Below, in pieces: positions 1 to 64,000 of a stretch of 64,000 bases of DNA. Position numbers and translations under genes: made by a program. This DNA comes from Pyrococcus sp. NA2 (GTDB lineage Archaea > Methanobacteriota_B > Thermococci > Thermococcales > Thermococcaceae). Under the pieces are notes generated by a model. The model did not search any database and had not been told where the DNA came from. It saw nothing but the letters and a program-made list of their open reading frames with translations. The stretch covers positions 558,001-622,000 of the forward strand of contig NC_015474.1 in the NCBI RefSeq assembly GCF_000211475.1, read 5' to 3'. Numbering within the stretch: the first letter of the stretch is position 1; every line of letters begins with the position of its first letter.

Positions 1-1619
1 GGAGTTACATAATACTTGATCCAGCCATAGACGATTTAGGGATGTCAAGGGCCTATGAAGTTCTTAAAGATATTTCGACGTCAAAACATGAGATTTACGA
101 ATTCTTGAACGAGATTTACGAGGGTAACACGAAGGTTGATTCGAGGGTGAGCATCTGGAGGAGGGAGGACATCGAGGAGTTCCTTGACCATCTACCCCAT
201 CTAAATGAGGAGCAAAGGAATTTCGTACTTGACGTTGAGCATAAGCTCGTGACCCTTCAAGGGCCCCCAGGGACTGGAAAAACGGCTGGAGCGATAGCCC
301 CTGCAATTCTAGCTAGGGCCTACTCAATGCTTAAACACGGAAAGAGTGGCCTCTTCATAGTTACGGCCCTCTCTCATAGAGCGGTTAATGAGGCCCTAAT
401 AAAGACAGCTCAGCTTTTGGAGAAGCTAAAAGAAGAGGTAAAAGAATTAAATGATGTTAAGCTTATAAGAGGGGTTGCAGGAGAAGAGGCCATAGAACCC
501 ATGAAGAGAGAACTTGAAGGAATAAATGTAGAGATAAGGAGTAAGCTAAAGGTCTCAAATTCACCTCTGATGCCCACAGTGACAATTCTATTCGCAACGC
601 CCCAGACGGTATTCAAACTCGTTGATAGTAAGGCGAAGCTGATAATCATCGATGAAGCGAGCATGATTGACTTGCCCATGTTCTTACTCGCCACTAGGAA
701 TTCAGGAGGCCAAGTTCTCCTCGTTGGAGATCACAGGCAGATGCAACCGATTCAAGTCCATGAATGGGAACTTGAAGATAGGAAGACGATAGAGGAGCAT
801 CTACCCTTCCTCTCAGCTCTTAACTTCATAAGATTCCTCAGAGGAGAGCTCGATGAAAGAGAGTTGAAGAGGTTCAAGAGGATACTTGGAAGAGATCCGC
901 CCAAATGGGATAAGGATAAAAATGATATTCTACCAATGCACAGACTTAGGGAAACATTTAGACTGCCTCAAGCCTTGGCAGAGCTACACTCAGAGCTGTT
1001 CTACTCATTCGATGGGATAAAGTTGAGAAGCAGAAAGAAGCCTGACGAAAGGATAATGAGAGCTTTAATGAATGCTGGAAAAAACGATTTCTTAAAGTTC
1101 ATTCTAAACCCAGATTATCCAGTAGTTTTGGTGACCCACAGTGAAAGTAGTTCAAGCAAGGTAAACGAGCTCGAAGCTGAAATAGTAAAAGAAATAGTGG
1201 AAGCCTTAGGAGGAGTAGATATTGGAGTTGTCGTTCCATATAGAGCGCAAAAGAGGCTCATAAGGAGCTTAGTTGACGTTCAAGTTGACACCGTAGAGAG
1301 GTTCCAAGGAGGAGAAAAGGATGTTATAATAGTCTCGATGACATCCAGTGATCCTTCTTACCTATCGAAGGTCATGGACTTTCTCTACGACCCAAACAGG
1401 TTGAACGTCGCAGGAAGTAGGGCAAAGGAGAAGTTAATCTTGATAGCTTCAAAGAATCTGTTCACACTCTCAGCTAGGGACTTGGATACCTTTGAGATCT
1501 TAAGGCCCTGGAAGAAGTTCTATATAAAGATGAAGAGCAAGGGGGAATCCAAAGAATTCAAAAAGAATGGATATAACATATCTGCATTTAGGTGGGCCAT
1601 GAATCATAGAAAGGCTTAA
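1..1619 (+). CDS. DNA2/NAM7-type superfamily 1 helicase, 5' end missing
   Basis: ATP-dependent helicase of the UPF1/DNA2/NAM7 group (superfamily 1B), probably acting on DNA or RNA in the cytoplasm. Counting from the ATG at 42, the Walker A motif GPPGTGKT lies at about residues 74-81 and the Walker B-type motif IIDEAS at about 202-207. Motif III (GDHRQMQP), a VVPYRAQ motif and the C-terminal VERFQGGEKDVIIVS plus GSRAKEKL motifs follow, so the whole helicase core is present. The reading frame stays open leftward to base 3 without a stop, and the upstream codons read as protein, so the ATG at 42 is probably internal and the true start lies outside the window. The gene ends 36 bases before rfcS and points the same way. 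The exact substrate cannot be told from the sequence. Confidence 0.85.
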   Translation, partial: SYIILDPAIDDLGMSRAYEVLKDISTSKHEIYEFLNEIYEGNTKVDSRVSIWRREDIEEFLDHLPHLNEEQRNFVLDVEHKLVTLQGPPGTGKTAGAIAPAILARAYSMLKHGKSGLFIVTALSHRAVNEALIKTAQLLEKLKEEVKELNDVKLIRGVAGEEAIEPMKRELEGINVEIRSKLKVSNSPLMPTVTILFATPQTVFKLVDSKAKLIIIDEASMIDLPMFLLATRNSGGQVLLVGDHRQMQPIQVHEWELEDRKTIEEHLPFLSALNFIRFLRGELDERELKRFKRILGRDPPKWDKDKNDILPMHRLRETFRLPQALAELHSELFYSFDGIKLRSRKKPDERIMRALMNAGKNDFLKFILNPDYPVVLVTHSESSSSKVNELEAEIVKEIVEALGGVDIGVVVPYRAQKRLIRSLVDVQVDTVERFQGGEKDVIIVSMTSSDPSYLSKVMDFLYDPNRLNVAGSRAKEKLILIASKNLFTLSARDLDTFEILRPWKKFYIKMKSKGESKEFKKNGYNISAFRWAMNHRKA

Positions 1620-1655
1620 TACCTATCATGGGGCCTCTAATTTTAGGTGCGTGAT

Positions 1656-4600
1656 ATGGAGGAAGTGAGGGAGGTTAAGGTTCTTGAAAAGCCCTGGGTT
1701 GAAAAGTATAGGCCCCAGAGATTAGATGAGATAGTCGGTCAAGAGCACATAGTCAAACGTCTTAAACACTACGTCAAGACCGGCTCGATGCCCCACCTAC
1801 TCTTTGCTGGACCTCCTGGCGTTGGGAAAACGACCGCTGCTCTGGCCCTCGCAAGAGAATTATTCGGCGAGAACTGGCGTCACAACTTTTTAGAGTTGAA
1901 CGCTTCCGTTTCTAAGAACACTCCGATACTGGTGAGAATCAACGAGAGAATCGTCAGAACCACCTTTGCCGAGCTGGACAGACTTTACTTCGACGAAAGT
2001 GACGGCGATGTCGCCTACAAAGATGCCCCAAATCTTGAAGTTCTCACGGTTGATGAAAACTACCGTGTGAGATGGGCAAGGGTAAGCAAGATAATCCGCC
2101 ACCGCGTTCCGGTTATACTCCGTGTCCACCTTGAGGGCGGTGGAAAGCTCGAATTGACTGGCAACCACTCGGTTATAGTGCTGACGGAGAACGGACTTGA
2201 AACGGTGAAGGCTAGTGAGCTGAGCGAGGGATCAGTCCTCCTAAGCTTCACGGCGAACCTTGAGGGCCTTCTCGACGTCTTAGACATTGATACCTACAGG
2301 ATTAGAGAGAGCGCCTCTGAGGCGCTTCCAGTTAGTGAGGAGCCTTCTCACATGCTCGCCCATATCATCAACACAATTGGAAGCCACGAGGAGAAGTTCG
2401 CCGAGAGATTGAGCATCAACCTTTACGGGAACTATACATACTCAAGCTTCGACCAGATTAGATTCCCCAACACCCAGCTGGCTATATCCTTTGAGGAGAA
2501 CTCCTACGATAGGACAAGAATTCCAAGCTTTGTGTTTGAACTCCCTGTTCATGAAAGGATAGCCTTTCTCAGAGGACTTGCCGATGAATTGGAAGGTGTT
2601 ATTAGGATTCCCTCGATGTCAAAGGATTTGCTCATAGATACAGTCTGGCTGGCGAGAATTTCTGGAATAGAGGGGAACCTCTTCGAGAGGGAAGCGAGGC
2701 TCATCTGGAAGGATAGAATGAAGTGGAGCAGGGCAGATCTCCTTCCAGCCGAGCCAATAGTTAAGATGCTCAAGACAATAGAGCATGCCATAGGGGGGAA
2801 CCAGCTCTACAAGGGTAAGAAGTTCATTAGAAAGGAAACCCTGAAAAGGGTTATTCAGATGATTGATGAGACAAGGCTCGACTCAAAGGGCAGAAAAATC
2901 CTGGAAACGCTTAGAAAGCTCGCAAACTCTGATCTCCACGCATTAGTGGTTAAGAAGGTCGAGCTCGTCGAATATAACGACTTCGTCTACGATGTCAGCG
3001 TTCCTGGTAATGAAATGTTCTTCGCAGGAGAAATTCCAGTTCTCCTTCACAACTCCGATGAGCGTGGAATAAACGTGATTAGAGAGAAGGTAAAGGAGTT
3101 CGCGAGGACAAAACCGATAGGAGGAGCTAGCTTTAAGATAATCTTCCTTGACGAGGCAGATGCTTTAACGCAGGATGCTCAACAGGCGTTAAGAAGAACA
3201 ATGGAGATGTTCTCCAGTAACGTTAGGTTCATCCTCAGCTGTGTTACTGGAGATACAAGGATATACACACCAGATGAGAGGGAGATAAGGATAAGAGACT
3301 TCATAGAGTATTTTGAGAACGGGCTCATCAATGAAGTCAGAAACAGGATTGGCAGGGACAAGGTTATCGCCACAGTTGCCTTCAACTCTAGAACCGTTGG
3401 CCATCCAGTTTACAGGCTTACACTCGAGAGTGGAAGGATCATAGAGGCAACTGGAGATCACATGTTCCTAACCCCAGAGGGGTGGAAACAGACCTATGAT
3501 ATTAAAGAAGGCTCTGAAGTTCTCGTTAAACCAACTCTAGAGGGAACACCCTACGAGCATGATCCAAGGCCAATAATCGACGTTAAGGAGTTGTATGATT
3601 TCCTTGATGTCGTTGAGAGAGAACATGGACTGAAACCACTTGGCGAGGCGAAAACCTTCAGAAAGCTTCTAACGAGGGATAAAGAGAGGATACTCAAGAG
3701 AGCACTTGAACTTAGAGCTGAGATGGAGAAGGGTCTTACCAGAAAAGAGGCCGAGATACTTGCACTTATCGGAGAAGAATGGACAACAAAGGAGGAAATT
3801 CAAGAGAAGGCCAAGATATCAATTGTAAGACTTAATCAGATTCTCATGAACCTTGTAAGTAAGGGATACGTTGAGAAAAAAGGAAGGGGAAGAAAACAAC
3901 TCATCAGAAAACTTCGCGAAGGAAAGGCCGTTAAAAAGATCACGGACATTAGACGTGTCCTTGAAGAGGAATTCAACATGAAGATAACTTACATGACCGC
4001 AAAGAAACTTCTATCCGGAGAGATAGATGGACTTGCATACAGGATCATTAAAGAGGTTAAGGAGAAGTGGCTACTCAGATATGACGACGAAAAGGCTGGA
4101 ATACTTGCCAGGGTTATAGGATTCATCCTTGGTAGTGGACGCATAAGCAAGAGGGACATAAGAATTAAGTCAAGGAAGGAAAACATTGAGATGCTCAAAG
4201 AGGACTTGAGGAGGCTAGGTCTGGAGCCGATAGAGACCACAGAGAATACAATCCACATCAACAACATTGCCTTCCACAGCTTACTCCGCTTCTGGGGTGT
4301 TGATAGGGATGTAGTTCCAGAATGGATAAGGAGAGGTAATCTGTTCGTTAAGAGAGAATTCCTACGCGGTCTCTTTGGAGCTAAGGGAAGTGGGCCAATT
4401 GAAGAGGGGCATACCATTGGCGATATAAAGCTTGAGATGAGTGCAAGTAGGGAGAGCTTCAGGAGGATAAGAGGACTAATCAACGACGTTGAAGAGATGT
4501 TAAGAGAATTTGGGATCGAGTCAGATGTCATGATCACCTCCGTTGCAAATAGGTTCATCATCCGCCTTATAATAACACCAACCTATGTAAACTACCTCAG

Positions 4601-5459
4601 ATTCCTAACAAGGATTGGTTATGCATACGCCAGAGATACCCTTGCAAGACTCGTGGCTGAATACCTTAGGATTAAGCTGTATGCAGAAACCGCCGTCGAA
4701 ATGGCAACAGCCACCGGCACTGCTAAGATGATTGAAGTAAAGAAGATCAAGAGTGCCCCCATGACGTTTAAGGAGTTCGTTAAGGAGAGGATATTCAACG
4801 GCTACATAGTTGAGAAGGTAATAAAGAAGGAAGAGCTTGGCCATCTTGACGTATACGATATCACCTGTGCAACAGACCACAGCTTCATTTCAAACGGATT
4901 GATAAGCCACAATTGTAACTATTCCTCAAAGATAATAGAGCCCATACAGTCGAGATGTGCAATCTTCAGATTTAGACCATTGAACGATGAGGACATAGCG
5001 AAGAGACTCAAGTTCATAGCCGAGCAGGAGGGCCTTGAGCTAACTGAGGAAGGACTACAAGCAATCCTGTACATCGCAGAGGGAGATATGAGAAGGGCAA
5101 TAAACATACTCCAGGCTGCTGCAGCCTTGGATAGGAAGATAACAGACGAGAATGTCTTCATGGTCGCCAGTAGGGCCAGACCAGAAGATATAAGGGAGAT
5201 GATGCTTCTAGCACTTAAAGGAAACTTCCTCAAGGCCAGGGAGAAGCTTAGAGAGATACTGCTCAAGCAGGGGTTGAGTGGAGAGGATGTCCTAGTCCAG
5301 ATGCACAGGGAAGTATTCAACTTACCAATTGAGGAGCCCAAGAAAGTTTACCTTGCAGATAAGATAGGGGAATACAACTTCAGACTCGTTGAAGGTGCAA
5401 ACGAGCTTATTCAGCTTGAAGCTCTCTTAGCTCAGTTCACCCTAATCGGGAAGAAGTGA
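1656..5459 (+). CDS. rfcS: Replication factor C small subunit with two inteins
   Basis: AAA+ clamp-loader small subunit. With RfcL it opens the PCNA ring and places it on primed DNA. The primary product is 1267 residues from the ATG at 1656; removing two inteins leaves about 326 residues, the normal archaeal RfcS length. Extein motifs are Walker A ([10 protein letters not shown], residues 51-60), Walker B (IFLDEAD), the SRC motif (IQSRC) and the arginine-rich sensor region. The start at 1656 was chosen because AGGTG lies six bases upstream; a GTG at 1647 is also in frame. Intein 1 sits between LNA and SDERG, intein 2 between FILS and CNYSS, so both disrupt the ATPase core and must splice out for function. 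rfcL follows six bases later, so the two are co-transcribed. Confidence 0.97.
1905..3053 (+). other. Intein 1 of RfcS (383 residues), degenerate endonuclease
   Basis: Protein-splicing element inserted in rfcS after LNA. It begins with Ser ([10 protein letters not shown]), has a block B with TGNHSV, and ends with VLLHN followed by Ser, which is the canonical splice chemistry with Ser at both junctions. The middle has one recognisable LAGLIDADG-like stretch ([11 protein letters not shown]), disrupted around the usual acidic position. The first expected motif is barely recognisable (LAHIINTIG). The coding DNA looks GC-richer than the exteins and uses many CGN arginine codons where neighbouring genes use AGA/AGG, suggesting recent arrival from another lineage. 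Splicing is predicted intact; homing is doubtful. Confidence 0.92.
3240..4913 (+). other. Intein 2 of RfcS (558 residues) with winged-helix insert and decayed LAGLIDADG endonuclease
   Basis: Protein-splicing element inserted in rfcS after FILS. It begins with Cys (CVTGDTRIY), has block B (ATGDHMF), and ends GLISHN followed by Cys. This is the site where the RFC inteins of P. furiosus and P. horikoshii also sit (from memory). After block B there is a segment reading like a winged helix ([13 protein letters not shown]..., [15 protein letters not shown]). Two LAGLIDADG motifs follow: [10 protein letters not shown] and [12 protein letters not shown]. In active enzymes each motif carries an acidic residue near its end; here these positions read Ser and Lys. 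I infer a splicing-competent but endonuclease-dead intein. Confidence 0.95.
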
Positions 5460-5465
5460 TGATTC

Positions 5466-6905
5466 ATGACGGAGATTCCCTGGATAGAGAAGTATAGACC
5501 CAAGAGGCTCAGCGAGATAGTGAACCAGGAAGATGCAATTGAAAAGGTTAGGGCTTGGATAGAGGCATGGTTACATGGGAATCCCCCAAAGAAGAAAGCA
5601 CTACTACTAGCTGGGCCCCCAGGGAGCGGAAAGACGACAACCGTCTATGCCTTGGCAAATGAATACAACTTTGAAGTCATAGAGCTGAATGCGAGTGATG
5701 AGAGAACGTACAACAAGATAGCTAGATACGTCCAAGCAGCTTACACGATGGACATCCTGGGAAAGAGAAGGAAGATAATATTCTTGGATGAGGCCGATAA
5801 CATAGAGCCAAGTGGAGCAGCTGAAATAGCTAAGCTAATTGACAAAGCCAGGAACCCAATAATAATGGCCGCAAATCACTATTGGGAGGTTCCCAAGGAG
5901 ATAAGGGATAGAGCCGAGCTTGTTGAATACAAGAGGTTAACCCAAAGAGATGTGATGTCGGCCCTCATAAGGATACTCAGGAGGGAAGGGATAACAGTTC
6001 CCAAGGAGATACTCACGGAGATAGCAAAGAGGGCAAGTGGTGACCTTAGGGCTGCAATAAATGATCTTCAAACCGTTGTGGCAGGAGGTTACGAGGATGC
6101 AAAATATGTCCTTGCATATAGGGATATAGAGAAGACCGTCTTCCAGTCTCTCGGAATGGTATTTTCAAGCGATAATGCAAAGAGGGCCAAACTAGCTCTG
6201 ATGAACCTTGACATGTCTCCAGACGAGTTCCTGCTTTGGGTTGATGAGAACATACCCCACATGTACCTCAAGCCAGAAGAAATGGCCAAAGCTTACGATG
6301 CCATAAGCAGAGCAGATATCTACCTCGGAAGGGCTCAGAGGACAGGAAACTACTCCCTTTGGAGGTACGCAATAGATATGATGACTGCTGGAGTTGCGGT
6401 TGCAGGAACGAAGAAGAGGGGCTTTGCAAAGTTCTATCCACCAAACACGCTGAAAATGCTCGCTGAGAGTAAGGAGGAGAGGTCAATAAGAGATTCGATT
6501 ATCAAGAAGATAATGAAAGAGATGCACATGAGTAAACTCGAGGCGATAGAAACAATGAAGATCATGAAGACGATATTTGAGAAGAACCTTGACCTAGCTG
6601 CTCATTTCACTGTTTTCCTTGGATTAAGTGAGAAGGAAGTTGAATTCCTGGCTGGAAAGGAGAATGCTGCGACGATATGGGGCAAGACACTATCAATAAG
6701 AAGGAAATTAAAGGAGATCAGGGGCAAGGAGGAAGAGAAAGTAGAGATTCCTGAAGAGGAAGTTGTTGAGGAAGAGGTTGAGAAAGAGGAGGAAATAGAA
6801 GAGGAAGAGGAGAAAGAAGAAAAGGAGGAAAAGAAGAAGGTTGAGAAGCCCAAAGAGAAGAAAGGAAAACAGGTAACATTGTTCGACTTCATCAAGAAGA
6901 AATGA
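5466..6905 (+). CDS. rfcL: Replication factor C large subunit
   Basis: Large AAA+ subunit of the clamp loader, partner of RfcS. It is 479 residues, normal for Pyrococcus. Walker A is GPPGSGKTT near residue 50 and Walker B is IFLDEAD near residue 105, followed by the RAINDLQ sensor segment. The last fifth is a highly charged Glu/Lys tail. It ends in a PCNA-interacting peptide, [11 protein letters not shown], matching the Q-x-x-h-x-x-F-F/F-x-F PIP-box idea. The start ATG lies six bases after the rfcS stop. No intein is present. The gene meets moaA tail to tail with one base between stops. Confidence 0.97.
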
Positions 6906-6906
6906 T

Positions 6907-7827
6907 TCATATCCAATAGGGCCTCCTCATGAGCACTGCCCTCTTGAATATCTCAACAAGCTCCCAGTCACTTGCTCCCCTCCTCATTGGCCCTAGAATA
7001 TCTATTAAGTCATCTTTCCTCAGCAGGCATGTCTTCAGGAAGCCATCGGCGGTAAGTCTTAGCCTTGTGCAGTTCATGCAGAAAACTGAGTTGTGCATTG
7101 ATCTAACGACTTCAACCTCAACTATCTTTCCATCAACTGGGAGGAAATACTTTCTCCTCCTATGCATTCTTCTTTCCTTAATTTCAACGGCAAGTTTCTC
7201 AAACTCCTCTTCAAGTGGTTTAAGTGGATAGAAGAAGTCCCTGAAGAACTGAGAATTCTCCATCTCCCTGGGAACTTCTATCTCTATGAGCTGGAGTATC
7301 GCCCCAACTTCACCTGCAAACCTTATCATGTCCCATATTTCATCGTCGTTTATCCCCCTCATCACAACCATGTTCAGCTTCACAGGATAGAACAGCTTTG
7401 TGGCTTTTCTAATCCCCTTTAAGACTTGATCAAGAACGTCAAATCCAGTTATCATCTTGTACTTCTTTCTATCTAAAGTGTCAAGGCTTATGTTCACCCT
7501 ATCGAGTCCAGCTTCCTTGAGCTTCTCGGCCAAGGAATAAAGGGTCGTGCCGTTCGTAGTTAGCGATAGATCTACAACATAAGGTCTTATCTTTCTAACT
7601 ATCTCAATTATGTCCTTCCTTATCGTTGGTTCTCCTCCCGTGAGCTTAACTTTCCTGATTCCCAGTCTAGAAGCAATTTTAACAATCCTCTCAATTTCAT
7701 CAGCGGTCATTTCCCTTTCTCCTTCCCCTTGACCCTCTCTGTGACAGTAAAAGCAACTTAAATTACATTCCTTTGTTAGAGATATTCTGAGGTTGGTCAC
7801 GGGTCTTCCGAAACGATCTATCAGCAT
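6907..7827 (-). CDS. moaA: GTP 3',8-cyclase MoaA, molybdopterin/tungstopterin biosynthesis
   Basis: Radical-SAM enzyme for the first step of pterin cofactor synthesis, rearranging GTP to the precursor of cyclic pyranopterin monophosphate. The N-terminal cluster motif is CNLSCFYC (C-x3-C-x2-C) and the C-terminal cluster motif CMNC...C (C-x2-C-x13-C) is also complete. GGEPTIR is the SAM-binding GGEP motif. Length is 306 residues, typical for archaeal MoaA. The bacterial C-terminal double glycine is absent; the protein ends in RRPYWI. A TATA-like stretch lies about 20-30 bases upstream of the ATG, suggesting a short or absent leader. In Pyrococcus the cofactor is mainly needed for tungsten oxidoreductases, which fits the Wtp tungstate transporter further along the window. 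Confidence 0.95.
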
Positions 7828-7878
7828 GGAGTATCATAGAAAGTGTAAAAATATAAACGATTCCGTAAACACATCTGT

Positions 7879-9634
<1,756 letters not shown>

Positions 9635-9691
9635 GTCCCCTCACGTTATTGATTTAACCTTCAACTCCAATTAATACTTTGGGGTTGAGAG

Positions 9692-10384
9692 TTGATCGAC
9701 AAGCTGAAGAAGGTTAGAGATCTCCACAGAAAATTCGAGAGCTTAATCCCTGAAATATCAAACTATTCTAAGGAGTCAATTTTTAGAGCATATGAACTAA
9801 TAAACGAGGAGATTAAGGAACTTTCCGAAATATTAGATGAGGGCTTTAAAGTTGGAAGGGAGTTTGAGAGGATAATCCAAGAAACTTTCAGGTTAATGCT
9901 CCAAATGAAGGGATTAGTAGAGGAGGCATTGGCAAATATCGATGATAGGAGGAAACTTGAATTTCCAGTGAGAAAGATACTCAATTTTAATAGGAATTTC
10001 GACTTCATAGTAACGGAGAACGTTAACTCGTTGATAACCTATGCCGAATTCATGGAGATACTTGAAACCGGCAACATTCCTAGTTCTCTACTCGACAAGA
10101 TCAATGCAATTGAAAACTTTGAAGAGCGTGTTAATGTATTGATAAACTTCTTAAGGTTACTATACAATAGGCCCTCCGACGTTTTCAGGGTCGAGTTCTC
10201 ATTAAGGATGGCCAACCAACAGGGAATGAGATGGGTCGACGTCTGGTATCTCAAGAAGGAAACTGGGCTAAAGGAGGATGAAATAAGGGAGATACTGGAT
10301 GCACTAACGCTCATTGGAGTTACGGAAAAGAGGGAAAGAGGTGGTGAAAGTGTCTACAGAGTCAGAGATATCCGTGAGGATTAG
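9692..10384 (+). CDS. Unknown protein with helical N-terminus and C-terminal winged helix
   Basis: I do not recognise the family. The first 120 residues are helix-rich and charged, compatible with a coiled coil. The last 60 residues read like a winged helix: [35 protein letters not shown]. It may bind nucleic acid or mediate protein contacts. The start is a TTG with a G-rich GGGGTTGAGAG just upstream, chosen because no ATG or GTG fits better. It overlaps the FAU-1 gene by about 40 bases, indicating coupled expression with an RNA-processing protein. It is divergent from the DUF835 gene, with a 57-base shared promoter gap. Confidence 0.6.
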
Positions 10385-11759
10385 AGGAATTTATAGCACG
10401 GCATTGACGAAACTCCTCCTCGACAGGGGATTTAAGATAGTTCAACCAAGTGACGTTATAGCGGAAAGACTCGGACTTGAAAAATCCTATGAGGATTTCG
10501 ACGTTGATATATACGATAGGAACCACGGAATAACCGTCGTTGGAACAAAAGTTGAAGAAATAAGGAAGGTCTTCGAGGAGGAGTTCGTTGATGTCTTCTT
10601 CAGGAAGCTCCCCTACAAGCTGTATGGAGTTTATAAAGGAATTGTCGTGAAAAGGGATGATAGATTCGTTTACGTTGACATAGGGAATGCCATAGGAACA
10701 GTTCTCATTGAGGAGCTTCCAGATGCAACGGAAGGTGATGAAGTCGTTGTCCAGGTCAAAAAGCACAATGTCTTGCCACATTTGAGCGTGATGATAACAA
10801 TTCCTGGAGACTATGCAGTACTAATCCCGAAACCAATAGGAGTTCAGAGACATGTCAAGATATCAAGGAAGATTAAGGATCCCGAGGAAAGGGAAAGGCT
10901 CAGAATTCTAGGACTGAGTGTTAACCTTGGAGAGTGGGGGATATTATGGAGAACTGCCGCGGCATACAAAGAATGGAGCTTATTGAGAGACGAATTAATT
11001 CGACTCTCAAAAATAGCGGACAAGCTTAAGGAGGCAGACAAATACTCAGCGCCAGCAGAGATAATTGAAGGAAGGAGTATTTATGAGATTGAGTTTGGAG
11101 GTGGAGCAAAGAAAAAGTTAGATGAAATAAGGAACAAAGTTGTACCAACAATAGAGGGGCACCACCAATACAAATCTTACGATCCCGAGTTTATCCTTGC
11201 AGTGGAGGTGGCTGAAGGGATACTCGCTAAGATGCCCTCACAGAGAAGCAAAATTAGCGAAGGATTTGTGGAGGGAATTGTAAATTCCAAAGGGCCTAAA
11301 GTTGGATGGATATTCACACTGAACCATGTGAAGCCCGATGGTCAGGTAATAAAGATCGGCCCTGGAGAGGTAATTGAGGTTGCAACCAAGCCCCTCAGGG
11401 TAAAGATCAGGAGAAACTTGAGACCAGGAAAGTTCTATGATGGCCTTGAGGTTCCAATAGAGCCTGGGGACTATGCGATAACTGAAATCGAAGCAGGCAA
11501 ATGGTGGTTCGTTCACAGATATTACGATAAGAACGGAAACTTAAAGGGAGAGTTTTATAACATAAACACCCCCGTGGAGATATATCCAGATAAGGCCAGA
11601 TACATAGATTTGGAAGTTGACATAGTCAAATGGCCAGATGGAAAGAAGGAGATAATAGACAAGGACAAGCTAAAGGAGCATTACGAGGATGGAATAATCA
11701 GTGAAAAACTCTACAAGTCAACCCTTAGAATAGTCCAGGAGGTTTACGATAGGATTTAA
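10344..11759 (+). CDS. fau-1: FAU-1 AU-rich RNA-binding protein / RNase E/G-like ribonuclease
   Basis: Member of the archaeal FAU-1 family, described in P. furiosus as binding AU-rich RNA and resembling RNase E/G. From the likely GTG start at 10344 it is 471 residues, matching the family's usual size of about 470. An S1-like region ([21 protein letters not shown], split here for length) lies near residues 95-120. The DUF402-like C-terminal half contains [22 protein letters not shown] and ends in a helical tail. The start at 10344 has AAGAGGTG upstream; a TTG at 10314 would add 10 residues. It overlaps the upstream gene, and is tail to tail with radB, overlapping by four bases. Confidence 0.87.
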
Positions 11760-12430
11760 CTTTTTAGTTTTTCTTCAACATCTTCCAATCCCTTATCTGT
11801 TATTCTGAAATACACTATTCCCCCTTCCGGTTTAAACCTATGCCTCTCAAGAACGGCTATCCTGATTCCCACCCTGAGCCTCTCAAACCTAAGTATGTCC
11901 TTCGTCCTATAACCCAAGGTATGTTCAGCTATTGGCCTTAGGGAGTTTGAATTTGAATCAAAGTAAACCTGATTAACCACTATAACGGCAACATTCTTCC
12001 TCCTGGCAAGCCATTGAAGGACTTGGAGTTGCTTTGCCAGTTCCCCATAGTCTTTACTACCCTCCGCCCTATAGTGGGCAGTTAAGGAGTCTATAACAAC
12101 GAGGGAAAACTTATCGTTAACAATTGTCTTTAGCTTAGAGATAACCCTCCTCTGCTCATTCAGATCCATGGGTTCAAATATTATAAACTTTGAAAGGGCC
12201 TTCTCCGGATCAATTCCTCTAGCCTCGGCCATCTGAGCCAACCTTTCCGGAGAAAATCCACCTTCAGTGTCAACGTAAGCTATCTTACCCTCATTGAGTA
12301 GACCAACCTGCATTGCAAAAGTCGTCTTTCCAGTGGCAAAGGGACCATAGACTTGAAGTATCACGCCCTTGGCCACTCCACCACCCAATAACTCGTCCAG
12401 ACCCCTAACTCCAGTGGTTAACATCGTCAT
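11756..12430 (-). CDS. radB: RadB recombinase paralogue
   Basis: RecA/RadA-family ATPase lacking the N-terminal HhH domain of RadA. It binds RadA, Hjc and single-stranded DNA and is thought to assist recombination and fork restart. Length is 224 residues, typical. Walker A is GPFATGKTT (about residues 29-37), Walker B is [11 protein letters not shown], and the L2-like region contains [12 protein letters not shown]. Its ATG overlaps the stop of the upstream metallo-beta-lactamase gene, so both lie in one transcript downstream of the DNA polymerase D genes, matching the replication/repair context. Confidence 0.95.
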
Positions 12431-13059
12431 ATTTCAAAGCCCTCATAGGGCTTCAAGTCTTTTACGAGAACCCAGACCCTTCTTCTCTGGAGCTCCTGCT
12501 TAAAACTCTCAACGCTTCCTCCGCCATAAGTTCCATAGTGCATCGGGACAGCTACCCTTGGTCTTATAGCATCTATTATGTCAACGGCCTCCCTCTCACT
12601 TGCCGTGGATCTACCCCCTATTGGAACTAGAAGAACGTCAACTCTGCCCCTTAGCTCTCTAAAGCTTGGACTGTAGTAAGTATCTCCTAAATGTGCAACG
12701 TTCTTATCTCCCTCTATTAGGTAACCGAGAGGATACTGGCTTGTTGGATGTTCAGTATAGAAGGCTTTGACTCTCACTTCCCCCAGTTGAAATTCCTGAC
12801 CAGCCTCAACCTCCCTAACCTTCGTAATCCCGTCACTTATCGCCATTAGGTAGACAGTCTTTGGACCTATCACTTCAGCATCGTTCAACCTAGCTATTAG
12901 AGGGGTCTTTCCGTAATGATCCATGTGCTCATGAGTTATCAGTATGTAGTCAACCCTTTCGATTCTGTCCTCATCGACATCTGGATAGGGATCTATAAGA
13001 ATGCTAACTCCCTTCGTTTGCACTAGAAAACACGCGTGACCATACCAAACTATCCTCAT
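12427..13059 (-). CDS. Metallo-beta-lactamase-fold hydrolase, UPF0173 type
   Basis: Metal-dependent hydrolase with the motif THEHMDHYG (H-x-H-x-D-H), a later HLGDTYY and a C-terminal MHYGT, covering the usual zinc ligands. Length is about 210 residues, which is UPF0173-like (YtkL); it lacks the beta-CASP domain of nucleases. Substrate is unknown. GGAGG lies seven bases before the ATG at 13059; a TTG at 13065 is an alternative. It sits between the PolD large subunit and radB, overlapping radB by four bases, a conserved Pyrococcus arrangement. Whether it has a replication-related job is not shown. Confidence 0.85.
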
Positions 13060-13108
13060 CTTCAAGCCTCCAAGGTTTTATTCTCAAGATATAACTTAAA
13101 AGTTGTGG

Positions 13109-16100
13109 TTATTTCTTGGAGAAGAAATCTTCTAAGCTTATCACCTTTTTCTTCTTAGGCTTTTCCTTTGCTTTTTTATTGCTTTTCTCGGATCTGACCC
13201 CTTCCTTGTTATTTAGCGATTTTAGATTCTCAAGTAAACCTCCCCTTACACCCTCACCAGTTCTGGCAAGTATCATCCTCTGACATATATCATTTGGATT
13301 AATCATTAACGTCAATTGAGTTTCTGGGAATACGTTTTCAAAGAGGGAATCTATGTCCCTCTCAGTAAGACATATCCTCTGTCTTGTGTATTCCTTAACC
13401 TTATACTCCGTAACGAGAAGCTTGGCCGTTCCAAGATACTTTTCTATAGCTCCCTTGCTGACGGTTAGAACTATCTTCCCACCACAGACCGGACACTTGC
13501 CATCCAATGGAGGTCTTCTGAATTTTGTATTACACTTAACGCAGCGGAATTCCTGTCTGGTGAAACTCCTCAGGTTACCCCTGAGATCAGGAATTAAATG
13601 GGAATTTAGAATTATCTCAGCAACTTTGTGTTCATCGACAGCTCTAAGCCTCTTTGCAAGATCAAGCTGCCTCTTCACTTTTTCGTCCATGTCGGCTAAC
13701 TGCTTGTAAAGACTCATCTTTGGACCTAGAGCTATGTCATCAGTATCGTGAGTGAACTTGAGGCCGTAGTACATCTCTGGCTTTCCTAAGCGATCTTCAA
13801 CCCTCTCTATAATACCAACAAATTCTTTAGGAGACTTAAGCTCATACGTAGCTTCATAGAACTCCAAGGGATAGTACCTAACTATGTCCATGTTATGGAC
13901 TTCACTGTCGACTTCCCTGGGATCTAGTCTAGTCGTTATTACAAGGGGAGCATCCATCTTCCCACCGCGCTTCTCTGGAAGGTAATACCTGCTGAAGTTG
14001 AGAAGGGCATCAAGTAGGAGCATGACTGCATCTTCGTCACCGTCACATTGATGCGTTATAATATTTTCATTTATCAGAACATTATGATACTTTTTGGCAT
14101 TTAATGAAAACACAAAGTCGTCTTTTGGCCTAATGTAATCAATACGCCTAACTTTGACAACCCATCCTAACTCGCAGGAATACTTGCCGTTATCATGCCC
14201 CTTGTTAGAATGCGTCGAATGCTTAACAATCTCCTCAAAGAGCCTGCGATACTGTTCTCCCTCAATTTTCAGAGCATCAGTGGTATAGTAACCAACAATT
14301 CCAAACCTTGAAAGCAATAGTGTTTCAATGTCCTCAAGGAGAGCCTTATTGACGCTGTAAATCACTACCCTTGGAACAGCGGTAAGTACAATCCCATTAC
14401 CCTCAAAGTAGGCCCTAAGCATCTCCGCAACGATATCTTTTGGAAGAGTGTAAACAATCGAAGGAACACGCTTTGTGTGAGCGTTTTTCCCTGCCTTGAG
14501 AACCTCCGTAAAGAGCAAGTAGAGGAGAGAGGAATTAATGATAATCTCCCCATTTCTCTCATAGATTTCAAGGTTATCTCCAAAGGCCTCTCTGAGAGCT
14601 TTCTTTAAGTTCTCTCTTGTCTCCTCATTTGTAATTGAGAAGATTATCTGATAACTTTCTCTTGCGTAGCCTTTAGCTAGGTAATAACCTAGAACTCTCA
14701 TCAGTGGTCTTATCGGGATAAAACGATTGATGCTGACTTCCTCCCCCTTGAAGCCTATTGAACACTTGGGGACCTCTGAGATTTGGATACCCTTATCTTT
14801 AAGGAACTTTAGAAGAACATCTAAGGGTACCGAATCCTCTCCCAAACCATCTAACTTAAGCCACTCATCAAGGCCCTTTACCGTAACCTTATCCCAGAGT
14901 TTTTTGAAATCTTCCTTAGCGAATTCCTCAAGTACGTCAAGATGCTCAACTTTGATCTCAGGAAACTCAGGTCTTGGCACGAGTATTCTATCTCCTTCCT
15001 TAACTTCGAAGGCCCTCTTCTCAACGAACCTCCCATTCTCATAGACTAGGACGGGATGATCAACAGTTGTCTCAAAGCTCCTACCAAGCTCAAGCTCAAA
15101 CCTTATCAAGTGATCAGTTGAGGGGGCTTTGATTACATCCTCTATATCGGTTAGAACAACTTTACCCGTCTCAGGATCCAGGGAATAAACCTTGATATCA
15201 ACCTTTGGCTTCCTCTTCACGTAAACCATGTTCTCATAACTCTCTCCCTCGAAGAGCTCGTATAACTCTTTCAAGGTTATCCTGCTCGGCTTACCATTAA
15301 TCTGAACTAGAATCCTAGTATCTCCGGGGAAGCAATTCCTTCTCTTTGCAGCGTGGAAGTATGGGTGAGCGTAACCAACAAGGGCATCCACAAATCCTAT
15401 TATTCTTCCAACTATTCCGGCAGAGGTATGAGGAGCTAAACCTATGACGAGATGACCTATTAGATCCTCAATCCTCTCAGCGTTGTAAAACCTTGGCAAT
15501 CCATAGAATTTCTCAAGGAGGTCATCGACGAAGCGAGCTACCTTAAGTAAATACTTCCCAGCCTCCTTTGAAAGTATGACATCTTGAGGCTTAAGTTCAA
15601 CTATCTGATCCTCACTCACAAGGGGCTTACCCTCGAAGTCATGGGTATAGCCGAGCTCCCTCAACTTTTCAACCGAGACTCCTATCTCCCTCGGCCTGAA
15701 GTGGGTTATCGGAGCATCGGTTGCATCAAACCTTATCGTTCCATCTTTGAAAACATAGACATCGTTCTTAGCTCTTAGCAGGCCTTTTTCGAGAGGTTCT
15801 GGCATCTTCCAGCCGGAAGTCATTCCCATTACTCCTTTGAGCTTGTCAACGCCGTAAACTTTCACATTGTCCATGGCGGCTTTGAGAAGCTCGGAGGGCT
15901 TTATCTTTCTCTTAGCATAGGGTTTAAGCTTGATGTTGCACTTTGGGCAAGTGTAATCATATCCCTGGGCCTGGCTTTCAGTGTACTCGGCCTTACACTT
16001 TGGACATGTCCAAATAAGCTCCTTCCTTGTTCCACATCTTGGGCATAAGTGTTCCGGGCCAACGTGGCCACACTTTGGACACTTGAAGAAAGCTATTTCA

Positions 16101-18208
16101 ACCTCAGCCTCCTTACCTTCTTCAGCCGCCTTTTTGATGTCTCTACTGTTTCCTCCAGCAAGACCTATTGGGAAGAGAACTTGAACTGGAGGCTTCATCT
16201 TCCTCTCTTTAGCCTTCTCTGGTCTCCCCATCCTCGCCCCAATCCAGCTTATTCCCCTGTCCCTGAGCTTTATTTCGTTGTTCTCATTGATTATGTCAAT
16301 GACCATGTGATGAGGCCTGGATCTGAATTCCCACTCAAGATTACCAAGAGGAGTCAAAAGGGCAGCACTCCAGGGATATTCAATTACAATATTCTCCCCC
16401 TCAACTCTATGTGGCAATCCAAGGAGCTCAAGAGTTCTCTTTGAATCCCCAAGCTCATTCATGGATATAACTACCTTCCTAGCAAATTTTATGCCTCTGA
16501 AGTTGTCCCACTCAATTTCAGCATTCTTTAGGATTTTCCAGAGTTTTTCAATTTTCTCGGGTTCTACTGAGTTCCAATATAGGGTGTAATAAGGATGGAA
16601 TGGAATTCCGAGGATTTCAGAGAAGTGGATTGCTAATTCAACTGGAGGCTTAACCCTTAAGGGATCCCTAAGCAAATTCCTCAAGAATTCAGGATCAATC
16701 TCCAGGTAATCGGCAGCTTCCTCGATGTTCTCCTCAGGATTGTCCTCAAAAGGTTTAAGCTCAACCTCATATATTTCCTTAACAGCCTTTACAAACTCTT
16801 GAATCCACCACTCTTCACAGTAGTTCGCTGGAAGCAGAGTCTGATTGTTCTCGACGAAGTCGCCAAAGGCTATGACGGCGTCTCCAAGATATAATATCTC
16901 CTCAACTTTATCCCTAATTTCTAGGGCAAGCCTATAATCGTCAACCCTTAAAACGCTACCATCCTTGAGCTTGACTATTGGCCCCTCGGCCGTCGTAACT
17001 GGAGTGACAACTGCACCTTTTCCTGGTCTCTCAGTTTTTAGCTGTGTTCCTATTGCTAGGAACCCATCAACTAAAATCATTGTTGCCGGATTAATTCCCC
17101 AGCTTGCAAATCCGCTAGCCCTGCTTCTCCCATAGCGCAACCTAAAACCGCCGTTCTTAGAGGGATCTGAAAGCAGAGGCCTACCGCCAATGACTTCCTT
17201 GGCATATTTATCGCTTGGGGCTATTTCCTTTTCGAATTTTTTGTAGAGAGTGTAATAGAATCCCATCTTCACATCGTTTTTAGCGTTATCGTTGCCATTG
17301 TTTTCGGGCACTGAAGGTTCAGAAACTTCTTCGTTGTTCTCTTCAATGGATTCTCCCTTCTCCTTGGCCTCAACGAACTCCTTCAGCCACTCCCATCCAT
17401 CAATACCCATCTTGTCAATGTACTTAACCAACTTCTTTGCCTTCTGGAGAACACCCTCAGCCAACACTAGAATGGCTCCACCTCTCAAGTTATTCGTCTC
17501 AACTCCAGGGACATCTCTATGGGAAACCTCAACGTCATCAGTTGCTTCACCCGTGATCTCTATGGGAATATTTCTCATCGCAAGTCTAACCTCTTCTGGA
17601 GATGGATGGTACTGCAATCTGGTCACGGCCCTGTGATATAGGTCAACCTCCTCAACCATTCTTTCTATGTGCTTCTCACTTGGCTTAAACCTGTCTAGGC
17701 CAAGTTTCCTTCTCACATAATCTCCCACAAGAACACTGAGAGCCTGGGCAGTTCCACCAGAACTTCTTATTGGACCTGCGTAGTAGAGGGCTAAGTACTC
17801 GCTATCATCAGCCCAGGAGTTCCTCTTTATCTTAACGGCAGCTATACCCTCAATTGGGGCAGAAACCACACCTTCAGTTAGAATAGCCAAAGCAGTTCTA
17901 ACGGCCTGTTCAGCGTACTTCTCCTTACTTCCAAAGTCTCCGAACTTTCCCTCTATTATTTCATCAACTATCTTCAGGGCCGCGATTTCCTTACCATACT
18001 CCTTAACCAACTCCCTAATTCTTTCAGCGACACCTGGTGGACCAACTAGGCTTTCAACTCTTCCGGCCATATCCGTTGCCTGGGGAATTTCAACATCCAA
18101 GCTTGGATCCTTACCCTGAGCTCTAGCCTTTTTAGCTATCTCATAGGCTTTATCAATCTCCTTTTGGAGCATCTCAAAGTACTCCTCGATTTCCTTTGGA
18201 AGCTCCAT
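13109..18208 (-). CDS. polC: DNA polymerase D large subunit (DP2) with one intein
   Basis: Catalytic subunit of the archaeal replicative polymerase PolD; pairs with DP1. The product is about 1699 residues, of which 429 are an intein, leaving the usual 1270. Zinc-finger clusters are seen in the middle (CPKCGHVGPEHLCPRCG, then CPKCKAEY...CPKCNIK) and near the C-terminus (CVKC...CPVCGG). The intein splits the active-site stretch RRN|CDGDEDAV, next to the aspartates known to be essential. The C-terminus has a PIP-like segment (ISLEDFFSKK) after a Lys-rich linker. ATG at 18208 was chosen because it overlaps the DP1 stop and has GGTGGTG upstream; a GTG at 18215-18217 is possible. It is third in the operon orc1-DP1-DP2. 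Confidence 0.97.
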   Translation of the reverse strand: MELPKEIEEYFEMLQKEIDKAYEIAKKARAQGKDPSLDVEIPQATDMAGRVESLVGPPGVAERIRELVKEYGKEIAALKIVDEIIEGKFGDFGSKEKYAEQAVRTALAILTEGVVSAPIEGIAAVKIKRNSWADDSEYLALYYAGPIRSSGGTAQALSVLVGDYVRRKLGLDRFKPSEKHIERMVEEVDLYHRAVTRLQYHPSPEEVRLAMRNIPIEITGEATDDVEVSHRDVPGVETNNLRGGAILVLAEGVLQKAKKLVKYIDKMGIDGWEWLKEFVEAKEKGESIEENNEEVSEPSVPENNGNDNAKNDVKMGFYYTLYKKFEKEIAPSDKYAKEVIGGRPLLSDPSKNGGFRLRYGRSRASGFASWGINPATMILVDGFLAIGTQLKTERPGKGAVVTPVTTAEGPIVKLKDGSVLRVDDYRLALEIRDKVEEILYLGDAVIAFGDFVENNQTLLPANYCEEWWIQEFVKAVKEIYEVELKPFEDNPEENIEEAADYLEIDPEFLRNLLRDPLRVKPPVELAIHFSEILGIPFHPYYTLYWNSVEPEKIEKLWKILKNAEIEWDNFRGIKFARKVVISMNELGDSKRTLELLGLPHRVEGENIVIEYPWSAALLTPLGNLEWEFRSRPHHMVIDIINENNEIKLRDRGISWIGARMGRPEKAKERKMKPPVQVLFPIGLAGGNSRDIKKAAEEGKEAEVEIAFFKCPKCGHVGPEHLCPRCGTRKELIWTCPKCKAEYTESQAQGYDYTCPKCNIKLKPYAKRKIKPSELLKAAMDNVKVYGVDKLKGVMGMTSGWKMPEPLEKGLLRAKNDVYVFKDGTIRFDATDAPITHFRPREIGVSVEKLRELGYTHDFEGKPLVSEDQIVELKPQDVILSKEAGKYLLKVARFVDDLLEKFYGLPRFYNAERIEDLIGHLVIGLAPHTSAGIVGRIIGFVDALVGYAHPYFHAAKRRNCFPGDTRILVQINGKPSRITLKELYELFEGESYENMVYVKRKPKVDIKVYSLDPETGKVVLTDIEDVIKAPSTDHLIRFELELGRSFETTVDHPVLVYENGRFVEKRAFEVKEGDRILVPRPEFPEIKVEHLDVLEEFAKEDFKKLWDKVTVKGLDEWLKLDGLGEDSVPLDVLLKFLKDKGIQISEVPKCSIGFKGEEVSINRFIPIRPLMRVLGYYLAKGYARESYQIIFSITNEETRENLKKALREAFGDNLEIYERNGEIIINSSLLYLLFTEVLKAGKNAHTKRVPSIVYTLPKDIVAEMLRAYFEGNGIVLTAVPRVVIYSVNKALLEDIETLLLSRFGIVGYYTTDALKIEGEQYRRLFEEIVKHSTHSNKGHDNGKYSCELGWVVKVRRIDYIRPKDDFVFSLNAKKYHNVLINENIITHQCDGDEDAVMLLLDALLNFSRYYLPEKRGGKMDAPLVITTRLDPREVDSEVHNMDIVRYYPLEFYEATYELKSPKEFVGIIERVEDRLGKPEMYYGLKFTHDTDDIALGPKMSLYKQLADMDEKVKRQLDLAKRLRAVDEHKVAEIILNSHLIPDLRGNLRSFTRQEFRCVKCNTKFRRPPLDGKCPVCGGKIVLTVSKGAIEKYLGTAKLLVTEYKVKEYTRQRICLTERDIDSLFENVFPETQLTLMINPNDICQRMILARTGEGVRGGLLENLKSLNNKEGVRSEKSNKKAKEKPKKKKVISLEDFFSKK
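14048..15334 (-). other. Intein in DP2 (429 residues) ending in glutamine
   Basis: Protein-splicing element inserted between RRN and CDGDED. It begins with Cys (CFPGDTRILV), has block B (TTVDHPVLVY), and ends NIITHQ followed by Cys. The last residue is Gln instead of Asn, as known for the P. abyssi PolII intein, which still splices. The endonuclease region has two LAGLIDADG-like motifs, LGYYLAKGYA and MLRAYFEGNGIV. The acidic residue expected before the last Gly of each reads Lys and Asn, so DNA cleavage activity is probably lost. Confidence 0.94.
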
Positions 18209-20064
18209 CAGCACCACCCGCTAAAATCAAGAACCTTTATCACCCTAGCACTCTCAACATCGACTATCGGAACTTTCCCTGGAGTTGGAACTATGTTAAC
18301 CATCTTCTGGAACTCCGTCTGAGCTTGCCATGTTGCTGAGTTAACGAGCTGAACCCCCCTGTAGATAACGGAATCATAAACGTGAACATGACCCATGTGA
18401 ACCAAATCTGGAACCTCCTCTATGACGAGTAAATCTTCAGGATCCGGAGCGATGGGAACCTTACCTCCAAACGTTGGAGCCAGATGCCTCATCTTAAGCA
18501 ACTCAACCATTGGAAGGCCTGGCTTGTGGTGAGTTAAGCCAGGGACAAAGGACACAACATCCTCAATCCCCCTTCCATGAGCTATGAGGAAGTCCCTACC
18601 ATGTAGCCTTATAACGGCAGGATTGCTTATTATAATTGCATTCTTCAACTTATAGAGGGGCTTTGCATATTCCTTGTAGAACTCTGGTTGCGGAATTGCA
18701 GGCCTTGCTGCATCGTGATTCCCTGGACCTATGAACATCGTTATGTGATCGGGAACGTTGGCCAGGAGGTTTGCCAAGGCTTCGTACTGATCAAATATAT
18801 CAGGGATAACTAAGTCCGAATATTGGCCAGGATAAACTCCAATTCCATCAACTAGATCCCCAGCAATTATCATGTACTTTATCCTGCTCACTATCTCCTC
18901 TTCCTCCTTGCTCTCAACGTAACCATTCAACCATTCAAGGAACTTAAGGAAGGCCTTCTCACAGAATTCCTTACTTCCAACGTGAATGTCGCTAATCAAC
19001 ACGGCATAGACCTTCTCTTCAAGTGGAGGTTTCTGCTTTCTGTAGAGTGGAACATCTGGAAGGTAAAATCTATTCGCAAAGAATATTCCCTTCTTAGAAG
19101 GAACACCCTTAAAGGCAACGACTGCATCTGGAAGAACCTTAAAGGCTTCCCTGTAATCTTCAGATTCCTTAGAAAGGAACACCTTGATCCTTCCGGTTTG
19201 ATCCTCTATTTCAAATATTAATCCCCTACTTACCTCTCTCTTTGAGTTGACAAGCCCTATTATTACAACTTCCTCCCCTTCCCTAACGTACTTCAACTTA
19301 CCGATATCAACGACGTTAGAAATTTCTGAATTCTCCCTGAGAATCTTTCTTATCTTCGCAAGTCTGCTCCTAAATAATGAAGTATATGCCTCAACTATTA
19401 TCTCCCCCTCTTTCCCAGAACCGTTTTTGACCTTTGGAGGCCTAAGCTTAACGTTCCTAACATCAAATTTAATCTCATACTCCTCCTTTATATGCGCGAA
19501 CGTGAAGCCGGGATTTGGTTCTATAATCACGTCCTCGTACTTTGAATACTCTTTCTCCTCAGATATTTCCTCTGGAAAGTACTGCATCGGATAACCATAC
19601 TTATCAAACACTATGATTGTCTCACCATTATCCTCACTTCCATTAGAAACAAGAGGTTCAGATTGCTCCATTCCCTCAGAGAAGGCTTCTAATTCCTCCT
19701 CTATGAGAGGTGCATTTCCAGTGGAAATATAACTCTCCCCGGTAGAATTTGTCGGCCCTTCTTCCTTTATTTCTTGAGTTTGAGGAGAAGAAGTCGCTTT
19801 TTCTTCAGGAGTTCCAGTGGAAATATAACTTTCAGTTCCACTGGAAATCAAACCCCCCTTTGTTTCCTCTGGAGAAAGTCCCAAAGACTTCAGGAATTCC
19901 GATGCAATCAAGTTATCAATTATGAAAGACCCTCTCGACTTTGCAAACTTTACGAGTTCTGCAAGCGAGAACTTCCCCTCCTTATAATAGCTAACCAAGA
20001 GATAGTAAGCTGAGGGAGTCAAAAGGTAACCGTTCTTTATTAAGGATTTAACGAACTCATCCAT
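18208..20064 (-). CDS. polB: DNA polymerase D small subunit (DP1), 3'-5' exonuclease
   Basis: Proofreading subunit of PolD, with an Mre11-like calcineurin phosphoesterase domain. Motifs are SDIHVGSKE near residue 357, GDLVDGIG, GPGNHDAARP near 450, AHGRG and GHVHVYD near 560. An OB fold precedes it (about residues 200-310). Length is 618, typical. The N-terminal quarter is a helical domain plus a low-complexity linker (residues about 65-130) with the peptide SYISTG repeated; the DNA coding for this linker carries Orc1/Cdc6-box-like palindromes, described separately. GAGGAGG stands before the ATG. The start overlaps the orc1/cdc6 stop, so the genes form one operon. Confidence 0.96.
   Translation of the reverse strand: MDEFVKSLIKNGYLLTPSAYYLLVSYYKEGKFSLAELVKFAKSRGSFIIDNLIASEFLKSLGLSPEETKGGLISSGTESYISTGTPEEKATSSPQTQEIKEEGPTNSTGESYISTGNAPLIEEELEAFSEGMEQSEPLVSNGSEDNGETIIVFDKYGYPMQYFPEEISEEKEYSKYEDVIIEPNPGFTFAHIKEEYEIKFDVRNVKLRPPKVKNGSGKEGEIIVEAYTSLFRSRLAKIRKILRENSEISNVVDIGKLKYVREGEEVVIIGLVNSKREVSRGLIFEIEDQTGRIKVFLSKESEDYREAFKVLPDAVVAFKGVPSKKGIFFANRFYLPDVPLYRKQKPPLEEKVYAVLISDIHVGSKEFCEKAFLKFLEWLNGYVESKEEEEIVSRIKYMIIAGDLVDGIGVYPGQYSDLVIPDIFDQYEALANLLANVPDHITMFIGPGNHDAARPAIPQPEFYKEYAKPLYKLKNAIIISNPAVIRLHGRDFLIAHGRGIEDVVSFVPGLTHHKPGLPMVELLKMRHLAPTFGGKVPIAPDPEDLLVIEEVPDLVHMGHVHVYDSVIYRGVQLVNSATWQAQTEFQKMVNIVPTPGKVPIVDVESARVIKVLDFSGWC
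19714..19857. promoter_or_regulatory. Cluster of three ORB-like (Orc1/Cdc6-binding) elements inside the DP1 gene
   Basis: Three near-palindromes of the origin-recognition-box core lie within the DP1 coding sequence. They are 19714-19728 (ATTTCCAGTGGAAAT, followed by ATAACTCT), 19811-19830 (GTTCCAGTGGAAAT followed by ATAACT) and 19835-19857 (GTTCCACTGGAAAT followed by CAAACCCCC). The first also shares the AACTCT extension of the full ORBs at oriC, with the same spacing. On the coding strand they encode the repeated peptide SYISTG and an ISSG variant. I infer Orc1/Cdc6 can bind here, about 2 kb from the origin core. Confidence 0.6.
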
Positions 20065-21323
20065 CAGATTAACCTCCTCTGGCTTCCCTTAAGACTGACC
20101 GCTAATAAAGGCTGAATCGCATAGTCATATCTGAATACATTTCTAATTTTATATGGCGTAACATTGAGCCTTATCTCCTTTGTCCTACCATAGCGACCCT
20201 TGCTGACAACCTTCGCGTTTATTATCCCCAACATGTCCAACTCATTTATGAGGTCACTGATCCTTCTCTGCGTTAAGGGCTCCAGGTCAAGGTACTCACA
20301 GAGCTCTCTGTAGACTGAGTAAACTTCACCAGTGTTAGCGGGTAACTCACCATCCTCATCAAGAAGAACTATTGCATAGAGAAGAACTTTCGACTGGAGA
20401 GGAAGTGTCTTAATCACTTCCTCCATCATATCCTGTTCTATCTTCTCCTGAGCCTTCCAAACATGCTTTTCAGTGACCTTACTAGCTCCTTCTCTCTCGG
20501 CAATTTCGCCAGCAACCCTAAGCAGATCAAGGGCCTTCCTAGCGTCACCATGCTCCCTTGCAGCTAAAGCTGCACATAGAGGAATTACTCCCTCGTCAAG
20601 AACTCCTGGATAAAAGGCTTCCTCAGCCCTCTGCATTAGGATATCTCTCAATTGATTGGCATCATAAGGTGGAAACACGACCTCTTCCTCACTAAGGCTC
20701 GAGAGAACCCTTGGATCTAAGTACTCCTTGAACTTCAGATCGTTGGATATACCTATGACGCTAACCTTAGCCCTCTTAAGTTCAGTATTTATCCTTGTAA
20801 GGGAGTAAAGAACTTCATCCCCACTCTTCTTTACGAGCTTATCTATCTCGTCCAAGACTATTATCACGAACCTCTCCTTCATGTCTATTACCTGTTTGAG
20901 CTTCGCGTAAACTTCATCAGTGGGCCACCCAACAAGAGGTACCTCTATCCCAGTTTCATGCTTGAAGTGGTTAACTATGTTTGCGAGCACCCTATAGTGG
21001 GTGTCAACTATCTCACAGTTTATGTATATCACTTCCACTGGAATGTTGTACTTAGCCGAAATCTTCTTGAGCTCCTCGGTGACGAACTTCACCGTAACAG
21101 TTTTCCCAGTCCCAGTTTTTCCATAGACGAATATATTTGAGGGAGTCTCTCCCTTGAGAACTGGAACTAGTATCTGTGCCAACGTCTCTATTTGCTCATG
21201 CCTGTGTGGCAAATCCTTAGGAGTATAGCTATGCCTAAGCACTTCCTTGTTCTTGAATATCTTCCTTGCCTTTAGCAATTTCTCAAACAACTTATCTAGA
21301 TGTAATTGCTCACCCTCGTTCAT
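20064..21323 (-). CDS. orc1/cdc6: Orc1/Cdc6 origin-recognition and helicase-loading protein
   Basis: AAA+ initiator that binds ORB elements at oriC and helps load MCM. From the ATG at 21323 it is 419 residues, as in other Pyrococcus. Walker A is GKTGTGKTV near residues 67-75 and Walker B is VLDEIDKL near 148. A C-terminal winged helix (about 330-410) binds the ORB. The start at 21323 was chosen because GGAGGG lies eight bases upstream. A longer frame from 21377 exists, but its extra residues are encoded by the ORB-like promoter DNA. It is the first gene of the operon with DP1 and DP2 and is probably autoregulated (see the site at 21332-21391). Confidence 0.97.
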   Translation of the reverse strand: MNEGEQLHLDKLFEKLLKARKIFKNKEVLRHSYTPKDLPHRHEQIETLAQILVPVLKGETPSNIFVYGKTGTGKTVTVKFVTEELKKISAKYNIPVEVIYINCEIVDTHYRVLANIVNHFKHETGIEVPLVGWPTDEVYAKLKQVIDMKERFVIIVLDEIDKLVKKSGDEVLYSLTRINTELKRAKVSVIGISNDLKFKEYLDPRVLSSLSEEEVVFPPYDANQLRDILMQRAEEAFYPGVLDEGVIPLCAALAAREHGDARKALDLLRVAGEIAEREGASKVTEKHVWKAQEKIEQDMMEEVIKTLPLQSKVLLYAIVLLDEDGELPANTGEVYSVYRELCEYLDLEPLTQRRISDLINELDMLGIINAKVVSKGRYGRTKEIRLNVTPYKIRNVFRYDYAIQPLLAVSLKGSQRRLI

Positions 21324-21331
21324 TGATGACC

Positions 21332-21391
21332 CTCCAGTGGAAATCATGCTTTTAAAGGACATGCCCTTAATTTCCAATGGAAATATAACAC
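21332..21391. promoter_or_regulatory. orc1/cdc6 promoter with overlapping mini-ORB sites
   Basis: On the - strand, a TATA-like TTTAAAAG lies at about 21348-21355 and an alternative TTATATTT at about 21382-21390. A mini-ORB core (CTCCAGTGGAAAT, 21332-21344) lies between the first TATA and the start codon and overlaps the ribosome site GGAGGG. A second ORB-like copy with one core mismatch (TTTCCAATGGAAAT plus ATAAC, 21371-21389) overlaps the alternative TATA. Binding of Orc1/Cdc6 here would be expected to block its own transcription; that is inference. Confidence 0.5.
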
Positions 21392-21750
21392 TAGATGATA
21401 GCTATTTTTCAATTTGTGTAGCTAAATGTAACAATTAATGCTAAATTCAACACATCACGTAAATTACTTCCATAGGAAGCATTGGAACCAGTGGAAAGCA
21501 ACGTGAGATTTAACATCATGGTTTTTATCCTTTGCTCCCAAACATGTGAAAAAAGTTTCATCGGAAAGACAAGTTTGAATACACAATTCTGTGTAATTGA
21601 GGTTTACGTTCAACAACTCCACTAACCGATTTCCTTTGGAATTTTAACGAACATATATGTGCATTCAAAAATATACATCTTTACTCAAATGTGAATATTA
21701 AGTTAACTTAATTCGCTTAATTTTTCATAGAAGTTAAACAGAGTTGAAGT

Positions 21751-21777
21751 CCCCCAGAGTTTCATTTCCAGTGGAAC
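21751..21777 (-). promoter_or_regulatory. Full ORB element, left arm of oriC
   Basis: Read on the - strand it is GTTCCACTGGAAATGAAAC followed by TCTGGGGG: a dyad core plus a G-string. It is the inverted copy of the ORB at 22049-22075, differing at one base in 27. Orc1/Cdc6 binds such elements through its winged helix and AAA+ insertion. Confidence 0.9.
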
Positions 21778-22048
21778 TCGGCGGAGACACCGACATATAA
21801 TTAATTTTTTATCTCTGAGAAGACACTCTCCCATATTAGTTGGATCTCCTATTTAAATATTTTTCTATAAAAAATTTGAAATTAGCTTATAAAGAGAATG
21901 AACAAAAACAAAAAATAAATGCACAGATGTATACATTTGATGAAAATCTGTATATTTACAAAAATAAATCATTTTGGAACTGAATTTTACATATGTAAAA
22001 ATTCTCGAGGGAGAGGATGTGAATAGTATGCATACCCTTCTCGACTAA

Positions 22049-22075
22049 GTTCCAGTGGAAATGAAACTCTGGGGG
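22049..22075 (+). promoter_or_regulatory. Full ORB element, right arm of oriC
   Basis: Reads GTTCCAGTGGAAATGAAAC followed by TCTGGGGG on the + strand. It mirrors the ORB at 21751-21777 across the AT-rich core, with G-strings pointing outward. It lies 34 bases from the end of the MTA phosphorylase gene. Confidence 0.9.
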
Positions 22076-22109
22076 TTTTTCGAAATATATAGAAACGATA
22101 AGATGAAAG

Positions 22110-22883
22110 TTAAACGAACATTGTCTTGAGAACCTCGGCACAACCGCACTTTCTCTCCTCAGGAATCTTTGGAATTGCCTTCCTGAGGAGTTTCTGAACT
22201 TTCTCCTCATTCTCTTTCATGACCCTCAGTACTTCCTGAGCATCGACAGGCTTCTCTGCCCATACGTCATAGTCTGTAACCGTTGAAATGTTCACATAAC
22301 ACATTCCAAGTTCCCTTGCAAGGTTCACCTCGGGAACCAACGTCATTCCAATTACATCAGCGAATTGCCTAAACATCCTTGATTCAGCCCTTGTCGAAAA
22401 CCTGGGCCCTTCAATGCAGATGTAAGTCCCCTTTTCGTGGACTGGAAGACCAAGCTCTTTGGCGGTCTCTATGAATATCCTTCTAAGCTCTGGGCAGAAG
22501 GGGTCGGCCATGCTTACGTGCGCAACTCTTGGCCCATTGTAGAAGGTGTACTCTCTCTTCTTCGTGAAGTCTATGAATTGGTCTATTATCACGATATCTC
22601 CTGGCTTGTACTCTTCTTTAAGTGAACCAACTGCATTCACTGCTATTACCCTTTCAACACCAAGCTCGTGGAGGGCCCAAATGTTTGCCCTGTAGGGAAC
22701 TTCATGGGGCGGAAACTCATGGTATTTCCCATGCCTTGGTATGAACGCAACTTCAACGCCCTCTATCTCTCCTATTTCCACTGGAGCTGAAGGTCTTCCA
22801 TATGGAGTGTGCACCTTCACAACTTCCTTTGGCTCGAATACTCCGTAAACTCCAGAACCTCCGATTATTCCTATCTTGGGCAT
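22110..22883 (-). CDS. mtnP: S-methyl-5'-thioadenosine phosphorylase
   Basis: Cytosolic phosphorylase that splits methylthioadenosine into adenine and methylthioribose-1-phosphate, recycling the by-product of polyamine synthesis. The N-terminus [10 protein letters not shown] is the phosphate-binding loop; [14 protein letters not shown] and [15 protein letters not shown] are family signatures. From the ATG at 22883 it is 257 residues, the size of the P. furiosus enzyme. GGTGATG lies just upstream of this start; GTG/ATG codons at 22895 and 22889 are less likely. The C-terminal CGCAEVL contains the Cys pair that forms a stabilising disulfide motif in Pyrococcus. It borders oriC on the right. Confidence 0.93.
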
Positions 22884-22954
22884 GGACATCACCAAATGTT
22901 GAGTTTCAAAAAAGGCTTATTTAAACTTTTGAGGAAAATATTTATGGTGGTAGT

Positions 22955-23683
22955 ATGGGGAATGATGGGCCCGTTAAGATAGTTCTTCCTAAAATAGAGA
23001 GGCCCATACTCATCGAGGGCTATCCAGGGATAGGGCTAGTTGGTCACATAGCTGCAAACTTTCTTGCAAAGGAACTCGGAATGGAAGTTGTAGGATACGT
23101 TGAAAGTTCATTCATACCTCCAATGACATTAATTCTGGAAGGTAAACCAAATCCACCCCTTCGCTTCTATGGGAAGGACAATCTAATAGTGGCAGTTGCT
23201 GACATATACCTACCACCAACATTGATAAACGAGATAGCGAGAGAAATTGCAAACTACCTTGAGCAAAATAAGGCCGAAAAAGTAATCTCACTTGGTGGGA
23301 TGGGAATAGGAATTTTCAAGGAGAAGTTTGAAGTCTGGGGAGTCGGTGGGACTGAGGAGGAAAACAAGGAGTTGAAGGACTTTGGAGTTAAACTACTTGA
23401 ATACGGTTCAATAACTGGGATGAGTGGAAGATTACTATGGGAAGCTTCAAGAAGGGGTCTGAAGAGCTACGTTATACTTGGGGAGACATTTGGAGATAGA
23501 CCAGATCCAAGGGCCGCTGCAAACGTCGTTGAGGTTCTCAATAAAATGCTTAACCTGAACGTTTCAGTGGAACCCCTTCTAAAGGAGGCGGAAATGATAG
23601 AGGAGCAACTGAGGAAGATGCATGAACAGATGGAGAAGGCCAGAAGGACTGTTGAGAAGCAGTACGAAACAATGTATCTGTGA
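22955..23683 (+). CDS. PAC2 family protein (proteasome-assembly-chaperone-like)
   Basis: Member of the PAC2 family, related to eukaryotic proteasome assembly chaperone 2. Visible features are LIEGYPGIGLVGHIAANFL near residue 20, a glycine-rich LGGMGIGIF near 110, and ITGMSGRLLWEA near 155. The last 40 residues form a charged helix. Length is 242. A role in archaeal proteasome assembly is only suggested by homology. GGTGG stands before the ATG at 22955. The DUF473 gene follows after nine bases, so they form an operon, divergent from mtnP. Confidence 0.8.
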   Translation: MGNDGPVKIVLPKIERPILIEGYPGIGLVGHIAANFLAKELGMEVVGYVESSFIPPMTLILEGKPNPPLRFYGKDNLIVAVADIYLPPTLINEIAREIANYLEQNKAEKVISLGGMGIGIFKEKFEVWGVGGTEEENKELKDFGVKLLEYGSITGMSGRLLWEASRRGLKSYVILGETFGDRPDPRAAANVVEVLNKMLNLNVSVEPLLKEAEMIEEQLRKMHEQMEKARRTVEKQYETMYL

Positions 23684-23692
23684 GGTGGTAAC

Positions 23693-24073
23693 ATGGAACT
23701 TCCGTTGCTTTCTGGTATAACGAGAAGGGCCCTCGATTCCCTCCTTAGAAATCCATTTCGCACCCTTGAAATAAGGAGTGCGAGGAACTATATAGTCTTG
23801 GAAAAAATCCATGAGGGGGATCTTGTTTTCCTAACTTATGAATCTCTTGAAGATGTGACGAGAGGAACTGAAGGAATAATTGCAAGGGTTGTCAGGATAG
23901 AGAGAACCCACCAGAGAATTCCCTGGGAAGAAAGTGATGAGAGAGAAATTAGCATATGCAGGGTTCAGTTGAGGCTTGTAGGCCTTGGAAGAATAATGGA
24001 GGTGCATGAGAAGGAAGGAGTAACGCTCGTTAAGGTTAGAGAGATGACTCATCATGAGATAACTATGGGTTAA
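23693..24073 (+). CDS. DUF473 family protein
   Basis: Small archaeal protein of 126 residues, DUF473 type: LSGITRRALDSLLRN at the start, then beta-rich GDLVFLTYESLEDVTRGTEG and a VQLRLVGLGRIMEV stretch. Function is unknown. GAGGTGG precedes the ATG. It follows the PAC2 gene closely and overlaps the convergent nucS gene by 11 bases at their 3' ends. Confidence 0.75.
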   Translation: MELPLLSGITRRALDSLLRNPFRTLEIRSARNYIVLEKIHEGDLVFLTYESLEDVTRGTEGIIARVVRIERTHQRIPWEESDEREISICRVQLRLVGLGRIMEVHEKEGVTLVKVREMTHHEITMG

Positions 24074-24818
24074 AGAAGTCTAGTGTTCTCTGCTTTTCGT
24101 TTTTCTTTTTCTTATCCTTCGGTGGTTCAAGCTTTCTGAATTCGAGGCCCTCCTTCTCAAGTAACTTCTTGGCACCTTCAGTTAAAGAGGGTGCAACAAG
24201 TATTCCCCTGACTCTTTCTCCATACTCTTCTTTTAAAGCATCCACATACCTTTTCAATTGACTGACCGCATGCAAGTCAGCTTTTCTCCTTTTCAGCTCT
24301 AAGATAACTATGTTTCCATTCTTATCGACGCCCATTATGTCGACTATTCCATGTTTTATTGGTTTCTCCCTGAACATCGGCTTGAATCCCTCTTCTATAA
24401 CTTCTGGATTTTCAAAAATTAATTTTGCCATCTCAGCCTCGCTTCCAGTTAAAGCTAACTCCTTGTAATCTTCGGCAAGGAAAACTACAACAGCGTAAAC
24501 GTCAATGAGCTCAACTTCAAGTTTTTCCCTCGGTCTCCTCCTTATACTGATTATTGAGTTTCCCTCTATTGATACTATGCTCCCTGGAGGTTGCCAGTTA
24601 ACTGGTTCCCTCTTCTTGTTCTGATGAACGAGGAATGTTCCATCCGGTTTAACAATTATTATCCTGTCTCCTTCTCCAAGCTCACTTTTTGCCCTTCCCT
24701 CGTAGTAAACTTTGCATCTCGCGAATACAGTGACAACTCCCCCATGTTTTTCTGCCATTTTGAATAGTTCCTTGACTTCTTCAATGCTTGGTTTTTCGAA
24801 AGTTATTATCTTACCCAT
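24063..24818 (-). CDS. nucS: Endonuclease NucS/EndoMS
   Basis: Mismatch- and branched-DNA-specific nuclease active in non-MutSL mismatch repair. The C-terminal RecB-like domain has Asp160 (KHGIVDIMG), Glu174 and Lys176 (ILELKRR), the residues known as catalytic in P. abyssi NucS, at identical numbering. The N-terminal half is the DNA-binding and dimerisation domain. It ends in a PCNA-binding peptide, QRTLDFFNP, after a Lys-rich linker. Length 251 is exactly the expected size. Its place beside oriC and the replication genes suits a PCNA partner. Confidence 0.97.
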   Translation of the reverse strand: MGKIITFEKPSIEEVKELFKMAEKHGGVVTVFARCKVYYEGRAKSELGEGDRIIIVKPDGTFLVHQNKKREPVNWQPPGSIVSIEGNSIISIRRRPREKLEVELIDVYAVVVFLAEDYKELALTGSEAEMAKLIFENPEVIEEGFKPMFREKPIKHGIVDIMGVDKNGNIVILELKRRKADLHAVSQLKRYVDALKEEYGERVRGILVAPSLTEGAKKLLEKEGLEFRKLEPPKDKKKKNEKQRTLDFFNP

Positions 24819-24883
24819 CCATCAATGCTAGCTCAACAACAGTTAAAAACTAATTCCAAGAGAAGAAAGATCGGGTGCGTGAC

Positions 24884-25675
24884 GTGAACCTTCACGAATT
24901 TCTGTGGGAATACTTCATAAGGCCCATGTACACCAGAGAGGGTTACAACCCGATAAATACGGTTGTTTACGCCTTGATATTTGGTTTCGCCGTGATATAC
25001 ACTTATAAATACATAATAAAGCCCTTAAAAATAAGGGTTGATGAGAGACTTTTTCTCGCGGTCACTCCAATGGTGATATTTGGATCAACGATTAGGGCCC
25101 TAGTGGATGGGGGAGTTCTAAATCCAAATCCCTGGATACTCACCCCAGGGATATTCTTTACGGCATTCTTTCTAATATTGCCAGCTTTAATCTTGGATGT
25201 GAAGTTCAAGCTATATCCTAAGCTTACGATTGCGTGGGGCTCAATTTTAGCTGGTTACTCTCTTTATCTCTTCATTATAAATGCTAAATGCTGGAAACCA
25301 TACGAATTAACGTTGCTTCACACTGCAATAAGCTTCATTGCTGTTTTAGCGTATTACAAGTTTAGACCATTTGAGAGGCTTTACTTGTATCCTGTTCTTG
25401 CCCACTACTTCGATATAGCCTCAACCGTTGTTGCGATACATTTTTATGGATACAGGGAGGTTCATTGGCTTGAGAATCATCTTGTGAGTATGTTTGGAGC
25501 CTATGTTTATTATCCCTGGATAACCTTGATATTGGTAGTGGTTTACTACATCCTGCGGAATCTAGTCCAGGATCCTGAGGAAAGGTACTATTGGTACTTG
25601 GCCGTGTACATCCTGGGATTGGGCCCAGGGATAAGGGATCCGACTCAAATGGTTCTTCAAATTGTCTGTCGATGA
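24884..25675 (+). CDS. DUF63 family membrane protein
   Basis: Polytopic membrane protein of about 263 residues with seven or eight hydrophobic segments spread over the length. DUF63 hallmarks seen are IRALVDGG (about residues 67-74), the LAHYFDIAST segment and the final LGLGPGIRDPTQM. Function is unknown. GTG at 24884 has GGTG six bases upstream; a GTG at 24875 would add three residues. The stop region overlaps a candidate C/D box RNA. Confidence 0.75.
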   Translation: MNLHEFLWEYFIRPMYTREGYNPINTVVYALIFGFAVIYTYKYIIKPLKIRVDERLFLAVTPMVIFGSTIRALVDGGVLNPNPWILTPGIFFTAFFLILPALILDVKFKLYPKLTIAWGSILAGYSLYLFIINAKCWKPYELTLLHTAISFIAVLAYYKFRPFERLYLYPVLAHYFDIASTVVAIHFYGYREVHWLENHLVSMFGAYVYYPWITLILVVVYYILRNLVQDPEERYYWYLAVYILGLGPGIRDPTQMVLQIVCR

Positions 25676-25724
25676 GGAAACCGGCACTGTCTGAAGTGTG
25701 ATGAGCGCTCGGTTGGCCGAGACA
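25665..25724 (+). ncRNA. Candidate C/D box guide RNA
   Basis: Box C-like CGATGA (25670-25675), D' CTGA (25691-25694), C' GTGATGA (25698-25704) and a D-like CCGA (25717-25720) occur in the right order. The guide lengths are 15 and 12 bases and the D'-C' gap is only three bases, as in Pyrococcus sRNAs. Boxes C and D both deviate by one base from consensus, so this may be chance. It would overlap the end of the DUF63 gene and the start of the next gene. Confidence 0.3.
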
Positions 25725-26399
25725 TTTAAATACTTCGACCTCCTAGATTTTCCGATGTTTGAAAAGATATCTAAGCAAAGCGAGTTTGAACCATTTGGGG
25801 AGCTCTCGAAGATAATTGGAGGACTTAAGCAGGGAGACTTGGCTGGAGTTATAACAACCGACCAGCTAACTTACGCTTATCTCCTTCATTTAGCCCTTTC
25901 AAGTTTCCCTGGAAATTCTTATTACCTTGATGTATCCTCCAAAATCTCCTCTAAGATCTTGGAGAGTATAGGGGGAAATCCAGACAAGGTGTTTTTTGCA
26001 AGGGTCTACTCAATTAAAGATGTAATTTCCGCCCTAAATTATGTTGAGGGGAATTCTCTTTTTGCCCTGGGCTCCATAAACATAGTGGGCATCGACTCTT
26101 CTAGTTTATTACAACTTAAGAAACTCATTGGAGACAAGGCTCTGTGGGGAATATTCTTTATTGAGGAACAATCCCTAAACGAGTTGGATCTGATTAGTGA
26201 GGCTAGAAGGCTTCTTTTTCTTCCTGAACTCTTTGAACAGTTGATAGTTGCCAGGACGACTTATTACAGAGGTAGATACAAGTTAACGGTTACAGTTCTC
26301 AGAACGTATCCTGAAAGGTTAAGCTCCCTGGGAGATCATGAGCTCATAGTAGACGAGGAAATAAAGAAAATTTTATCCCAAAGTACAGAAGGAGGATGA
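25701..26399 (+). CDS. Unknown protein, possibly degenerate RecA/KaiC-like
   Basis: I do not recognise this 232-residue protein. A stretch GDLAGVITTDQLTYAYLLHLAL followed by SYYLDVSSKI resembles the layout of RadA/KaiC-like proteins, but there is no Walker A, so ATP binding is unlikely. No membrane segments or cysteine motifs are seen. The start is ATG at 25701 (GTG at 25698 possible), without a clear ribosome site; a TATA-like element was not obvious. Its 3' end overlaps the convergent ecfT gene by about 56 bases. Likely restricted to Thermococcales. Confidence 0.6.
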   Translation: MSARLAETFKYFDLLDFPMFEKISKQSEFEPFGELSKIIGGLKQGDLAGVITTDQLTYAYLLHLALSSFPGNSYYLDVSSKISSKILESIGGNPDKVFFARVYSIKDVISALNYVEGNSLFALGSINIVGIDSSSLLQLKKLIGDKALWGIFFIEEQSLNELDLISEARRLLFLPELFEQLIVARTTYYRGRYKLTVTVLRTYPERLSSLGDHELIVDEEIKKILSQSTEGG

Positions 26400-27093
26400 G
26401 CATTAGTATTCCAATTGCAACGTAGTCCTCTTTTTTCATTTTTAAGTCAACAAGATATGTTCTCTTTTTTGATGCTCCAAATCCTCTACTTTCCATTGCG
26501 ATTGCCAACTCGTGAGCTGTCCTTATTGAGAGAACGAGGAGTGGAATTATTATCGCAACCATCTTCCTACTTCTCTCGAGGAAGTTTCCCTTCTCAAGCT
26601 CCAACCCCCTGCTTTTCTGTGCGTCCATTATGTTCTGAGCGAGAGAATAAAGTGTTGGGATATATCTTAGGGCTATTAGCACCGTTAGGCCTATCTCATA
26701 TGGTAAACCAAGCTTTGTGAATCCCCTTATTAAGTCCCTCTGCTTTGTCGTCATCATCAATCCGAATGCAATCAGCGTTATTCCCATTATCCTAAAGGTG
26801 TATGCTATTCCAATTAGGATGCCCCTACTTAGAGGATGAACTATTATCGGCCAGCTAACGAATGTTATTATGAATATGGGAATTAGGGGTTTCAACGCTT
26901 TGAGTTGGAGTCTAAAATCTATCTTTCCAAGTGTTTTAAGGCCCAATAGTGTCAGGAAAAATATGAGTGGGGAATACAGGGGATCCCTTGTCATAACTCC
27001 TAGGATCCCAAGGATAACAGTTCCAATTATCTTGACCCTTGGATCAAGGGAATGCAAGATTGATTTTCTTTCAACATATATGGAATACATCAT
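26344..27093 (-). CDS. ecfT: ECF transporter transmembrane component EcfT
   Basis: Scaffold membrane subunit of an energy-coupling-factor vitamin/metal importer. It has five or six membrane segments and the two EcfT coupling signatures, AQKSRGLEL and AMESRGFG, that contact the ATPases. Length is 249 residues. The ATG overlaps the end of ecfA by four bases, so it is translated with it. No S component is adjacent. BioY at 60899 is a possible partner, since group II ECF systems share one module among several S components. Confidence 0.9.
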   Translation of the reverse strand: MMYSIYVERKSILHSLDPRVKIIGTVILGILGVMTRDPLYSPLIFFLTLLGLKTLGKIDFRLQLKALKPLIPIFIITFVSWPIIVHPLSRGILIGIAYTFRIMGITLIAFGLMMTTKQRDLIRGFTKLGLPYEIGLTVLIALRYIPTLYSLAQNIMDAQKSRGLELEKGNFLERSRKMVAIIIPLLVLSIRTAHELAIAMESRGFGASKKRTYLVDLKMKKEDYVAIGILMLILLLYFGIKFSLFPRLL

Positions 27094-27872
27094 CGAACTA
27101 TCACCTTGATGATCTCTTCTATGCTTCTCACGAATCCAATTCCAACGTTCTTTGCTATTGTTATAAGTTCGGGCTCCTTCAGATAATATTCCTTAAGATT
27201 AAGCTCAAAGAAGTCTTCAACTGGTCCATAGAACTTTACTTCTCCATTGAAAATTAGGAGAACCTTATCCGCAAGTTCCAGAACTAGATCCATATCGTGG
27301 GTAACGAGGATTATTGAACTACCTTCTCTCCTTAGCTTTCTAATGGTCTCGATCAAATTTTTAGTACTTCTCTCATCAAGCCCAGTGTTCGGCTCATCAA
27401 GGACTAGATACCTTGGCTTCATAGCCAAAATACAGGCTATGGCCAATCTCTGCTTTTCTCCCCCACTCAACTCAAATGGATTTCTCTCCTCGAATCCCTC
27501 TAAGCCAACAGCCTTTAGGGCCCATTCTACCCTCTTCTTAATTTCTTCCTCACTAAGGCCAAGATTCCTTGGCCCAAATGCAACTTCCTTAAAAACGTTT
27601 TCCTCAAAGAACATTGCCTCTGGATTCTGAAATACGTAGCCAACTTTTCTGCTTAGCTCAGCAACGCTAACGTCTCTCGTATTGACTCCGTCAATTATTA
27701 CATCTCCCTTCTTGGGCTTAATTAAGCCGTTCATCATTTTAACTAGGGTCGTCTTTCCACTACCATTTGGTCCCACAACCGCTAATATCCCTTCATCGAA
27801 TTCGAAGTTTATCGACTTGAGTACAATCTTACCTTCCTCATACCAGAACCACACATCTCTGAACTCTATCAT
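27090..27872 (-). CDS. ecfA: ECF transporter ATP-binding protein EcfA
   Basis: ABC ATPase driving the ECF module with EcfT. Walker A is GPNGSGKTT, the Q-loop is FQNPE, the signature is LSGGEKQR and Walker B is LVLDEPN followed by the H-loop THDMD. About 260 residues from ATG 27872. A longer frame to 27941 has no support, because the extra residues are unlike the family. Only one ATPase gene is present, so it may work as a homodimer. The order ecfA-ecfT with a four-base overlap indicates an operon. Confidence 0.92.
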   Translation of the reverse strand: MIEFRDVWFWYEEGKIVLKSINFEFDEGILAVVGPNGSGKTTLVKMMNGLIKPKKGDVIIDGVNTRDVSVAELSRKVGYVFQNPEAMFFEENVFKEVAFGPRNLGLSEEEIKKRVEWALKAVGLEGFEERNPFELSGGEKQRLAIACILAMKPRYLVLDEPNTGLDERSTKNLIETIRKLRREGSSIILVTHDMDLVLELADKVLLIFNGEVKFYGPVEDFFELNLKEYYLKEPELITIAKNVGIGFVRSIEEIIKVIVR

Positions 27873-28037
27873 CAATAACACTGTTAGTTTCGACGTTAAA
27901 AACTTGCCTCGTAATTTGGAATTGGAACTATGGTGCCTCAAAGAGAAAAGTTTTTAATTGGAAAGAGTCCTTCCAAAATTAGCGGGGCTCCGATCCATGA
28001 GAAGTGCCTGTTCTAAAAGTGGAAAAGGGGAAGAAAT

Positions 28038-28940
28038 ATGCAAGTGAAGGTTGACCCAGAGGAAATTAAGAGAATTAAACGAGAGCTTGAAGAACTTCAG
28101 AATGAGAAGAGAAATATCGAGTTAAAATTGGAGGAGCTCCAAAAGGAGCTGAATATGTGGATACAAAAGAGAGATGAGAAGAATCTCGAAGTTAGAAGGC
28201 TCAGGGAAAAGGCGAGAGAATTCAAGGCAAAGAGAGATGAAATAAATCAGAAAATAAAGGATCTCAAGAAGAACAGAGACGAAATAAATGCAAAGCTTGA
28301 CCTTCTCTACCAAGAGGCCCTGGAGTATAGAACTAAGAGGGATGAATTTAAGCAACTAAGAAGGTTGAAGATGCCAAAGGAAAAGATAGAGGAAAGAATA
28401 GAGAAACTTGAATGGGAGCTCCAAACAACCCCAAATATTTCCCCCGAGAGGGAGAAACAGATCGTTGATCAGATCCAAGTTCTTGCAACAGAGCTTGAAA
28501 TAATTCAACAGATAGAGAGGTACAATAACAAGTTACAAGAGGTTAGGAAGAAAATTGACCAGCTGAAGAAAGCGAGAAGGGCAATCTCCCTCGAAATACA
28601 GCAACTTGCGAACCAGAGTCAGCAGTATCATGAGCAGATGATAAAGACATATCAAAGGGCAGATGAAGTGAAAAAGGAGGCAGATGAGTACCATCAAAAG
28701 GTTGTAGAGCTAAGGGAGAAGATCAGGGAAGTTAGGAGAGAACTTAGGGAAATTGAGAGGAAGATAATGGAGTATGATCAGAAGCACAAGGAGCTCATAG
28801 CTTACAAGCTAGTAGCTAGGATGAAGGCCAGAAGGGATGCCAACTTCGAGAAGGCCGTCCAAGCGTTGGAGAAGTTCAAGCGTGGAGAGAAGCTTACCTG
28901 GGATGAGATCCTACTGTTGCAGAGATACAATCTTGTCTGA
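28038..28940 (+). CDS. Coiled-coil protein
   Basis: 300 residues that are almost entirely charged helix from residue 5 to about 265, with heptad-like leucine spacing (LEELQNEKRNIELKLEELQ, split from the longer run). A short globular end, GEKLTWDEILLLQRYNLV, follows. No catalytic motif is seen. Homologues occur across Thermococcales; some resemble Smc/Rad50-type coils. AAAGGGGAAG is the ribosome site. The archaeosine synthase gene follows after 11 bases, so a link to tRNA modification is possible but not shown. Confidence 0.75.
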   Translation: MQVKVDPEEIKRIKRELEELQNEKRNIELKLEELQKELNMWIQKRDEKNLEVRRLREKAREFKAKRDEINQKIKDLKKNRDEINAKLDLLYQEALEYRTKRDEFKQLRRLKMPKEKIEERIEKLEWELQTTPNISPEREKQIVDQIQVLATELEIIQQIERYNNKLQEVRKKIDQLKKARRAISLEIQQLANQSQQYHEQMIKTYQRADEVKKEADEYHQKVVELREKIREVRRELREIERKIMEYDQKHKELIAYKLVARMKARRDANFEKAVQALEKFKRGEKLTWDEILLLQRYNLV

Positions 28941-28951
28941 AGTGAGTAGGC

Positions 28952-30658
28952 ATGGAGGTAGTTAAGCACGATGGGCCAGGAAGGTTAGGGATAATAAGGT
29001 TGGAACCTCCAGTCCAAACTCCAGCCCTTGCCGGCGTTGACTTCACGATTTCTCCCTTTAACTCATACTTCCATCCTAAGGAATTCTCTGAATACGACTT
29101 TAACTTAGCCCCTGCAATTCCTCTTAGCTATTATACTCCAGATGAGGTTATAGAGAAGGCCTTGAAGAGGATTGAGGCGGTTGATTATTCCAAGTTCAAT
29201 GCATTCTACTTCCCAGCTTTAAAGAGAGAGAAGTACTATCCAAGGCTCTTGAAGATCATTGAGGAGAATGATATGGAGGCAATTTACATAGGAAACTCAA
29301 AGGTCATGATAAAGGACTACAGGGGATTTGTTTCAACTGTTAGGATTTTGAGGGAAAACTTTCCAAATGCAATCCTCATTACGGATTTAGAGCCCTTCTT
29401 TTATCCCTTGGCAGTATACCTCGGGATAGATGCCTTTGACATTAGATCACTCAAGATATATTCCTATGAAGGGCTTGGCTTTACCCAGTTCTCTCCAATA
29501 ATATGGGATCAACCAAATGATCCAGTTGAATTCGCAAAGAATATGATAAAGCTGATAAAGATTGCGATTGTCGAAGGTAAGCTTAGATATCTCGTCGAGA
29601 ACTTTCTGCCGACTGCAATGAACGTTGGCATACTGAGGATAGCTGATAGGGAGCACTTTGATTATCTAGAGAAGTATACTCCAGTTCACGATAAAACGGT
29701 CATTTTCATAAGCGATCATTCAATGACGAGGCCCGAGGTTCTCAGGTGGAAGACGAGAGTTAAGGAGAGATTTGAACCTCCTCAGGGGGTTGATCTTCTT
29801 CTAATCCTGCCATGTTCAGCGAGGAAGCCCTACTCGAAGTCAAGATCTCACACCCTATATAGAAAAGCTATGAAAGAGGCATTGGGAGATAAGATCTACA
29901 GAATTCACGAGCTAATAGTTACGTCTCCCTATGGAGTTGTTCCCAGGGAATGGGAATGGATTGCAAAGTATGACATAGTTGTAACGGGACATTGGAGTGA
30001 GGAAGAGGTGAAGTTCGCTGGAGAGTTGCTGGCTGAAACCTTGGAGAAGTATCCCGATATACCTATCATAGCACATGTCGAGGGTGGCTACAAGGAGGCC
30101 GTAAAATATGCAATGGAAATGGTAAACAGAGATGTTATATTCACTGCCGTCGGTGATTCAACGACTTCAAGGGAATCCTTGGAGAGGCTTAAGAAGACCC
30201 TGAAGGAGTTTGATCTCAGAGACGTTGATAAGGAATATCGCAGGTACAGGTTTTATGAGAACGTTAGGAAGGTCTTTGATTATTACTTTGGAGTTGGAGC
30301 TGGGAAGGCAATACTTCCCGACAATGGCCAGGTTGTTGGGTCGAAGATGCTTAGACTAATTGCCAACAACACCCAAACGGGAACTTTCCAGGAAGGAACG
30401 ATAAGCGTAACTCCATTCGGAATGCAGAGGATCTATGACTCTATGAGGGCTTATTGGGTTGAGGTAGACTTCGATGTTAGGGGAGATGTATTCGCGGCTG
30501 GCGTTAACAATGCGGATGAGAAGATCAGACCAAACGATTTTGTGGGTATAGTCAGGGATGATAAAGTTGTTGCCGTTGGTAAGGCCGTTTTAAGTGGTGA
30601 GGAAATGGTTAGGGCAAAGAAGGGAATAGCAGTTAAGGTTAAGAAGAGAGCTAAGTGA
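28952..30658 (+). CDS. arcS: Archaeosine synthase ArcS (TgtA2)
   Basis: Enzyme that turns preQ0 at position 15 of archaeal tRNA into archaeosine. The N-terminal domain resembles tRNA-guanine transglycosylase but lacks its catalytic site. The ArcS signature PCSARKPYSKSRSH lies near residue 290, and a C-terminal PUA RNA-binding domain (about residues 495-565) contains VFAAGV and KKGIAVKV. Length is 568 residues, typical for Pyrococcus ArcS. It is co-directional with the coiled-coil gene. Confidence 0.93.
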   Translation: MEVVKHDGPGRLGIIRLEPPVQTPALAGVDFTISPFNSYFHPKEFSEYDFNLAPAIPLSYYTPDEVIEKALKRIEAVDYSKFNAFYFPALKREKYYPRLLKIIEENDMEAIYIGNSKVMIKDYRGFVSTVRILRENFPNAILITDLEPFFYPLAVYLGIDAFDIRSLKIYSYEGLGFTQFSPIIWDQPNDPVEFAKNMIKLIKIAIVEGKLRYLVENFLPTAMNVGILRIADREHFDYLEKYTPVHDKTVIFISDHSMTRPEVLRWKTRVKERFEPPQGVDLLLILPCSARKPYSKSRSHTLYRKAMKEALGDKIYRIHELIVTSPYGVVPREWEWIAKYDIVVTGHWSEEEVKFAGELLAETLEKYPDIPIIAHVEGGYKEAVKYAMEMVNRDVIFTAVGDSTTSRESLERLKKTLKEFDLRDVDKEYRRYRFYENVRKVFDYYFGVGAGKAILPDNGQVVGSKMLRLIANNTQTGTFQEGTISVTPFGMQRIYDSMRAYWVEVDFDVRGDVFAAGVNNADEKIRPNDFVGIVRDDKVVAVGKAVLSGEEMVRAKKGIAVKVKKRAK

Positions 30659-30686
30659 TTTATACATCCTCGTTTATCTCACTTTC

Positions 30687-31814
30687 ATGGAAACATTATT
30701 GTTGTTGGCCCTGATGTTGGCAACTGCAAAGTTCTCAGGCTGGTTATTTGAGAGGTTCAAGCAACCGATAGTTCTCGGTCAAATCCTTGCTGGAATTCTA
30801 ATTGGCTTGCTTATTGAAAGGAATGAAATAATATGTGAGTTTGCAAATTTGGGCGTTTTAATGCTTCTGTTTTTAGCTGGGATAGAGAGCGATCTTGAGG
30901 AATTTAAGAGAGTTGGAAAACCTAGTGTTTTAGTTGCTGTAATGGGCGTTCTCTTCTCTTTCATCTTCGGATTTCTAGTTGCTTATCCCTTCTTTGGCTT
31001 TCAAAAGGCCCTCCTTTATGGTGCCATAATGACACCAACGAGCGTTAGCATAACTGTGAAGGTCCTAATGGAGCTCGGAAAGCTGAGAACGAAGGAAGGA
31101 GCTACCATACTTGCTGCAGCAGTCGTTGATGATGTTCTTGGAATCCTCGTACTAACGATAGTTATATCGATGTTGAGGGAAGGGAGAATAGATTACACAA
31201 CGATACTTGAAGTTATACTTGAGGTTGCTGGATTTTTGGCCGTTTTCCTTTATGTTGGCCCCGTTGTCATGGAAAACATCTTTAGAAGATTGTCCAGAAT
31301 AGATCTTCCGGAGTCAATGACATCCTTCACCGTTGTGTTCTTAGTTCTATTTGCTTACCTAGCTGAACACCTTAACATGGCTTCCATACTAGGGGCGTAT
31401 CTCATAGGTTTAGCAATAGGACAGACAAGTTATAGGAAGAGGATAGAGGATCCAATGAACGTCTTGGGATATTCGATTTTCATTCCAATATTCTTTGTTG
31501 AGGTTGGCATGAGAATAGATCCAAGATTTCTGCTGGAGGCTAAACTGTTTGCATTTCTCTATGCGTTCTTTGCAATAATTAGTAAGGTAATCGGCTGTGG
31601 TCTTGGAGCCTACCTTTCAGATTTTGATGTCAGATCTTCCCTGAGAGTTGGAGTTGGCATGATCCCAAGACTTGGTGTTGAATTGGCGATGATAAGTACA
31701 GCAATGACCGCTGGTATCGCGGGAAGTGATGTTTTAACTGTTGCAATGACGATGGTCTTTTTGACAACTCTGATAACACCAATCATGCTGAAGAAAACAT
31801 ACATAATTAGGTAG
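30687..31814 (+). CDS. Cation/proton antiporter, CPA2 family
   Basis: Monovalent cation:proton antiporter of the Na+/H+ exchanger fold with about 12 membrane segments over 375 residues. Visible hallmarks are FKQPIVLGQILAGILIG, LMLLFLAGIESDLEEF and the paired aspartates AVVDDVLGI in the ion-binding helix. It lacks the C-terminal TrkA domains of KefB-type proteins. A TATA-like TTTATACAT lies 20-30 bases upstream of the ATG, suggesting a leaderless message. Ion specificity (Na+ or K+) is not evident. Confidence 0.88.
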   Translation: METLLLLALMLATAKFSGWLFERFKQPIVLGQILAGILIGLLIERNEIICEFANLGVLMLLFLAGIESDLEEFKRVGKPSVLVAVMGVLFSFIFGFLVAYPFFGFQKALLYGAIMTPTSVSITVKVLMELGKLRTKEGATILAAAVVDDVLGILVLTIVISMLREGRIDYTTILEVILEVAGFLAVFLYVGPVVMENIFRRLSRIDLPESMTSFTVVFLVLFAYLAEHLNMASILGAYLIGLAIGQTSYRKRIEDPMNVLGYSIFIPIFFVEVGMRIDPRFLLEAKLFAFLYAFFAIISKVIGCGLGAYLSDFDVRSSLRVGVGMIPRLGVELAMISTAMTAGIAGSDVLTVAMTMVFLTTLITPIMLKKTYIIR

Positions 31815-32091
31815 CTCCTTTTTTCATTTTCTCGGCTCTTCTTTCTCCTTCCTCCAATTTCATTGCTCATCACTCACAAATTTGCAAAATATTTGGCTAG
31901 ATTGTTATAAAACTTTTAGTAGTAATGCTAAAAAGTTAGGAGAAATGTCCATTTCCATTTTTTAAGTTTAGATGTATGATTTGCTGTATCCTTTAAAAAT
32001 GGGATGATATATTGGCAAATTTACATGGAGAACCTTAATATATTAGCATGATAACTTTTAGTATTTGAAAGTGATTGCGGAGGTAGGAATA

Positions 32092-33219
32092 ATGGGCAAA
32101 TATGGGATATTTTACAGATGGCTACTTCCGGCGATAATCTTCCAATCGGTCTTCATGGGAGGAGGATTCACAACCGGTAGAGAGGTCATGGAGTACGCCG
32201 GAAAATACGGAGTTTACGGTATATACTCAGTGATACTGGCAACTGTGTTGTTCTTCATCTCTGCGGCACTTTCTTACGAAGTTGCAAGGGTTTTCAGGGC
32301 CTTCGACTATAGAACATGGGTTAAACAGATCATATGGAAGTTCTGGCCGATATTTGACATAGCTTATGTAATCCTTGCGATAATAGTTATAGCGGTTGTG
32401 GGATCAGCCGCCGCAAACATCCTCGAGGACATGTTTGGTCTTCCATACATGCTCGGTGCAATAGTTATAATTTCAACTGTTGGAATTCTTCACTTCTATG
32501 GAAGGAGGGCAATAGAGGCGTTCGAGACTATAGGGACGGTGATCTTATACATAATGTACATAATTCTCTGGGCAGTAACTCTCAAGGCAGCGTGGGGGAA
32601 CATCAGCGAGGCCTTCTCTGCCGGTCTCGGGACGGGAAGCCCAGGAAAAGCCGCCATCTCTGGAATCCAGTACTTTGCGTACAACATGGTAGTAGTACCG
32701 GCAGTTCTCTTCACCTTGGATAGACTTGAAAGCAGGAAAGATTCGATCATAGCAGGACTGAATTCGGCACTGTTCGTTGGAATTGCATTCTTCCTTACAT
32801 GGCTGAGCCTGCTAGGATTCTACACAAATGAGAAGGTTGTAAATGCTCCAGTGCCGTGGTATGAGATAATGAAGATAGTTGGGGCAACATGGCTCAGAGG
32901 CTTCTATGTGATTGCAGTGTTCTGGACCTTGATTGAGACTGGAACCGGAATGATACATTCGATAGTCAGGAGAATAGAGGTTCAGATGGAGGAGATGAAA
33001 GGAGTTTCATTCACGCGCAAACAGGAGGCATTGCTCGCAACCTTGATAATAATCCTTGCAATATTAATGGCAAAGTTCGGAATAATAGCCCTAGTAGCAA
33101 AGGGGTACGGAACCCTTGCCTGGGTCTTCTTCGTGATACTCTTCATTCCATTAGTGACAATTGGTGTTATTAGAATCCTAAATCCAAACTGGATGAAAGA
33201 ATTTTGGGAAAAGGCTTAA
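32092..33219 (+). CDS. Amino-acid permease-like transporter (YkvI/APC type)
   Basis: Secondary transporter of the amino acid-polyamine-cation fold with ten or eleven membrane segments. It has the unwound TM1 glycine motif SVFMGGGFTTGREVM and a YFAYNMVVVPAVLF segment. It resembles bacterial YkvI-type proteins; the substrate is unproven. GGAGGT lies eight bases before ATG 32092; an upstream start at 32065 lacks a ribosome site. The racemase-like gene follows after 28 bases, so the two form an operon, pointing to an amino acid substrate. The sequence ATATATTGGCAA at 32007-32018 upstream is nearly repeated before the D-aminoacylase gene. Confidence 0.8.
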   Translation: MGKYGIFYRWLLPAIIFQSVFMGGGFTTGREVMEYAGKYGVYGIYSVILATVLFFISAALSYEVARVFRAFDYRTWVKQIIWKFWPIFDIAYVILAIIVIAVVGSAAANILEDMFGLPYMLGAIVIISTVGILHFYGRRAIEAFETIGTVILYIMYIILWAVTLKAAWGNISEAFSAGLGTGSPGKAAISGIQYFAYNMVVVPAVLFTLDRLESRKDSIIAGLNSALFVGIAFFLTWLSLLGFYTNEKVVNAPVPWYEIMKIVGATWLRGFYVIAVFWTLIETGTGMIHSIVRRIEVQMEEMKGVSFTRKQEALLATLIIILAILMAKFGIIALVAKGYGTLAWVFFVILFIPLVTIGVIRILNPNWMKEFWEKA

Positions 33220-33247
33220 CCTAATTTAATTTTTTGAGGTGATTAAC

Positions 33248-34639
33248 ATGACAAAGTGGGATGAAATTAAGAAATACACATCAAAGAAGGTTGATGAAAA
33301 TCTGAAGGTTGTTGAACTAGACGAGAAGTACTTACCAAGGGCAATTGGGTTCAAGTACTATCCCCTTGTGATTGAAAGGGCAAGAGGCTCAAGGGTTTGG
33401 GACAAGGATGGAAATGAGTACATAGACTTCCTTACAAGCGCCGCCGTCTTCAACGTTGGCCATGCGCATCCAAAGGTCGTTGAAGCAATAAAAGAACAGG
33501 TGGACAAGTTCCTCAACTACACGATAGGTTACCTATACACGGAGCCTCCAGTAAAGCTTGCGAAGCTTCTCACCGAGATAACTCCAGGGAACTTTGAGAA
33601 GAAAGTTACGTTCGGCTTTTCAGGTTCTGACGCCGTGGATTCCTCGATAAAGGCCTCGAGAGCATACACAAAAAAGGTACACATAATAAGCTTCAGACAC
33701 TCCTACCATGGAATGACGTATGGGGCCCTCTCAGTAACTGGAATAGTGGATGAGAATGTGAAGTCGGTAGTGCAGCCAATGAGCAACGTCCACATAGTTG
33801 ACTATCCAGATCCATACAGGAATCCATGGAACATTGATGGATATGAAAATCCCTCTGAGCTTGCAAACAGGGCATTGGATGAGGTTGAGAAGAAGATAAA
33901 GGAACTGAATGAGGACGTTGCTGGAATAATACTTGAGCCAATTCAAGGAGACGCTGGAGTGGTAATACCACCAACCGAATTCATGAAGGGTCTCAAAAAG
34001 CTAACGGAGGAATATGGAATAGTGTTCATTGACGAGGAAGTTCAGACTGGAATGGGAAGAACGGGGAAGTGGTGGGCTATAGAGCACTTTGATGTTGTTC
34101 CAGACCTGCTTGTATCTGCAAAGGCCCTAGGTGGAGGAATGCCAATCTCAGCGGTGGTAGGAAGAGCCGAGATCATGGACAGCGTTCCGTCTCCACTCTT
34201 CGTGTTCACCCACGTTGGTCACGCTGTTAATGCCTCAGCAGCCATCGCAACTATCAACGTGATCAAGGAAGAGAAGCTCGTTGAAAGGGCAAGAGAATTG
34301 GGTGATTATGCCATTAAGAGATTCAGAGAGCTCCAGGAAGAGTATCCTATCATTGGAGATGTCAGAGGAAGAGGATTGATGATAGGTGTTGACATAGTCA
34401 AGGAGGGAACTAAGGATCCTGATAGGGAGCTAGCTCAGAAGATATGCTGGAGGGCCTGGGAGAAGGGATTGATAATAATAACCTTCGGAAAGCATGGAAA
34501 CGTTCTCAGAATAGCCCCACCACTCACAATCTCAAAGGAAGACCTTGATAGGGGAATAGAAATTATAGAAGAGGCAATAAAAGATGCGATAAATGGCAAG
34601 GTGCCAGACGAGGTAATCAAATTCCTAAGGGCCTGGTAG
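33248..34639 (+). CDS. Class III PLP enzyme, probable broad-specificity amino-acid racemase
   Basis: Fold-type I PLP enzyme of the class III aminotransferase family, 463 residues. It has the cofactor loop [10 protein letters not shown] (near residue 120), the Asp of [14 protein letters not shown] that binds the pyridine nitrogen, and the Schiff-base lysine in SAKALGGG (about Lys292). From memory, the P. horikoshii protein PH0138, annotated as an aminotransferase, was shown to be a broad-substrate amino-acid racemase. This gene looks like its orthologue by size and context, but activity cannot be read from motifs alone. GAGGTGA precedes ATG 33248. Neighbours (permease, Lrp regulator, D-peptidase, D-aminoacylase) support a role in converting D- and L-amino acids. 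Confidence 0.85.
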
Positions 34640-35107
34640 CTAGAACACCCTTGCATATCCCCATTTTTTAACGCTAGTCAGTATTGAGGTTTCCGTGCTC
34701 CTTATTCCATCTATTTTCGCCATCTTCTCAAGTATAAAGCGCTCCAATTCTTGAAGATCTCTGACTGTAACCTGCATAAAGATGTCGTGGGCTCCGGTGA
34801 CTATGCCAAGAACATCAACCTCGGGAAGTTTTGCAAGCTCCTCAACGACCTGCCTAACCTTGGCAGGTTCAGCATCTATCGCTATGAAGGCAACTATCTC
34901 ATAGCCAGCTTTAAATGGATTTATTAGAGCGGCAAACTTCCTGATAACCCCCTCCCTTATTAATCTATTAACCCTTGCTCTTACGGTGGACTCTGGCACG
35001 TTAATTCTTCTGCTTATTTCCGAATAACTCATCCTTCCATCTTCTTGGAGGAGCCTTAATATTGCCCTATCAATTTCATCGAGCTGAACTTTTCTTGAGT
35101 GGGCCAC
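34640..35107 (-). CDS. Lrp/AsnC family transcriptional regulator
   Basis: Feast/famine regulator of about 155 residues: an N-terminal helix-turn-helix (DEIDRAILRLLQEDGRMSYSEI, here shortened, then INVPESTVRARVNRL) and a C-terminal RAM effector-binding domain (VLGIVTGAHDIFMQV). Such proteins sense amino acids. It is tail to tail with the racemase-like gene and divergent from the S12 peptidase gene, the usual place for a local regulator. GTG 35107 was chosen because GGTGA lies six bases upstream; GTG 35116 is the alternative. Confidence 0.92.
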   Translation of the reverse strand: MAHSRKVQLDEIDRAILRLLQEDGRMSYSEISRRINVPESTVRARVNRLIREGVIRKFAALINPFKAGYEIVAFIAIDAEPAKVRQVVEELAKLPEVDVLGIVTGAHDIFMQVTVRDLQELERFILEKMAKIDGIRSTETSILTSVKKWGYARVF

Positions 35108-35278
35108 CCTTATCACCTTTCAAAGATATTTCATCAAATCCTTTTAAATATATGTTGCTAAACTAACAAAATCACCTTGTTATCTTTGGTTATAATCTTT
35201 CAAGTTGTCAGGGAGGAATGGGAAAAAGCTAAAGTTTCCAAATATCAATCCCTTAATTTGAGAAGGAGGTGGTAGATA

Positions 35279-36622
35279 ATGGATGTTGGAAAATTAGAGA
35301 GCTTCATAGTTGAAAAAATGGCCGAAAGGAGAGTTCCAGGGATAAGCATTAGCATAATTAAGGATGGAGACGTTGTTTACGCAAAGGGGTTTGGGTACAG
35401 AAATGTTGAGGCAAGGTTGCCATCTACTCCAGAGACGATATATGGAATTGGTTCAATAACCAAGAGCTTTACAGCCCTTGCAATAATGAAGTTGGTGGAA
35501 GAAGGTGGATTAAGTCTGGATGATCCCGTTGAGAAGTACGTGGATATAAAGCTCAGACCATTTGGAGAACCAGTGACCGTTCATCACCTGTTAACGCATT
35601 CCTCTGGAATTCCCTCCCTCGGATACGCTGAGGCCTTCATTGATGGAATGGTCGGTGGAGATAACTGGTTACCAGTTTCAACTCCAGAGGAGACCATAGC
35701 ATTTGCAAGGGACATGGAGAAGTGGGCCGTGGCCAAGCCAGGAGAAAGGTTCTTCTACCTTAACACCGGCTATGTCCTGCTCGGCAAAATCATCGAGAAG
35801 GTTTCTGGCGTTCCATATGAGGAATACATAAAGAAGAAGATACTTGAACCCTTGGGAATGAAGAGGTCTTACTTCTTCAAGGAAGAGGTTGAGAAGGAGA
35901 AGGATGTTGCAATGGGATACATCCTTGATAAGGAGGGAAGATTGGTTCCACAACCCTTCCCCTATGGAATAACTGCAGACGGCGGATTGCTGAGTAGTGT
36001 TCTTGACCTTGCAAAGTACCTTAAAATGTACATTGAGAGGGATGAGACAATAGTTAGCAAGGAGTACATTGAGAAGATGGAAACGTTGTACATAAAGGTT
36101 CCCTGGGAGATCTTTGGAGGAGAGGGGTATGGATACGGGTTGATAATATATCCAAACTTCTTGGGGGAGAAGTTAGTTGGACACAGTGGTTCGGTGGGAA
36201 TGTACACCGGTTACGTAGGCTACATTTCGGAGAAGAAGATTGGAGTGGCAGTCCTGGAGAATTCTTCGGGTTATCCACCCTCCCACATAGCGATGTACGC
36301 ATTGGCATTACTCCTTGGAAAGGATCCAGAGAAAGAGCTACCATTCATATACAGGGAGAGAATATTGAAGAAGTTAGAGGGCAGATACATGGGCTATAAG
36401 GGAACAATTAAGTTTGAGGTAAAGGTTGAGGGGGATATAGTCTATCTAAGGGCTCTAGGAAGGGCGTTCACATATACAATTCCTCTATTCCCAGAAGTTC
36501 TTGAGGAGGACTTCGTCAAGTGCTACACCCTCTCAAATGGCAGAAAGATGTACGCAGAGTTTTACATAAGAGATGGCAAAGTTGATTTGATATTTGAAAG
36601 ATACAAGCTTGTCAAATACTGA
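35279..36622 (+). CDS. S12 serine peptidase, Pab87-like (D-residue-specific)
   Basis: Penicillin-binding-protein/beta-lactamase-fold serine peptidase (CubicO group). The triad motifs are Ser59-x-x-Lys62 (SITK), Tyr160-x-Asn162 (YLN) and His302-Ser-Gly304 (HSG). A C-terminal lipocalin-like beta domain of about 90 residues follows (LEGRYMGYKGTIKF). The size, 447 residues, and domain order match P. abyssi Pab87, an octameric peptidase known to prefer peptides with D-amino acids. There is no signal peptide, so it acts in the cytoplasm. GGAGGTGG precedes the ATG. A TATA-like TTTAAATATA near 35143 lies in the divergent gap shared with the Lrp gene. Confidence 0.88.
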   Translation: MDVGKLESFIVEKMAERRVPGISISIIKDGDVVYAKGFGYRNVEARLPSTPETIYGIGSITKSFTALAIMKLVEEGGLSLDDPVEKYVDIKLRPFGEPVTVHHLLTHSSGIPSLGYAEAFIDGMVGGDNWLPVSTPEETIAFARDMEKWAVAKPGERFFYLNTGYVLLGKIIEKVSGVPYEEYIKKKILEPLGMKRSYFFKEEVEKEKDVAMGYILDKEGRLVPQPFPYGITADGGLLSSVLDLAKYLKMYIERDETIVSKEYIEKMETLYIKVPWEIFGGEGYGYGLIIYPNFLGEKLVGHSGSVGMYTGYVGYISEKKIGVAVLENSSGYPPSHIAMYALALLLGKDPEKELPFIYRERILKKLEGRYMGYKGTIKFEVKVEGDIVYLRALGRAFTYTIPLFPEVLEEDFVKCYTLSNGRKMYAEFYIRDGKVDLIFERYKLVKY

Positions 36623-36713
36623 GCTTTTCTCTCCTATTTATCGTCATTTTGTCATTTTTTGTGGAAAAAACTATAAGATGCCTTATTGAAAATTATTATT
36701 TTTGGTGAAGCCT

Positions 36714-37901
36714 ATGGCGTTAATTCAAAGTGAACCTATCCTATTGGGGATATTGTTGGCAGCTCCAGCCTTTGCATTTTGGCTTACTCAAAAATACAAG
36801 TGGGCTGCTAAGATAAGTGCGGCAATAATATGCTATGCCATTGGAATAGCCTTGGCAAACTTGAAAATTATACCTCCAGATGCTCCAATTTATGACAGCA
36901 TAAGCACTTACTCAATATATTTGTCCATTGTGATAATCCTCCTTTCAGTAGACATAAGGAGATGGATAAAGACGGGACTTGCAAAGGGAGCACTTGTATC
37001 CTTCGCAATAGCGTGTGCCATCGTGTTCGTGGTGGCAATAATTGGAGGCCTAGTTTGGGGGCCGAAAATTGACCCTGAGCATGGATGGAAGTTGACGGGA
37101 ATGATAATAGGGACGTACACGGGAGGTAGCATGAACCTTGCTGCAGTTGGTAAAGCACTTGAAGTTCCATCATCCCTCTTCGTTGCAACTAACGCTGCAG
37201 ACATAGTTTTGTTCTCACTTCTACTGCCTATTCAGATTCTAATAGTTCCTTACCTTGAGAAATGGAAATTTAGATCTTTACCAAAAGACATCGTTCTGGG
37301 AGTTCAAGAAAGGCCAGAACTACTAGAAAAGATAAAGAAGGAGGGATACTGGTATAAGAAGCCTTGGAGCTTATATGACTTCTCGTACATCATGGGTATT
37401 GGCGGAGCTGTAATGGCGGTTTCTTATGCGATCAGTAGAGCTGAAATATTTGGAATGTGGAAAGGTGCAGTGAACATATTGCTCCTAACAACTTTTGCCC
37501 TCATAATTGCAAACAAGACCAGAGCAAGCGAACTGGTGGGGAATGAAGAGGTTGCAATGTACCTACTTCACGTATTCTTCACAGCAATCGGAGCAACGGC
37601 ATACATTCCCACGATAATAAAAGCGGGTCCCTACGTTGCCCTATGGGTATTCGTCACAATATACGTATCCGTGGTGTTCCATTACCTCATAGCGGGGAAG
37701 CTCATCAAGATAGACTACCAAACGATAGAGGTCACTGCACAGGCTGCAATAGGAGGTCCAACTACTGCTTTAGCCTTAGCTTTAGCATTGGATTGGCCCG
37801 GTCTTGCAGTAACTGCAATAATCACTGGACTAATCGGTTATGCAATTGGGAATTACCTAGGAATCACGGGAGCTTACATAGTCTATAAGCTCCTCGGTTA
37901 G
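36714..37901 (+). CDS. DUF819 membrane transporter (YjcL-like)
   Basis: Polytopic membrane protein of about 395 residues with ten to twelve segments, of the DUF819/YjcL family. Glycine-rich re-entrant stretches are GTYTGGSMNLAAVG and AAIGGPTTALALALAL, which recall secondary transporters of the glutamate symporter type. The substrate is unknown; in this neighbourhood an amino acid or dipeptide is likely. GGTGA lies six bases before ATG 36714; the GTG at 36702 is less likely. Confidence 0.8.
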   Translation: MALIQSEPILLGILLAAPAFAFWLTQKYKWAAKISAAIICYAIGIALANLKIIPPDAPIYDSISTYSIYLSIVIILLSVDIRRWIKTGLAKGALVSFAIACAIVFVVAIIGGLVWGPKIDPEHGWKLTGMIIGTYTGGSMNLAAVGKALEVPSSLFVATNAADIVLFSLLLPIQILIVPYLEKWKFRSLPKDIVLGVQERPELLEKIKKEGYWYKKPWSLYDFSYIMGIGGAVMAVSYAISRAEIFGMWKGAVNILLLTTFALIIANKTRASELVGNEEVAMYLLHVFFTAIGATAYIPTIIKAGPYVALWVFVTIYVSVVFHYLIAGKLIKIDYQTIEVTAQAAIGGPTTALALALALDWPGLAVTAIITGLIGYAIGNYLGITGAYIVYKLLG

Positions 37902-38108
37902 ATCTTTTACTTTCTTGTAAAAATACTTTCCCATTTTATTGAAACTTTTTCATTTGGACAAATGTATAATGATAAGCCTTTTATTCTTAAAATTGGCGTC
38001 AGATCTTTAATGTATTTAAAAACTCTGATGCCTGATTAACAAAAATTGATGTGAAAATTTAATATATCGGCAACCAATTAACAATCAAAGAATGAGGTGA
38101 CGTAAGTA

Positions 38109-39689
38109 ATGGTGGAGTATGACATTGTGATAAAGAATGGGAAGATAGTTGACGGCACTGGAAATCCCTGGTTTAGGGCTGATATAGGGATAAAGGAGGG
38201 TAGGATAGTAAAGATTGGTAAGATTAAGGAAGATGGACAAGTTACAATAGATGCAAGCAACTTAGTCGTTGCTCCAGGATTCATTGATATGCATGCCCAT
38301 GATGATTTAATATTCTTTAAGGATCGCTTTAATAGGGCAAAGCTATTGCAAGGAGTAACCACGGTTGTTTCTGGGAATTGTGGGATTAGCGTCGCTCCCG
38401 TTAATGAGGAGACGCTTGATATTCTGAAATCATACGTTGGAATACTAGGAAAGGAAGTTGAATTCAAGTGGAGAGCCTATGGTGAATTTCTGGATGCTCT
38501 AGAGGAAGTTGGGCCTCTTGGAACCAATTTTGTTGGCCTAGTGGGGCATGGCACATTAAGGATAGCTGTAATGGGAATGGAAGCAAGGGATCCAACTAAA
38601 GAAGAACTCGAAAAGATGAAGGAGCTCTTGGCTAAATCACTTGAAGAGGGAGCATTTGGAATATCCTCTGGTTTAATATATCCCCCTGGAGTCTATTCAA
38701 AGACTTGGGAGCTCATAGAACTTGCCAAAGTTGTTGCAAAATACGGTGGGATTTATTCCACACACATGAGGGATGAGGGTAATAGGGTGATTGAGGCTCT
38801 AGAAGAGGCCATAAGAATTGGCAAGGAGAGTGGAGTAAGGGTTGAGGTTTCCCACCATAAGGTCTCGGGAAGAAGAAATTGGGGCAAAAGCAGGGAAACT
38901 CTTGCATTGATTGAAAAGGCTAGGGAGGAAGGAGTTGAGATAACGTTAGATGTATACCCCTATACTGCGGGTAGCACGTACTTGGCAGCGTTGCTTCCTC
39001 CCTGGGTTCATGAGGGTGGGAAGATTAAGGAGAGGTGTAGAGATGAGGAGACTCGGAAAAAGATCAGGGAATTCATTGAGACTAGAGATGATTGGCAGAA
39101 CTTCATAAAAGAGGCGGGATGGGAAAATATAATCCTCACGCACTCAGAAAACTTTCCCGAATTTGTTGGAAAGTCCCTAAAAGAGATATCGGACATTCTT
39201 CACAAGGATCCTTTCGACGTTCTCTTTGATATCCTAGCTGAAGATGGAACGAATGCTGGAATGATAGTCTTTCTCATGAGCGAAGAGGATGTTGAGAGAA
39301 TATTGTCACATCCCTACTCAATGATAGGGACGGATGGATTAGATAGTGGAGAGGGATTACCCCATCCCAGAGCTTATGGAACCTTCCCGAGGGTTCTAGG
39401 GAGATACGTGAGGGAGAAGAAATTACTTCGCCTTGAAGATGCAATAAGGAAAATGACATCACTTCCTGCTCTTAAACTCGGATTGAAAGACAGGGGCCTG
39501 ATTAGGGAAGGAATGTGGGCAGATCTAGTAATATTTGACCCGGATAAAGTTAAGGATAGGGCAACTTACACCGATCCAAGACTTCCTCCTGAAGGTATCA
39601 AATATGTGATAGTTAACGGCGTTTTGAGTGTTGAAAATGGAGAATTAACTGGAGATGCTGGTGGAGTTGTAATAAGGAGGAGCTCTTAA
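38109..39689 (+). CDS. D-aminoacylase / N-acyl-D-amino-acid deacylase
   Basis: Amidohydrolase-superfamily enzyme that releases free D-amino acids from N-acyl-D-amino acids. Features are KIVDGTGNPWFRADIGIK at the start, the metal motif GFIDMHAHDD, the CGISVAP loop with the family's Cys ligand, STHMRDEG, the SHHK region, a GTDG(L) motif near residue 410, and a C-terminal beta domain ending GVVIRR. Length is 526 residues, full size. GAGGTGA stands before the ATG. A TATA-like AATATAT overlaps ATATATCGGCAA at 38062-38073. The peptide ABC transporter genes start 28 bases downstream, so one transcript is likely. Confidence 0.9.
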   Translation: MVEYDIVIKNGKIVDGTGNPWFRADIGIKEGRIVKIGKIKEDGQVTIDASNLVVAPGFIDMHAHDDLIFFKDRFNRAKLLQGVTTVVSGNCGISVAPVNEETLDILKSYVGILGKEVEFKWRAYGEFLDALEEVGPLGTNFVGLVGHGTLRIAVMGMEARDPTKEELEKMKELLAKSLEEGAFGISSGLIYPPGVYSKTWELIELAKVVAKYGGIYSTHMRDEGNRVIEALEEAIRIGKESGVRVEVSHHKVSGRRNWGKSRETLALIEKAREEGVEITLDVYPYTAGSTYLAALLPPWVHEGGKIKERCRDEETRKKIREFIETRDDWQNFIKEAGWENIILTHSENFPEFVGKSLKEISDILHKDPFDVLFDILAEDGTNAGMIVFLMSEEDVERILSHPYSMIGTDGLDSGEGLPHPRAYGTFPRVLGRYVREKKLLRLEDAIRKMTSLPALKLGLKDRGLIREGMWADLVIFDPDKVKDRATYTDPRLPPEGIKYVIVNGVLSVENGELTGDAGGVVIRRSS

Positions 39690-39716
39690 GCGTACCATTT
39701 TCGGAGGTGAGAAACT

Positions 39717-41381
39717 TTGAGGCAAAAAATTGTTAAAACACTTTTGGTTTTTGCCCTTGCAGCGGCCTTAGTTGCCACAGGGTGCATAGGAGGGGGAACA
39801 CCAACTCAAACACAAACAGAGACTGGCACATCTCCAACAGAAACGGCTACAGCCCCAAAACATAAAGTCCTTGTAATAGGCTACACGAGAGATCCAGATA
39901 CGCTGGATCCACAGAAGTCTACATGGGTTGACATAACAACAAGCTTAGTATTTGCAACCCTAATAAACATAGGAACCGATGGAAAGATAATTCCAGGTTT
40001 GGCAGAATCATGGGAAATATCGGAAGATGGAAAGGTGATAACATTCCACTTAAGGAAGGGAATAAAGGATGCCCTAGGAAACCCAATCACGGCTGAAGAC
40101 GTTAAGTTCGTATTTGACAGGTTGATGAACCCAGAAACTAGGTCGCCAATGGCACCACTAGTCCTGGGTCCCCTAAAGGAAGTTAAAGTGATAGATGACT
40201 ACACAGTTCAACTAATCTATGAGGAGCCTTATGGTCCAGCATTGCCATTCCTGGCTACAATGCCTCCAGTTGGAATATTCAGCAAGGAATTCTATGAGAA
40301 AGTTGGTCCCGTGCAATTTGGACAGACACCTGCCGGTACTGGTCCCTACTATGTGGTAAAGTGGGTTCGGGGAGCTTACATCGAGTACAAGAGAAACCCA
40401 TACTGGAAGAGGGAGTACAGACCAGATCCAGCACTAAAGAATCCAGGGCCACCCTACATTGAAACGATAAGGTTCAGGATAATAAAGGAGCCATTCACAC
40501 TCGTCTCTGAGTTCAAGAAAGGTAACATTCACGTTCTCCTAGATGTTCCACCGGAGTTCTATAAGGAGCTCGCAAACGATCCAAACGTTGAGATGATACC
40601 AGCGCTGGAGTACGTTCTCCACTACATTGGCTTCAACTGTCAGAAGTATCCATTCAATGATACCAGGGTTAGGCAGGCAATAAACATGGCAATAAACAGG
40701 GAGGAGATAATAAAGTATGCCCTTGAGGGATTGGCAGTTCCAGTACATGGCCCACTCGTTCCAAGCATGAATGGTTACTCTGAAAAGATGGAGGAATACG
40801 CCAAGCAGAAGTATCCTTATGATCCAGAAAAGGCGAAGCAGTTGTTAGCTGAGGCTGGATGGGTTGACAGGGATGGCGACGGAATACTGGAGGACAAGAA
40901 TGGAAACAAGTTCATAGTTGAAATGTGGATATCAACTGGAGAGCTTGAGGCTCCAAAGGTTGCTCAGATAATACAGGCACAGCTTGCAAAGATAGGAATA
41001 AAGGTTAAGATAAGAACCGTTGAGGAATCATCGTTCACGGACTTAGTTTCCAAGGGACTCCACCAGATGTACCTCCTCAGATATGGTCTCCAGGATGCCC
41101 AGATTCTCCTGTACATGTTCCACTCCAAGAAAGGTGTGAAGAGAATGTTCTTCTACAGAAAGGATCTTGACGAAGCATTGGACAAGATGGGTACAACGGT
41201 TGATCCACAGGAAAGGCAGAGGTACATCGAGGAGGCCGAGAAGATATTAATCGATGGAGCACCAATGGTTCCTCTGTATGCAAGAAAGGTGTTCCTAGCC
41301 TATAGGAAGGACGTCGTTGAGGGCATTGTGATCAACCCATACACTCTAGATGTGTACCTAGATGATGCAAAGCTCAAGTGA
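39717..41381 (+). CDS. oppA: Peptide ABC transporter substrate-binding lipoprotein
   Basis: Extracytoplasmic solute-binding protein family 5 (oligopeptide/dipeptide/nickel). A signal helix and lipobox (LVATGC) anchor it to the membrane by a lipid, followed by a Thr-rich linker of about 25 residues. The binding domain has the SBP5 signatures WEISEDGKVITFHLRKGIK and AEDVKFVFDRLMNPE. Length is 554 residues. The start is TTG with GGAGGTGA seven bases upstream. It is first of five consecutive transporter genes, directly after the D-aminoacylase. Confidence 0.93.
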   Translation: MRQKIVKTLLVFALAAALVATGCIGGGTPTQTQTETGTSPTETATAPKHKVLVIGYTRDPDTLDPQKSTWVDITTSLVFATLINIGTDGKIIPGLAESWEISEDGKVITFHLRKGIKDALGNPITAEDVKFVFDRLMNPETRSPMAPLVLGPLKEVKVIDDYTVQLIYEEPYGPALPFLATMPPVGIFSKEFYEKVGPVQFGQTPAGTGPYYVVKWVRGAYIEYKRNPYWKREYRPDPALKNPGPPYIETIRFRIIKEPFTLVSEFKKGNIHVLLDVPPEFYKELANDPNVEMIPALEYVLHYIGFNCQKYPFNDTRVRQAINMAINREEIIKYALEGLAVPVHGPLVPSMNGYSEKMEEYAKQKYPYDPEKAKQLLAEAGWVDRDGDGILEDKNGNKFIVEMWISTGELEAPKVAQIIQAQLAKIGIKVKIRTVEESSFTDLVSKGLHQMYLLRYGLQDAQILLYMFHSKKGVKRMFFYRKDLDEALDKMGTTVDPQERQRYIEEAEKILIDGAPMVPLYARKVFLAYRKDVVEGIVINPYTLDVYLDDAKLK

Positions 41382-41396
41382 GGAGGTGGCAGTCCC

Positions 41397-42329
41397 TTGA
41401 AAAAGGGATGGATCATTAAAAAGGCTCTCTCCCTTCTTATTCCAATTTTTATAGTTTCAGTATTTAGCTTCTCAATCCTGCACTTGATTCCTGGAGATCC
41501 TGCAAGGTACCTCCTCGGAGAATTCGCCACGGAAGAACAGCTGGCAAAGTTCAGGCATCAACTTGGCTTGGATAGGCCACTCTACATTCAATACATAGAT
41601 TGGATGTCAAAAGTTCTCCGGGGGGATTTTGGAACTTCACTTGTTCAAGGAGTTCCAGTAAGTGAATTAATTGCGGGTAGATTAAGCTATACGCTTAAAT
41701 TAACTGTAACTGCTTGGATTATAGCTTGGGTATTTGGATTACTGTTTGGAATGCTTGCAGCAGTTTATAAGCATACATTGTTTGATTACATAGTAATGAC
41801 ATTGGCGGTCTTCTTCATGTCGATGCCATACTTCTGGTTGGGAATATTATTGATCCTCATATTTGGAGTTAAACTTGGAATACTACCAATTTCGGGTCCG
41901 GGAGACTGGAGACATCTAATCTTACCTTCCCTTACCCTAGGATTGCCTCAGGTTGCAGTGATAGCAAGGTTGACCAGAGCTAACATGCTTGACGTTCTCG
42001 AGAAGGATTACATTATGACGGCGAGGGCTAAGGGGCTTCCCGAGAGGATGGTTGTTTACAAGCATGCACTTAGAAATGCACTCATTCCCCTGGTAACGTA
42101 CATGTTCCTTCAAATTCCATGGCTTTTCGGAGGAGCTGTTGTGACTGAAACCGTGTTTGGATGGCCTGGCATGGGTAATTTGCTCGTTATGGCGATCTTC
42201 CAGAGAGACTACCCAGTAGTTCAAGCAATAGTTCTAATAATTGGAGTTCTCACGGTCATCGCAAACTTCCTCGCGGATATAACGTACACTATAATCGATC
42301 CTAGGGTTAGAATCATGGGAGGGGAGTAA
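41397..42329 (+). CDS. oppB: Peptide ABC transporter permease (DppB/OppB type)
   Basis: First inner-membrane permease, 310 residues, six membrane segments. The N-terminus has HLIPGDPARYLLG, and the EAA-like loop contacting the ATPase reads ARLTRANMLDVLEKDYIMTA (split) followed by RAKGLP. The start is TTG with GAGGAGGTGG upstream. It lies 15 bases after oppA. Confidence 0.93.
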   Translation: MKKGWIIKKALSLLIPIFIVSVFSFSILHLIPGDPARYLLGEFATEEQLAKFRHQLGLDRPLYIQYIDWMSKVLRGDFGTSLVQGVPVSELIAGRLSYTLKLTVTAWIIAWVFGLLFGMLAAVYKHTLFDYIVMTLAVFFMSMPYFWLGILLILIFGVKLGILPISGPGDWRHLILPSLTLGLPQVAVIARLTRANMLDVLEKDYIMTARAKGLPERMVVYKHALRNALIPLVTYMFLQIPWLFGGAVVTETVFGWPGMGNLLVMAIFQRDYPVVQAIVLIIGVLTVIANFLADITYTIIDPRVRIMGGE

Positions 42330-42364
42330 AATGAGGAGAAGAAAAGTAAAAAAAAGGAGAAAGC

Positions 42365-43198
42365 ATGTGGCATTTAACTTGGTTGAGGTTCAAAAAGAAC
42401 AAATTGGGAATGATAGGACTCGGAATAATAATATTTTGGGTTCTCGTCGCGATATTTGCCCCTTTTATAGCACCATATTCCCCAGTTGAACAGCACTTAG
42501 AGGACAGGCTAAAACCTCCATGTAAAGAATACTGGCTTGGAACAGATGAATTCGGTAGGGATATATTCTCGAGAATAGTCTACGGCTCAAGAATTGTGCT
42601 GGTTGTTGGAATAATAGTTGCTTTAATCTCAGCGGCGATTGGAGTGACACTTGGCCTTATCTCTGGGTACTTTGGAGGAAAGGTGGATGAAATCATAATG
42701 AGAACCGTTGACATAGTCTGGGCATTTCCCTCTTTAATCCTAGCATTAGCAATAGTGGCGATACTCGGACCTGGATTGATAAATGCAATGATAGCAATTG
42801 CCCTAGTTGGATGGGCATCCTATGCAAGGGTCGTTAGGGCTGAAACGTTGTCCGTCAAGGAGGAACTATTCATAGAGGCCGCAAGGGCAATAGGAGAGAG
42901 CGACCTAAGGATACTCTTCTCCTACATCCTCCCCAATGTCATGTCCTCAATTCTAGTTTTGATAACGTACAACATCCCCTCCGCAATAATAACGGCGTCC
43001 TCACTAAGCTTCCTGGGTCTTGGAGCTCAGCCCCCCAGCCCAGATTGGGGTTTAATGCTTTCAAGCGCAAGAGTCTACGTGACAAGAGCTCCCTGGTACT
43101 CGATATTTCCAGGATTGGCAATAATGACACTCGTATTAGGTTTCAACTTCGTTGGAGATGGATTGAGAGATGCAATACAACCTGAGAAGGTGAGCTGA
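42365..43198 (+). CDS. oppC: Peptide ABC transporter permease (DppC/OppC type)
   Basis: Second permease, 277 residues, with the typical N-terminal cytoplasmic segment WLRFKKNKLGMIGL, LGTDEFGRDIFSRIVYG and the loop VRAETLSVKEELFIEAARA. ATG 42365 has AAGGAG five bases upstream. An ATG directly after the oppB stop (42330) is in another frame, separated by a run of eight A's. One extra A would join it, so either the start is 42365 or the tract is phase-variable; the former is simpler. Confidence 0.92.
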   Translation: MWHLTWLRFKKNKLGMIGLGIIIFWVLVAIFAPFIAPYSPVEQHLEDRLKPPCKEYWLGTDEFGRDIFSRIVYGSRIVLVVGIIVALISAAIGVTLGLISGYFGGKVDEIIMRTVDIVWAFPSLILALAIVAILGPGLINAMIAIALVGWASYARVVRAETLSVKEELFIEAARAIGESDLRILFSYILPNVMSSILVLITYNIPSAIITASSLSFLGLGAQPPSPDWGLMLSSARVYVTRAPWYSIFPGLAIMTLVLGFNFVGDGLRDAIQPEKVS

Positions 43199-43199
43199 A

Positions 43200-44171
43200 G
43201 TGAGTGGGGAACCCCTGGTTAAGATCGAGAACCTATACGTTGACTTCATTACCGATAGGGGAATAGTCAAAGCGATAGATGGAGTATCCTTTGATATAAG
43301 GAAGGGAGAGATACTTGCCCTCATAGGAGAGACTGGCTGTGGAAAGAGTGTAACGGCAAAGGCCATCATGAGACTACTTCCAAGGAATGCAATAGTAAAG
43401 GGGAAGATCATATACAAGGGCAGAAATCTCCTCGAACTTCCTGAAAGAGAAATGAGAAAGATAAGGGGAAAAGAGATAGCAATGATCTTCCAGGATCCTC
43501 TAACCTCCTTAAATCCGGTCTTCACGATAGAGGATCAAATGGGAGAAATGTTCAAGATACACAAGCTACCCGTTGTTGGAAGTATACTGGATGAAATAGT
43601 AAACCTCCTAAGGCTGGTCAAGATTCCAGATCCAGAGAGGAGGGTGAAATCTTACCCATTTGAGCTTAGCGGTGGAATGAGACAGAGGGTCATGATAGCA
43701 ATGATGCTCTCCGCAAAGCCAAACCTTCTAATAGCGGATGAACCTACAACTGCATTAGATGTTACAATTCAAGCCCAAATAATGAACCTGATGTTAGAAC
43801 TAAGAAAAAAATTTGAAACATCAATCCTACTAATCACCCACAATCCAGGGGTCGTCGCCGAGATGGCGGACAGAGTAGTTGTAATGTACGCGGGTCAGAT
43901 AGTCGAGATAGCTCCAGTTGAAGAGATATTTGACAACCCCCTTCACCCTTACACTCAGGGTCTTCTGAGGGCATTGCCTAGAGGACACAAAACGGAGAGA
44001 GAGCTGGAGAATATACCAGGCAGAGTTCCCAACCTTTTAAACCCCCCGAAGGGGTGTAGATTTCACCCGAGATGTAAGAGAGCTAAAGAAATCTGCAGTA
44101 AAGAGAAGCCCAAACTAATAGAAGTTAGCAAGGAACATTACGTTGCATGCCACCTCTACGGGGGTGGATGA
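43200..44171 (+). CDS. oppD: Peptide ABC transporter ATPase (DppD/OppD type)
   Basis: First ATPase of the importer, 323 residues. Walker A is GETGCGKSV, the signature LSGGMRQR, Walker B LLIADEPT, and the H-loop THNPG. The C-terminal oligo_HPY domain has CRFHPRCKRAKEIC, a cysteine pattern usual for this subfamily. The start GTG is one base after the oppC stop with AAGGTGA upstream. oppF begins just after its stop. Confidence 0.94.
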   Translation: MSGEPLVKIENLYVDFITDRGIVKAIDGVSFDIRKGEILALIGETGCGKSVTAKAIMRLLPRNAIVKGKIIYKGRNLLELPEREMRKIRGKEIAMIFQDPLTSLNPVFTIEDQMGEMFKIHKLPVVGSILDEIVNLLRLVKIPDPERRVKSYPFELSGGMRQRVMIAMMLSAKPNLLIADEPTTALDVTIQAQIMNLMLELRKKFETSILLITHNPGVVAEMADRVVVMYAGQIVEIAPVEEIFDNPLHPYTQGLLRALPRGHKTERELENIPGRVPNLLNPPKGCRFHPRCKRAKEICSKEKPKLIEVSKEHYVACHLYGGG

Positions 44172-44172
44172 A

Positions 44173-45204
44173 ATGAAGGACTTCATTGTAACCGAGAACC
44201 TGAAGAAATACTTCCCAGTACGTGGGGGACTTTTCAAGCAAAAGAATCTCTACGTTCACGCGGTTGATGGGATAAGCATAAGTATAAGGAAGGGAGAAAC
44301 ATTTGGATTGGCAGGAGAGAGTGGCTGTGGAAAGAGCACCTTTGGAAGGCTACTCCTTAGGTTAATAGAACCTACGGAGGGAAACATATACTTTGATGGA
44401 ATAGAAATAACGAGGCTAGATAAGAATGAAATGCGTAAAGTTAGAAGAAGAATGGGCATAGTCTTTCAAGATCCAAAGTCCTCTCTGAATCCAAGGATGA
44501 CGATTTATGATACCCTTAAGAGGCCACTTGAAATCCATGGATTGGCTGAAAGTGAAGAGGAGAAATATGACAAAATAGTAAAGATACTTGAGGCCGTTGG
44601 ACTTGGAGAGGAGCATCTAAGTAGGTACCCCCACGAGCTAAGTGGAGGGCAACTACAAAGGGTCAGCATAGCGAGGGCAATAATAACAAACCCAGATTTC
44701 GTTGTATTGGATGAGCCAACCTCAGCTTTAGACATCTCGGTTCAGGCCCAGATATTAAATCTTCTAGTCGACCTTCAAAGGAAATTTGACCTAACATACC
44801 TCTTCATCTCCCACGACATCTCAGTCCTCCAGTACATGAGTGATAGAATAGGAATAATGTACCTTGGAAAGATAGTTGAGATACTCAGCATAGATGACTT
44901 TAGGAAGGGAGAGATATACCATCCATATACCGCATATCTTCTACTCTCAACTCCAGCATTGCATCCAAGTAAAAGAACATCAGAGAAAGTCATCTTAACA
45001 GGAGAAGTTCCAAGTCCAATAAATGTTCCTCCTGGATGTAGATTCCACGTCAGGTGTCCATTTGCTACTCAAAAATGCAAGGATGAGGAGCCTCGGCTTA
45101 TGGAAATAAAAAAGGATCACTATGTTGCATGCTACTATCCAGATAAGACGAGAGAAGAACTTGGTCCTCTAGTTAAGGAGAAACTTAAGATGTACTCGCT
45201 TTAA
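44173..45204 (+). CDS. oppF: Peptide ABC transporter ATPase (DppF/OppF type)
   Basis: Second ATPase, 343 residues from ATG 44173. Walker A is GESGCGKST, the signature LSGGQLQR, Walker B FVVLDEPTS and the C-terminal CRFHVRCPFATQKC. A longer frame from 44143 has no ribosome site of its own. It ends the operon; a T-rich stretch (about 45213-45247) downstream probably terminates transcription. Confidence 0.94.
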   Translation: MKDFIVTENLKKYFPVRGGLFKQKNLYVHAVDGISISIRKGETFGLAGESGCGKSTFGRLLLRLIEPTEGNIYFDGIEITRLDKNEMRKVRRRMGIVFQDPKSSLNPRMTIYDTLKRPLEIHGLAESEEEKYDKIVKILEAVGLGEEHLSRYPHELSGGQLQRVSIARAIITNPDFVVLDEPTSALDISVQAQILNLLVDLQRKFDLTYLFISHDISVLQYMSDRIGIMYLGKIVEILSIDDFRKGEIYHPYTAYLLLSTPALHPSKRTSEKVILTGEVPSPINVPPGCRFHVRCPFATQKCKDEEPRLMEIKKDHYVACYYPDKTREELGPLVKEKLKMYSL

Positions 45205-45239
45205 ATTATGGTCTCCTTTTTATTTTGGATTTTGAGGGT

Positions 45240-45466
45240 TTTTTAATTCTCTTTTAGTCTTATTGGAACATATATACTTTGGCGGAAACCAAACTTTTTT
45301 TAAGTCTTATTAGAACGGTAGTAAGAAACAGCTTCAAGAACGCGGTTGACGCACTTGAAAGGTCGACAGCCATTCTCTTTTTTATAGTATTATTGGAACC
45401 GTTGATGCGAGAGAGGCTGTATACAAGGCTGTCGACCTTTCAATTCTCTTTTAGTCTTATTGGAAC
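45240..45466 (+). CRISPR. Degenerate CRISPR remnant (one intact repeat, three decayed)
   Basis: A full 30-base Pyrococcus-type repeat lies at 45437-45466 (starts CTTTCAATTC, ends TTATTGGAAC). A copy with two changes lies at 45240-45269. Two decayed copies end at 45316 (TTATTAGAAC) and 45399 (TTATTGGAAC). Repeat ends are 47, 83 and 67 bases apart; only the last fits a normal repeat plus 37-base spacer. The first 10 bases of sequence before the intact repeat, together with seven repeat bases, recur inverted at 45355-45371 (TTGAAAGGTCGACAGCC). No cas gene is nearby, so this is a relic or an orphan mini-array. Confidence 0.7.
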
Positions 45467-45598
45467 ACCAATAATGCTAGTTGCCGATAACATAGCATAC
45501 TTCGGACGAGAAGCGTATGAAAAGAAATACCTGAACAAACAACACTTGCCAAGATAAAAGCCCAACTCAGAAGACTCGGAATAGAATTAGTAGAATAA
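45467..45598 (+). pseudogene. Frameshifted 3' fragment of an unknown gene
   Basis: Just after the intact CRISPR repeat, the + strand encodes MLVADNIAYFGREAYEKKYL then NKQ. After a one-base shift it continues TLAKIKAQLRRLGIELVE and stops at 45596-45598. Both halves read like genuine protein with Lys/Glu-rich helices, so I infer the C-terminus of a decayed gene whose front was lost. The family is not recognised. It could belong to the element remnant to its right. Confidence 0.4.
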
Positions 45599-45690
45599 AG
45601 GGGGCACGGCGTTCGCCAAGCCCGCCTCACGAGAATTCCGGGCCGTCATCATTTTTCCGAACCCAGACCTCACTCGGCGGGCAACCCCCG
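45598..45690 (-). ncRNA. GC-rich structured RNA candidate with its own promoter
   Basis: A GC-rich island in AT-rich surroundings. GGGGG/CCCCC ends pair (45600-45604 with 45685-45689), GCCCGCC pairs with GGCGGGC (45620-45626 with 45676-45682), and GGCGTTCGCC (45608-45617) forms a hairpin. On the - strand a TATA-like TTTTATAT lies at about 45711-45718, some 25 bases before the start of the outer stem, the correct archaeal spacing, and a T-rich stretch follows the 3' end. GC-rich RNA genes (hgc families) are known from Pyrococcus; I cannot tell which, if any, this is. Confidence 0.55.
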
Positions 45691-45867
45691 AACCAAACTA
45701 AACCCCCAACATATAAAACCCTTTCTCCCCCCATTGCCAAGTCCACGACAATCCGAAAACATTACTATTAAAAGAAGAAAGAAAAATGCATGAGAGTGCA
45801 ACGCGACAAGCGATGAAAAAACTCTATAAATAGTTGTTACATAATCGTCTATGGACGGTGAAACGTC
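45691..45867. other. Gap before the helical/PIN gene pair, with promoter
   Basis: Holds the - strand TATA-like element of the RNA candidate (45711-45718) and, for the + strand, CTCTATAAATAG at 45821-45832, some 25-35 bases before the probable start of the message for the gene at 45868. No other coding potential is seen. A C-rich stretch at 45717-45740 is unexplained. Confidence 0.5.
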
Positions 45868-46584
45868 ATGGAGACATCGCAGGCAATAACAAGCTCATGG
45901 GATTACATACTAGTGGATCGATTCGTTAATGAATTATTTGACGGAGTTTTGGGATCATTAGACCCTCGCTTTTCCTCAGATTACGTAATTCGAAAAAAAC
46001 ACTTGTCAAAAGTCTTTAAGGACTTACTCCAACTAAAAACACTATCTCCTGACCGAAAAGAAACGATCCTAAATAAACTCATCGGAGCCCTCCCAAAATA
46101 TCCTCACAAAGTTGCATACCTGGAAGCAAGAAGGAAAATGATGGAAATTCTTAAAGAAGAATTACCAGACATCACCAGAGACCTAGACAGGCTTTACAGA
46201 TACATCGACTTACAAGAGGTAGAACAATCCCTCAAAATTGATTTGATAAAACAAAAAGGATACATAGCCTCATTAAGAGAAGCAATCAACGAGCTAATAC
46301 TGACAGAGGACTTACCTCCAGAAGCCATCCAAAAGTATCTACTCCTAGACCAAGCCCTCTCACTCTTAGTTTCCCTCTATGAAAAAGTAATAAACAGCGG
46401 AGGCTTAATAGGAGTCGAAAAATACGGCCATTACATCATAATCCTACTCCTAAGAATATACAGCATATTAAAGAACCAAGAGAGCATTGAGAACCTTGAA
46501 GGGGATATAATCGAAATAGCCCCATTAGTGTCCAAAGCCGGAGATCTGAAGGCCCTACAACTAGCGGCTAGCCTGGTGAAATGA
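45868..46584 (+). CDS. Unknown all-helical protein, partner of a PIN protein
   Basis: I do not recognise this 238-residue protein. It is predicted helix throughout, with no cysteines, no membrane segment and no nucleotide motif. Charged amphipathic helices (MMEILKEELPDITRDLDRLY) suggest a protein-binding role. GGTGA stands nine bases before the ATG, after a clear TATA box. The PIN gene starts one base after the stop, so they are translated together. By position it could be an antitoxin or regulator of the PIN nuclease, but it is much larger than VapB and lacks an obvious DNA-binding domain. Confidence 0.65.
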   Translation: METSQAITSSWDYILVDRFVNELFDGVLGSLDPRFSSDYVIRKKHLSKVFKDLLQLKTLSPDRKETILNKLIGALPKYPHKVAYLEARRKMMEILKEELPDITRDLDRLYRYIDLQEVEQSLKIDLIKQKGYIASLREAINELILTEDLPPEAIQKYLLLDQALSLLVSLYEKVINSGGLIGVEKYGHYIIILLLRIYSILKNQESIENLEGDIIEIAPLVSKAGDLKALQLAASLVK

Positions 46585-46585
46585 G

Positions 46586-47302
46586 TTGGAGATAGTGTTC
46601 CTAGACACGAACTTACTTTATGCCTTCCTCTTGGAAAACGATGCTCACCACAAACTTGCCAAAGAGATAATTGAGAAGTTACTGAAAAATCGAACTCCAA
46701 TAATAATTCCCGAAGCGGTTTATAGGGACTTAAGGAGAAGCTTCCACAGAAAATACCTGAATGCTGAAGCCCACTTAATATACTTTTATCAAAAAGCCCT
46801 CAGATCTGGTCTAAAAAGGGAAGAAGAGATATACAAGTACGTTGAGAACAACCTTTTAGAATACGCACTCAAACATGATAAGAAATCCCTAAATATGTAC
46901 CAGTACCTCCTTGATTACATTAAAAAGAACAAGTTATTCTCACCAGAAAAGAGACCACTCCTAACACAAATTCTCGATAATCACCTCATAAAAATCCTGT
47001 CAAAGCTGAAACCAGTTGAAGAACAGACAATCCACCTAACACTTGGAGATAGGGAACTAGACATATATAAGGACATTTACAATAAAGTTAGCCCAATGTT
47101 CAAAGATGAAGCCGACGCAGAGATATTCTGTCAAATAGCAGCCACAATAGCAAGTGAAGATGAAACTAAAGATGAGATAAAATACAAACTATGCACTACA
47201 GATAGAGAATTCGCAAAGACAGGAAACAAGGCAATTGAGATATTGAATAAAGAGGGATACAAAATAAACCTCGAAATACAATACCTTAAAAGAGAAGACT
47301 AA
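46586..47302 (+). CDS. PIN-domain ribonuclease-like protein with helical insert
   Basis: PIN-fold nuclease candidate of 238 residues. Acidic residues match the PIN site: Asp7 (VFLDTNLLYAFL), Glu43 (IIPEAVYRDL), Asp174/Asp177 (MFKDEADAEIF) and Asp206 (CTTDREFA). Between Glu43 and Asp174 lies a helical insert of about 110 residues, making it far longer than VapC toxins (about 130). The start is TTG, one base after the previous stop, with GGTGA upstream. It may be a toxin or an RNA-processing enzyme. Confidence 0.75.
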   Translation: MEIVFLDTNLLYAFLLENDAHHKLAKEIIEKLLKNRTPIIIPEAVYRDLRRSFHRKYLNAEAHLIYFYQKALRSGLKREEEIYKYVENNLLEYALKHDKKSLNMYQYLLDYIKKNKLFSPEKRPLLTQILDNHLIKILSKLKPVEEQTIHLTLGDRELDIYKDIYNKVSPMFKDEADAEIFCQIAATIASEDETKDEIKYKLCTTDREFAKTGNKAIEILNKEGYKINLEIQYLKRED

Positions 47303-47709
47303 CCAATTATCCAAATTATAAGCTATGAATATTGCCACTAACCTGCCACTACGACACCCGCCGAAAGCTCGCATTTGCTTATTTCTCCAGACAGAATGAA
47401 CAAACAATTCCAATGCTCGATCAAGCCATAGGCGTTATCCTACAACAAATAATGAACCACATACTAGATTTGATAATAGAAGATAACTTCCGTATCTAAA
47501 TACTCACCGACAAAGCCTTTCTAATGGTTAGTGCAATATACATTAATGCTCAGGAATTTTGTCTGTAGATCACCTTCATTCAGACAATCTTTATATAGGG
47601 AGTAAATTAAATTAGAAAATGAGAAGGGCGGTCACGCCCCCACAGTAAGTTTCATACTTTTTCTCACCATTCTTTTAATCCATAACCCTCAATTTCGCCA
47701 TTTGGACCC
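47303..47709. other. Convergent gap with a gene-like remnant and a TATA-driven hairpin
   Basis: Between the PIN gene and the convergent DUF3800 gene. Around 47330-47500 one + strand frame, without a usable start, reads like a protein tail (AFAYFSRQNEQTIPMLDQAI... ending EDNFRI), possibly a gene remnant. Near 47590-47597 a TTTATATA box is followed, some 30 bases on, by the hairpin GGGCG-GTCA-CGCCC (47626-47639) and a TTTTTCTC run at about 47658-47665, which could be a short RNA or terminator. Confidence 0.35.
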
Positions 47710-48513
47710 TTATCCATTAATTCCTCCAACAATAGAATAATACAACTTAAAATTGAAACCCTTTTTAGGTTTAACGCCAAGCCTCTCTTCCTTAATCCTT
47801 CTAACAATAACATAACTTAGAACATCTGCCAGTTGAATGCCAATCATTCTATAGGATTCTACAAATAAGGGCGGAAGAATAACATACTTAGACTCAGGAA
47901 TCTTACTAGTATAAATCCCCCTCTCAACTTCCCTAATAACATCCTCCTTTACTTTTGGGTCCATCTTTGGATTACTATCCACAATTAACAACATATATTC
48001 TGGAGAACCTCTAGTTGATATCTGTTTGGAAAGAAACTTAACCAGCCTTTCAAGCAAAAGCTGATAAGTCTTAACCATAGTCCTCCGGCCTACAAGTTTT
48101 ATCTCTCTCTGAGAAAGAGAATTAAGGGAATATCCAGCTGTATTCTCAAGAATCCTTTTCTTATTCATAAGAACACTAATAACTCGCACACTTGGAAAAT
48201 CTCTTAAAAATTTAAACAATTCATTAATAAAACCACTTCTCGCACTCGAACTAATTCCCTCATAGTTCTTTTTTCCATGAACAATTTCGCTCATATGAAT
48301 TTCCTTAAATTTGGGAGAAGTGCCCTGGAACAAATTCAACCTTTGAAATTCTTCAGAAAAGTACTTTCTCCAAATTTCCCTAACCCCTTTCTCAAGCCAG
48401 AATAAGTAATCATCATGAATTATTAAAGCCGTTAAGGCATAATAAGGAGACTCGTCAAGAGCCTTTTGAGAATAATTGTAGTCCCCACTTTCATCTATAA
48501 ACGCTATCCACAT
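47710..48513 (-). CDS. DUF3800 family protein
   Basis: 267-residue protein with the DUF3800 hallmarks: N-terminal IAFIDESGDYNYS, a central LLIVDSNPK stretch and the C-terminal SYRMIGIQLADVLSYVIVRR. These acidic positions recall an RNase H-like active site, and DUF3800 genes are frequent on mobile elements and in defence islands; the activity has not been established to my knowledge. The gene lies 60 bases downstream of the PD-(D/E)XK gene on the same strand and is probably co-transcribed. Confidence 0.78.
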   Translation of the reverse strand: MWIAFIDESGDYNYSQKALDESPYYALTALIIHDDYLFWLEKGVREIWRKYFSEEFQRLNLFQGTSPKFKEIHMSEIVHGKKNYEGISSSARSGFINELFKFLRDFPSVRVISVLMNKKRILENTAGYSLNSLSQREIKLVGRRTMVKTYQLLLERLVKFLSKQISTRGSPEYMLLIVDSNPKMDPKVKEDVIREVERGIYTSKIPESKYVILPPLFVESYRMIGIQLADVLSYVIVRRIKEERLGVKPKKGFNFKLYYSIVGGING

Positions 48514-48573
48514 AATCCCCCACCCATAATTATTTTCAAAATTATTATCAAAAATATATTAGGCGGAATTTAG

Positions 48574-49572
48574 TTACCTTATGATAATTCTCCTCTTTCC
48601 TTCCTTTATTATAATTTCCCTGGACTTGCCTTTCCTTTTTACAGTTCCTTCTAAAACAACAACTTCAACTCCGAGACTCTTTAACTTCCTGGTATATCCA
48701 TCAAGATTAACATTGGCACCAACGTCCAAAATAACAGCAATGACCTCATCGAGATACTCAATATAGTCCAGAACCTGGCCAACTAGCCTCTGGAGCTTTC
48801 CCCTACTCTCTGCAATCTTAACTTCGATCCCAATCCTCCCATCAATAACAACATCAATCTTTTGATCTCCAATGGGATACTGACGTTGCACCCTACTCCC
48901 AAATCTAGCTCTTAAAAACTGATACAGCTGCTTTTCAAGGTCTTCCTCGTCTCTAACAGTTTCAGGTTCAAAATCCATCAGAACATCAACAATGTCAGGT
49001 TCTGAAGTTCCTTCCTCAGCACCCTCTTCAAAAATTTCTATATCCTCTTCTAATTCAACACCCTCTATTTCAGAAACGTCCTCTCCAAAAATTATTCTCT
49101 TGTATTCCTCAAGCTCCTCTAATTTTTGCTTCTTAAACTCAGCCAACCTTGCATTAGCTTCTTCCAACCACCTATTGAACTGGTTCACAACATTAGCCGA
49201 CTTGACCTTATACCTCCTACAAACATCTACGACATCTTCCAGCGACAATTTAGAGGCAATTAGATCAACAAGTTCACTCTTACTCCTAATCTTAACCTTC
49301 CTTTCCTCACCATTTTCAATAACAACACGATATGTAGGAATCCCCTTAGCAGCGCAAACAGCCTCAAGTTGCTTCATCTTCAACTGAGATAAAAGCTCCT
49401 TCTTAACTTCCATCTCTCTCCTTTTAACTTCCTCTCTAAAAACTCTTTCAGCCCTAGAAATTTCCATTTTAATCTCCAACGCTTTCTTCCTATATTTTGC
49501 CTCCTTAGCCGCCCTATCAACAGCCCTCTTGGTAACTTCACTCGCCTTCCTAAAGAAATCCCTAAACCCCAT
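48574..49572 (-). CDS. PD-(D/E)XK nuclease-domain protein with helical N-terminus
   Basis: 332 residues. The first 60 are a charged helix (FRKASEVTKRAVDRAAKEAK). A SAP-like segment around 65-125 (MKQLEAVCAAKGIP... SKSELVDLIASKL) may bind DNA, followed by a coiled coil and an acidic linker (about 165-205). The last 120 residues fit a PD-(D/E)XK nuclease: Glu in DEEDLEKQLYQFL, Asp in KIDVVID, then GIEVKIAES with the E-x-K pair. Substrate is unknown; a role in the island's own replication or in defence is possible. GGAGGGTGG precedes the ATG. Confidence 0.68.
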   Translation of the reverse strand: MGFRDFFRKASEVTKRAVDRAAKEAKYRKKALEIKMEISRAERVFREEVKRREMEVKKELLSQLKMKQLEAVCAAKGIPTYRVVIENGEERKVKIRSKSELVDLIASKLSLEDVVDVCRRYKVKSANVVNQFNRWLEEANARLAEFKKQKLEELEEYKRIIFGEDVSEIEGVELEEDIEIFEEGAEEGTSEPDIVDVLMDFEPETVRDEEDLEKQLYQFLRARFGSRVQRQYPIGDQKIDVVIDGRIGIEVKIAESRGKLQRLVGQVLDYIEYLDEVIAVILDVGANVNLDGYTRKLKSLGVEVVVLEGTVKRKGKSREIIIKEGKRRIIIR

Positions 49573-49703
49573 TAAACCACCCTCCAGGGATTAATTACAC
49601 CCGTAATTATTACTCATACAAATAAGAAACTTTTGCAAATAGAGGAAAGACTCACAAACCCTATAAGCCCCACATCCGATAAAGAAAATAAGGAGGACAA
49701 CAA

Positions 49704-50048
49704 ATGCAAGAAGCAATAGAGCCACTAGCAAAATTCCATGCTAAAGTTGATAAGAGTGGGCGAGTGATAATCCCAAAATACATCAGGGACATTTACGAGA
49801 TTAACCAAGGGGATTTCGTCGTCATGATAGTTAGAAAGGTTAGAATCGATAAAAAAGATAGGAAAGTCTACGTTTTAAGACAAGTCAAGTTTTCAGCAAA
49901 GGTTAATGAGCGTGGAGTTGTAGTTGTCCCAAAACAACTCAGAGAACACTTAGATATCAAGCCAGGGGATCTTCTTGAAGTTCTACTTATGGATCATTAT
50001 AAATCAAACGAGCATGCTCATACAACAACCTATACATACATTTTTTGA
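49704..50048 (+). CDS. Protein with two tandem AbrB/SpoVT swapped-hairpin domains
   Basis: Small DNA-binding protein of 114 residues built from two AbrB-type units in one chain: FHAKVDKSGRVIIPKYIRD (about residues 9-27) and FSAKVNERGVVVVPKQLRE (about 58-76). AbrB domains normally work as dimers, so a tandem repeat could form a complete unit alone. The C-terminus is short and His/Thr-rich. AGGAGG stands before the ATG. It is probably a transcription regulator of the island; alternatively an antitoxin-like protein without a toxin beside it. Confidence 0.8.
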   Translation: MQEAIEPLAKFHAKVDKSGRVIIPKYIRDIYEINQGDFVVMIVRKVRIDKKDRKVYVLRQVKFSAKVNERGVVVVPKQLREHLDIKPGDLLEVLLMDHYKSNEHAHTTTYTYIF

Positions 50049-50717
50049 ACGTTTAATATATACTATAAAATTAATTCTGTTAAAAGAACTAAGCCCTCAG
50101 ACAACTGAATTCCAAACACCTCCTTTTCTTTTCATATTTTTCGGATGAAAATTTGCTTTGAAATTATTAAGCTTTTGTTATCACGTCTTCCCTTTAGTAG
50201 ATACTTTAAATGTCATGTCTTCTCTAAATACAATTTTCTGAATTGGTCTTCAAAAGTAGTAGATCTCACGAATTCAAAAGACATTATGCATTATTCTTAA
50301 ACTTCAAGTGCTAAGGATGAAAGCCCTTCTCTTATTTTCTGCAAAGCCCATAGAAACTTCTTCAATAAGATATCCGCATTATTCTGCCATTCTGTTGGTA
50401 AAGAAGCACCTAGATTTATTCCAAGCTTTTTTAGTATTAGGTGAAGACCCGATTAAAGCGGTAAAGCTAGCGAAGGATAGGGTTTGAGCGAGTGGTTGTG
50501 AGTCAAGCCAAAGGAGCGTGATGACGATGGCTTGCATGAACAATAACACTACCTTGTTATCATCGTTTTTCCCTCAATGTCTTCCTTGTGTAAGCAGGGG
50601 AATTCGTTGCATAAGCCAGAATAGTTCGCACTTTTGTTACTATACCCAAACCTACCCACAAGAGGTTGAAAACTCAAAACACATGCTTATACAAATAAAT
50701 TGTATGGTGATGTGACT
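50049..50717. other. AT-rich gap between island genes
   Basis: About 670 bases without a secure gene. At 50317-50487 a 56-residue frame reads as protein (see that entry). A TATA-like CTTATACAA at 50688-50696 lies about 22-30 bases before the ATG at 50718. A 65-residue frame starting 50518 has AAAGGAG before it but reads as low-quality, Cys-rich sequence. No repeats or tRNA fragments were found. Confidence 0.5.
50317..50487 (+). CDS. Possible small protein or gene remnant
   Basis: A 56-residue frame from ATG 50317 to TGA 50487. Its second half (HYSAILLVKKHLDLFQAFLV followed by LGEDPIKAVKLAKDRV) has the regular hydrophobic spacing of a real helical protein. The start has only a weak AAGG upstream. 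It could be the C-terminal remnant of a longer gene of the island. No family is recognised. Confidence 0.3.
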   Translation: MKALLLFSAKPIETSSIRYPHYSAILLVKKHLDLFQAFLVLGEDPIKAVKLAKDRV

Positions 50718-51062
50718 ATGCCAAGGAGGCCTGTCTATCCTGAGTACGTTGTCGTGAGGATTCCAAGAGAGATAGTCGAGATTTACGAAACACAAATCTT
50801 TGAACTCTTATTCTCCAAGGAGGAAGCAAAAATGGCAAAGAAAATTGTTGAGTTCATCAAAACACATGAAAGATTATATCCAGATGAATACAAAGAGTTC
50901 GTCAAAACTCCTGCTGACAAGGCACGTTACTTCAGAGTCATAAGGAAAATGGTTAGTTTGGGAATGATTAAGCGAGGAAAAGAGGGTTCATACATATTAA
51001 GTGATGAATTCGCCCATAAACTTGGAGCAATGATAGAAAAATGGAGAGCAATTCTAAGGTGA
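50718..51062 (+). CDS. Small predicted DNA-binding protein next to the integrase remnant
   Basis: 114 residues from ATG 50718 (MPRRPVYPEYVVVRIPREIV), with GGTGATGTG upstream; a frame from 50700 is less likely. The second half reads like a winged helix: YFRVIRKMVSLGMIKRGKEGSYILSDEF (segments), ending in a helix. The family is not recognised by name. Its stop overlaps the region with the ribosome site of the integrase remnant, so the two were probably one operon on a mobile element. Confidence 0.6.
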   Translation: MPRRPVYPEYVVVRIPREIVEIYETQIFELLFSKEEAKMAKKIVEFIKTHERLYPDEYKEFVKTPADKARYFRVIRKMVSLGMIKRGKEGSYILSDEFAHKLGAMIEKWRAILR

Positions 51063-51067
51063 TCACC

Positions 51068-51322
51068 ATGAGCATATTTATCCTCAAGAACAATATTACA
51101 AATGGTGGGTCAATGTGGGACAACAGGCCCACGGAACTAACAGGGCTCTCAACAGAGATTCGGCAAATTACTGGCAGAAGAAACGATATCATCTTTACTT
51201 GTATAAAGGCTTGGTCGAGGAAGTTCGCAAAAGAGGCTATAACTTGTCGCAGGTGGTAAACATGATTCTTGCAGCAATTGTTTCACAAGAAGACGCTCTG
51301 ACAAGACTACAAAAACAGATTG
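51068..51322 (+). pseudogene. N-terminal integrase remnant, int(N), frameshifted at its start
   Basis: From 51071 one frame reads HIYPQEQYYKWWVNVGQQ, then RYHLYLYKGLVEEVRKRGYN and LSQVVNMILAAIVS, and runs without a stop straight into the 3' end of tRNA-Gly. This is the arrangement left by SSV-type archaeal integrases, whose attP lies in the 5' part of the gene. No start codon is in frame near the beginning. ATG at 51068, preceded by AGGTGATC, is one base out of frame; adding one G (ATGGAG instead of ATGAG) restores it. I infer a one-base deletion. A GTG at 51115 is the only in-frame alternative. The int(C) half is not in the window. Confidence 0.6.
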
Positions 51323-51400
51323 TGGTGCGGTGGCCGGGATTTGAACCCGGGTCGCCGGCTCGGAAGGCCGGCGTCCTAGACCAGGCTAGACTACCACCGC
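51323..51400 (-). tRNA. tRNA-Gly (anticodon TCC)
   Basis: Read on the - strand it begins GCGGTGGTAGTCTAGCC and folds as a cloverleaf: acceptor GCGGTGG/CCACCGC, anticodon stem GCCGG/CCGGC around CTTCCGA (anticodon TCC), T loop GGTTCAAATCC. The 3' CCA is encoded (51323-51325). It served as attachment site for the element whose int(N) remnant abuts its 3' end. Confidence 0.95.
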
Positions 51401-51406
51401 ACAAGC

Positions 51407-51483
51407 TGGTGGGGCGGGGGGGATTTGAACCCCCGACACCCGGATCTTCAGTCCGGTGCTCTCCCAGGCTGAGCTACCGCCCC
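51407..51483 (-). tRNA. tRNA-Phe (anticodon GAA)
   Basis: Read on the - strand it begins GGGGCGGTAGCTCAGCC, with acceptor GGGGCGG/CCGCCCC, anticodon loop CTGAAGA (GAA) and GGTTCAAATCC T loop. CCA is encoded (51407-51409). It is six bases upstream of tRNA-Gly, and both are likely one transcript. tRNA-Phe is the substrate of the Trm5a/wyosine enzyme encoded at 7879-8883. Confidence 0.95.
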
Positions 51484-51540
51484 ACCCTCGAAATTTATGG
51501 TTAAAGAAGGTTTTTATAAACCTTGCGGTCAACTAAGTAC
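51484..51540. promoter_or_regulatory. Shared promoter between tRNA-Phe and the biotin ligase gene
   Basis: A single near-palindromic TATA region (GGTTTTTATAAACC, 51509-51522) lies about 25 bases from both the tRNA-Phe 5' end (- strand) and the ATG at 51541 (+ strand). It can serve either direction, making the ligase message leaderless. Confidence 0.55.
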
Positions 51541-52248
51541 ATGCTTGGACTTGGAACTTCCATCGTGGGAAAACAGGTCATCTATTTAAGGGAGGTAACT
51601 TCAACGAACGAGTACGCCCTTCTTAACAATTTCCCTGAGGGAACGGTTATAGTTGCCGATAGGCAAATTAAGGGGAGGGGAAGGCTTGGAAGGAAATGGG
51701 AATCACCTGAAGGAGGTCTGTGGATGAGCGTTGTTCTAAAGCCGAGGGTCTCAGCAAATGATTTGCCTAAACTCGTATTCCTTGGAGCACTCTCAGTTAT
51801 CGATGTTTTGAAAGAGTTTGCGATTGAAGGCAGGATAAAGTGGCCCAATGATGTTCTCGTGAACTACAGGAAGATATCGGGAATACTTGTGGAGGGAAGG
51901 GGAGACAATTTCGTTCTTGGCATAGGTCTAAACGTTAACAATGAAGTTCCCGAAGGTGCAACATCGATCAAGGCCGAACTGGGGACGGAGGTCTCTCTTA
52001 CGGACATCTTTAAGAAGCTCGTTCTGTCCCTCGACGAGCTATACTCCCTCTTTTTGAAGTCTCCATCAAGGATATTAGAGCTGGCGAGGGAGAACATGAT
52101 ACTTGGAGTTAGGGTTAGGGTCGGGAATATAGAGGGGATTGCTGAAGATGTTGATGACTTCGGGGCATTAATCGTCAGGCTTGACACTGGAGAAACTAGG
52201 AGGGTGGTGCACGGAGATGTTTCACTTAGGTTCCTCGAGCATATCTAA
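51541..52248 (+). CDS. bpl: Biotin protein ligase, monofunctional
   Basis: Attaches biotin to the carboxylase/decarboxylase carrier protein through biotinyl-AMP. From ATG 51541 it is 235 residues, the size of the P. horikoshii enzyme, with the same start. The biotin loop [15 protein letters not shown] is at about residues 45-59, KWPND at 100-104 and the catalytic lysine at 111 (YRKISG). There is no helix-turn-helix, so it is not a repressor. A second, degraded BirA homologue lies at 61454. The message is probably leaderless (TATA about 25 bases upstream). Confidence 0.96.
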
Positions 52249-53130
52249 TCCTTTCCTCCTCATTATTTCCAATGTTCTATTCATTATATCTTCCATTATC
52301 TTTCCAACAGTCTCTTCGAGCTCTACATTCTCTATAACTGGGACATTGAACTCCTTTGCCCTCTTAATAAGGTAATCCTGGATCTCAAGTATCTCGTCGA
52401 GATGGGAGATGTAGTACTCAGCTGACCTCTTGCTGTACCTCGTTCTCTCGTAAAATCTTGCCTCCAGTTCTTCCCTGCTCCTCGCAACTATCATGTACAT
52501 GAAGGTCATCTCGCCTTCAAGCTCAACAAATCCAGGGACGACGTGTATCCCCTCTATTATGGCGTTTAGTCCCTCTCTCTTCGCCCTCTCTATTATCGCG
52601 TTTATCCCAACTGCAACTGCACTGACTTGGCTTTCGAATCCCGCTATTATTGGTGACCCTTGGGTTGTTCCCTTGAGCTCCTTCCATGCTAGGAAGGTTG
52701 ATGTGTGGATTGTGGGAAGAAGCTCTGGCGTTATTATCTTCCTCATTACCTCTCTTATTGAGTCTGTCCCTATAACGCTCCTTATTCCAAGTCTGAACGC
52801 TAATTCAGTTGCTATCGTTGACTTTCCAACTCCAGTTGGGCCCCCTATCAAGATTATCAGGGGGACTTTCATCTTCCTGAATCTTCTCCAAAATAGGTAT
52901 CTCCTTGCTTCCTCCTTGAACCCTTTTTCAATCAGCTTCTGGTAAGTTAAATTCCTTATCTCGTCCTTGGTAACCAGCGTCTTCTTTCTCTTAATCAGCT
53001 CTTCTTGAACCTCCACGGCTATTGAGTAAGCTAGATCAACGTCTATCCCAACTGAGGTTATCGATCTCGTGAGTATTCCTCTTGAGAATGGAAGGGATAT
53101 CTTACCTTCCTTCTCTATCACCCTTATCAT
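52222..53130 (-). CDS. pgk2: 2-phosphoglycerate kinase
   Basis: Makes 2,3-bisphosphoglycerate from 2-phosphoglycerate and ATP, first step of cyclic 2,3-diphosphoglycerate synthesis. The first 90 residues form an ATP-cone-like domain ([20 protein letters not shown]); the kinase P-loop is [10 protein letters not shown] near residue 97. EGIHVVPGF is a family signature. Length is 302 residues. GGAGG stands before the ATG, which overlaps the end of the cDPG synthetase gene by 29 bases. Its 3' end overlaps the convergent biotin ligase gene. Confidence 0.9.
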
Positions 53131-54397
53131 TTGTTATCCTCCTTGCCAAGTCTTTGACTGCTTTTCCAAGATCTTTACCATCAATGTTTCTCGGCTCGTT
53201 GTCCAGGAATACAACGTTCTTTCCTTGCTTTAGAGCCTCCTTAATTGCCACGTCGACCGCTCCAGCTTTAAGTTCAACTATCATCGTCTCATAGCTTATT
53301 CCTTCTATATCCTCCCTGAGTTTCTTTCTGTTCGCTAAGTTGCCACTGTAGCCAACTATTTCAATTCCCATCTCACTTAACTCCCCAGATATTCTTACGG
53401 CGGATTCGGGAGAGGTTGTAAGGACTATGGCTCTACCCTCTACCTTCCCGATGAGCCTTGGAGCGAACCTCGTTAAGTGAATGTCGGCATCTGGATTTAT
53501 CTCTCTTACCATCTCCTCAATCTTCCTACCCCTCTCAACATCGTTGACCATGGTGACAACGACTATATCCGCTAGGCTTATCCTGAGTGGGTACATGTAC
53601 TCCTTGATCCTCTCTCCCTGTAGGGCGCTGACTACGGTTATGAATCCCTCGGATAGAACGTTTGCAAAGCTCGCTCCAGAACCTTCAAATATTATCAGCT
53701 CTGGGTTCAAGCTTTTTGCAACCTTTATGCCTTCCTCTATCACATCTAGGAATGTAAACCCAGCTAACCCACCCCCACATCTCCTGCATCCAACGGTCGC
53801 AACACCTGCCATTAGGGCATCTTCAAAATGGTCTGAAGCGGCATGCCTTCCTTCTTCAGCAATCTTGACGAGGAACTCTGGAGTTATTTCCATTCTGTCC
53901 CCTCTAACTATCTCTGGCCTCTCTGGACCTCCTCTCCCCATCGTCACTATCACAACATTGTAATCTTCTTTTAGAACTCTACCAACGAAGCTTCCGATGG
54001 CTGTTTTTCCAACTCTCTTCCCAGTACCTATTATGTTTATTGAAGGTATCTCTATCCTCATCCACTCCTTTGGCTTGAACTCAAAATCTGCCCCCCTATA
54101 CGTTATTCCCCTCCTAAGCAAAAAGGATGCTATCCTGAACCTGATTTCAGGAGTTAGGACTGGTTCATCGCTTAAATCTATCACCTCCTCAACATCGTTT
54201 TCTGTCAGGGCCCTCTCAAGGGCTTTAAACGGGTCACTATCGTGGTAGAGCTTAATCCCGAGGGCCCTTTCTACGTCTCTCACGCTTCCTATCTTTTCAA
54301 TTCCACCTACAAATACCGCTATATCAACGTTAAGCCTTTTAAGGGCCCACCTATTGACATCTGGATAATGTTCTCCATCTATGAGTGCGAGCCTCAT
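53102..54397 (-). CDS. cpgS: Cyclic 2,3-diphosphoglycerate synthetase
   Basis: ATP-dependent enzyme that closes 2,3-bisphosphoglycerate to cyclic 2,3-diphosphoglycerate, a thermoprotective solute first known from methanogens. 431 residues. The N-terminus [17 protein letters not shown] and the P-loop [10 protein letters not shown] near residue 125 fit the family, as do [13 protein letters not shown] and the [11 protein letters not shown] stretch. It forms an operon with 2-phosphoglycerate kinase, giving the complete two-step pathway. Pyrococcus is better known for mannosylglycerate and di-myo-inositol phosphate, so actual production is unproven. Confidence 0.9.
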
Positions 54398-54461
54398 AGC
54401 TTATCCCAAAACTCTCTCTCCCAAGGAGTTAAAACGCTTTCTTTGCCAATCAATATGTTAA

Positions 54462-56239
<1,778 letters not shown>

Positions 56240-56243
<4 letters not shown>

Positions 56244-57382
56244 GATTTAATCTTCCTCCCAAGTGCAATTAAAATTATCGAGAAGGGAAGAAAGCTGGCC
56301 AAGCCAAGGTTGATGAGGCTTATCTCTCCGAGGTTGTAAGCTATCCCAAAGAACAGCCCTCCCAGGAAGGTTGATATGTTTTGAACGGCATTCACGCTAC
56401 CTATTGCTAACGATGATCTATGATAGCTCACTAGAACTTTCCTTGATATTGGCCTGAAGCTTTGGGCCGAGAACAGGGCCAGGAACACTCCCAGGAAAAC
56501 CGTGGCTGGGCTTTTTATTGAAGCTAAGAGAGGAGATGATGCTGCCAGGACTGAGATCATTGAAATTACCCTTCTCACATCTCCAACGTCCGCCCTCCAG
56601 GAAGTTAAATAGCTGAGGGCCGTTGCTATGAATCCTGTCCACCCTAGTAGCTTTGCCGTTGTTCCCTTGCTTAGGCTTAAGGTTTCAGAGACGTAAACGT
56701 AGGTTATCTCTCCCGAGGAAAACGCCGTGACTATTGCTATCAGTGAGGTGATTATGAGAACCTTCCTTGGATCGAGCTGGATCTTAGCTTCACCTTTCTT
56801 TCTCCTGGGAGTCACGTGGTCATATAAGAGCCTATAAGCTAGGAACATCGAGATCGCAGTTAGAAGATAGAAAAGGGAAGCGACTAGCATTTGAGCTTTT
56901 AAAGTCAGCTCAGCCATGTGAGCATAGATGTAATTTCCCAAAACGGAAGCTACGCTCGCCAAGAAAAAGTATACTGTTGTAACCCTGGCCCTTATTGAAT
57001 CTGGACTCGCACTCGCTATTGCAAACTGGGCCGTGGGCCAGCTTATCCCATTGAGTAGGCCATTTAACACCTTAATCCCAACAACTTGAATCCAGTTCGT
57101 CGTTAGAGGATAGAGGTGAACTATGAGCGCGTTTCCACCCATAGTTAAGGCTCCTAGGTAGAGAAATCTCTTCCCCCTTTCGAGGATGAGACCTGTGAAG
57201 AGGGAAGAGAAAGCCCTTGCCAAGATGAAGGAGACGGAGACTATTGAAAGAGACAGCATGGAGGCTTTTAATACGTCTCTCGTGTAGAAGGCTATCGCGG
57301 GTGTTGATAATCTAAAGGCTATTGTCCCCAGGAAGGCCGAGAGAATTAGGAGTGAGATCCCTACAACCCTCTTCCCCTCCAT
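56240..57382 (-). CDS. Major facilitator superfamily transporter
   Basis: 380 residues with 12 hydrophobic segments in two sets of six. An MFS loop signature (GLILERGKRFLYLGAL, the RxGR-like loop) lies after the second segment. Substrate unknown; efflux of a drug or metabolite is the usual guess for such proteins. It is divergent from wtpB with a gap of about 105 bases holding both promoters. Confidence 0.82.
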
Positions 57383-57487
57383 TTAACCACCTCATGAAGT
57401 TACATCCCCCGCTTAAAAGCTTCACCTAAACCGTAAGTGAAATTAATTAACAGAATGTTTTTAAGTTAACACTTCTGATGATTAGCG

Positions 57488-58234
57488 ATGGGGCGAAGGG
57501 ATTACACGCTGTACTTCTTCGCGATGCTTGGAAGCTTTCTGATAATCTACATAGCCCTCCCAATAATGGTGATATTCGCGAAGCAGGCCTTGGACTTTGA
57601 AATGCTCACCAAAACCCTTCATGATCCACTCGTCATCAAGGCCTTAGCTAACTCCCTAATTACGGCCACCGCTACGGCAATGATTTCAGTAATCTTTGGA
57701 GTCCCGCTGGGTTACGTATTGGCAAGGAGGGATTTCAGGGGGAAAAGTCTAGTTCAGGCCATAATCGACGTTCCCATAGTAATTCCTCACTCGGTCGTTG
57801 GAATAATGCTCCTCGTGACTTTCTCGAATGCGATACTGGACAGCTACAAGGGAATAATCGCCGCAATGCTATTCGTTTCGGCACCTTTTGCTATAAACGC
57901 AGCTAGGGACGGATTCTTAGCCGTGGATGAGAAGCTTGAGCATGTTGCCAGAACTTTAGGGGCCTCAAGGTTAAGGGCCTTCCTCTCAGTTTCTCTACCA
58001 ATGGCTCTTCCCTCTATAGCCAGTGGAGCGATAATGGCCTGGGCGAGAAGCATAAGTGAGGTTGGTGCAATCCTGATAGTTGCCTACTATCCAAAGACCG
58101 CCCAAGTTCTCGTGATGGAGTACTTCAACAACTACGGCCTTAGAGCATCGAGACCGATATCCGTAATATTAATGGTGATAAGCTTGGTGATATTCATACT
58201 GTTGAGATGGCTGATAGGGAAGGTGAGGAGATGA
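57488..58234 (+). CDS. wtpB: Tungstate ABC transporter permease WtpB
   Basis: Membrane permease of the WtpABC importer, 248 residues, six segments. The ATPase-contact EAA loop reads [22 protein letters not shown]-rich TATA-like TTTTTAAG lies some 25-30 bases before the ATG. Its stop overlaps the ATG of the AAA ATPase gene, so the two are translationally coupled. Confidence 0.92.
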
Positions 58235-59166
58235 TAAGGGTCATCACCATAGAGGGCTTCAGGGGGATTAAAAGGTTGGAACTCTCTGAGCTGGGTCAAG
58301 TGAACGTCATAGTTGGGAAAAATAACTCTGGAAAGTCAACGGTTCTCGAGGCCCTCGCGCTGACCCTTGGAAGGGAGAACTTCATCAACGTTCTAAGCGA
58401 AGTTGTTATCTGGAGGGGCTGGTATGGAGGCCAGTCGATAGATGACCTCTTCTACATGGATGGAAACTCATTCAGAATAACCACGAACGAGGCAAGGCTT
58501 GAGGCTCTTAAGAAGGATAGCATCGTTGAGTTCAGGTTTGGTGATAACTCAATTAAAATCGATAAGCTCAGTTTCAATGCACGAGCTCCTTCCATGCCTT
58601 TCTTCCTCAAAGGTAACTTCGAGTTCCTAACCCCCCTAACCTTCAGGAGATTCGGCTACGTTGAGAGCCTCTATTCCTATGCTTACGAGAGGAGGGTGAT
58701 AAGGGAGAGCATTAACATACTGAACGAGGCCTATCCGGAGGTTGAAGGCTTCAGCCCCCTCCTCAAGGAGGGGAGATGGATCCTCTACGTGGAGACGAGT
58801 CATGGTGTGTATCCTTACTATCTCATGGGCGAGGGCTTCAAGTGTGCCATAGTCATAGCCTTCCTCTCGGCCCTGCTAAAGAACGGTGTTCTCCTAATAG
58901 ACTCAGCTGAGGCCTTCCATCATCCGGGTTCCCTAAGGGTGATCGCGAAGACCTTAATCAAGGGAGTCATTGAGAACGATCTCCAAGTTTTCCTAACAAC
59001 CCACAGCCTTGAGCTTCTCGACCTAATACTTGAGCTCGGGAGGGGAGTGGAGGGGAGGGTAATTCACATGAAGAGCGTTAATGGGGAGATAAGCGCGAAG
59101 AGCATAGACTTTGAACATGCCAATGAGCTCAGGGAGAGCATAGGCCTTGACCTGAGGGGAGCGTGA
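58231..59166 (+). CDS. AAA/OLD-like ATPase, Walker B glutamate missing
   Basis: P-loop ATPase of the RecF/OLD-like (AAA_15/AAA_21) type, 311 residues. Walker A is GKNNSGKST (residues 29-37), preceded by [12 protein letters not shown] as in RecF/SMC-like proteins. The late Walker B reads [16 protein letters not shown], where most relatives have IDEPE-x-x-LHP; the glutamate right after Asp is Ser. The H-loop region [13 protein letters not shown] is intact. ATG 58231 overlaps the wtpB stop, with GGTGAGGAG upstream. It is followed by a TOPRIM-like partner and sits inside the tungstate operon. Confidence 0.85.
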
Positions 59167-59834
59167 TGAGGGTAAAGGTTCTCATAGTTGAAGGTAAGAC
59201 CGATGAGGCATTCTTCAAGGCTCTCCTGGAGAATTTATACGGTTTCAAGAGGAATGATGCGCTTATAGCTAAGATACCGATTGGGAGGCATAGACCGAGG
59301 GGCGAAGTTGCTCATCCCTTGGTTCTGGCAAAGGATGACTTGGCCATAGTTGTTCAGAGGGCTGAGGGGAAGCAGAGAATTCCAAAGATCGTTAAGCACC
59401 TCATAAATTCCATGAACCTTGGAATCCTTGAGCTCGATGGGATATTCGTTGTCAGGGATCTCGACAGGGAAAGCGACGTCTCCAACTGGATAGAAGGGGT
59501 TAGGATTTACGGGATGGGCAAGGTCTCTCTAGGCTATGAAAACGTTGAGGAGAGGAGGGAGCTTGAGCTGAGCATAGCTTATCTTGCAAAGCTCGATGGA
59601 ATCCTGGATAGATACTCAAGGTCGATCTCTGCATTGAGGGAGGATAAGGGGGAGAAGCTGACTCCAAAGGATCTGATGCATCTCCTATCGATAGCCGAGA
59701 GGTACGGTGGCGACTGCCTCTCGGGCTTATACGAGAAGTACATAGGAATAATGGCTCACAGAAATAGGGAGCTCTTGCTCAGGTTCCTCTCGGAGATTGA
59801 ACTGTTGGAGTTTCTTGAAGAGCTTGTGAGGTGA
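59166..59834 (+). CDS. DUF3226 family, TOPRIM-like partner of the ATPase
   Basis: 222 residues beginning VKVLIVEGKTDEAFFKALL, in which Glu9 of VEGKTDE is the TOPRIM glutamate, followed by a D-x-D-like pair in FVVRDLDRE near residue 96. The family was solved by structural genomics (DUF3226) but not characterised, to my knowledge. In the bacterial OLD and Gabija-type nucleases an ATPase and a TOPRIM domain are fused; here they are adjacent genes with overlapping TGATG. ATG 59166 has GGGGAG upstream. Confidence 0.8.
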   Translation: MRVKVLIVEGKTDEAFFKALLENLYGFKRNDALIAKIPIGRHRPRGEVAHPLVLAKDDLAIVVQRAEGKQRIPKIVKHLINSMNLGILELDGIFVVRDLDRESDVSNWIEGVRIYGMGKVSLGYENVEERRELELSIAYLAKLDGILDRYSRSISALREDKGEKLTPKDLMHLLSIAERYGGDCLSGLYEKYIGIMAHRNRELLLRFLSEIELLEFLEELVR

Positions 59835-59839
59835 GTTGA

Positions 59840-60874
59840 ATGCTTGAGGTCAAATCAATATCAAAGGATTACGGCGATTTTAAGTTGAGGGATATAAGCT
59901 TTGACGTTAAGAGGAGGGAACACTTCATAATTCTGGGCCCAAGCGGAGCTGGAAAGACGGTTCTTCTTGAGATAATAGCCGGTGTTATAGAGCCGGATTC
60001 GGGAAAGCTACTCCTTGATGGTAGGGATATAACTGATCTACCCCCTGAAAAAAGGAACTTTGCTTATATACCTCAGAACTATGCCCTCTTCCCTCACTTA
60101 AGTGTTTTTGACAACATAGCCTTTGGGCTAAAGCTGAGAAAGCTTCCCAGGGAAGAGATAGAGAGGAAGGTCAGGGAGGTATCCGAAACCCTTGGAATAT
60201 CTCACCTCCTCCACAGGAAGCCTGGAACTTTGAGTGGTGGTGAACAGCAGAGAGTTGCAATAGCAAGGGCCCTTGTCATTGAGCCTGAGCTTTTACTAAT
60301 GGACGAGCCCTTCGCGAACCTTGATGTTCAGCTTAAGGCAAAATTGATAGGCGAGATGAAGAGGTGGAGGAAAGAGTTCGGCTTTACCGCAATTCACGTC
60401 ACCCATTCTTTTGAGGAGGCTCTGAGCTTAGGTGATAGGGTTGGAGTCATGCTTAAGGGAAGGCTCGTGCAGGTTGGTAAGCTGAGGGAGGTCTTCTCCA
60501 ACCCGAGGAATGAGGAAGTTGCAAGGTTTCTGGGCTTTGAGAACGTCCTTGAGGGCATTGGTAAGGGAAGCTACGTTGAGGTCAACGGGTTGGAGATAAG
60601 TGTTGTTGGTGATGTTAGGGGCAGGGTGAGGCTCGGAATAAGACCTGAAGATATAGTAATATCGAGGAAAGAGGTTGAGAGTTCGGCTAGGAACTCCTTC
60701 AGGGGAATGATAGAGGGGATCGAGGATCTGGGCCCCATAGTCAAGGTGAGCGTTAACGTCTCTGGGATTAGGTTTAGGGCTATAGTGACGAAATCCTCGG
60801 CCGTTGATATGGATCTTGAGGAGGGGAGTGAGGTCTGGATAGTTTTTAAGGCCAGCTCCGTTAGAGTGTTTTAG
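59840..60874 (+). CDS. wtpC: Tungstate ABC transporter ATPase WtpC
   Basis: ATPase of the Wtp importer, 344 residues. Walker A is GPSGAGKTV, the Q-loop PQNYALFPH, the signature LSGGEQQR, Walker [10 protein letters not shown] and the H-loop VTHSF. A C-terminal TOBE-like regulatory domain (about 235-344, [14 protein letters not shown]) may bind oxyanion to inhibit transport. It starts five bases after the TOPRIM-like gene, so expression of both is coupled. Confidence 0.93.
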
Positions 60875-60898
60875 GACGATGATGAGAAAGCACCTCCT

Positions 60899-61405
60899 CT
60901 AAGCTCTTGATGCTGAAACGCCCACGGCCTGAGTCCTTTCAACGATCTTCACCGCTATCACAATTTTTATCAAGTCTGGAACTATGAAGGGGGCAACGCC
61001 GGCCATAAATGCCTTCTTAAACCCTATGAATCTTGAAAGCCAAGCCCAGCCCAGGAGATATATGAGGGCAAGTCCAAGTATTGAAGTCAAGTACCTCTTC
61101 TTCCCCTTTCCAATGCCCGCTATCATCGCGGCCAATGGAAAGGCCATTATGTAGCCTCCCGTCGGCCCGAGGATATGGGCAATCCCTCCTGAGAAACCCG
61201 CAAATACTGGAAGGCCAAGGGCTCCCAGGAAATCGTAAAGGGCTATGCTCAGGAATCCAAGCTTTGGTCCTAGGATGAGACCGGCCAATATCACGAAGAG
61301 AACTTGAAGGGTCAACGGGACTGGCCCTATGCTCACGGTGATCTGGGCACCTATTGATGTCAATGCAACGAATAGGCCAACTAGAGATATCTCCTTGGCC
61401 CTCAT
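60899..61405 (-). CDS. bioY: Biotin ECF transporter S component BioY
   Basis: Substrate-capture membrane protein for biotin, 168 residues, six segments. Hallmarks are the N-terminal MRAKEISLVGLFVALT, VPLTLQVLFVILAG, the GLPVFAGFSGGIAHILGPTGGY motif region (split) and the C-terminal VPDLIKI. It needs an EcfT/EcfA module, which could be the one at 26344-27872. It is divergent from the BirA-like gene, and a BirA-type operator lies between them. Confidence 0.93.
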   Translation of the reverse strand: MRAKEISLVGLFVALTSIGAQITVSIGPVPLTLQVLFVILAGLILGPKLGFLSIALYDFLGALGLPVFAGFSGGIAHILGPTGGYIMAFPLAAMIAGIGKGKKRYLTSILGLALIYLLGWAWLSRFIGFKKAFMAGVAPFIVPDLIKIVIAVKIVERTQAVGVSASRA

Positions 61406-61417
61406 GATACTTCCTTT

Positions 61418-61447
61418 GGTAAACCTTTTATATTGTTTAGGTTAACG
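61418..61447. promoter_or_regulatory. BirA-type biotin operator over the bioY/birA promoters
   Basis: Half-sites GGTAAACC (61418-61425) and GGTTAACG (61440-61447) are inverted and spaced by exactly 14 bases, matching the bacterial BirA consensus with N14-15 between half-sites. The spacer contains CTTTTATATT, a TATA-like element, so binding would block transcription. Confidence 0.75.
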
Positions 61448-61453
61448 AAAATC

Positions 61454-62140
61454 ATGCGGTGCATAAGACCTGAGGTTAAGAGGAGGATTGTTGAGGTTTT
61501 AAAGAGCGGGGAGAGGGTTTCCGGAGAAACCCTTGCAAAGCTACTTGGAATTTCAAGGGTGAGCGTTTGGAAGCATGTGAAAACTCTAATATCCCTCGGT
61601 TATGAGATCGAAGCCGGTGGCTCTGGATATAGGCTCATCAAGGTTCCAGATGAACCTTTTCCCTGGGAGCTTGGGGTCAATTACCTTTACTGCCCTAAGG
61701 TTAAATCTACGATGGACGTTGCATGGAGGTACTTTGGCATCTACGATGGAGTCATTGCTCGAGAACAGACGAGAGGAAGAGGGAAGACGTCATCTTGGCT
61801 CTCCCTCCCTGGAGGCCTTTACCTCTCCACGTGCATAACCGGAGTAACATCGATATCATCCATACTCGAGAGCGTTTCCAGGGAGTTGGCTAGAACCCTC
61901 TCAAAGGAGTACATGCTTGAGATTGAGGCCAAAGAGGGAAAGCTGTTTCTTGAAGGTAAAAAGGTTGGAGGTTTGCTAATCGAAGTTAGGGGGAATGATA
62001 GGGCCGTTCTTGGGATAGGAATAAACGTTAGGAACCCAATCCCGGAAGGTTCTGCCAGGCTCGAAGGGGCAAGTCTGAGGGAGGTTGCTGGCATAGTTAT
62101 CAGAGTTCTCCAACGATACATTCAACGGGAACGTGCTTAA
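61454..62140 (+). CDS. birA: BirA-like biotin repressor with degraded ligase site
   Basis: 228 residues from ATG 61454: an N-terminal winged helix ([19 protein letters not shown], residues 27-45) and a BirA/LplA-like domain. The ligase domain has lost key pieces: where active enzymes read GRGR-x-x-R-x-W it has GRGKTSSWL, and KWPND is replaced by AKEGK (about 159-163). The lysine and glycines of KKVGGLL and VLGIGINV remain. I infer a biotin or biotinyl-AMP sensor that represses bioY and itself, while the enzyme at 51541 does the ligation. The frame from 61433 would start inside the operator and is unlikely. Confidence 0.88.
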
Positions 62141-62633
62141 CTATTCTAACTTTCTTTCCAGCCTTTAAGATCTTCAATCCCTTTTTCCTCAGGCACTCCG
62201 CATCTATAAGGAGAACGACGACATTGCTTCCATGCCTCCTTCCTGTGTTGTACGCGTCTTCGTAGTTCAGGCTTAGGTGAACGAACTGTCTCTTCATCGG
62301 CTTTATCCCCTCTTTCATTATTCCTTCTAAGTTTTCCCTGATTGTTCCATGGTAGAGAATCTTGCTCTCAAGGTCTTCTTCATGCTTTAGGTTCACTGGA
62401 TAGCTGTGTCCGTATCTGGCCCTAATTTTATTTCCCCTGATCTCGTACCTTTCCTTTTCGTCCCTCTCCACGATATCCCTGATGAACTCCTCAGTAACCC
62501 AGGGATAGACCTTCCTAACCGCGTTAACAAGCTCATCTATCTCCACGAATCCCTCTTCATCTGGGCTTAATCCAAAGCTCCAGGGATCGTGCCTTAAGAT
62601 GTAGGCCATTAACTTGCTGACCTTGAACCTCAC
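62100..62633 (-). CDS. kptA: RNA 2'-phosphotransferase KptA/Tpt1
   Basis: Transfers the 2'-phosphate of RNA to NAD+, forming ADP-ribose 1'',2''-cyclic phosphate. The start region [16 protein letters not shown], the [11 protein letters not shown] stretch, YHGT and the FVHLS motif hold the conserved Arg-His-Arg-Arg active-site residues. Length is 177 residues from GTG 62633, close to the family. A TTG at 62675 would add 14 residues; I prefer 62633 because homologues begin with this sequence. Its last bases overlap the convergent birA gene. In archaea its natural substrate is not clear. Confidence 0.88.
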
Positions 62634-62793
62634 GTCCGAAGTTCTAACCTTCCAAGTTAAATCCGTTTCGTCCAAACAGGAAACTATGCTCCCAAAGAGC
62701 CAGGTAATTGTTCTGGTGAAATCTAAGCAGAATTCTGCCCTTAGAACCAGAGATTGAATTCAATTGAAAAGAAGGAGAGAAAAAAATTGTGTT
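62634..62793. other. Gap between kptA and the alkaline phosphatase gene
   Basis: The upstream region of kptA and the terminator of the phosphatase gene. On the - strand a run of seven T's (about 62781-62787) after the phosphatase stop fits archaeal termination. No further genes are seen. Confidence 0.4.
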
Positions 62794-64000
62794 CTAAGAA
62801 TGAGAGTAAATTCTAAACACATCTCCTAGGTCTATTATGCCGTTCTTGTCCATATCTATAAGTTCCTCGATCCTTGTATCGACTTTCTCACCTAGGAATA
62901 GGGTTAGAGCCACGTACGCATCTTCTGGAGTTACCTTGTAATCTCCTGTGATATCACCCTTAACGGAGCTTGGTCTGGACGAGATCTCTGCATGGAGCAT
63001 TTTGTTCCCAAATAACATTAACTTTGCTATGGTCTTTGCTACATCGATGTGATGCATGAATCCTCTAAAATTCTCTGCTCCGGGTCCATAGGCTAATAGA
63101 GGAACCGGTTCTCCGGTGTGCTTATGAGAGGCAAACCCTACTCCAAGCTTCTTTGAAATTATCTCCCCAAGGATGTTTGCTATTTTGTATGGATCCCTAA
63201 TTTCCTTTATAGCATTTATCTCTTCTTCTGTAAATGTAAGACCTGTATACCTTCTTAGAACTCCCTCTATGTCCCCCTTTTCAATGATTTCCCTTGCTAT
63301 CTTCTCAACGCTGGCGTTGATGTTCTTGATCTCGTTAATCTTAATCGACCTTCCATAATTCAAACCAACGGCGAGTCCTCCTGTTTCATGATCAGCTAGA
63401 ACTATCACCAACGTGTCTCCCCTCTTTTTTGCATACTCTAAGATGTATCCAACTACATCGTCGAATTCCTTGGTCTCTGCAACTGTTGAGGCAACATCAT
63501 TTAAGTGGCATGCATGATCTATTCTACCTCCTTCAATCATTAAGAAGAAACCATTTGGATTCTTCTCTAGAATCTCTATCGCTTTCTTGGTCATCTCTAA
63601 TAGGCCTACATCGCTCTCCTTCCTATCTAGGACAAAAGGAATGTGGCTGTCTGCAAATAGCCCAAGGAGTTTTCTCACTTCACTTACATTCATGAGTTCG
63701 TCTCTCGTATATACTATTGTATAGCCAAGTTTTTTTGCAAATTCAAGAGTTTCTCTGCTGAATTTCTTCCTCCCACCACCCATTAGGACTGTCACGTTGT
63801 GGAGTATCAATTGCTTGGCTATCTCCTTCTCCATATCTCTCTCCGGAACATGGGATGCGAATACGGCAGGTGTTGCATGGGTTATCCTTGTAGTTGTCAC
63901 TAACCCAGTTGACTTTCCAAGCATTTGAGCAATTTCGAGTAGGGTAGTTAGGTTCACATAGTATCCTTTGGATATGTTCAACATGGATATCATCCTATTG
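62794..64000 (-). CDS. Alkaline phosphatase with dockerin-like tail, 5' end missing
   Basis: Metal-dependent phosphomonoesterase of the PhoA type. Visible are TRITHATPAVFASHVP, FLMIEGGRIDHACHLND and VLADHETGG, plus HTGEPVPLLAYGPG near the end, which carry Zn/Mg ligands. The segment with the catalytic serine and the presumed signal peptide lies beyond the right edge: the frame is open to the last base, so the ATG at 63993 is internal. The last 55 residues have two calcium-loop-like repeats, GDITGDYKVTPEDA and DMDKNGIIDLGDVF, typical of a dockerin domain. It is probably secreted and cell-surface attached. Confidence 0.88.
   Translation of the reverse strand, partial: NRMISMLNISKGYYVNLTTLLEIAQMLGKSTGLVTTTRITHATPAVFASHVPERDMEKEIAKQLILHNVTVLMGGGRKKFSRETLEFAKKLGYTIVYTRDELMNVSEVRKLLGLFADSHIPFVLDRKESDVGLLEMTKKAIEILEKNPNGFFLMIEGGRIDHACHLNDVASTVAETKEFDDVVGYILEYAKKRGDTLVIVLADHETGGLAVGLNYGRSIKINEIKNINASVEKIAREIIEKGDIEGVLRRYTGLTFTEEEINAIKEIRDPYKIANILGEIISKKLGVGFASHKHTGEPVPLLAYGPGAENFRGFMHHIDVAKTIAKLMLFGNKMLHAEISSRPSSVKGDITGDYKVTPEDAYVALTLFLGEKVDTRIEELIDMDKNGIIDLGDVFRIYSHS

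Follow-up and report, generated by a model that had tools for sequence, protein, structure and literature searches.

Probable right arm of a pT26-2-like plasmid at tRNA-Gly(TCC) in Pyrococcus sp. NA2, with a candidate leader ORF overlapping the integrase start

An integrase fragment reads into tRNA-Gly(TCC)

The 64,000-nt stretch of the Pyrococcus sp. NA2 genome analyzed here (NC_015474.1, positions 558,001 to 622,000; the window) carries an intact tRNA-Gly(TCC) gene on the reverse strand (51323 to 51400), with a tRNA-Phe gene adjoining it on the same strand (51407 to 51483). A preliminary description of this DNA had reported a protein-like frame running without a stop into the 3′ end of tRNA-Gly and had interpreted it as the scar of an SSV-type integrase with attP inside its gene. 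The forward-strand frame (...YYKWWVNVGQQ...RYHLYLYKGLVEEV...) is indeed free of stops into the tRNA-Gly 3′ end and onward to a stop codon at 51502 to 51504, an openness far beyond chance. It is the N-terminal fragment, int(N), of a pT26-2-type (SSV-type, "suicidal") tyrosine integrase (51115 to 51322, forward strand) and is intact from GTG 51115 to the att core.

Using the frame without its tRNA part as the query, matches were found in 21 of 94 Thermococcales genomes at an E value of 0.001. The four best foreign matches (E values of 1e-39 to 2e-33, 76 to 83% identity) are int(N) sequences that each run into a tRNA-Gly gene, the best lying at G011:C1:1255553-1255780. When the tRNA part was included, five strong matches were obtained, the query itself among them (E values of 5e-75 to 4e-53, 78 to 100% identity), and all 94 genomes matched because of the tRNA itself, the weaker matches being mostly to the tRNA part. 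In G011, a 46-bp repeat is present in two copies, which together delimit the segment from 1,238,312 to 1,255,830; these are the limits published for the element PyaCH1_IP16 (PMC6972569), and G011 was thus identified as P. yayanosii CH1. The nearest relative of the peptide, a search for which had been proposed, is int(N) of PyaCH1_IP16 (87% identity over 69 residues). Between 51115 and the att core, comparison with P. yayanosii shows 5, 5, and 18 differences at codon positions 1, 2, and 3, respectively, as expected of a gene read in the int frame. The frame also matches pGE2, whose gene is annotated as an integrase, with 38% identity over 77% of the frame length (E value of 7e-4).

The catalytic domain PF16795 (Phage_integr_3) was detected in int(C) of P. 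yayanosii and in the pGE2 and pT26-2 integrases (E values of 6e-43 to 2e-55), and its presence in these homologues, together with the int(N) matches, bears out the integrase assignment; the int(N) fragment in the window ends before this domain. The int(N) part had no match in the phage collection, its own Pfam matches were all below the cutoff, and no relative was found in a scan of viral contigs; a scan of genome contigs yielded four loci. A ribbon-helix-helix fold for int(N) was considered and rejected: the hints were weak (CcdA, E value of 0.0015, below the cutoff), the AlphaFold model had a mean pLDDT of 73 with no Foldseek match at an E value of <1, and a PDB sequence search gave nothing convincing.

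The att core (51323 to 51368) comprises the 46-bp 3′ part of tRNA-Gly(TCC). It is identical to the 46-bp repeat that bounds PyaCH1_IP16 on either side, where int(N) and int(C) flank the same core, and this identity supports the past integration event that had been proposed. As in SSV-type (type I, suicidal) integrases, attP lies inside int, the int(N) frame continuing through the att core and the tRNA; as in Thermococcales members of the pT26-2 family, a type I integrase targets the 3′ end of a tRNA gene. No second att copy was found outside the tRNA genes in the whole genome: a 38-nt stretch of the att core, allowing up to three mismatches, gave three matches, all complete tRNA-Gly genes. In other genomes, seemingly empty tRNA-Gly sites (L017, L018, L019, L022, and L031) were seen by eye to retain 20 to 40 bp similar to the int(N) 3′ end; these may be small scars, or the tRNA trailer may be conserved.

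Cargo genes and left end of the island

Element DNA extends from approximately 45467 to 51322, about 5.9 kb. The gene next to int(N) (50721 to 51062, forward strand) belongs to the phage transcriptional-regulator family phrog_32591 (E value of 3.7e-19) and shares 67% identity with the int neighbor of P. yayanosii and 77% with a copy in P. abyssi. Relatives of this gene closely precede int(N) in the same orientation, with gaps of up to ~500 nt, in 11 of the 25 loci matched by the frame without its tRNA part, the window included. Copies with 54% identity were also observed in four genomes (L114, L115, L116, and L117), with no tRNA gene in the surrounding 3.3 kb. A short homologous remnant of the right arm (50536 to 50631, forward strand) was identified by blastn to the P. 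yayanosii element, and the stretch from 50536 to 51070 matches a P. abyssi remnant collinearly at 76%. L126 (2522 to 4769, at the tRNA-Gly CCC of G004, which we take to be P. abyssi) is another right-arm remnant, with the 77% int-adjacent gene and an AbrB-like gene; it has a different int(N), likewise preceded by an out-of-frame leader ATG.

Further to the left lie an AbrB/MazE-like regulator (49704 to 50048, forward strand; 44% identity to t26-20p of pT26-2; Pfam MazE_antitoxin, E value of 5.3e-14) and a predicted nuclease (48574 to 49572, reverse strand; phrog_28707, E value of 3.6e-30). The nuclease adjoins the AbrB-like gene in the G041, G054, G071, G037, G038, and G040 stretches, among others, and does not do so in the G083 and G073 stretches. 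The remaining cargo consists of a DUF3800 protein (47710 to 48513, reverse strand; E value of 5.9e-16), which is unmatched in the G041 element and has a 33% homologue in the G071 stretch, a PIN-domain protein (46586 to 47302, forward strand; Pfam PIN, E value of 5.2e-6), and an uncharacterized gene upstream of it (45868 to 46584, forward strand). The last two have homologues in the same order in the G041 element, with 59 and 62% identity, respectively. PADLOC returned nothing for six island proteins.

A 97-bp block (45708 to 45804) is 98% identical to one in PspNA2_IP1, a second element of the same genome (G000:C1:1214078-1214173), and only 75% identical to those of pGE2 and G005. Either the site is strongly conserved or the two elements exchanged DNA recently within this genome. 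The left end of the element DNA is a C-terminal pseudogene fragment with a frame change (45471 to 45598, forward strand), related to a frame in PspNA2_IP1 (E value of 8e-9). Its similarity to the C terminus of t26-18p of pT26-2 is weak (13 residues, E value of 0.062), and t26-18p as a query against the window gave no match at the E value threshold of 1e-3.

On the host side of this end are decayed CRISPR repeats (45240 to 45466, forward strand), with two matches of at most three mismatches where none were expected. The recognizable repeats are at 45240 to 45269 and 45437 to 45466, and since the fragment matching PspNA2_IP1 follows the second directly, the start of the element DNA was placed near 45467. 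At this place in G004 (P. abyssi), a full CRISPR array separates the orthologue (95% identity) of the window gene at 44143 to 45204, presumably an oligopeptide-transporter ATPase, from tRNA-Gly, and no element is present. Loss of the left arm seems to have removed most of the CRISPR array as well.

Relatives and origin of the island

Seven core genes are common to all pT26-2-family members (PMC6972569), and none was found here. Using 29 of the 32 annotated pT26-2 proteins (all except t26-12p, t26-19p, and t26-21p) against positions 43001 to 52000 of the window, only t26-1p, the integrase, and t26-20p matched at an E value of 1e-3, and the ORFs of the P. yayanosii element gave no core-gene match across the entire window and the 20 kb to its left. 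Five variable genes are collinear with those of the core-bearing G041 element. The island is accordingly classed as a pT26-2 right-arm remnant and not as a family member.

PyaCH1_IP16 occupies the same tRNA-Gly(TCC)/tRNA-Phe pair beside the same flanking gene, which we take to be biotin-ligase-like, and shares with the island the 46-bp core, int(N), and int-adjacent gene. It differs in being complete, with a core module and int(C), and in its cargo. The pT26-2 plasmid (GU056179) has in common with the window the integrase start, an out-of-frame leader ATG, and the t26-20p homologue; in contrast, it is a free, complete plasmid, most of whose genes are absent from the window, and its target is listed as tRNA-Arg (PMC6972569).

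The G041 element, located at tRNA-Glu(TTC), carries the int-adjacent gene, AbrB-like gene, nuclease, PIN gene, and uncharacterized gene arranged and oriented as in the window, and this collinearity of a pT26-2-like right arm supports the earlier placement of the right border of an accessory island at tRNA-Gly. Beyond the cargo, the G041 element continues with t26-16p to t26-13p, t26-11p to t26-3p, and int(C), all of which are absent from the window. Its int(N) is divergent, unmatched by the window int(N) as a query and recognized by eye as readable into the tRNA, and its leader ATG is in frame with int.

PspNA2_IP1 belongs to the pT26-2 family and shares a type I integrase, the int-adjacent gene, and the 97-bp block with the island. 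However, it retains the core module and int(C), resides in tRNA-Val, and has an integrase only ~40 to 47% identical. In the single-contig genome of 1,861,320 bases, its integrase halves match from 1,199,690 [int(C)] and at 1,221,541 to 1,221,804 [int(N)], at the published limits of 1,199,678 to 1,221,811 (PMC6972569). It is the only element listed for Pyrococcus sp. NA2 in main-text passages of that paper, and the island provides a second pT26-2-type integration site for this genome.

To the left in the chromosome, int(C) preceded by a partial copy of tRNA-Gly had been predicted. This arrangement was sought genome-wide and was not found: int(C) of P. yayanosii detected only int(C) of PspNA2_IP1 and tRNA-encoded residues. 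The left arm of the element has been lost, and the island is an unremarkable fossil from a known family of elements. It very probably represents the right arm of a pT26-2-like plasmid that integrated at tRNA-Gly(TCC) and subsequently lost its left arm, which would explain the accessory island as a plasmid fossil. Such a plasmid would have integrated by means of its own SSV-type integrase, and because attP lies within int, integration would have split the gene, joining int(N) to the rebuilt tRNA and placing int(C) at the far left end. A later loss would have taken the left att copy, int(C), the core module, and part of the adjacent host CRISPR locus, leaving a fragment of an element gene joined near 45467 to a CRISPR repeat. 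The 5.9-kb island would then be the remaining right arm, with cargo genes, the AbrB-like gene, the int-adjacent regulator, and int(N), and would no longer be excisable by its own integrase. We infer both the order of these events and a single deletion as their cause; the simplest account is that a deletion reached from the CRISPR locus into the element.

Several features count against the right-arm explanation. No core gene of the family is left, so that the element type is judged solely from the right arm; the window int(N) does not match that of the collinear G041 element; and the DUF3800 gene and the 97-bp block are placed otherwise than in G041 or PspNA2_IP1, from which it follows that some patchwork occurred. 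The absence of the family-defining genes would also suit another mobile element, such as a virus or a pAMT11-like plasmid, carrying a pT26-2-type integrase; integrases are described as shared between element types, with those of the pT26-2 type occurring on other element families too (PMC8371274). Such an origin is improbable given the t26-20p homologue, the fragment that also occurs in PspNA2_IP1, and the collinearity of the cargo with that of the complete G041 element, which bears the core.

Start codon of the integrase

The preliminary description had assumed that a one-base loss right after ATG 51068 broke the integrase N terminus. In favor of this, that ATG has a good Shine-Dalgarno sequence and is offset by one base from the integrase frame, and pGE2, PspNA2_IP1, and the G041 element have an ATG in frame. 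However, an out-of-frame ATG at the same offset was found in P. yayanosii, G042, G005, G093, pT26-2, and most related loci, and in the type plasmid pT26-2 the annotated GTG start of the integrase t26-1p lies further in and aligns with GTG 51115 of the window. Furthermore, 21 of the 24 loci that have a leader ORF (see below) share its frame. The integrase start codon is GTG, TTG, or ATG in 20 aligned loci: in 15 it is the codon 72 nt before an HLYL anchor, and in the remaining five it is an NTG that lies 1 or 3 codons farther out. Inactivation by base loss is thus refuted by pT26-2 and retains next to no probability; judged from these alignments, the integrase start is GTG 51115, which corrects the earlier assignment. 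The region from ~51058 to 51114 is leader and is open in the int frame by happenstance.

A Shine-Dalgarno-like GGTG (51104 to 51107, forward strand) is positioned 7 nt 5′ of the integrase start, and 21 of 25 loci have GGTG in the 16 nt that precede their start codon. Motifs resembling GTGGGYC, spaced by ~10 bp, surround the integrase start (51104 to 51132) and were also seen by eye in pGE2 and PspNA2_IP1; these are putative binding sites.

An out-of-frame leader ORF before the integrase

ATG 51068 opens a leader ORF of 63 codons (51068 to 51259, forward strand) that overlaps the integrase start. It is preceded by AGGTGAT (51057 to 51063), and a further ATG in the same frame is present 27 nt upstream, at 51041. 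Related loci were assembled from the 25 matched by the frame without its tRNA part: three were dropped as truncated or decayed (G084, G079, and G007:926593), and pT26-2 and pGE2 were added to the other 22, giving 24. Four of these (G072, which is broken, G043, G007a, and G005b) were left out of a 25-locus set, the 20 retained being the loci aligned above. Five loci were added to this set via the neighboring gene or tRNA (G041, G071, G090, G085, and P. abyssi). The leader ATG in the 25 loci was partly chosen by eye, as were both ATG and start codon in the five added loci and the start codon in the five with 1 or 3 extra codons.

Across the 25 loci, the distance from the ATG to the int start is 44, 47, 50, 53, or 92 nt in 22 (2 mod 3) and 54, 54, and 99 nt in three (0 mod 3), with none at 1 mod 3. 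Clustering at 75% identity reduced the 25 loci to 13 clusters, 11 out of frame and two in frame; the leader frame is kept across strongly divergent elements. Before the int start, the ATG frame contains no stops in 408 codons, versus 31 and 28 stops, each in 405 codons, in the other two frames; composition shuffles gave a mean of 23.1 stops and a minimum of 10.

A scan by a fixed rule, which removes the choice of ATG, was applied to 29 loci (the 24 plus the five added). The rule accepts an ATG with a Shine-Dalgarno 4-mer ending 4 to 11 nt before it, and the most upstream ORF spanning the int start is counted. Such an ORF was found at 24 of the 29 loci, out of frame as in the window at 21, in the int frame at three, and in the third frame at none. 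No spanning ORF satisfied the rule in G043, G005b, G007a, G040, or G072, one of which has a third-frame ATG. Counting all ATGs that satisfy the rule in the 29 loci, 26 are out of frame as in the window, four are in frame, and one is in the third frame. In G043, an ATG at 56 nt in the same frame as the leader opens an ORF that ends after 5 codons; in G007a and G005b, third-frame ATGs at 13 and 103 nt open ORFs of 10 and 12 codons.

An overlapping protein-coding gene in the leader frame was considered and found no support. Substitutions are concentrated at third positions of the integrase frame, no third-position excess was found in the leader frame (270/207/215 over 34 leader positions in 11 loci with 53-nt leaders), and the openness of the leader frame inside int was ordinary relative to synonymous shuffles of 23 loci (P values of 0.057 to 0.708). 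These shuffles used a fixed −72 offset, which places the start 1 or 3 codons off in PHV1, G023, G093b, pGE2, and PspNA2_IP1; the stop counts for the 25 loci use corrected starts. The missing codon-position signal in the peptide, the ordinary openness inside int, and the five loci lacking a spanning ORF all weigh against a function of the leader.

We therefore put forward only tentatively, as a possibility well short of an even chance, that a translated leader ORF precedes the suicidal integrases of the Thermococcales, starting mostly 44 to 53 nt before int and overlapping it in a −1-related frame, and that this ORF may act as a brake on int translation or, less likely, as a frameshift module. 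Our best guess is that the leader is an overlapping upstream ORF that would lower integrase translation. The frame bias at the 24 spanning loci would also suit ribosomes reading from ATG 51068 into the integrase by programmed −1 frameshifting, yielding an N-terminally extended protein, and a canonical slippery heptamer lies in the overlap at 8 of 22 out-of-frame loci. However, a heptamer of this kind is lacking at the other 14, pT26-2 and the window among them, and an NTG start of its own, mostly preceded by GGTG as described, is available to the integrase; frameshifting accordingly appears an unlikely use of this leader. Were the leader a functional brake, an enzyme that destroys its own gene would be under conserved control at the level of translation, and how a self-destroying integrase stays quiet until needed would become testable. 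Titles and abstract openings contained no mention of a leader ORF before such integrases, with Badel 2020 outside this scope. At some loci a second upstream ATG is found in another frame, and in G085 one of these is in frame with int.

Follow-up and report, generated by a model that had tools for sequence, protein, structure and literature searches.

A probably ligase-dead, conserved BirA variant is the predicted repressor of biotin uptake in Pyrococcus sp. NA2 and its relatives

The 64,000-nucleotide stretch of the Pyrococcus sp. NA2 genome analysed here (the window) carries, in divergent orientation, bioY and a gene that codes for a 228-amino acid protein with a BirA-like architecture, and an inverted repeat of the BirA operator type lies between the two (Table 1). 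An initial annotation had already placed bioY next to this regulator, and this was confirmed; it had also given the regulator gene an extent of 61418-62140, and on the basis of the orthologue alignment the start was corrected to the ATG at 61454. A TTG start at 61433 was discarded, since it falls inside the operator spacer and the orthologues align at the ATG. At its 3′ end the regulator gene overlaps tail to tail, by 41 bp (62100-62140), a KptA/Tpt1 RNA 2′-phosphotransferase gene (62100-62675, minus strand). The intact ligase that had been proposed at 51541 is indeed present, and a search of the whole genome with the regulator protein retrieved only the regulator and this ligase. The genome also encodes a biotin carrier domain. 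Just upstream of the ligase gene, a 129-amino acid open reading frame (51115-51504) lies opposite a tRNA-Gly/tRNA-Phe pair (51323-51483, minus strand), and is almost certainly a spurious tRNA-antisense frame.

Table 1. Features of the window discussed in the text
Feature	Position	Strand	Evidence or remark
ecfT/bioN-like energising subunit	26344..27093	-	PF02361, E 5.6e-34; away from bioY in this genome
ecfA/bioM-like ATPase	27090..27941	-	similarity to L089 protein judged by eye
Intact group I biotin protein ligase	51541..52248	+	PRK08330.1 biotin ligase equivalog, 337.6 bits
bioY, biotin-specific S component of ECF transporter	60899..61405	-	PF02632, E 6e-41, 140 bits
Operator TGGTAAACC-N14-GGTTAACGA	61417..61448	.	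between divergent bioY and regulator
TATA-like TTTTATAT in operator spacer	61426..61433	.	ATATAAAA on opposite strand; predicted shared promoter core
Putative ligase-dead BirA-type regulator	61454..62140	+	228 aa, start ATG 61454
Winged-helix DNA-binding domain, ~residues 8-62	61475..61639	+	PF08279, E 9e-13; alignment
Pseudo-ligase (BPL-fold) domain, ~residues 74-218	61673..62107	+	no BPL_C domain after it
Biotin-binding loop, residues 105-115	61766..61798	+	44 orthologues all keep Q105, G108 and W115; arginine positions eroded in this protein
AKEGK replacing IKWPND adenylation/transfer motif	61928..61942	+	alignment
K170 (E. coli K183, P. horikoshii K111)	61961..61963	+	invariant in 44/44 orthologues

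The regulator was described from the outset as a protein that keeps the winged helix and the general ligase fold, and the domain searches agree with this. The HTH_11 match (PF08279) spans residues 10-60, PRK11886 matches the N-terminal part, and in the alignment the recognition region resembles E. coli SRAAINKHIQTL. The biotin/lipoate ligase match (PF03099) is weak, with an E value of 4.5e-05 and 23.8 bits, compared with 82.9 bits plus a BPL_C domain for the 51541 ligase. No match to BPL_C (PF02237) was detected in the regulator, and the proteins stop short of the C-terminal domain in all 44 aligned orthologues. An AlphaFold2 model built with 44 homologues has a pLDDT of 93.8, and when it was used in Foldseek the S. 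aureus and E. coli-type BirA proteins ranked first. The regulator nevertheless scored 54.8 bits against a cut-off of 362 in the BirA membership test and 53.1 against 70 for TIGR00122, and BirA membership failed on three tested features. Neither is it a group I biotin protein ligase: it has an HTH, and lacks both KWPND and BPL_C. A NiaR-type regulator (HTH_11 plus 3H) was also considered and rejected, because the second domain has the BPL fold rather than 3H and the NiaR match is confined to the HTH. A pseudogene is ruled out, since the reading frame is open in the orthologues of 46 genomes and their pocket residues do not vary. Action in the manner of the BirA repressor is a predicted role, and one that is well supported by the sequence comparisons.

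To define the state of the ligase site, residue conservation was counted over 44 aligned orthologues of the 46, and the proteins of E. coli, B. subtilis and P. horikoshii served as references. The replacement of KWPND by AKEGK was confirmed. The motif is absent in 44/44 orthologues, its Trp (W173) is deleted in every one of them, and its Lys and Asp (D176) are gone in nearly all. The claim that the ligase site has been lost therefore holds for the KWPND segment and the C-terminal domain, but not for the biotin-binding site, which is largely kept. The equivalents of E. coli S89, T90, Q112, G115, W123, K183, G186, E190, G204, G206 and N208, several of which we take to line the biotin pocket, are invariant in 44/44. 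The K183/K111 catalytic lysine (K170 here) sits outside KWPND, in a K-x-x-G segment whose lysine is given an essential catalytic role in a review of the M. tuberculosis enzyme (PMC3048393). The equivalent of E. coli Asn91, which neighbours the pocket, is Met in all 44 orthologues. It had further been stated that the arginines of the biotin loop are gone. In the window protein R121 is indeed lost and R118 has become K, but GRG is kept, and since most orthologues retain the whole GRGRxGR loop, the erosion is a local feature of Pyrococcus. P. horikoshii ligase mutants R48A, R51A, K111A and D104A have, according to the titles of the structure entries, been crystallised with biotinyl-AMP or with ATP and biotin; therefore, such residue losses need not abolish ligand binding. 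Apparently, to judge from these alignments, the biotin pocket was kept and the ligase chemistry removed.

The operator reads TGGTAAACC-TTTTATATTGTTTA-GGTTAACGA. The window and the examined loci were scanned with a weight matrix derived from 88 half-sites of the same family, this site included. The operator scored 23.8. No other independent site in the window exceeded 14.3, and 20 simulated windows of 64 kb reached at most 15.8; the strong BirA-type operator claimed at this position stands well clear of all other sites of its kind in the window. The pattern GTWAACYN{12,15}GGTTWACG matches once in the 1.86-Mb genome, at this operator; with this strict pattern no wider regulon was found in the genome. 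The spacing of exactly 14 bp that had been emphasised is true here but not universal, since 13 bp was found in 31, 14 bp in 12 and 15 bp in 1 of 44 sites. The matrix scan revealed no operator upstream of ecfA/ecfT at 26-28 kb, and none turned up beside the intact BirA genes (group II; L111-L123) of the same class. In two close relatives a second operator-like site (score 18.9; L131 1679-1709, L132 1366-1396) occupies the promoter region of a 220-amino acid protein of unknown function, beside a methyltransferase-like gene and ~5 kb from the ligase gene. In T. kodakarensis the median TATA-to-transcription start distance is 23 bp (PMC4247193); with this distance from the TATA-like element in the spacer, transcription of both bioY and the regulator is predicted to begin at the first codon or close to it. 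Occupation of the operator by a protein would block both promoters, if the TATA element is where it is predicted to be.

Conservation of the operator was then followed across the Thermococcaceae. An orthologue of the regulator is present in 46 of 94 genomes from six genera (the G046 copy is truncated where its contig stops). Each of the 46 also carries bioY, and the regulator occurs in none of the ten genomes without bioY (Fisher 0.001). Every one of the 46 regulator-bearing genomes has the operator upstream of bioY (score 12.7-29.3), and it was detected in only 2/38 that lack the regulator (Fisher 1e-21); in both exceptions a contig ends just upstream. Thirteen out of 13 phylogenetically independent pairs on the bioY tree that differ in the regulator differ likewise in the operator (p = 0.00024). 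Upstream of bioY in L082 and L085, where the regulator is absent, decayed operators with one half-site, CTGTTAATC, intact were observed. Most non-Pyrococcus genomes, Thermococcus included, have the order bioY < operator > regulator-ecfA, a homologue of the ATPase at 27090..27941 lying directly 3′ of the regulator. In 30 regulator-less genomes bioY and ecfA are directly divergent, with a gap of 48-177 bp as opposed to ~750-870 bp when the regulator is present. At L089 and L090 the regulator is displaced and the operator is still at bioY; at L090 it lies between bioY and bioB, also facing bioB, and the regulator and ecfA follow bioB. In T. gammatolerans, bioY (tg1804), bioM (tg1802) and bioN (tg1801) have been published as a cluster, and the accessible part of that paper does not mention the intervening gene (PMC3407056). 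A contig scan yielded nothing but an unrelated bacterial ligase. In an incomplete Thermococcaceae genome (G085, contig C59), a third, full-length and bacterial-looking BirA (L048, from 1378) is probably contamination.

The regulator had been regarded as derived from a ligase. This stands at the family level, but the trees do not fix the closest ligase ancestor. The regulator forms one clade (support 100/99), which in the catalytic-domain tree groups with the group I ligases (98/94); a grouping with class-level BirA is also compatible with the data (p-AU 0.42), and the full-length tree does not decide the matter. These trees do not single out the resident ligase as the origin. Archaea of the same class (L111-L122) have an intact BirA with HTH and KWPND.

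Among the Thermococcaceae genomes searched, bioB scored above the curated cut-off in only one (G093; L090 1268-2242, beside bioY). A 2018 survey lists bioB in all Thermococcales (PMC6138646), which we take to reflect looser matching. BioY is probably the main source of biotin, because bioB passes the cut-off in a single genome, and its control would be a sensible target. We consider it probable that the regulator is a monofunctional, biotin-sensing repressor of the BirA fold that controls biotin uptake and itself. We infer a dimer, whose winged helices would bind TNGTTAACC-N13/14-GGTTAACNA and whose ligase-fold domains would retain the biotin pocket and the ligand-contacting lysine. When biotin is plentiful, the liganded dimer would cover the TATA-like element common to bioY and the regulator and shut off both genes; when biotin is scarce, it would leave the DNA and uptake would rise. 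With KWPND and the C-terminal domain gone, the regulator should neither make nor transfer biotinyl-AMP, and biotinylation of the carrier protein would be performed by the separate 51541 ligase. The suggested split of sensing and ligation between two proteins gains comparative support from the conserved, apparently ligase-dead protein cognate to the bioY operator and from the separate group I ligase.

The ligand would more likely be free biotin than biotinyl-AMP. We give about even chances to the fuller proposal that free biotin, not the adenylate, is the corepressor, that sensing in Thermococcaceae is uncoupled from ligation demand, and that the module and its operator disappeared (or were acquired) together on about a dozen occasions. 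The counterpoint is that the repressors of E. coli and B. subtilis have biotinyl-AMP as corepressor (PMC4016012), which they make for themselves and which the regulator should not make. The adenylate could be handed over by the separate ligase, or the regulator could form mixed dimers with it, so that biotin demand would be read as in BirA. That the loop arginines are kept in most orthologues, and that P. horikoshii ligase carrying one loop or lysine mutation holds biotinyl-AMP in crystals, would suit such a signal. We judge it rather unlikely, however, as every orthologue has lost KWPND and the C-terminal domain, both of which help to form the adenylation site, and the loop arginines are eroded in Pyrococcus, the window protein included.

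The invariant N91-to-M change could together with the eroded Pyrococcus loop mean an altered ligand or a weak affinity. This change and the signature peculiar to the family would suit a bioY regulator that responds to a related compound other than biotin, or an activator. Such a regulator is nonetheless quite improbable: the associations are throughout with biotin genes (always bioY, mostly ecfA, and bioB in L090), and the operator brackets the TATA-like element, which is a repressing position. Retention of the pocket and of the K183 equivalent would also accord with a bifunctional BirA, residual or altered, whose ligase activity persists in certain conditions; Lombard and Moreira took HTH-bearing homologues as BirA with ligase function and assumed them bifunctional (PMC3199775). 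Against this, to which we assign the smallest likelihood, KWPND is absent with its Trp deleted and BPL_C is missing in 44/44 orthologues, and the same genome encodes a complete group I ligase. Very probably, as far as sequence comparison can tell, a monofunctional repressor is what the locus encodes: a ligase-dead BirA variant, real and conserved, that represses biotin uptake.

Textbook BirA is enzyme and repressor in one and takes the intermediate of its own reaction as the signal; in this case two proteins of one archaeal cell would share these jobs between them. A repressor that keeps the pocket and drops the chemistry offers a natural way to tell the requirements of BirA for sensing from those for ligation, and ~13 independent joint changes of gene and operator make a clean comparative case of a regulator and its site evolving as a unit. 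The family and the archaeal operator are partly known already. Rodionov et al. 2002 (cited in PMC4016012) announce a BirA signal in Archaea in the title of their paper. A second BirA-like homologue in P. abyssi and P. furiosus has been reported (PMC3199775), which very probably belongs to the same family as the regulator; it is described as an HTH-bearing BirA that branches at a distance from the species' own BPL, and the accessible part of that report does not mention the loss of the ligase site. We found no description of the ligase-dead state, its conservation or its repeated joint loss with the operator, part of which Rodionov et al. may describe.

The regulator shares with BirA of E. coli, B. 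subtilis and S. aureus the HTH joined to a ligase fold, the inverted GTTAAC-type operator and the control of biotin genes, including bioY. It differs in lacking KWPND and the C-terminal domain, in its length (228 versus ~320 amino acids), in the separate ligase, and in a spacer of 13-15 bp; the E. coli BirA operator has a spacer of ~16 bp. Its closest solved catalytic domain by sequence is that of the group I BPL (P. horikoshii structure; 51541 in the window), with the same pocket residues, but the group I enzyme has KWPND and the C-terminal domain and no HTH, and the regulator is the reverse. BioR (GntR), BioQ (TetR) and BioL (MocR, which senses an intermediate) are likewise proteins distinct from the ligase that repress biotin genes, but their folds are unrelated. 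Lactococcus lactis has an HTH-bearing and an HTH-less protein, BirA1 and BirA2, the former of which binds the bioY1 operator (PMC4861984). Unlike the regulator and ligase described here, both are active ligases, and hence sensing and ligation are not separated in L. lactis.
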